Assembly (NCBI RefSeq): GCF_000003605.2
Contig: NW_003146809.1
Location: 1-33,996 of the forward strand
Direction of reading: 5' to 3'
Length of the DNA stretch: 33,996 nucleotides
Source of the DNA: Saccoglossus kowalevskii
Lineage: Eukaryota; Hemichordata; Enteropneusta; Harrimaniidae
In this document: positions 1 through 33,996 of the stretch, piece after piece
Layout: each line of letters starts with the position of its first letter
Numbering within the stretch: position 1 is the stretch's first letter
Notes under the pieces: model-generated
The model's database searches: none
What the model saw: only the letters and a program-made list of their open reading frames with translations
What the model was told of the DNA's origin: nothing
Made by a program: the position numbers and the translations under genes

Positions 1-293
1 TTGATTTTTGATATTTACTGATAACAAATATAGAAAGGTATATAAAATGAATTCTTAATTTTTAGGTAAATGCATTTATGAATAATGTTGTAAAGTTGAC
101 AATTTAAAACGCTGTTGAAGTCCAAGAGGTAATTGCCAATACTGCGCAACTTAACGAAAGGCCTGCAAACGCAGGGATACAACTTAGGGTTTCTAGCCTT
201 TGTACCTTATAGTGACTGTAGGATATTAACTATTAGGTCCGGTGACACATCGGAAAAGCTGAAACACGTTTTACACTGGAATAATGAGATATT
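1..293. other. Left edge flank, nothing recognised
   Basis: AT-rich sequence with no supported frame, RNA gene or repeat. It ends at the left inverted repeat of the 2.25 kb element. Confidence 0.5.
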
Positions 294-499
294 ATAAGCC
301 CCTTTCCAATTCCATCCTCCATTGTATTTCCCATGATGCTTAGAGAGAGGTCACGGGGTCACGGGGTATAAACATTGAGTACAGGAAGCAGCACTGATAC
401 AAGTACTATACACAACAAGCTCTATTTTTTCCAGAAACCAACTATTTAAGGTGAGTTTTCTCAATATTTTTCACTGTGATTAACTTAAACCTTTGACAG
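294..499 (+). repeat. Left terminal inverted repeat of the 2.25 kb element
   Basis: Reverse complement of 2343-2548 with only a few differences (for example ACTATTTAAG here against ACCATTTAAG in the other arm). It includes a consensus 5' splice site, AAG|GTGAGT, at 450/451. Confidence 0.85.
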
Positions 500-1314
500 A
501 TTAGTTTATAGTGTGTTTTAATTGCAAAGGAAATCTTTATTTCATTAAATGACTCAGTTTGTTCATAATATTTGTAGTCATATAAAGCTTTGCATTATTG
601 TCCATTTTTTTATAGTTGAATAATTTAGTCTTAACATTTTTTTTATGTAATGTGCTAGCTTAGCCTTGTCTAATTTGTTATGTGCATTTCCTATTTTTCC
701 TATTATTTATTCTTAAACATTGCCAATCCCACCAGGGAATGTGTAAGTGTTAATAAATTTCAATTACTTGTTGGATACCTTGACATTTCAGCACAGACGA
801 TGTTCATTGAATGTATAAAAAAGGCTTTGTGAACATTTTTAAATAAGTTAACTTTTAACAGCAAAGCACGCTTTACTGGGTGTTGATTTTTTCTGTTCAT
901 CTGATTTTTTCCAGTGTACAACAGTACAGGAAGTGATCCTAGTGTTAGCTTTTTAACAGTTCCATGGTTAACAAAGAACCATTTAACAGTTTCTTTCATA
1001 ATAATTTAAACTGTTGACTCGGCTGTAACCAACATTTAACATTTTTAAATTTGTTGTTTAGTTAAATCGTGTCCTCTCAGCCTATATCTACTTTAATGAG
1101 TGTATAGGACCGTACTATGGATATATGCTGATGCTGTGTGGTAATTTGTTTTATTATAAAAAAAAATGGGAATCACTGTTGTATCCAGTAATTTTGTTAC
1201 TCATTCCAACTTACTTGTTTTGCTAATTTAGCCAATTTAATGCCAAACCGGTGTTGGACAGATTTGTGTATCAGTACAGTAATTGCTGAAATGTTTTGAA
1301 ATGCCATATTTCAG

Positions 1315-2362
1315 GTCAATGGATAATCCAGATACCCATGAATTATATGACAACTTTCAAAGATATGGTGTGCCACAGCTCAGAGAATTCCTACGAAAAA
1401 GGGGTCTTCCTGTTTCAGGACGGAAGGATGAGCTCGTTGCCTTGGCATATGCTGCATCCCTGATGAAATTATCATTAGTGCAACAGCTGCAGAGAAGTCA
1501 GCAGACAGAGAACAACAATATGCAGCAACACTGATGGTGGATGGAGAGAGACTTCCAGATCCTTTTATTGATCTCAAGTCTTGTTGGGAGGATGAGAACA
1601 CTTCCATTTCAAAGTGGCCTCCAACTATGATAACTGATGTTCAGTTGTATCTACAGCGCCATAAAACAGACATAGAAAGTGCCAACCTGTCAAAGAGACT
1701 GTTAAAGGATTACAAAGAGGGGAAAGCATTCAGCTACTTTTCATCTCAATTTCTCTTTGAGATATTTTATCACCCAATATCTGCTAATAGTCCCTACTGT
1801 TTCTTGAAAACAAAGTGTACGCCATCCCAAAGGATCAGTCATGAACCTCACAATGTGTGGGTTGCAATAAATAAATAGAGTGGAGAAATTAAGAGTTCCT
1901 ATTGCACATGTGTAGCTGGGTGAGCATAATTTTTTTTTTAATTTAGATTTAAAGTAATATTTTGACTGTTAAGGCTGGTAAAGACGGTGACTGACATTTG
2001 TACAAATTTGGATCTCAATAATCAATACTTGAAATATGATACAGGTGGGGGCATTCTTTATTATAATGAATTTACCTCTAATTTACATCTGTCACAACTG
2101 AGGAAATTCTAAAACTAAGCAAAAAGCAATTTGAGTGGTCACTATTAATTATTAAATTTTGCTAAATTGTTAGTTCTGTTAGTTCAATAATTATGCAAGT
2201 CTTCTTTTTTAATGTACTTTATTTTACAGACTTGGCCGAACCTGTAATCATGTTGGAGCAGTTCTGCTTAAACTTGATTTTTGCTGGAAGTATGGGATAG
2301 TTGTGAAATCAAAGACCTCATTGCCTTGTACATGGAAAGTGGCTGTCAAAGGTTTAAGTTAA
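1315..2362 (+). pseudogene. SAP-domain plus SWIM zinc-finger gene fragment, broken and 3'-truncated
   Basis: The acceptor CATATTTCAG (to 1314) is followed by ATG 1319. The first frame encodes a SAP DNA-binding fold (about 1367-1457: YGVPQLREFLRKRGLPVSGR). A one-base frameshift between about 1462 and 1530 moves coding to the frame with LPDPFIDLKS, ISKWPP and KDYKEGKAFSYF. An in-frame TAG at 1876-1878 interrupts it before SYCTCVAG. Splicing GG|GTGAGC (1919/1920) to the acceptor TTTTACAG (2222-2229) gives CTCVAGLGRTCNHV, a full SWIM signature CxC-x7-CxH. It then reaches TSLPCTW and ends inside the right inverted repeat. In related invertebrate proteins I know, SAP and SWIM domains precede a YqaJ-like exonuclease, which is missing here. 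Three defects argue against a working product. Confidence 0.8.
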
Positions 2363-2548
2363 TCACAGTGAAAAATATTGAGAAAACTCACCTTAAATGG
2401 TTGGTTTCTGGAAAAAATAGAGCTTGTTGTGTATAGTACTTGTATCAGTGCTGCTTCCTGTACTCAATGTTTATACCCCGTGACCCCGTGACCTCTCTCT
2501 AAGCATCATGGGAAATACAATGGAGGATGGAATTGGAAAGGGGCTTAT
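2343..2548 (-). repeat. Right terminal inverted repeat of the 2.25 kb element
   Basis: Reverse complement of 294-499. The coding frame of the SAP-SWIM fragment runs about 18 nt into it and stops at TAA 2360-2362, so the repeat cuts off the gene's 3' end. Confidence 0.85.
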
Positions 2549-2978
2549 TATTATAACTTTACAAACATCTTGTACAAAGTGACACTAAATCGCAGGCTTT
2601 TCAAGTCTTTGCATGTCCAACAAAGAATCAGCTGCTAGAGTGTAAAGTAGCTATTGTGTGATTATTTTTGTAATATCAACATTCATCAATCGAACATGTA
2701 TTTTGAGCATGTGCCTTCAATGGAGGATTGTATGTTGCTATGGAAATTCTCAACTGTATAAGCTATTCAATACACATAGCACGTTTCGTGTTATGAGTTG
2801 ACAATTTAGATTTATTGAATTATGTTGATATTGTTATGTAAGCAATGTTTCATATGCAGGACACATTGTCGACGTTATTTAGTGAAAAAAAAAATCCGAT
2901 GCTTGGAAAATTCAATATTAGTTTGCACAAGTGAACTCTCTAATAGTATATTCAAGTAGGTGTGCTATGTCATTATAA

Positions 2979-3001
2979 GTCACGTGGCCAAAACACGTGA
3001 C
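2979..3001. repeat. Perfect palindrome with two CACGTG boxes
   Basis: GTCACGTG (2979-2986), a 7-nt loop, then CACGTGAC (2994-3001). A third CACGTG lies at 3070-3075. CACGTG is the E-box core for bHLH factors. The palindromic pairing is visible; a regulatory role is only a possibility. Confidence 0.4.
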
Positions 3002-3600
3002 CACCATAACAGGTCAGACAGATCATGCGTACCACTCTCAACGACCATTTCATGTGGTTTGATAACAATCACGTGGACTGTGTAGAGACGGGCAAAGAAT
3101 ATGTAACAAAGGCGCTAGGATGTGTGATACGATCTAGCTGTCATAACATACCAAGGTGAAACGCTTACAGGTTTCACGCATCACACAGAATTTGTATCAA
3201 GGTGCGGAATAGAGTCCCCACAGGCACAGGAATGTAATCTTCTCTATTCAACAGCTTTTTTGGACGGAAGGGATGTTGATATAAAATTATACCAGAATAA
3301 ACAAGTCATACGGTTGTTAATGGAATTTTAACGAATCAAAACCAACTATTTTTTGAAATGGCGGATTTAATTTGATAGATACTGCTTCATTTTGGTGAAT
3401 TTTAAGATTTTAATGATGCTGTTTATTATTCGAATTTAAAAACTATATAAATCTCTATATGTGTGAAATAACATGCTTTTCAAGTGTAGCTCTGCTTTTC
3501 GAGACGGAACTAGATCTCGGGCAATTTACTTCAAATTCAGTGGAACGGTTAACCATTATCGGTAGTTGATGTACAACACTTTCATTTGTTGATTAGACTC

Positions 3601-3625
3601 AAAATGGCCACCTAGTGGCCATTTT
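3601..3625. repeat. Short perfect hairpin
   Basis: AAAATGGCCAC (3601-3611), loop CTA, and GTGGCCATTTT (3615-3625). Eleven-bp arms with a 3-nt loop. Function unknown. Confidence 0.6.
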
Positions 3626-3691
3626 CTTTTTGACAAATGTTATTGTTAGGCATATATCATGGCATGACGTGCTGAATTATTCAAGTTACTG

Positions 3692-3900
3692 ACACCGAGT
3701 AACGAAAACATCGAGTTACAAAAATGACCACGCCCATATTGTAGAATCCAGACCCACATTTGCGAAACCTCGTCCAAATTGTAACTCGAGCTTTAATTAA
3801 TAGTTAACCAAACATCGAGTTACGGACAACACAGATTGTTTACTTTGTTTAACGTTCAAATTTAGTAACTCGAATTTTAATTTTCAGTTAACCGAACTTC
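3692..3900. repeat. Cluster of GTAACTCG / CGAGTTAC motifs with an imperfect direct repeat
   Basis: GTAACTCGA at 3781-3789 pairs with TCGAGTTAC at 3815-3823. The unit GTAACTCG-(a/g)-TTTTAATT-AGTTAACC recurs about 84 nt on, from 3865. Further copies or near copies of CGAGTTAC lie at about 3695 and 3712. This is a decayed local repeat or binding-site cluster; it encodes nothing. Confidence 0.45.
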
Positions 3901-6896
3901 CAATTACTGGAAATATACAGGCCTTATCCAATATTAGTAAATTTGAGCCTTGGCGAGCAATTAAACACAATTACTAAACAAATGTAATTATTAATTTGTT
4001 TATATCTTTGAAAAAATTCTTTTTACAAAATCACAGTGAACGAATCGATCAACGTGAAAAACCCTAATCTTACAGCACCTGGTTGTATGGAATTTCACTC
4101 GAAAAGACACACTGTCTGATAAATATCATATACGTCCCTTAGTCGCCACAAGGAGTGTAGACTCATTGCTAAAACGCACCTCATAATGGTATTTGATTTG
4201 GACTAGTATGTGTTATAACGCGGTACTACTGAGGAAGCGGCCGATGGCGTCGTAAATATTACACGATACTGGCCGTTCTACTCTGTCACGAAGCCATTTG
4301 TATCACATGTAAATAAATAAAATATTCAGAAAAAAACACCGCACATAGTTGAGCTCGAATTCCCTTGACGCTCGATCCTCGGGCTCATTCATTGGTAATC
4401 GACACGGGCAGCCCGGGCAGTCACGAGAGGTCGCGAATGTGATTGGAAGCGCCTCTAAAGTATTAGGCGTGGCATGTGACAATTTATCATAAATCAAATG
4501 TAGCGATGTGAACGATAACTGAGTCGTTAGTAAACTATATAGTGAAAAATTAGGGAACCAATAATTAGAGTTAACTGTTCCAATTATTTGGATTTTTATC
4601 CCTCAAGTAACCGATCGTAAAATGTCAGCTCAATCTCCGTCTGACTGAGAAGGACATCTTAGGATACCTACTATAGAAGTATCGATTTTGGACAATGCAT
4701 TGAAGAAAATATTCCTTGTATTGCAGAAGAGGGCGCAATTAAATACACGTAGGTTGCGTAGAATCTGTCAAGGTACAGCGATGAGGTGATGGCCGTATAA
4801 TTATTACATGACAAACACAAGTAACACTTTTTTAAATAACGAAAGTGCAAAATTTTATTTTATTTCTGAAACTCGAGTTGTCTAAAAATAGAGACCATGG
4901 AGTGATAATCATCTATAGCATTCTATATAATTCCCATTTCAACGCTATTTACATACCGTGAAATATACATGACGTGATAAAATCATTGTCATCCCCGCGT
5001 GACTTCCAACTGCGACCGTGCTGTCGACGCTCTCATGGGACCGGGACGACTGCGTGGAAGCTAAGCGGAGGGATATTATAAATATCAGTTCGTGCTCCAC
5101 TCTTACACGAACAGTAGTGTATAAATATTTGAGTCTACAGCATAAAGGGGATTACTTTTGTGTAATTGTATTTTAAAAGTTAATATAAAATGGTTGCAGT
5201 TGCAAACCACATCGACTATGACACGTTTATTTAAGAGGAATATTTACACAATGATGACTATACAGAAAAATAACATGTTGTATATCGAAAAATTCTTATA
5301 TTGAATTATTTTCCGACTTAAGGTAGCAAGAAATTTTTTTTTCATTTTTTCTAGATTTTTCAAAAATTGATAAAACGGTTAATTTAAACCGTGATACATC
5401 ATCCAGGCTTATCAAAAGATCAACAATTTGGAAAAACGCTGCTCAAATTAGTGTTTCATCGAATGGCTTTCGTCAACGTCCAAAAAAAATCATTAATATA
5501 TCTAAAAGATTCTCTTCCTTACTACGTTCGGATCCCGTAACCTTTACCTTAATGGAATTAGCAGAAATCAAACTGCACTGAGATACGAATACCTATAAAT
5601 TATCGCCTGTTAATAGATGCCTTGAACGACCTTGCGTATTATGCTCATTATGAGTGTCCAGTGCTTACATGACCCTAGTATCGTGCAATGATCCAGAACG
5701 ATCAATCGACGATGAAACACTTTTTATCACCTAAAATCATGACGCAGAAACAATAAATCCCCAATAAAAGGTGTTCATTCTATAACACATCGTGCTCAGA
5801 ACTACCATCTATGTCAAACGTGATCTCCATCACTGTTAACCAACCTAAGGCCGTTACCGGCATACTAAGCGACGTTATGTGGTGTCAAACCGGACAATTT
5901 ATAACAGTACTTAAGTGGGTAAGGATATGAAATTCGCAAGATTGAATTTTTCTCAATATAGCATCATAAAATGTAATTAAATTTACACCTACTGTGAATT
6001 TACGACGTCATTATTGATTAAAAATATATATACAGTTGACCCGAAATTCTCGAATACATGCATTCACTGAATAACTATAAGGTCTATGACTTGACCGAAC
6101 GTGGATCGCGGTGTGGTGTTAACTTGTTTGAAAGCGACTATTCATTTAAAGAGCGAGTGTCAAACAGAAGGACGATTTTCTATAATTCCGGTTTATCTAT
6201 ATATTTGTTTCAAAGTTTGAAAATATAATGTATCATTATCGGATGTTCTCGGATGACACGTTTGGAAATGATCATGATCAAACTAATCCTAGCAACTCGA
6301 ATATAATAAGTAGCAATATACACATCAACGAGTAGCAGAGTATCCAGTTACCCGACCATTCATTCTATTTTACCCACTGTGTACATTTCACGGCCATCGT
6401 GCATGTTTATTAAATACATCTATCCTCATTTATTTTTGCACGGGATTATTTGGGATAGCAAAATTAACGATGGGTGAACGGCATATTCGTTTAGAAAATT
6501 ACAAACGCCCAGTTTGCCAAAGACATATAACAATTTACACATCATTTACATTCGTATAATAACACGACCTTGATACATAGAGTATAAAATATGACCAATC
6601 AAACCGTACGAATGTTATCAGTGCCGACGACAATGGCGCATTATCACGGTTAGATCTGTGACACATCACAAGTGTGATTAATTTATTTTTATTTCTAATC
6701 TCGCTGGGAATCAATTCCAAGTTGATGACTGTTTTTAATTGAAGGTTGGCCGCTATTTCCCCCTTATTGTTTAACGAGGATGTGATTAACTCTCGCACAC
6801 TATACTTCAATTTAGAAACCCTCGCTATATAGTGTTCAGAGCACGTGCATTACATCGTGCTTAGACGGCGCGCCCTCTAGCGACGAAGCTCTTACG

Positions 6897-6915
6897 TGAC
6901 GTCAACATGACGTAG
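6897..6915. promoter_or_regulatory. CRE-like site pair
   Basis: A full palindromic TGACGTCA at 6897-6904 is followed 3 nt later by TGACGTAG at 6908-6915, in a locally GC-richer patch. TGACGTCA is the CREB/ATF core. No gene start is visible nearby, so this is a weak call. Confidence 0.25.
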
Positions 6916-8958
6916 ATAGATCAAGGCAAAGTTATCCAAATTGTGTGTGGTTGTGTGTCAGTAGTCATTATATGAAAATATGAAATTCCTCAAAATATAT
7001 ATTTCTATTGGCGGTCAACAAATTATAAAATAATTCTAAAGCACGCTTCGCCATACCAAAGTGTCGTCGAATATAGGTCATAACCGAACACCCCCGTGAA
7101 GACTCTCTCTTGAAGGGTCTCTCAGAAAGCTCATTGCTTGTTTCCCGATGTAGTCATAGATAATGGACTATCAGCATACATGCTATATTTCGTGTTTTAG
7201 ACTACAATTACAAACACACTCCCAAATTGAAACAGTAAATTATTATCACAAATATACTAACCTAAATATAGAACCAAACTACAATATGCAAGCTTTCATT
7301 GTTCAGATGTTATTTTGTTTAATTTGAAATAAATAGTCATCACCGAGGGGGGGGGTCTTTTTGTTTTCTAATTGTAATTCTAACACGTAAGTGTGCTGTT
7401 GTTTTAAACGCTCACATTTGTTTAATGGACTAATGGAACATCAAGTTACGAGAAAGTCTACAAATTGTTCGATACATGTTTCATACACATGCGTGGAGTG
7501 GACAAACCAAGTCTTGTCGATTACAGCACCACTGAAAACTATACCATATCTTCTTAAGTTATATTGTACATTTTTAAAAAAAGAATGTCAATTAGCTAGT
7601 TGTCGGCATGAACTCTTTATTGTATCCCTGATAAATATGATAGATATGCCAGTAATTAAGAACCTAATCTAGTGGTATAATGTGAGTAATTTTCTCAGCG
7701 TGCTTACACTGTACACTAACCGACGCCTTCATCGTGACAATAAACTAATTAAATAGCCACCAACCACCATGTACTTGGTGTGCATACCAGGCATGGAATA
7801 GAGTTAGTTTTTGTAAATTGAAACCAGTATTTTATTGATTTAACTGCTATCGGATTTAAACCAACGCTAGCGTTCACAGTATAAGGCATAATCTGACTTG
7901 GTACAAATTCAGGAATATACTGTTATAAATGTTAAGCGATTGAACTTTGAAAACGTACGCGAGAAGGAGCTGTAACAGCCAAACGTTTGAAGCCGGTTAT
8001 AATTATGTTTTTTAACTTTCAAAGTAAATGGCATTAGTCTCATTTACTGCATTAAATTGTTCAATCTCACTGAATTTGTAGACTTGAAGCTCATTTCACT
8101 CGCTTAAGGTGTAAATGCAGTTCATTGGACTTTCTCAGAACAAAATGTGTTAAGTTATTAAAATATTCAATACGTATATTGATAATATCCAACTTTATCA
8201 TTGTAAATGTTTAAAGTTTTAGAACTACCCAACAAATATACTAGTATTTTTAATCCCAATACAAAATGTGTTGATTATTTGTTTGTTTATTATCCCAAAC
8301 TAACACATCGAGGTCCCATCAGTCTGGTTTAAGTTGTCATACTGTTCTATTAACACATGTCTACACGGCGGGTAGTAGTGCAATAGTCGTACGCATAGAC
8401 ACGTAATTTGTTTTCATAAAAATCATGTTTTTTACCATATGATGTACTTAAAGTAAAATATGACTATTAACGTTCGAGTAACTAAAAAAATAGTACACTA
8501 TTCGACTTGGCAATATATAATGGTGTACTGATTTATCCCATCAGTATGTTCAGGTAAATATAATGAATAACCATATTTCGATGAAAATGTTGAAATGCAT
8601 AATACCAATAAATATAATACCTTTGGTATATAAAACGTATATTTAACTAGCGAAATATTAATGAAAAAAGAAGTTGAACAGGTTAAAATTAAATATAAAA
8701 TGTTGGTATTAGATTTGTGCGGAAAAAGTTTTTAAAATCTTTCATCTGGCGTATAGCTCAATGTAATTATTTGAACTAAAAACTAAGACCCAAAATCATT
8801 AAAAATAGAAGAACTTATAAAAAATCATTGTTATTCCAAAATTTCTATTCATAATTTTACTCCCAACCTTCATTCCCTAATAATATCCCATGTCTCAGTG
8901 TGCCCCGGTCTTGTGTTAAATTTTAGCATAAATATCATTTCAATATTGAATAGTCAAA

Positions 8959-8964
8959 TTTAAT
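8959..8964 (-). promoter_or_regulatory. Candidate polyadenylation signal of the receptor gene
   Basis: ATTAAA on the minus strand, about 70 nt past the receptor stop. It is the nearest variant hexamer. In such AT-rich DNA a chance match is likely, and further candidates exist downstream (for example AATAAA on the minus strand near 8285). Confidence 0.25.
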
Positions 8965-9032
8965 TCACAAAAACAGCGAACACGTATTGGTGGCGACAGC
9001 ATCTACATCATGGGGTAAATTTAGTTCCATTT

Positions 9033-9225
9033 TCATAAAGATGTCTCAATTGCATCAATGGATTCTGCGGCAGTGTTCGTTATTTCTCCTATGGACTGGT
9101 AAACAACTCGGCAATCATCGGGCATGACTTCACTACTAACGATGTTTGTATCCCGATCACGTGTTGCGGCTGCCATATCATCACGCCTGCCATTGTACTG
9201 ATGTTTGCTACTCCCGGAGTCGTTC
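9033..9225 (-). CDS. GRIN2-like: Receptor exon 11: C-terminal tail with PDZ-binding motif (residues 909-972)
   Basis: The acceptor TTTTTCATGTTTTCAG supplies the third base of the split Trp codon; the apparent upstream Met frame (to 9248) is intronic. The exon encodes a hydrophilic 63-residue tail ending IETSL and TGA. ETSL fits a class I PDZ ligand (Ser/Thr at -2, hydrophobic at 0), as GluN2 subunits end ESDV. Phase match and the PDZ end together make this the terminal exon. Confidence 0.82.
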
Positions 9226-12200
9226 CTGAAAACATGAAAAACGTCCAAATTAATATCTACACACGTACATAGTTTGATTGAGCAACAATAGTATCAAATT
9301 GGCTAAACGAAGGAAGGGCGCCATCTTCGAGTATTGACGGTATTATTGATTACAATTGCCGCCGTAGGTGGCATCCGTCGATGCGAAACTCACCTTATTA
9401 AATATTGTTTTTTTAAGTGCGTTCAACATAATTTCTAACGCCAACTCAGGAATTTTAATCCCGTTTATGTAAACGCCTTTCTAATGTTTAATGTTAAGAC
9501 TGAATGAAATGTTGTTTCATCAATAAGCAGGTAGTCTGACAAGCTCCACAACAGAGCAACAGAGTGTCATGGTATATAATAGTAGTGACATCGCCCCAAC
9601 ATTGTGCAAGAAGTTGGGAGGCATTCCGTCACTCTCACCGCAAAGTATTTGTGCCATTTACTCTCAACAATTACTGCAAAAGTCATGCACGTATTTTTAA
9701 ATTAGAAGAATTTTAGGAGGGGTTGCCTTTAAGACAAGGACCAATCGACATAAATTGAGCAGAGTTGTTCCATATATATTGACCGAGAATATCCACGCAA
9801 TACAATGTTCTTACTTCCCAAATTACATTCTATATAATTACCAGTTTTCCGAATCGATTAAATTCTCCAGTTCTCGTATTCGCTTGTACGTGTCCTCTAA
9901 TAAAGCATGTTTTTCCAGGCTCTTGGCGTAACATTCTTCGCAACAAGTCGGCAGACCGGGATCGTCTCTGCGTGGATACACAATTTTGGTAAACGTCTGC
10001 AAAATAATAACATATCAGTATGAAAATTAGAGATTAATATATATATATATATATATTATAGTTAAAGCACGTANNNNNNNNNNNNNNNNNNNNNNNNNNN
10101 NNNNNNNNNNNNNNNNNNNNNNNTTTTGGTAAACGTCTGCAAAATAATAACATATCAGTATGAAAATTAGAGATTAATATATATATATATATATATAATA
10201 GTTAAAGCAACGTACTATGAAATGCACATGAAGAGCAACATGTACCCGTGCATATAAGCAGGTTAGGGAGTGAATTTCTCATCGGCTGGACAGACACAAA
10301 TGTTTACAGACACAAGTGTTCGTTTAAATTGTAGTTCATGTCGTGACAATTATTTGTGCATATCCCTATTTTTGCTTTAGTATAACGCAATAATAGTTAT
10401 TGCGGAGTCTTTTATTTCAAATAAAATACCCCGGAATTTTACCGAAAGATGATATGCACATATTAATAAAAAAAATTAATAAAACCGAACATTTCACTAC
10501 GTGTTATCGATAAACCGATGGGAATAATCGACATTTCAATTAGAATGTTTTTTTTTTTAATTAACTGGAATTTATTTATCTAGCTGTTGGGTGACACCCT
10601 ATCGAGTACGGCCCAGCCTGAACGAAACGACACGCTTCCGGTTTCGCTCTATTGACCGCGCTGTTCTTATCTCATGTTTTATATGAGCATAGACTTGCTT
10701 GCAGTCTGTTGCGATTCCGATGAAAAATTTATGAAAAATAAATATAAATTGCGTAAACGAGGCGTGAACGCGAAAGGCATGTGACCGCGAAATCCCAACT
10801 GGTTTCAAGTTGCCATCAGTGTAAGCGCCCTCACATTACCGGCCAGATTCGGGCTTGTTAATTTGCATATACGTCTTACGGTGGGTGGAGCAGCCGAGTC
10901 ACGGATCATAACAATAAACCGGACATCTCACGTGCATGTGTTTACATGTCTGGCGCTATGTTACCACGTTGTTGACGCCAACAAAATTGTGTAAAACATC
11001 CATCCTTTCTATATTGTGTGCGGTCTTGACATAGTAAAGGCAGACGACAGGCGAAAATTGCTTAAAGCCAGCAAGAAGACCCTTGCTTGCCAGGAGATTG
11101 AAGTCGTCACGGTTATTGGCGAGATTCTTGATCCGCTGTTGCAGACAAAGGACGCCTGGCGAAGTTGTTCAAGAAAAGTGACAGCTATCGCAAAATAAAA
11201 TCGACAATTTGAAAAAGTTGTATCATGAAACGAATCAAAGCGAAGGGGCAAGTGGAAACCCCCAGAAGTCTTATAAATAGCGAAGAAACCAGGTGACTGA
11301 AACGAAAAGCTATTTTCGAACAGGCGACCGGAAGTAGCGACCAAGTGCACATCGCCTGTAGTCGATACAAAAACGGAACCATTTCAAAAGTCAGTGACTT
11401 TTCGCTGCCTGTAGGAGCAGACACGAATACGTCTCGGCCATCTGAGTAGACCTCCACGACCTCTCGATGATATCCACGAAGGCTTTGGTATCCTAATACT
11501 TTTAAGGCTCGCTCCAGACATTCTCCTGATAACATTGCACGTTTTTTTGAAATTCAATCTAGAATAAAATGACATATGTGATTCGGATATGAGAAAGTAG
11601 GTAAAGTTTTCGGGATCTAAGTTTATCCATGGAGGTAGAAAAGCTTTTCTACCTCCATGGATTATCCAAGAAAGTGTGTATGGTTTTCGGAGTCCCAGTT
11701 GGTATGTTAATTAGCCTGTCTTCTGATTGGTTGAAACATATTACATGCCAATCATTACAAGCCCCACTGACACGCAAATCGCCGCAAACCAACGCCACCT
11801 GTGTTGACACAATGTTACAAGCCCGAATCTGGCCGGTAATGTGAGGGCGCTTACACTGATGGCAAGTCTGTTGGGATTTTGCGGGCACATGACTTTCGCG
11901 TTCACGCCTCGTTTACGCAATTTATATTTATTTTTCATAAATTTTTCATCGGACTCGCAACCGACTGCAAGCAAGTCTACAATGAGCATTACGTGATGTT
12001 TTCTTCGCTGTGAATTAGAAGCAATTACCGGTCATTGTTTACCGCAATTTGTCTATGTAAATACAGTTTCTATAACACACGTCAATCACATGAGTTACCG
12101 GTTTTGACAGTCTTTCATGTAAGTTGCAATTGATATATTTAATGTATTTCTAACATGGGAATACATATATCTATAGGTATGCGTAGTTTCGCACTTGAAA

Positions 12201-14913
12201 CACTGGCGGTGCTTCGCGATCGTAATGTAAACAGAGAGCACAAAGTAACGTGAAAATAGCAACCGTGACGTTTATTGTGTGATAAAACAATCAGGATATT
12301 CGCCGAATATTGTCTGAGGTCTGGTGTACTTTCACGTATCTACATGATTAAAAACCGAAGAAGTGCTGCATTGCACTTTTATAGTGGATGAATTATTAAA
12401 AATCGTGATTAAATAGCAGTAGTACATTTTGAAATACATTAATAATAATTAACTTTATATGACGATGATAACAGAGTAAGGTTTCCCCTATCATGCCCAT
12501 GGCCCTCAAGAAAATTTGCTATGAATGGTTTACCTTTAAAAACAGCATGGCTTGGAATCTATACGACATATGCCTCGCTATACGCCACCCCACTAGAAAT
12601 ATGTGATTGACACATTGTGACGATCTCAATAATCTGCTGAGCGTTAGAATGGGGCATAGCGTGTCAGATGACACACATTTTTCATACTACTTACAACTCA
12701 GGACATTGTTTTATGTTAGTTGATTATCAGAAGCAAACGATTGGCCGCTTTATTCAAAATAATAGTGGGACGCACTATCTTACCAATTATTGACATTTGT
12801 TACAGTATAAGAAACCTCTCTATGCGGCAGAAAACTAGTAAAATCACTTACGGCACTGATTAAGGCGATCGCCTCCTGTTGGCGGAACACTGATACAAAC
12901 CATGTCTTCAAGTTCTTATAGAAGAACAGTTCAAAGAACATTAGAAACCAGCTGATAGCGATTCCACCGGCCAGAAAGAGAAAGGCGCCCGCTACCTGGC
13001 TGCTACCGAGAATGTTGTCTTCCTCACTGCGCCTCGTTCGCTTGGCGGCGCACGAATCAAGGCTGATCCATTTTTCACGGAGAATGTTCAGAAATCCTGT
13101 CACGAGAAAATGTAATTAATGAATGACGTAAGTATTCACTAGGAATGACGTGCATTAGTTGAGGCATTGCCCCAGTAGAGAGGTAACATTTTCCAGTATC
13201 CTCAATCCCTCGTGAAGAGTTGTAATCATGTGATATTGAACTGTTTTGATTGTCTGAGATGTGTTTAGGTTGACAAACTGTCAAAGGGCATGGTGTTTGT
13301 GATATGACCTGCATTTAATCCGACTTATTATTCGTAAAAAATATTACCGAGGTCTATCATTTGAGATATTGACACTAATAACCACACTTCGTGGATTTTT
13401 GGCGAATACAATTACAGTCACATTGCCAATACGCATCACGCGAGATCCGAACACATCAGCATAGCAAAGCGCATCGCGACTGTACGAATACGCACAGCTA
13501 ACTACGCCACGCGGACAAATTTTGTTCGAAAATTAACATAGTAGAAAATGAGGATACATTATGTGCATTGCTTTGACTGACAGATACAGACAACGCTCAC
13601 CCGTAGGACGGACCTATTAATTTTTCCACTAACTTTGGCCGTACCATTTTGACTAGTTATTTATTTGAGAAAAAATAAGCGTTGTTTCCTACCGTTATCG
13701 ACATACTGGAGTAAAGCCCTGTCGATTAGCCCCCTCCACGGCGAGCTCTTGGGGAATGCTATGGCGTAGCCAGTCATGGCGAAGGCACTATCAACAGTCA
13801 CTAGATTACAATCGTGTGCTTGGGTGGCCAGAAACTCGGACACCATAGCGTCATAGATAAAAACGTCGAGATCCCTGGAACAATAGAAAATAACCCGTCT
13901 ATTTTTGTTATATACACAATACATTGATACTCAAGTTAAGATTTATTATCATACCTAGCTTGAAATTTATAATCTTACCCAGAGTTCAATGCTTCTATTC
14001 CTTCTGCCGCCGACTTAACTAGATATTGCTTCATGTACTGGTGCATTCTGGGATTATGATCTTCTATAAGACTTTCAGTATTTGTCGACTGAACAGTTGC
14101 AAACTTGATTCGTGGTGAGCTCTGGTGCGGATTTTGTAACTATCGAAATAATGAGATTAGGCACGTGGGTAGAATTATATTCATTAACTCAAATGTTCCG
14201 TTGCGATACCGCTCTGTTTTAGTGGAGTAAAATGACTAATCAAGTGACCGTTGAGAGCGTCATATTTCCTCCAGTCATTGCGTCCACTGTTTCAAATATC
14301 AAGGCTACAAAACAAAACTAATAAATTAACATTAACACAGAAAAAGAAAACAACCACCAATAGTACCCATTTCGATGGCCATCAATCCGTCCTATAGTTG
14401 GCTGCATGTCTGTCATGTTTTCTGGGCGTGTCTGATAATACATCAAGTGAAACTGACAAATACACTAGTGACAGACGTCATGTTAAAGCGGGAGGCTTGT
14501 CATCTGCGCACGCGCGGGAATTAAGTCACAAGCGATGATAACAACACACGCTAAGAACGCAAAGGCTCATGGATAGACGCTTGTTTGTAAACAATGACCC
14601 GCTATGGCCACCTGACGCATGCGTACGTGACGACTCCCCCGCTTTAAGGATTACTTTACCTTTGGGTCCATAAAACCATCAATTGGTAAGGTTGACTCCA
14701 CTTTGATCATGTGCGCTGTCAAGTTTGCCGTGTAGAGGGCGACGAAAACGAGCGTATAAAAAGCCCATATGGAAGTCACGAACTTGCCGGTTACGCTCTT
14801 CGGCACTCTGGTTGGCAGTGAGTTGTTGGTGTTTATCGCCCAAAGCATCCACAGTGAATCACCAAAGGTAAAACTAGAAGCTGTGAAACCAATATTTTAG
14901 TAGAGTTTTGCGA

Positions 14914-15010
<97 letters not shown>

Positions 15011-18000
15011 GTAAATCGTTGATTCAAATTTCGAAAATTAACTATTCAGATTACTTACCCCTCGGTTCGGTAAGCTTCCTTGCATATCCAGTTGGACTAA
15101 CCCATTCGACAAAGAAAACTGCCAGAGCGGTGACAGCAAGGGCTATTATCCAAGCCATGATCCATACAAGAAAATGGAAAGGATCTGAACCAGAATAATC
15201 AGAGCAATCAATTGAAATGCAAAATACAAATACACGAACATTAAACTGACAACTGGAATCGCAAGAATGCGTGTTCGGATTTAAATTTACTTCTCAACTA
15301 GAGCACTATGTGAGACATGCGTTTGGTCATTATGTGTTGAAATACAAACACACATTGTAATTATGCTATTGACAATGGAAATACCTTCGGGCTCGGTACT
15401 TTAACCAGGAACGATAAATATATTAAGCTATTGAATGGTTTGACATAAATGCTTATAACTCGTAGCGAATCCTACTAAAATCAGACCATACTGGCTCAAG
15501 GGTATTTTTAAGTCGAAACTATAAATCTATAAACAACACAGTTTACAGTTGTATTTTACAGCGGTTGACAGCGAGAATCCATTCACTCGTATTGAGTTGT
15601 TTTACATTAAGTAGCAGTAACCATCAATCTGACTAGCACACGATTCCTAATGTGAATAACATCCCCATTGAAGCCATACAGATGCCGCTGTAACGGGTAA
15701 TTATCAGGCCCGAAACTCATTAGTATCGTCTCGTGCTTCTCAGTCATCAAAGAATAATCGCCGCCGAGAGGCGAAAGGATATATATCTCTGACATACATT
15801 CTATATAGTCAGGTAGTTAAACGCCCACATGATGACCAAGTCATGTAATGATCGATTTATAAGCATCTCCCCGTAACAACCAAATCTCTAAGTGGAGCTG
15901 CATGAATCAGTCTTTCTTGCTCAACGTTGTTTTTAGATGCAACCGTACATACACTATCATCAACAATGCTACAAGAATATATTTTTGTAAAGATGCAGAT
16001 CTGATTCATACCTAAAACATGGATTCTCATTCATAGATTTTTAGAGGGGTTGAATTATAAGAATGTTATAAATGCCAATGTTAAAATGTTCTTGTTTCTT
16101 TTACAATCGGCATTTTATTAAACACAACCAAGCGATTATATATTAGGTGCTATGTAGCTAGATATTAAATTGTTGACGGACTTATCACAATAATCTCGTC
16201 CAGTCAATAAACCAATCAAGACTCAATTTGATCTTTTTTGAAAAGAGAAATTAGAAGCTTGTGTAAATATGGTAATTTCAGAGGATGCATAATGCAGCTG
16301 CTTGGTCTGTTTTGGAGACAAGAAAATATGACCATGTGGTACCCGATCCGTCAAGTCTACACTGGTTTCAAGTAAAGAACCCCAACACGGCCAGAACCCC
16401 CAAATACATTATTGAAATATTGCACCCGCGTTTACAAATACCACACACTCTAAGATCATCTTAAAGTAAATTTCGTATTTGTAAATAAAATATGACAAAT
16501 CTTCCTATGACGTGGATGTTTTTCTGTTAGAAAGTTGTAGCATGCTGCTAACCATGAACAATTTTGATAATAAAAATCTCACCATAGACTGCATGTAGTG
16601 GGGTCCTTCCTTTAGATTCCATCACGATTACAGACACACCACTTGTCATGAAAGGAACCGAGAAATCTAATACTTCGGTTCTTTGGGATGACATTTTCAT
16701 GCCCCCTACCATCATATCCGCCTTCCCATACACCAACTCGCCGACGGCACCATTCCAACGACCGCTCTCTAAAAACCTACCGTAGCTATTCACAACGAAG
16801 AAATCAAACTCGAATATGTTGTCCAATGTCATGCTGAGTTCTTTCAGTAGATCGACAGCAAATCCCCCACAGCACCGGTCAAGAAAATCACTGCAATACA
16901 ATAATACCTTATGACAGGCACTTTTACTGAAACCGGAGTAAAATCAGTGTTTTTAAATTAAACTATTTGAAAGAAGAAGATGCTCACAGTTCACGTTTCG
17001 ATTCAGATTCATGCATATTCTGTTTTGATATTTACTTTTAACTGCGGGTTATACAAACACTCTAAAGTGTTACCTTAAAATATATATAGACTCAACAGTT
17101 GGATTACGTACATACCCATATGTGCCATTCATTTTTTTGCAGAGTATCCCATTATTACATCCGTCAGTGTCAAGAGACAGCGCCCTCACGAATGGAGTCT
17201 CCTCCACGGTGATTATCCTAAGTCGCTTTTGGGTTAATACTGGACTTGGTTGGTGACCTTGTCGGTTACTGTGCTGTCCTATCCACGTTATAGATTTTAG
17301 TTTTATTTTACCTTTTTTCCAAGTGCCAACCTAATAATAAGTTACATAATAATAGCAAAGCAGTTCTAAAGGTGATCACACAAATCAAAACAACAAATAC
17401 GTATTTCACAAAAAGAACATTACACAAATTTAAGAGCTAGTCAAACGTAAATGTAATTTTAAACTGAACTTTTCAATAAACACAACTTTTATACAATTGC
17501 TGAAATTGCTCGATAGCGTTATGTTCAATGGCTGTAAATATGTAACACAAAATGAAATACAATTGACCGGAGTGCTGTTGTCTGTGCATTCATAGACCCT
17601 CTAGAGGTGCATTCTAGTAAATGATTATCAATACTATAAAAGACAATGTATAGAAGATTCAGTCGAGTGGTTGTGGTAGAGGAGGGGTTGCTAATTTTAT
17701 TTAATATAAATTAGTAGCAACTTTTTTTTTATTAAACTTGGTGACTTGGTTGTGAGTTGGTGGTGTACACACAATTTCCGAGAACGACTGCTATTAAATA
17801 GTCATAAGATGCATACTATAACGAAGTGGCAGTGATGTAGTCATGGTTGTAGTCACGCTTCTAAACCTCAAAATGGAGTTGTTGTGCTGACCTATAGCCG
17901 CAATGTAGGTAGCGTTGCTAGTTAGCTTTTTAGCCTACGAAATTAAAGTTGTCATGACACTTTGGGCCACTGCACCTTACTCTGGGTTGGCGTATCGTTT

Positions 18001-21000
18001 TTTGACGAAATGCCGCGGGGCATTGCTCGCACAGTGTCTAAAACGGAGGTCAATGGCCAGTCATGACACTCACTGCTCTATTAACACCCCAAAGAACTTA
18101 GATATGTTTCATTTCAGTGGTTGTAAGAGAGAAATGATTTTTTTCTGTCGGAATGATTTTGCGCGTGCACCACCATTTTGCAATTATGTATTTATTTTTT
18201 AGAAACTCCCGTTTCCTCATATTAAGCACCCTGACTGAAGCCAGCTAAAAATGTCGTTAACTACCTGTTTCACATTGTAGGAATCATCAATGTTTACAAA
18301 TGCCAATTTAGGATGCAGTAGATACCCGTCTTTATCAAATCCGTCCGCAATATCAATCACCGAGCGATTCAAATACGGTTGCAGAACATTATCCCAGGTT
18401 CGGTTAGTGTTTTTGTCGCAAGGTCCAGCGCTTAAACTACGCAGGTCGTTACCATCGTTTACGTAATCGGCAATTGCTTCTGATAATAACATTTTAGCGA
18501 ATCGAGTCCTCGTCGCAGATGTATGACTAATGTGGCCTGGTCTCACGCCTATGAGACCAATTGGAATCACCCCAGTGTTGTTTGAAAATGGTTGTTCATC
18601 CAGGGCTGCTCCGCTGATGATCCATACCAACCCCTTTTTCAGTAAGCCGTTCTCTGCAGCAGAAGCCAGTACGGTTCTCGTTTGCATCGGGTTCATATGG
18701 AAAATGACGATAGAAGAGCTAAGAGCAATATGCTCCACTTGATGGGAAATATTTTTTTCAAAATCCAGGACGTCGTATACGTTGTACTTCCAATGATCAC
18801 GATACTGAATAGCAAGAGCCATCTCCGCTACAAATTCCACAGAAGCGTGGTTTGGTCCGGGAACCAGAGTAAGATGGTACCAGTGAAAGTATTCAAGAAA
18901 GTTTAGTATTGCAAGACAAACGTCCCTCCCCTTTGGAAGAAGATATATCATACCTGGTGCATCTGTTCCTCCATGTTTCTATAAAAAAATCATTTACTGA
19001 TTTAGAGATTTAAATTGTACACAATTTGTGCGTATTTTGGCGTACTTATCAACAAAAATTCCCAACAAATTTTTTGCCAATATAATGGACTCTAAACTGA
19101 ATATAAATCTTTGAGATAATATCAAAAGGTATCAAAGTCACACATGTTTTTATTTAAAAATCACTGTGACTGAATAAGACGGGTGAGGAATGTAAAGCTG
19201 CATGTGCTTATTTTCTGTCACCAGACACCTGATCTCACTTCTGTACGTCGAGTGCTTTAAGTCCCGTATGTGTTTCTGTGACTGATTTTCTCATGTACAA
19301 TTGCACATTTGCTAGTTAGTTTCCATATATTTGTCTCATGATTTTGTGTCTCTTTGGCAACGAACACTCGGTGTTTATTCGCCCTTCCAGAATTCTTGAT
19401 GTAAGTTGGACTATTTCGATGTCTCTTTTAAGTGTTAGTTTGCACTATTCTGATATATATTGAATATATATAATCTAATTTTTGTTTACAAACTCAAATT
19501 GAATGTAATAATCGACAATGTTATACAACACGTATAATTTGATTAATCACAATGACACAATTGTTGAAAATAACTTATATGCATGGCAGTGTGTTTCAAT
19601 TATAGCACCATTATTTGCGTGCGCATTTGTATCTGAGTGCATTTCACTATTCGTACACAGAGTCCTATGTCAGTTCATTCGACTTTATTTCTCCTAAAAC
19701 AGGGAGGAGGGGGGGGGGTCTTGTATCTTGACGTTGGCACTGCAAACAACATGGCATATAGCGCGAGTAATTCCGACACTTCACGGGTTTTTATGGGTAA
19801 TGAATTAGTGAAGAAAGAGAGTAATTTCACTTTACCTATAAGTAGAATTTATTGATCACTTCGGTATGGCGATTATGTGCTTCGAAATTCCGTACATATC
19901 AACAAGTGCAATACCGACGAGATAACAAGATGTATACCCATAGGGGCCTGTCAACTGACGGCGAATCCACAAGAGCTAGAAGGGTGACGTCACAGCTAAA
20001 TATTTTCATAATTTTAGGCAGTGATACATAGTTTAACTTTGAAAAAAAAATGACACACACATGTACATTTTCGTATCAATCATTATTATCTGAGGTTTCT
20101 CAGACCGGTGCAGGGTGTTTTAAATTGAGTCTGTATATGTTTTGTATTTTTCCGAGATGATGTTGATCATGTTATATATGACGTTCTCAAATCACAAACG
20201 TGCCAGCTCGGTCGGGTGTATGATTCACAGTTAAATTTTGAACGGCCGTTGATTTAAACCATTCTAGGAAATCTCTCTTTCCATTTAATAATATGATAAA
20301 GTACATATTCCAACCACTCTAGGCCAGTAATTGTCAATAGCTGATTTGTGTTTAATACAAATCGTCAGCTTGAATTTATTTCCTCTTCAATATTTATGTA
20401 TGTGCGTATGTGATTCCAAAGGCGCAGGTGAGATGAACATGTAAAAGTATCCAACCTCGCGGAAATTGGGAAACAGGTTAAAAGTAGTAAAATTATTCAA
20501 ATTTAGTTAAAAAAATATAGCCGTCTTCTTCGTTAGACATTCTCTATTTTGAGTTACAATGCGTGGACCCAGTAATGCAAAAAAAAAAAAAAAATGTTTT
20601 ACAATCAATCAAATACCACCGAAATAGCTCAAATCGCTTTGGGGCCAAAGCGGTCTTTCCAAGCATCACTCACCTAATTTTAACACTTGTCAGGGGCATA
20701 AAATATTGCCCATTTTCCACTGGCTTGACCAGTAAGAATCCTGTAATTGTAGGTGTGACTTGATTTTAAAAGAGTTAAGAAGGGATGTTTTTTCATAATT
20801 GCAGGAATTATACTATCGAAAATTGGTATGCAGCGCGCCCCACGACTAGCAAACAGTATTTAAAAAGAAATTACATATTAAGAATACGTGAACGAATAGT
20901 GAAATGTACAAACGGTATATACACGTATAGGAATGTAGTGACCTTATATAAAAATCTAACGGCCTTACATAGGAATAAAATAATTACTAATGTGGAAATA

Positions 21001-24000
21001 CATTTAATTAATTTAACACATATCCCACGTCTTACTCGTCACTAGCTTGTTTTGTTACCCTTAGGAGGCGTACCTTATCTCACTGGTTTTAAGCATAGCC
21101 CGTCATTGGTTGGATAATATTATCTTACTTGTTCCACGAATTTCTTAGGGCTATAGGTTTCACACTACATTTAAGGGCAATCTTTATTAGCTCTCGCTCT
21201 TACGGTTCCCTACCAAATCTACCAAACTGACAGATTTCAAGGAAATCAAGATCACAAAACGTTATACTTACAATTTACAAAAATGTTTAACATGAATATA
21301 TTATTAGTGAAAATATGTTACGGGGTATCATACTTACCTAATATGGAAATCAAATATCCTCTTATAGGAGTGAAATGAACTAAGGTTGAAACGAAATATG
21401 CTAATATAAAAATGAAATGATCTATTAAACATCATGGTCTATATATCTTACTCGTATTGACGTCTCATATATAGTGTATACGTCATTTGTTTCGTTTGGT
21501 TCTTGTAAATTGTTTTGTCGATAGACGTCAATCGTATGTTATTGCGTTCTTGACTTCACTTTTGTTGACTAAAGTAAAGTTGTGTACGTTTTATAAAGCT
21601 TTTAAACAGTGGCGAGAAACCTACAATGGTTCAATTATAATCACAGTATACCCAGGGTATTGTTTTAGAGTCAATATTATCTTCCTCGCCCCAAAGTGTT
21701 TCCATCAGTAGTGAAGTACTATATCACAATACTGCTTAAGTACTGCCTGGGGGAGATATCATCGCATTGCCAGTGTACATATATGACATCACAATTACGT
21801 GTGTAGTCTGATTGCACTAATATGACACTAAAACAAAATAACACGAAATGAATAATTTCACAATAATGCTAAATATTGTGTTTGTACGTGTGTCAAAAAA
21901 CAAAACCTCGCTAGATAGTACTTCGAATTTAACGCTGGCCGTTATGATTAAGGTAGCAATACGAGTTAGATGACAATTTTGATTGAATACCAATATATAT
22001 GTATAATCCCATTCTAAATCTTTATTTACCACATATACTTTAGATAGAAAGACAGGTAGCAGGGGCGTATTCGACCATATGAGGTAATCACTTATTAAGT
22101 GTTAAGACTATTTGCCGGGTCCTGCGTTTACCAGGTAAGCCTTCCGGGAATTAAAAACAACTGATATATTTTAGTTCTATTTCATCATGTAAAAAATACA
22201 AGTAAGTGGCAATTTCTATTATAAATATCACCAACAAATACACCCCACTATATCATATGATGTAATCCATGACAATAAATTCCAATTATCTGATTGGGCA
22301 ATGCAAGCTGATTAAATTTAGCCAATCTCAAAATGCTTCTGTGACAAAACATTTCTGTGACACCTTGGTTTGAAATGATGGATTCACAAATCAGTTAAAA
22401 TGATTGTGTTCGTGTAATGGAGCAGCGTATATACGCGATGCACTTTCAAAATCTCCAATCTAAACTTGTTCCTCACACGCGCGTTTATTTTCCCTAAGAT
22501 TCGTGGCAATTTCACACAGAATTTATAAAGGCCGAGAACTGAACTTTAACTCCATGTATTTACGAATAATATAAGCAATTCAGTAAACGTGGTTAAACGG
22601 TGTACTTGAAATAGCGACCCTGTATACAAAGGAGGTGAGGAGGTGGATGTGAGTACGTTCTCAAAATTTAAGTTTCTAATTTGTGTTTATATTACATTCA
22701 ACTTTGGAATGGATATATTTTCGAGGATGTTATGACTCTACAATAAAGTTTATTTTTTATCCATGTAATAATCTTAATAAATCTTAATGAATATGATATA
22801 TGATATTCTCCATGTGTCCTAAATATATTTGTGTATTTTCCAACTGTACTGGATTTGATGATAATTGCTATAATGTAATACAACGGGCAACAGAGTAAAA
22901 CATTTAAACAATTCATTTTGTAAAACGATATTCCAGAGATAAGATATACTTCTTTCAACTCAGACAAGTGAATTTGTTGTATTAAAAAGAATTATAGAAA
23001 ATTGTATTATCATTGTAATCAATACCAAAAGAGATATTCTCAAATCCAATTCATGTCTTATTTGTTCTTGAATCTAAATTCGTAACGTGTAGTAATGTAC
23101 ATGTAAATCCATTAACGGCAACGACTTAAACACTGATTAAAGGATTATGGTAATATATAATTTACAAAGTGGTAGATTAAACGTCAAATGCTTTCCCGAT
23201 TGATGTGTTGAATACTGAAATGCCTCCACACACAGCGTGAGTACAGTTTTGGAAATACCCAAGGGTGCTACAATGAACGATATCATGCGTGTCACGTTCG
23301 AAGATGAATGTATTTGTCCAAAAGCAAAAGCACATGCATTTAATAACTGTTTAAGAACACTATGCTGTTATTCAGAACCGAGGAAATTCAATTCCATATG
23401 TTTAAACTCCATCCATAAACTAAACTCGCCAAAGTGAGGCCCATTGCAATTGTCATACAACATAGGCGATAATAAAAAGTGTTGAATATTTTGAATTATA
23501 TGGTTGCGTTTACCTTGGTGCATGTTTTTTTCAAACGTATTAGTCACAAATTTATTTACACCTAATTCAATAAAAATATTACAAAGAGTCAATCGCATAA
23601 TATGACACCTGTATTAATTCTATCGTTTTACATCGAGTTCCGTCACATTATTCGTCAAGTCATGTATATTTTCCGGTAGCTAAATTCTTTACCATGAAAT
23701 CAAACAAGATATACTGTAAACATCGCAAGCCACGTGTCTGCATTCAATGTAAGCGGGTAACCCATTTGCTCAATAATATAACCTTGTTTACGGACATTGT
23801 TTGATCTCATAACATAATTCAATCGAGTAAATATGTTATACATAGTTTAGAACATATGGTTTCCATCAGAACATACTCAGCTGCATCAGTAAGGAGTAAT
23901 GTACATGCCCCAAGATAGGGATGTGCCTGTGTTATTTTTTTACAGTTCAAACAAACGTAACGGCACACACACAAATCTATAATAATACTAGATAATTAAC

Positions 24001-24676
24001 ATATTGGAATGAATCATTCACTTCCCCAATTCTGCATTAGCATTATTATTACATTACAAATATGTGACGTATTTACTCGAGTTATATAACTTCGCTAAAA
24101 TTATAGCTGCAAGGCCATTCAAGTAATTTACAGTAGATGTCACATTTCTCAATGCAGCAAATGCAATTTCTGATCCGGGTCAATTACCTCACGTGTATTG
24201 AGGAGCACACAACCCTAGTACGTTCTCTAATCAAGTTCTTAATATAAATAATACAACGCATACATCATTTTACGTACCTCTTGTACTAATGGAGCTGTCA
24301 CGGATACCGCCGGGATATGCAGGGACTCGGCAAGCTTTGGAATATACGAAGAACCAGGAAATACCGAACCAATGTCCCACTGGCGTGTGTTCTGCTCGTC
24401 GACGGAGTATATCAAACCGCTAAGATTGTGAAGGCATATTTTGTTCTTTAAATGTTGTATAGTTTGATAAGGACTACCAGATGACAACTGTATTGGAACC
24501 ATGTGCATTATAATTCCGCCTTTGTCAGTATCAACGACGTACCTTCTATGCCGACGATCAACGTACAACGTGTCTTGCGTGAGAGCGTGAATGACACCAA
24601 TTCGGACGTGCGCGCCGATTTTGTCCATGAGAATGCACAGCAGAACGAGCCGGGTGATATTGAAGTTTTTATCCAT
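9033..24676 (-). CDS. GRIN2-like: NMDA-type ionotropic glutamate receptor subunit, GluN2-like, complete 11-exon gene
   Basis: Eleven exons with GT-AG junctions and matching phases join into 2919 nt, giving 972 residues and a TGA stop. Domains in order: signal peptide (about 1-22), amino-terminal domain (23-about 375), S1 (about 410-540), M1 (about 550-572), pore loop M2 (about 592-611), M3 (about 622-646), S2 (about 662-795), M4 (about 806-832) and cytoplasmic tail (about 835-972). Family marks are the S1 start RIITVEETPFV, cysteines C449-C450, DFSVPF at 518-523, pore NN at 606-607, FIYDA at 720-724 and the C737/C791 pair. The protein should be a plasma-membrane, ligand-gated cation channel subunit that works in a heterotetramer, normally with GluN1. 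The NN pair, SFTFG entry to M2 and VPF-TSGVSV stretch favour GluN2 over GluN1 or GluN3. Divergent at the M3 gate and ligand pocket, so agonist and gating may differ. Start ATG has A at -3 and G at +4. Non-coding 5' exons, if any, are not seen. Confidence 0.93.
9226..9841 (-). other. Receptor intron 10
   Basis: 616 nt between tail exons 10 and 11. No repeat or coding segment recognised. Confidence 0.75.
9842..9996 (-). CDS. GRIN2-like: Receptor exon 10: proximal cytoplasmic tail (residues 858-909)
   Basis: The acceptor TATTTTGCAG and donor GAAAACTG|GTAATT give 51 codons plus 2 nt, fitting exon 9 (phase 0) and exon 11 exactly. The product has a cysteine cluster (TCCEEC) close to the membrane, which might be palmitoylated, then a charged stretch (LEDTYKRIRELENLI) with coiled-coil character. 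The 5' end of this exon is repeated beyond an assembly gap, at 10124-10136. Confidence 0.82.
9984..10214. repeat. Direct duplication flanking the assembly gap
   Basis: Positions 9984-10073 and 10124-10214 are almost identical (both TTTTGGTAAACGTCTGC through a TA run to GTTAAAGCA-CGTA; they differ by a base near the end of the TA run and a one-base insertion). Each copy includes the 3' splice site and first 13 nt of exon 10. Most likely an overlap between contigs that was not merged, or two alleles placed in tandem. Confidence 0.85.
10074..10123. other. Assembly gap (50 N)
   Basis: Exactly 50 undetermined bases inside receptor intron 9, directly next to exon 10. The round number suggests a placeholder length. 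Confidence 0.99.
10690..10858 (+). repeat. Left arm of intron 9 inverted repeat
   Basis: Pairs with 11817-11979. It has GGTTTCAAGT near 10801, where the other arm is six bases shorter. Confidence 0.7.
11016..11198 (+). CDS. Unidentified open frame inside the fold-back element
   Basis: Sixty codons with ordinary protein-like composition (VKADDRRKLLKASKKTLACQ, then EVVTVIGEILDPLL). I do not recognise a family. It lies between the left arm and the helicase fragment, on the opposite strand, and could be another captured exon piece or chance. No splice partner or start context supports independent expression. Confidence 0.2.
   Translation: MCGLDIVKADDRRKLLKASKKTLACQEIEVVTVIGEILDPLLQTKDAWRSCSRKVTAIAK
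11365..11535 (-). pseudogene. RecQ-like DNA helicase N-terminal fragment
   Basis: The frame from 11535 encodes ALKVLGYQSLRGYHREVV, the Q-motif region of RecQ-type helicases, then GRDVFVSAPTGSEKSLTFE, matching helicase motif I (Walker A, usually PTGxGKS). The second glycine of the loop is Glu here (GSEKS), which would be expected to break nucleotide binding. Homology appears to stop after about residue 57; the rest of the open frame to 11185 reads as non-homologous sequence, and no DEAH box is seen. It lies antisense to nothing known, on the same strand as the receptor, inside the fold-back element. A captured, dead gene fragment is the best reading. Confidence 0.6.
11625..11662. repeat. 38-bp perfect palindrome
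   Basis: Two 19-bp arms with no loop, centred on AGCT at 11642-11645; the left arm reads ATCCATGGAGGTAGAAAAG. It sits inside the fold-back element, just upstream (minus strand) of the helicase fragment. Confidence 0.9.
11817..11979 (-). repeat. Right arm of intron 9 inverted repeat
   Basis: Pairs with 10690-10858. Read on the minus strand it has an open frame containing KFMKNKYKLRKRG, and in another frame SQQTCHQCKRP with a CxxC pair; neither could be assigned to a family. Confidence 0.7.
12852..13096 (-). CDS. GRIN2-like: Receptor exon 9: end of S2 and M4 helix (residues 776-857)
   Basis: The acceptor is CGTGACAG and the donor GCC|GTAAGT, phase 0. It encodes FLNILREKWI and C791 (disulfide partner of C737), then a basic stretch KRTRRSEEDN, and M4 from about 806 to 832 beginning SSQVAGAFLFLAGG, comparable to IDNMAGVFYMLGA in GluN2. 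The membrane exit is YKNLKTWFVSVF. Confidence 0.94.
13097..13692 (-). other. Receptor intron 8
   Basis: 596 nt. Nothing recognised beyond ordinary AT-rich sequence; the minus-strand frame at 13075-13314 has no known motif. Confidence 0.7.
13693..13874 (-). CDS. GRIN2-like: Receptor exon 8: S2 core (residues 715-776)
   Basis: The acceptor is TTGTTCCAG and the donor GATAACG|GTAGGA; read-through past the donor reaches a stop. It encodes LDVFIYDAMV with D723 at the amino-group-binding aspartate position (GluN2A D731), C737 of the conserved S2 disulfide, and FAMTGYAIAFPKSSPW, matching FASTGYGIAIQKDSGW of GluN2. Intron 7 before it is only 104 nt. Confidence 0.95.
13979..14139 (-). CDS. GRIN2-like: Receptor exon 7: start of ligand-binding S2 (residues 662-715)
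   Basis: There is no Met-started frame of useful length. The acceptor is ATCGATAG and the donor TCTGG|GTAAGA. It encodes LQNPHQ, then KFATVQSTNTES and PRMHQYM, aligning without gaps with the GluN2 stretch RFGTVPNGSTER and MHAYM. N681 and T682 occupy the positions of the glutamate-contacting Ser-Thr pair. Confidence 0.92.
14140..14659 (-). other. Receptor intron 6
   Basis: 520 nt between exons 6 and 7. About a third of it is the TTAA-flanked MITE next to the 5' splice site. Confidence 0.8.
14483..14647. mobile_element. MITE with TTAA target duplication
   Basis: The 165-bp block starts TTAAAGCGGGAGG and ends CCCCCGCTTTAA. Terminal inverted repeats of about 10 bp are exact (TTAAAGCGGG) and continue imperfectly through GTCA and GCGCACGCG-like sequence. 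TTAA at both ends fits piggyBac- or Kolobok-type insertion. It is distinctly GC-richer than the intron. It ends only 12 nt from the exon 6 donor. Confidence 0.65.
14660..14880 (-). CDS. GRIN2-like: Receptor exon 6: pore loop M2 and gate helix M3 (residues 588-661)
   Basis: The acceptor is GGTTTCACAG, chosen over the later CTAG because it restores phase and gives ASSFTFG, matching the GluN2 entry to M2. The pore tip reads WAINTNNSLP, keeping both asparagines of the N and N+1 sites (606-607). M3 ends LYTANLTAHMI where the family has SYTANLAAFMI. The donor is CCAAAG|GTAAAG, phase 0; a MITE begins 12 nt further on. Confidence 0.95.
14918..15006. repeat. TA dinucleotide microsatellite
   Basis: 89 nt of uninterrupted TA within the 178-nt intron 5, between the M1 exon and the pore/M3 exon. 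The tyrosine-isoleucine frame across it is an artefact. Confidence 0.98.
15059..15184 (-). CDS. GRIN2-like: Receptor exon 5: M1 transmembrane helix (residues 546-588)
   Basis: The exon is 126 nt. The acceptor is GGTTCAG and the donor GAGGG|GTAAGT. It encodes DPFHFLVWIM and a hydrophobic helix followed by FFVEWVSPTGYARKL, which corresponds to the M1 end FEYFSPVGYNR of GluN2. The plus-strand frame across this exon is a shadow. Confidence 0.93.
15185..16582 (-). other. Receptor intron 4
   Basis: 1398 nt between the S1 and M1 exons. No coding or mobile sequence recognised; the minus-strand frame at 15607-15795 has no known motif. Confidence 0.7.
16583..16890 (-). CDS. GRIN2-like: Receptor exon 4: ligand-binding S1 core (residues 444-545)
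   Basis: The acceptor is TATTGCAG and the donor TATG|GTGAGA. It carries RCCGGFAVDLL (CC for the NMDA loop-1 disulfides), the glycine- and tryptophan-rich RWNGAVGEL, and VGGMKMSSQRTEVLDFSVPF at 504-523. R513 aligns with the invariant carboxylate-binding arginine (GluN2A R518). The residues aligned with GluN2A S511 and T513 are G506 and K508, which is unusual. Confidence 0.95.
17116..17330 (-). CDS. GRIN2-like: Receptor exon 3: linker and start of ligand-binding S1 (residues 372-443)
   Basis: There is no Met-started frame of useful length here. The acceptor is TTATTATTAG; the exon begins VGTWKKG and continues through RLRIITVEETPFV, the hallmark first strand of the S1 lobe in NMDA subunits. Cysteines in GCNNGILC belong to loop 1, which is shorter than in vertebrate GluN2. 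The donor is TATGG|GTATGT, splitting a glycine codon. Confidence 0.92.
17331..18264 (-). other. Receptor intron 2
   Basis: 934 nt. The read-through from exon 2 stops near 18220. A plus-strand frame at 17915-18202 has no recognisable motif. Confidence 0.7.
18265..18978 (-). CDS. GRIN2-like: Receptor exon 2: bulk of amino-terminal domain (residues 134-371)
   Basis: The acceptor TTTTTTTATAG precedes KHGGTDAPGM, so the exon begins upstream of the first Met in the open frame. The donor is CAG|GTAGTT after SYNVKQ. The frame runs on past the donor to a stop near 18220, but the splice joins NVKQ to VGTWKKG of exon 3, the expected motif at the end of this domain. It contains the second lobe of the clamshell (LNFLEYFHWYHLTLV) and N-glycosylation sequons such as NNT, NRT and NRS. 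Overlapping plus-strand frames are shadows. Confidence 0.92.
18979..24277 (-). other. Receptor intron 1, 5.3 kb
   Basis: The largest intron, splitting the amino-terminal domain after residue 133 at phase 0. It contains a G-rich run (about 19702-19718), a poly-A tract (20579-20594) and a bulged hairpin (20339-20370, AGCTGA-TTTGT against ACAAAT-CGTCAGCT). Several open frames here (for example 20785-21045 and 22698-22967) have low-complexity, AT-driven composition and no family match that I can see. Confidence 0.7.
24278..24676 (-). CDS. GRIN2-like: Receptor exon 1: signal peptide and first part of amino-terminal domain (residues 1-133)
   Basis: The open frame starts at ATG 24676 in good initiation context. 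Residues 1-22 have a hydrophobic core (LVLLCILM) ending at GA, as in a signal peptide. The rest fits the first lobe of an NMDA-receptor amino-terminal domain: VRIGVIHAL strand, then KICLHNLSGLIYS with the cysteine usually disulfide-bonded in this domain. The donor is GAG|GTACGT, phase 0. Confidence 0.88.
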
Positions 24677-27600
24677 GCTGTATGTTGTGACTGGCTATAT
24701 GAAAATCACGTGAACTTACGTCATACTACTGCCTGATCGTATCCAGCTGTGGGTCTGTATATTACCATCTGCCTAGTAAATATATGGGTCGTCACATAAG
24801 TCAGTACGTTGAAGAAGTTATGTCGCTTGGTCTCACACAGAAAAGAAACTGAACTGATACATTAATTGTGTATTTATTTTCCTCTTTTTGTTGTTGTATA
24901 TTTCAAGCGAGAAAAGATATCAATTATACGCATCAGTGGTCAGGACAAACTGAAACAAAGACACAATTCTCAGGTGACTGGAGAAATGAATTAATGGTCT
25001 AGAAGATAGTTTCCTAAATATCAACCAATGAAATGCGGCGTGAAATTAACAATCTGATACTTACTCACGCGCCTGTTCACAATAGATTAGGTAAGCTATG
25101 TCATAAGTCACGGGCAACCTGTAGGATGTGTGCTGCAACTGTGTGTTATTCGGACGAAATACTTTACTAAATCAATTTCGTGTAAAAATCATGATAGACT
25201 TAGTTGGAAGTTTTCAATTCACTCAGTGGGATATACAGAGTGAGGTTTATTGTGCCATTCAATACTGGCAATTTAATGAGTATACGTTCGATAGTTCATG
25301 CCATTTTGCGTGAAGCTATTACTTATATTTATCACGGAGACAGTTGCCTCCCCGATCTCTAATAAACCAGTAATTGTCATCATACGTCAAGTGTAATGAC
25401 ACATCAAGTACGGTTATGTTTTCAAATGATTACTTACCGATTGACGAGTGTTACACCTTTGGGAGAAGTGGTATACTTGCTTCAGTAGTGCGGTGACTAT
25501 GGCATGCATATCTTTAAATAAGCATGGAAGACCAGAGAACACCGCCTTGATACGTGTCGTACGTCAATGCTAGGCGACACTGATGTGTGCACTATCCAAA
25601 CATCTTTCCATGTATATGTCACATCATTGTTTATGTGTTTGTCATCATTAAATGTCAGTAAACATAATGAATTCTGCCCAGAAGACTTGCTGCTCGGCAA
25701 TTCATTTTTGGAAATACCTTTTAACACTATATATATATTACTGTGCTTGTATGTGACATATTTGTATAGTTTGAAAAAAGCAGGTAAACTCACAGTTGTT
25801 TCGGATAAAACGGCTGACAATGGTTGTGCTGAATAGTCAGATTCCCGTGATCGTGTTCGTCTCTTTGCCGATGATGCTGTTCTCCAGTAACTGTATTACT
25901 CAAGTGCGGTCCATCAGAAAATAATGTAATTAACGTACACGTTCCAATATTATTATAAGGATACTATGAGGTGTAAAGCACTCGTAACAATTAACTAGGG
26001 ACCCGCGGTCAGGAGAGTTGCGTGTTTTCAAGCATTCTAGAAATCATTAACATAATAATGAGATGCCTAATGATACTCAAACTCGTTCAATAATTCTCAA
26101 TTTCAGTCTCATGACTCATTACCGCCAGAATACGACATAATGACATTTAATCATATAATCATACGGGATCCTCACTAAATGAGAACTTTAATTTGCCATC
26201 ACGTGGGAGTAGGAAATAACGTCCACGTCAACATCACACAACTTACCAAGATAAAAAGAGAGTTCTAATTAGTAGTCTACCTCCGAAATATACGTAAGCA
26301 ATAACAATATTATATCATTTTCTATGCTAAGTTTCTATTAATTATGTTGTTACATAACTTAAAAAAATACTATTATTTTAAGTCAAAAATCATGCACGTG
26401 GGAGAACTGGCGCAGGCATATTACGGTATTGGCACTATCCACAGTCACATTTTATCAGCGGTCGACACATTACGACACAGTAATGTATCGCAATGATTCA
26501 CGGGATTGATTAGTCTGCCACCTTCGCTGACCTTAGACAATTTACTATGACGATTTATGTAGATAATAATTTCCCCGTCATTCATTTAATTTTGTTATAA
26601 TACCCAATTTATTAATTTCCTGAATTAATGATAAGCTCAACATAAATTGCTGGGACTGGTGGCCATTTTTAATTTGCAAATTGCGAATTGCGATTGTCAG
26701 GGTATTTTTAACCCTGGTTTGATTTCATATAAACAAAGAAAAAAATGTAAGCTTTAACGCATCTATATCTGACTTATTTATGTTTAATTTGCTGTTTTCT
26801 TGTTCAACCACACTTGCATTCCGTTTTAAACGTTCCAAGACTTGTTAAGCTTAGTGTATTTGGCCTCTTTTCCTATTTCAAATTTCGAGAAAGGACTTAC
26901 TATATGCCTCTACAAATTTGAAAAAAAAAATCCAAAAATATAATATATCTATAAATGTTTGGGCAGTGGGTTTAAAGGTTAAGAGACTATTATTTGCATA
27001 CTTGTTTTCATTGTGACTAAAAAATGACTACAAAAAGATCCAGGAATGTATATAATTTTGGAATCGCCAGACTTCAAGCTTTATAAGCTACGACGTTACT
27101 CAATCAAAAAATACTTTTTCTGTAAAAAAAAAATAATTACGCATTTATGCCAGTGATAAGAAGTTTCCTTTTCATATTTCCTAGTTGTTCAATAGTCTGG
27201 TAAATTGAATGTGTCTTGTCAGTTTTATTCAACCAATACGTTTTAATAAGTAATGTGCTGAATTTAATTCCGTTTTAGTCACATTGCCCCAACTCAAACC
27301 ACAATACGTTGGTAAATAATCCACGTAATAGTTTGTTAGAACTTATTCAAGTTCCTCTCATTGTCACCTTAAAGCTGTGAAAATTTGGTGTTAATCCGAC
27401 AACAATAACTTTACTTTATTTTTTGTTAAAGACAAAAACTTTTTTGGAAAAAATAAACTCCGTAAAAACGTCCATGAAGTCACAGCAAAGATGTTCAAGC
27501 TTGTTTATCGGCACAATCGAGTTGTTTTCCCTTCAAGGTCTGTTTTAACATGTGTATGGGCAACCAAATGTGTAAGGCTATAGGAAACCAAAAAATAGAA

Positions 27601-28220
27601 TAGGATAGCTATAATTCGATAAAATCGGCAGATGAGAACACTAAAATCAATGATTTTTTTGCAGAGGCTGTGTGACCTTGTGTCTCACACATTCATATGC
27701 AAATGACAAACAGAAGCGAAGACAAACCACTCATTGACAAGGGTTTGTCTGCGAGAAAGCTCCTGATAACACGTTCTAACATTGCTTTGTCTTGAGGTAA
27801 TCTTTGAAACTTATAGGCACATGCATTAAACCTGTGTTGTAGATTTTGGAAAACACTACTGAGGCTGCCTTGCTTCCCTTCAGAAAATCAACATTTTAAC
27901 CAACTTACATGACATTCTATGTTATGTTGACTTTATCTTATGAAATTTTATAGTGCATTTCATCAATCGTAATTTTCAACACAAATAATAGTCTCGCTAC
28001 CTTAAGTCAAATGATATCTTCTGACTCATACAAAAATAGTTTCCACTGTATATTGTCTCACAATGTGGCATTTGTATTATATCTCGAATCGGACTTTCTC
28101 TTCCAGAATGATTCATCTAACGTGGGATTTATAGAAATGAATCTGTCCAAGTCATCAATAACTCTCGTAATACACATAATTACAGAGTAGTGCTGTAATG
28201 CTATGGAGAATTAAAAATGC

Positions 28221-29515
28221 TTGGAATGAAACCACTCTTTTTCATATTCGGGAAAAATATATCTAGATTAAGTAATCTCTGAGAAAAAACAATATATATA
28301 TCTGAAGACATACATATTAATGAAATATAACCACTTGTTGATTGAAAGTGCTGAAAACAAGCGATAACAATATTCAAATGCCGAATCATAATAATTGATT
28401 TACACACAACTAATAACTCAACCGAAATATAAAATTACTAAACAACACTGCACTGTAGCAATAAACCCAATCAGAAATAGATGTATAGACATAAGGGTTC
28501 ATGGCAATAGGTTTTTCGAATATATCAATCCGAATATTACTCTAGTATAGTGGGCGACATGTAGTAAACATTTCGAGGTTCTAGATTTAAACATATTAAA
28601 AAAGCCGGTATAAATGATTGTTTATGTTTTAAAATAGGCATTTTCTAGGTTTTGGAAATTTTAGGCTCTTGAGTTTTCTTTGTATTTAAATATCAACATA
28701 TGATAGGTATTGGTGTTTTTCTCATCAAAACATCGTCTTGATCATATTTTGTTCTCAGAAAAAAAAACTCTCAGTGACGTGGCTAACATTACTGCAACAG
28801 AACAACACACTGTCAACAACGCATTGCGCTGTTTTGTAGATGAATAATGTACGAGTTATTTAATTTGAAATTTACTACTTGGGCGTGTGCCAATTTGCAT
28901 AACAATAATTTTTATAATATAATAGTGTTTTAACCATTTTAAGAACGTAATTGTTTTATAGACTTGTACGAGGTTTAAAGACACTTTAAAAGTAATTCTC
29001 TTTACTTTACTGCACATTTGCAGGACTTTATATACACTAAATTTCATGTATCCGATCGAGTCTGACACATTTCCTAAGTCGACCTCCTCTGATATTGATC
29101 ACGCGCCTTGAAAGCGGACCCTCAAGTCACAGAGAGCTACGAAGAAACACGACCTGAAACACGATGTCGCTCATTGTCTTATGGGCCATATTATGTTTCG
29201 TGTTAGATCATGAATGTTCATAAGTTGTTCATTTATGTAGTTCGTGCATATAAGGTTCACCTGTCACATTTACAGCGGCCTCTACCATCAGATAGGACTT
29301 TATATCACAGAAGAGTACTCGTCTGAGGGTTTTATTTTCTACACCCTGTGCAGTATATTGTATCAATTATCCTACATATATTTACTATAAAGTTGTGGAA
29401 AACAAACGATGCTAACAATGAAACCATTTATTTTTATATTCAGGGAGAAAACACAAAGCAGAAAAACTAATTATATGTATATTGTTATCACTGAGAGAAG
29501 GATTTATATAACAAT
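28221..29515. repeat. Pair of diverged similar segments
   Basis: About 28221-28310 and 29413-29515 share AATGAAACCA, a T-rich run, ATATTC-GGGA and CTGAGA in the same order and direction. They look like old copies of one dispersed repeat. Boundaries are approximate. Confidence 0.3.
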
Positions 29516-29736
29516 ATGATATAATGGAATATCGTCCATTATAGACAAGAGCAAGATAACACCTAGCATGTAAGAGAAACCGATTATGTGTTTTCCATAA
29601 TCGCAAACTCACTCATTGAATATATAAATAATGTCTCGAAAAAAAACACTTTCACTTTCAATAATGCTGTTTGGGGGATAAGCGTAATATACAGTTCATC
29701 ATTAATCGTAAATTATGGTTTCTGCAACAGCTCTCA

Positions 29737-29811
29737 AAAGAAATTCGTATGATTATTAAAAAATACAATATTCAAAGAAATTCGTATGATTATTAAAAAA
29801 ATACAATATTC
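29737..29811. repeat. Tandem duplication of a 37-nt unit
   Basis: Copies at 29737-29773 and 29774-29811 differ by one extra A in an A run. The unit begins AAAGAAATTCGTATGATTAT. Such near identity indicates a recent slip or duplication. Confidence 0.9.
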
Positions 29812-32378
29812 AAAAACACCACAGTATTTTTCTATGCTCAAGCCACAATATTATTTGAAAAGACTGCGCCCTCATATGTATTGTGCAAATACCGTAAGTA
29901 TACGAGGATCACGTTCGGAAAGTGTGCACGATATACAACGACACATGTGCGAATAGTAGCATCCTTTATAAAAGCACAAAAGCAAACGATTCCCGTGAAT
30001 GCAAACAGAATACAAGTTATCAATTAGCAGTTATTTGTTCCCGCATCATGCAAATTTTAAGTGCACTTTAAGCGTTACTTACTGTAAATGCTAGCAAATT
30101 AGTGAACTTCTAAATTAGTACTCTTTTTTAATATGCTTAATAACAAATCAATGACCCTGGAGTGTTTACTACTTATAATACAAATAATTTACATATGAAT
30201 ACAGATGAAAGCAATATTTATAATACAAAAACATTTTTTTCGTGCAAATTACACAGGTTTTAATACATACATTCAAACTTTCAAAATCATTTATCACACT
30301 ACTATTGTTCTTCAGCATCTTTACGATTTGTAAAATTCAACCTACAACAGTGAGGTTTATATCTACTCCAATGCGAGTACAATGTGTACACATATGAGCG
30401 CCCTCATATGAGACGCAATAATACCGGGAGCGATTTAACGCAGGTGGTTAAGCTAATTACCATGTAACAATAGCAATATAACGTACGAGTATGTGCTGGG
30501 TGACCTACAATCCGGTGAGTACAAATTCTGTCGAACTTTTATATAACGATCAACCACAACGAATGGAATAGTAATGGTCGTGTATTTGCTTACGTCATAA
30601 ATAAATAGTTAATATACAATCAGGATCACTTCAACAATCCTCTTCTTTAAGTTAAAAATCGCTAAAAAGATTTAGATTAGCGAATCCCAATGTCTAAAAC
30701 ATGTGTGTTTAGGTATTGCGAAATATTTGTGTTTTACGGTTTGTAATTTCTGTTGACACTCTCCACGCAGACATCTGATATGTGTTCACGTGGACTCAAC
30801 GTGTCAAACCTCGACGCAGAGGGACCTCCCATCGTGTATCGAGTATCTAATTTGCATTTTAGTTTAATCCTTTTTCAACAATATAGAGTGGCAGCAATAA
30901 ATTGTTGATACTCAGACAAATACATTTTTTTTTCAACTGAAATAGGCGGCCGGTTTGCATAATATCAGTAATCATCGCATCTCATTAATATGTAACCACG
31001 CATCATACCCAATGAATCAGTCAGCTAGCCATGCGCTGAAACAAGCAACACGACCGTTACGAGATCAAACAAACTCGAGTGATACACAATTTCTCCCTCG
31101 GCAGTTATGTGGATTGCTCATTAATACGCATGCATTTCCTTCAACAGTGTCTCATTTCAATCAGGTAAACTCTGCGGCTCTAATTCATTGCAGTCAGCAG
31201 ACAACGTGCAAAGCTGTGGAATCAAATATTGAATTCACTCCAGGAAGAAGTGTATGATTATAGCAGTATCGTGTTTTCCCCCCATATCAAATACCTCACA
31301 ATCGTTGGTGAATGAATACGCTTGATTTGCAGTGTCTGTGTATGAACATTGTTGTTTAAATACGTGGCAACGATTGTTTTATTAACACGGGTTAATTTTA
31401 ATTTAAATAATTTACATACTCGGTCTGAATTTTAAAACAACACTGTGATGCCTCTGAGAAGCACAACATATAACATCAAGATGTTTTTTGACGCGTAATA
31501 TATTGTGTTATAACGCATGTTTCTTGTATACGTCATTCTAAAGTAAATCTATATTTGGCAGCTTGACGTAGAAACAAAACAATGAACAATGTGGGTTGTG
31601 ATGAAGTTTACAATCAGCGTAGGTTCTATAGGTGTACGTGCTAGAGCGCAAACATGTAACCCACTGATGATACAAAATGAACAACATTGAATGTGTTGTA
31701 ATTACCATAAGTAAAATGAAATCCGTGATTGTTTTTTAGAACGTAGCGTCCAGTCGAAAACTAGCTCATGAACATTTGCGCGCTAGTTAACAAGTCTATA
31801 GAAAGGATCGCGTGTGTAGCCAAAAAAACGATTTGTGTGTGGAAAACAACACGTGGCATAGAATATAATGACTAAACTTCATTGAACGTCAGAGAACGGA
31901 ACACGGCAAGAAAGTTACTGTAAAATACTTTATTTTCGCTTGGAATTATTTTTTTTTATTTCCCCCTATATTTTACATGTAACTCACCTACTATCTGTGA
32001 AAATGAATTCCATACAAAAACCCAAAAATTATTTCAGCGAAAATTAATTCCAGCTAAAATGATGTATTTCACAGTAACAACAAATATTAATAACATAATT
32101 TGTCAGGTTTATTCAGATTAATGGCTAAAATTCTAATTGTAACGTGACACTAAGGTTCATTTGGTGTATTGATTGACTGGTTACCAATTAAAACTAAGTC
32201 AGTTATTGTTGTTTCCATGTATGCCACACAGCAATATATATTTAAATTCAGATCAACCGCGATAAAAAATAGCACCCCCAGGCCGTGTTTTTCAAACATC
32301 TTTTTGTAACTCCTCCCGTCGGGCGTATCGAAATCGCAAAAAAGCATATGCCATATAAAAAAAACACAGATGAATTCA

Positions 32379-32395
32379 GTGTGTGTGTGTGTGTG
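32379..32395. repeat. GT dinucleotide microsatellite
   Basis: 17 nt of GT repeat, a simple sequence tract. Confidence 0.9.
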
Positions 32396-33921
32396 AATAA
32401 TTTAATGTAGTGGTGAAACCAGACAGCGTGGGAGACAGAAGACAAGTGAGAAGTCACGATTATGCCGTATCATTATGTCATGAGGTGGTTCATATAATTT
32501 CGATTCAGGAAATCGACTATAAATTGTTATATAATTAAAACACGTAATAAAACAGCAAAATGATATATGACTCAACGCGGGATTGTATGTACCAACCGTA
32601 AAACAAACTGTCCGACATGGTTGTGATCACACGAGGTATCTTAATATATATATATGTGCATTTATTACAATGATATTTTGTTTTCTTGTTAGAATGATAG
32701 TTTTACTTCGTTCTTAATCACCAGTTACGCGAAACGTGACTGATCAGCATTTTTTTCTTTTATCATATGCAGCGCCTCGAAGAGTATGGCGAGTACCGCC
32801 AGATGGCGTTGCCTTCGCGGTCACATATCGAGTTCACTTGGTTTTTTGTAGTAGTAATATAGTGAAGGAATTATATTAGACAACTATAATGTCGAAAAAC
32901 ATTCTTAAATCGACACTAGCTGCTTTGATTGACAAACATTCCACATAGTTAGTGGCCACCTCATGCGAGATCAACAATTACTACGTGTCTAAGCAGACAA
33001 TATTATTGTCCTGGCATCCGTATCTGATCTTGACGTAAGTCATGTCGATCACGAATGCTAATTATTATCACTGATCCAGCAAATGTCTTGTACATTGAAA
33101 CCGACAAAAATGTGCCCGTGCAAATCCATATTAAACATGATGATTTTCGCGTATTGTTGGCACGGAAACAGTGTGGTATTTCAATGCTACCATCAGTTAA
33201 CGGTCACCGAACAGAACTGACATTTTGAGGGCGTTGTTTATTTGTGTTCACTAAAGATCATCCAACCAGAAAATCGTCAATGCATTGTCGTACAGCATTT
33301 TATTGACGTATATTAGCGGCTATCTCTCACGAAACGCATCGCTCGTTTGTGACGTCTGGTACAGAATCACCAGTCTCCTTGCACGTATTACAAAATTGCC
33401 TTCCAATAAACAAATATTTCAGTTGCATTCGGGCTAATCGTATCTCAGTTTGAAAGAGCATGCATGGAACCGATTGATCCATAGGGAATTACATCAGCCG
33501 TGATTTGATTATTAAAACGGTTTGTCGCACAACTATAAAAGACACATTCTGATTAGTGCTCTTCCCAGCACACGCCTAAGAGTCTGTGATATCTTAAGTG
33601 TCTCTCGAACGACGATAAAGTATTGCAACAAAGTGGTACAATTAAAGTAATATTATATTATATTATTTTTGTTAATATACTGACGTTCGTAACCCAAAGG
33701 GAAGGGAAATTCAATTGCTTTTCTCGTGTATATATACAGATATATTACAAATCTGATTCACAAGACTATAGCGGTGTCAACTTACTATGCACGACGCGAT
33801 ACAAAGTAACATGTGTGGAACGTGATTGGCCTGAATGGGTCAGTAGTATCATTAATGTTGATCATGGATTGAAAATGAATTGTTATTATATGTTTGCTCT
33901 TGTTAGCTTTCGATTTATAGC

Positions 33922-33996
33922 TGTTATTATATTCATGGTTGATATGTTATTACATTTGTGTCGGTATTACAAATATAACTGTTATTATATTCATGG
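33922..33996. repeat. Direct repeat at the right edge
   Basis: CTGTTATTATATTCATGG occurs at 33922-33939 and again at 33979-33996, 57 nt apart, the second copy being cut by the window end. It may be the start of a tandem array. Confidence 0.6.

Follow-up and report, generated by a model that had tools for sequence, protein, structure and literature searches.

The window, which is the whole stretch of DNA analysed here (33,996 nucleotides, contig C3744 of a 572-Mb assembly), carries a gene for an NMDA receptor subunit from which the canonical SYTANLAAF gate at the end of M3 is absent, with 3/9 motif positions changed, and every GluN2-type gene that we found in the same genome departs from the motif in a similar way. 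All four of these genes have His at position 9, Leu or Met at position 1, and Thr or Val at position 7, which makes the unusual gate a property of the GluN2 subunit class in this genome. The reading that we prefer, at a probability of roughly 0.55, is that the gene encodes a pore-forming GluN2 partner of GluN1 that is under purifying selection and in which the A7 constriction and the F9 contact have been remodelled, with functional consequences that we infer from sequence. With A7 and F9 replaced in every GluN2-type gene found and GluN1 unchanged, the genome serves as a natural experiment on the requirements of the NMDA receptor gate.

The product of the gene was recognized as an NMDA receptor subunit by sequence comparison, and the gene model has nine exons on the minus strand (24676..12852; Table 1) that join into 857 uninterrupted codons with GT-AG introns and consistent phases throughout. 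The start codon of the model is a choice, and the model ends at exon 9 (12852), with any C-terminal exons beyond that point lying outside it. The first-pass annotation had placed the motif LYTANLTAH within an intact exon with clean splice sites, and both statements are borne out in the spliced frame, in which the motif is encoded by CTC TAC ACG GCA AAC TTG ACA GCG CAC and its exon is bounded by a TCACAG acceptor and a GTAAAG donor. The substitutions it had listed also stand: relative to mammalian GluN2A and GluN2B, Ser1 is replaced by Leu, Ala7 by Thr, and Phe9 by His, and Tyr2, Thr3, Ala4, Asn5, Leu6, and Ala8 are kept. A pure (TA)44.5 tract (window 14918-15006) lies in the intron immediately preceding the gate exon.

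Table 1. Exons and gate motif of the GluN2-type gene in the window, and its three paralogs (window positions unless contig C1210 is named; splice sites as acceptor / donor)
Feature	Coordinates	Strand	Evidence
Exon 1: start codon, signal-like stretch, beginning of the amino-terminal domain	24278..24676	-	open frame, donor GTACGTAA, phase 0
Exon 2: remainder of the amino-terminal domain	18265..18978	-	TTATAG / GTAGTTAA; GluN2A alignment from model residue 156
Exon 3: ATD-LBD linker, start of S1	17116..17330	-	TATTAG / GTATGTAC; Lig_chan-Glu_bd match
Exon 4: S1 half of ligand-binding domain	16583..16890	-	TTGCAG / GTGAGATT; residue table: Tyr (His485), Gly (Ser511), Lys (Thr513), Arg (Arg518), GluN2A sites in brackets
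Exon 5: pre-M1 and M1	15059..15184	-	GTTCAG / GTAAGTAA; Pro552 kept, the exon's first full codon
Exon 6: M2 pore loop with conserved Asn-Asn; M3 bearing the altered gate	14660..14880	-	TCACAG / GTAAAGTA; phase 1 in, 0 out
Gate motif LYTANLTAH, residues 636-644	14711..14737	-	spliced frame
Exon 7: S2, first part (Thr688 Asn689 Thr690 by GluN2A numbering)	13979..14139	-	CGATAG / GTAAGATT
Exon 8: S2, second part (Tyr730, Asp731, Tyr761 kept)	13693..13874	-	TTCCAG / GTAGGAAA
Exon 9: end of S2, pre-M4 linker, M4	12852..13096	-	TGACAG / GTAAGTGA
Paralog A	C1210 near 413 kb		motif MYTANLVAH
Paralog B	C1210 near 492 kb		motif MYTANLVAH
Paralog C	C1210 near 711 kb; exon 6 (L057) C1210:711635-711855		motif MYTADLVTH

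Assignment of the gene to the GluN2 class rests on matches, layout, and phylogeny. The best 60 PDB matches listed are all GluN2, headed by GluN2A (366 bits, E 3e-108), and the protein matches the Pfam families Lig_chan, Lig_chan-Glu_bd, and ANF_receptor above their cut-offs; it has the amino-terminal domain, the bilobed ligand-binding domain, and the M1-M2 loop-M3-M4 layout, and model residues 156-847 align to GluN2A. The tree comprised 14 rows with the motif columns left out: four GluN2-type, two GluN1 (only 47% and 36% filled), two GluN3, and two AKDF rows as outgroup from the window's genome, together with four mammalian subunits. In this tree, the four GluN2-type genes grouped with mammalian GluN2A and GluN2B at 96/95, GluN1 (100/97) and GluN3 (100/98) were separate from that group, and all 12 NMDA rows split from the two same-genome AKDF rows at 100/100. 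By this evidence from sequence, the window gene belongs phylogenetically to the GluN2 class. The vertebrate GluN2A and GluN2B subunits share with it the clade, the layout, the loop-1 cysteines, the CC of S1, the N-site Asn-Asn, Ile654 of the VIVI gate, and the pocket residues Arg518, Glu413, Tyr730, and Tyr761; they differ from it by S1>L, A7>T, and F9>H in the gate and by Thr513>Lys, His485>Tyr, Ser511>Gly, Ser689>Asn, and Asn816>Gln elsewhere, with 41% identity to GluN2A over 411 columns. Mammalian GluN3A, like the window gene, has changed residues at positions 1 and 9 of the motif and Tyr at 485, but it keeps A7, has Gly-Arg at the N site, and falls in a clade with the genome's own two GluN3 genes. 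Membership of GluN3 was ruled out for the window gene, which lies outside the GluN3 clade and has Asn-Asn at the M2 N/N+1 site (N614 N615), a pair kept in 4/4 of the genome's GluN2-type genes. Within the GluN2 group, the four genes cluster at 72/60 only, so that a single origin of His9 is not proven; topologies that place the window gene with mammalian GluN2 instead (p-AU 0.35), or the three C1210 genes with the mammals (p-AU 0.17), were not rejected.

The GluN2 class itself has precedent. PMC6307864 reports every NMDA class from the bilaterians it covers, the exception being NMDA2 in two echinoderms (priapulids were not examined for NMDA2/3), so that a hemichordate GluN2 is known as a class, and the window gene may already be among the gene predictions for the animal. 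The invertebrate-specific subunit suggested in the first-pass annotation falls by the tree into the GluN2 class, so that the class is not new; what sets it apart is that the four GluN2-type genes found in this genome all have His9 and departures at positions 1 and 7. The gate of hemichordate GluN2 found no mention in the available portions of the literature on hemichordate or Saccoglossus NMDA receptors (PMC6307864, PMC12226733, PMC10861852, PMC8634674), and a literature search for the altered motifs as text strings, which are rarely spelled out, returned none. In Aplysia iGluRs, SYTANLAAF is described as highly conserved (PMC5225553, in part). Weaker conservation of the motif is reported for Lambda and some Phi iGluRs, and many ligand-residue changes for NMDA-Cnidaria; these are different classes (PMC6307864, in part).

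The genome contains at least four GluN2-type genes, of which one is the window gene and the other three lie on contig C1210; this number, like the other counts here, is a lower bound because it comes from the best candidates of two genome searches. Exons 3-8 of paralogs A, B, and C are each readable and open, with splice sites at the intron phases of the window gene; because paralog exons were accepted only at those phases, sharing of the phases is assumed, and the support comes from good splice sites and alignments. Exon 9 was recovered for A and B and was seen as an open frame for C. His9 occurs in none of the 13 other iGluR M3 exons found in this lower-bound search, which read SYTANLAAF (four), SYTANMAAF (two), TYTANLAAF (two), and, once each, SYTANLAAY, TYTANLAAY, NYTANLAAF, AYLSNLGAF, and MYLGNMSAI. 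Both of the genome's own GluN1 copies have SYTANLAAF, and its GluN3 copies have SYTANLAAF and SYTANLAAY. The GluN1 pieces lie on C1550 (about 1,292,663-1,302,460) and C4731 (about 151,791-154,126), with SYTANLAAFLV in both; the C4731 piece enters Ns just after M3, and the presence of a second GluN1 copy in an invertebrate genome merits a check. The AYLSNLGAF and MYLGNMSAI exons belong to AKDF genes on C50 (L004) and C354 (L006), which by our own reading have no Gln at the Q/R site and resemble the published Phi class.

The motif codons of the paralogs differ synonymously from those of the window gene at positions 3, 4, and 6. An assembly, contamination, or annotation artefact might be suspected from the fact that the window is a whole 34-kb contig by itself; we hold this to be extremely improbable, as a contig of 2.26 Mb in this assembly bears three genes with the same kind of motif and the G+C content of the window (0.36) is matched by that of six C1210 pieces (0.35-0.39). 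The three paralogs elsewhere in the genome likewise make sequencing error or chance very unlikely. A search with exon 6 found no relative among viral contigs, nor was one present among prokaryote genome contigs. That the locus is an NMDA subunit and not simple decay, as first proposed, is upheld by the open frame, the GluN2 matches, and the paralogs; a pseudogene or artefact was ruled out by the open frame, the paralogs, and the codon-position pattern described below. The first-pass annotation had also named, as a finding that would refute it, that the variant is ordinary in all GluN2 subunits of the phylum, and the count of four in four found, in one genome, goes part of the way toward this.

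The gate columns stand out against the rest of the alignment. Nineteen columns are invariant in all 10 other aligned rows (at least nine filled), AKDF included; at nine of them at least one of the four GluN2 genes departs, and A650, which is A7 of the motif, is the only one at which all four depart (Thr, Val, Val, Val). When the AKDF rows are set aside, 27 columns are invariant across the eight remaining NMDA rows, and A604 (Ser in all four genes) is a further one at which all four depart. At 16 columns, the four genes agree with one another and GluN2A agrees with GluN2B, but the two groups have different residues. At columns 631, 652, 665, and 698, the residue common to the four genes occurs in no other filled row, and only 652 is near-uniform elsewhere, with His in the four genes versus Phe in eight rows, Tyr in one, and Val in one. 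Ala7 is thus present in every other aligned row (10/10), and Phe9 in 8/10. NMDA receptors can vary at positions 1 and 9 of the motif, as mammalian GluN3A reads TYTANLAAV. At position 7, Gly or Ser occurs in the two AKDF genes of the genome that lie outside the alignment and are Phi-like, without formal classification.

Structures and variants of mammalian receptors indicate what these positions do. According to the available part of a cryo-EM study of GluN1/GluN2A, the three constrictions are formed by T3, by A7, and by GluN1 V656 with GluN2A I654; when the channel opens, the pre-M1 Pro552 moves closer to F9, and Asn816 forms a bond with the backbone that follows F9 (PMC12459464). In the four hemichordate genes, T3, I654, and Tyr2 of the motif are unchanged, a larger residue occupies the A7 site, and His occupies the F9 site; Pro552 is kept in 3/4, and the Asn816 site reads Gln, His, His, and Asn in the window gene, A, B, and C. 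In paralog C, 5/9 motif positions are changed; N5 has become Asp, Thr occurs naturally at the lurcher site (A8), and the equivalent of Pro552 is Ser. The first-pass annotation had noted that the lurcher alanine is kept, which is true of the window gene and does not extend to this paralog.

Single changes in the gate motif occur in human patients, and several fall at the positions that concern us (GluN2A-S644G, A650S, and F652V; GluN1-A652T and F654C), with GluN1-A653T being the kind of change present in paralog C; unlike these single substitutions, the changes here are combined and are common to the genes of one genome (PMC10973091, in part). The same source, as far as available, gives open probabilities of 0.0018 for F652V, 0.54 for A650S, and 1.0 for S644G in GluN2A (wild type 0.19), and of 0.12 for A652T, 0.40 for F654C, and 0.45 for A653T in GluN1 (wild type 0.24). 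It also reports that GluN2A-F652V has a glutamate EC50 of 0.93 versus 3.5 μM, weaker Mg block (IC50 187 versus 19 μM), and stronger inhibition at pH 6.8; that GluN1-A653T has an EC50 of 0.12 μM and is strongly activating in human receptors; and that among 48 M3 variants 28 are gain-of-function and nine loss-of-function (PMC10973091). Since substitutions at these positions raise open probability in some cases and lower it in others, the sign of the gate effect is uncertain. We weakly favor a lower open probability for the window gene, and paralog C, with its A653T-type change, could be leaky.

A different account of the gate is that GluN2 became less needed in Ambulacraria and the motif drifted, with little adaptive meaning. 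Consistent with such relaxed constraint, NMDA2 is reported missing in two echinoderms (PMC6307864, in part), the tree end branches of the genome's GluN2 genes are long (0.36-1.12 versus 0.09-0.17 for its own GluN1), paralog B has lost Asp731, and paralog C has lost the lurcher Ala, Asn5, and the pre-M1 Pro. Over exons 3-8, however, identity at codon positions 1, 2, and 3 is 0.55, 0.64, and 0.32 between the window gene and A, 0.53, 0.64, and 0.34 for B, and 0.57, 0.64, and 0.32 for C, which is the pattern of purifying selection. Third positions lie so far below first and second positions that the duplications look old and the proteins held since. Moreover, His9 is found in four open genes although their third codon positions are only 0.31-0.36 identical, and the pore Asn-Asn, T3, Tyr2, and I654 are untouched. 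We regard relaxed constraint as quite unlikely.

The agonist pocket is altered together with the gate, which lends some weight to the earlier suggestion that gating is changed or that the subunit may have a modulatory role. Of the vertebrate-type pocket (His485, Ser511, Thr513, Arg518, Ser689, Thr690, Tyr730, and Tyr761), the window gene has 4/8 residues, namely Arg518, Thr690, Tyr730, and Tyr761, and it also keeps Glu413 and Asp731. Thr513 and His485 are replaced in all four GluN2 genes: the Thr513 site reads Lys, Leu, Gln, and Arg in the window gene, A, B, and C, versus Thr in seven and Ser in three of the 10 other rows, and the His485 site reads Tyr, Phe, Phe, and Tyr, versus His in three, Phe in two, and Tyr in one of the other filled rows. 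The change at His485 alone may be mild, since GluN1 and GluN3 subunits have Tyr or Phe there. The Ser511 site reads Gly, Ser, Ser, and Ala, and the Gly688-Ser689-Thr690 site TNT, TSV, TMV, and SSV, in the same order. Arg518, Glu413, Tyr730, and Tyr761 are kept in 4/4, and Asp731 in 3/4. Exon 8 of paralog B (C1210:491352-491533), with Gly at Asp731, is the only loss of that residue among the four. For comparison, the glutamate EC50 of GluN1/GluN2A rises from 6.1 μM to 3,970 μM with H485A, 810 μM with T513A, and 5,254 μM with T690A, whereas S689A has little effect (7.4 μM) and T513I gives current at 3 and 10 mM glutamate only (available part of PMC12199545).

These replacements raise the alternative of a ligand switch, in which hemichordate GluN2 subunits would bind glycine, D-serine, or another amino acid, the resulting NMDA-type receptor would be excitatory yet independent of glutamate, and the gate would have been retuned to match. 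In its favor, Thr513 and His485 are gone in 4/4, Thr690 has become Val, as in GluN1, in 3/4, Tyr or Phe at 485 resembles mammalian GluN3A and GluN1, and Arg518 (4/4) and Asp731 (3/4) could still hold an amino acid backbone. We take GluN2A 688 and 690 to be the published 653 and 655 sites, by our own mapping of the numbering. The rule for these sites gives Ser653 with a non-polar 655 as the glycine signature (PMC6307864, in part). By it, Ser688 and Val690 make paralog C look like a glycine binder, and Thr688 and Thr690 of the window gene could be compatible with glutamate binding, which speaks against a switch in that subunit, as does the retention of Tyr730 in place of the Trp of GluN1. On balance, we consider a ligand switch possible but unlikely.

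With gate and pocket both altered, the subunit might instead be modulatory or dominant-negative, assembling with GluN1, failing to open, and tuning the number of receptors at the surface, and GluN2A-F652V, which opens about 100 times less (PMC10973091, in part), offers a partial parallel. The pore Asn-Asn, kept in 4/4, would be needless in a non-conducting subunit, and we judge this role very unlikely. Our preferred reading remains that of a conducting subunit assembled with canonical GluN1. In such a receptor, a larger residue at A7 and an altered contact at residue 9 would alter the energetics of M3 bending, with a lower open probability or slower opening as the likeliest outcome; His9 could confer proton sensitivity, and the altered pocket could lower L-glutamate potency or shift amino acid preference. 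Such changes would have arisen in the GluN2 line of the hemichordate group and then been kept by purifying selection. At an identity of about 41%, effects measured in mammalian subunits may not apply to this one. We also entertain, tentatively and as an unlikely extension, a hemichordate GluN2 class rebuilt at gate and pocket together, in which His-gated subunits would work with canonical GluN1, would not be driven by micromolar glutamate, and would use His9 to sense protons or metal. One paralog of this class has a natural lurcher-type threonine, and the sister phylum, the echinoderms, is reportedly without GluN2 (two species). With every GluN2-type gene found changed at A7 and F9, whether GluN2-containing NMDA receptors must be glutamate-gated becomes a question testable in an echinoderm relative.

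The source of the assembly was assessed from its mitochondrial contig (17,037 bases, about 12 kb read), in which genes were named by our own reading of frames. It carries COX1 on the strand opposite to COX2, ND1, ATP6, COX3, ND3, ND4L, ND4, ND5, and CYTB, with ND6 on the COX1 strand and ND5 adjoining CYTB. Relative to human COX1, AUA in COX1 stands at Ile in 5/9 and at Met in 1/9 cases, and AUG at Met in 17/19; AAA reads as Lys (COX1 1/1; eight AAA codons in ND1), and AGA stands once at a Ser site. Mitochondria of Saccoglossus kowalevskii are described with AUA as Ile, AAA as Lys, AGA as Ser, and an inverted COX1, echinoderms with AAA as Asn, and cephalochordates and other invertebrates with AUA as Met (PMC3121625, PMC2697986, both in part). 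An echinoderm source, which the Phi-like AKDF genes had led us to suspect, was rejected on the reading of AAA, and a cephalochordate or protostome source on that of AUA. The mitochondrial code and the orientation of COX1 indicate a hemichordate, with Saccoglossus the likeliest genus.

Two other frames were noted in the window. A SAP-domain open frame (1283-1534, plus strand; Pfam PF02037, 37.1 bits) is probably a separate gene. On the same strand as the GluN2-type gene and 3′ of its exon 9 lies a fragment resembling the start of a RecQ/DEAD helicase (11185-11553, minus strand; further frames 11009-12031), which matches an ATP-dependent DNA helicase in the PDB (E 0.0016), has a Pfam DEAD match below cut-off, and is perhaps an old insertion.
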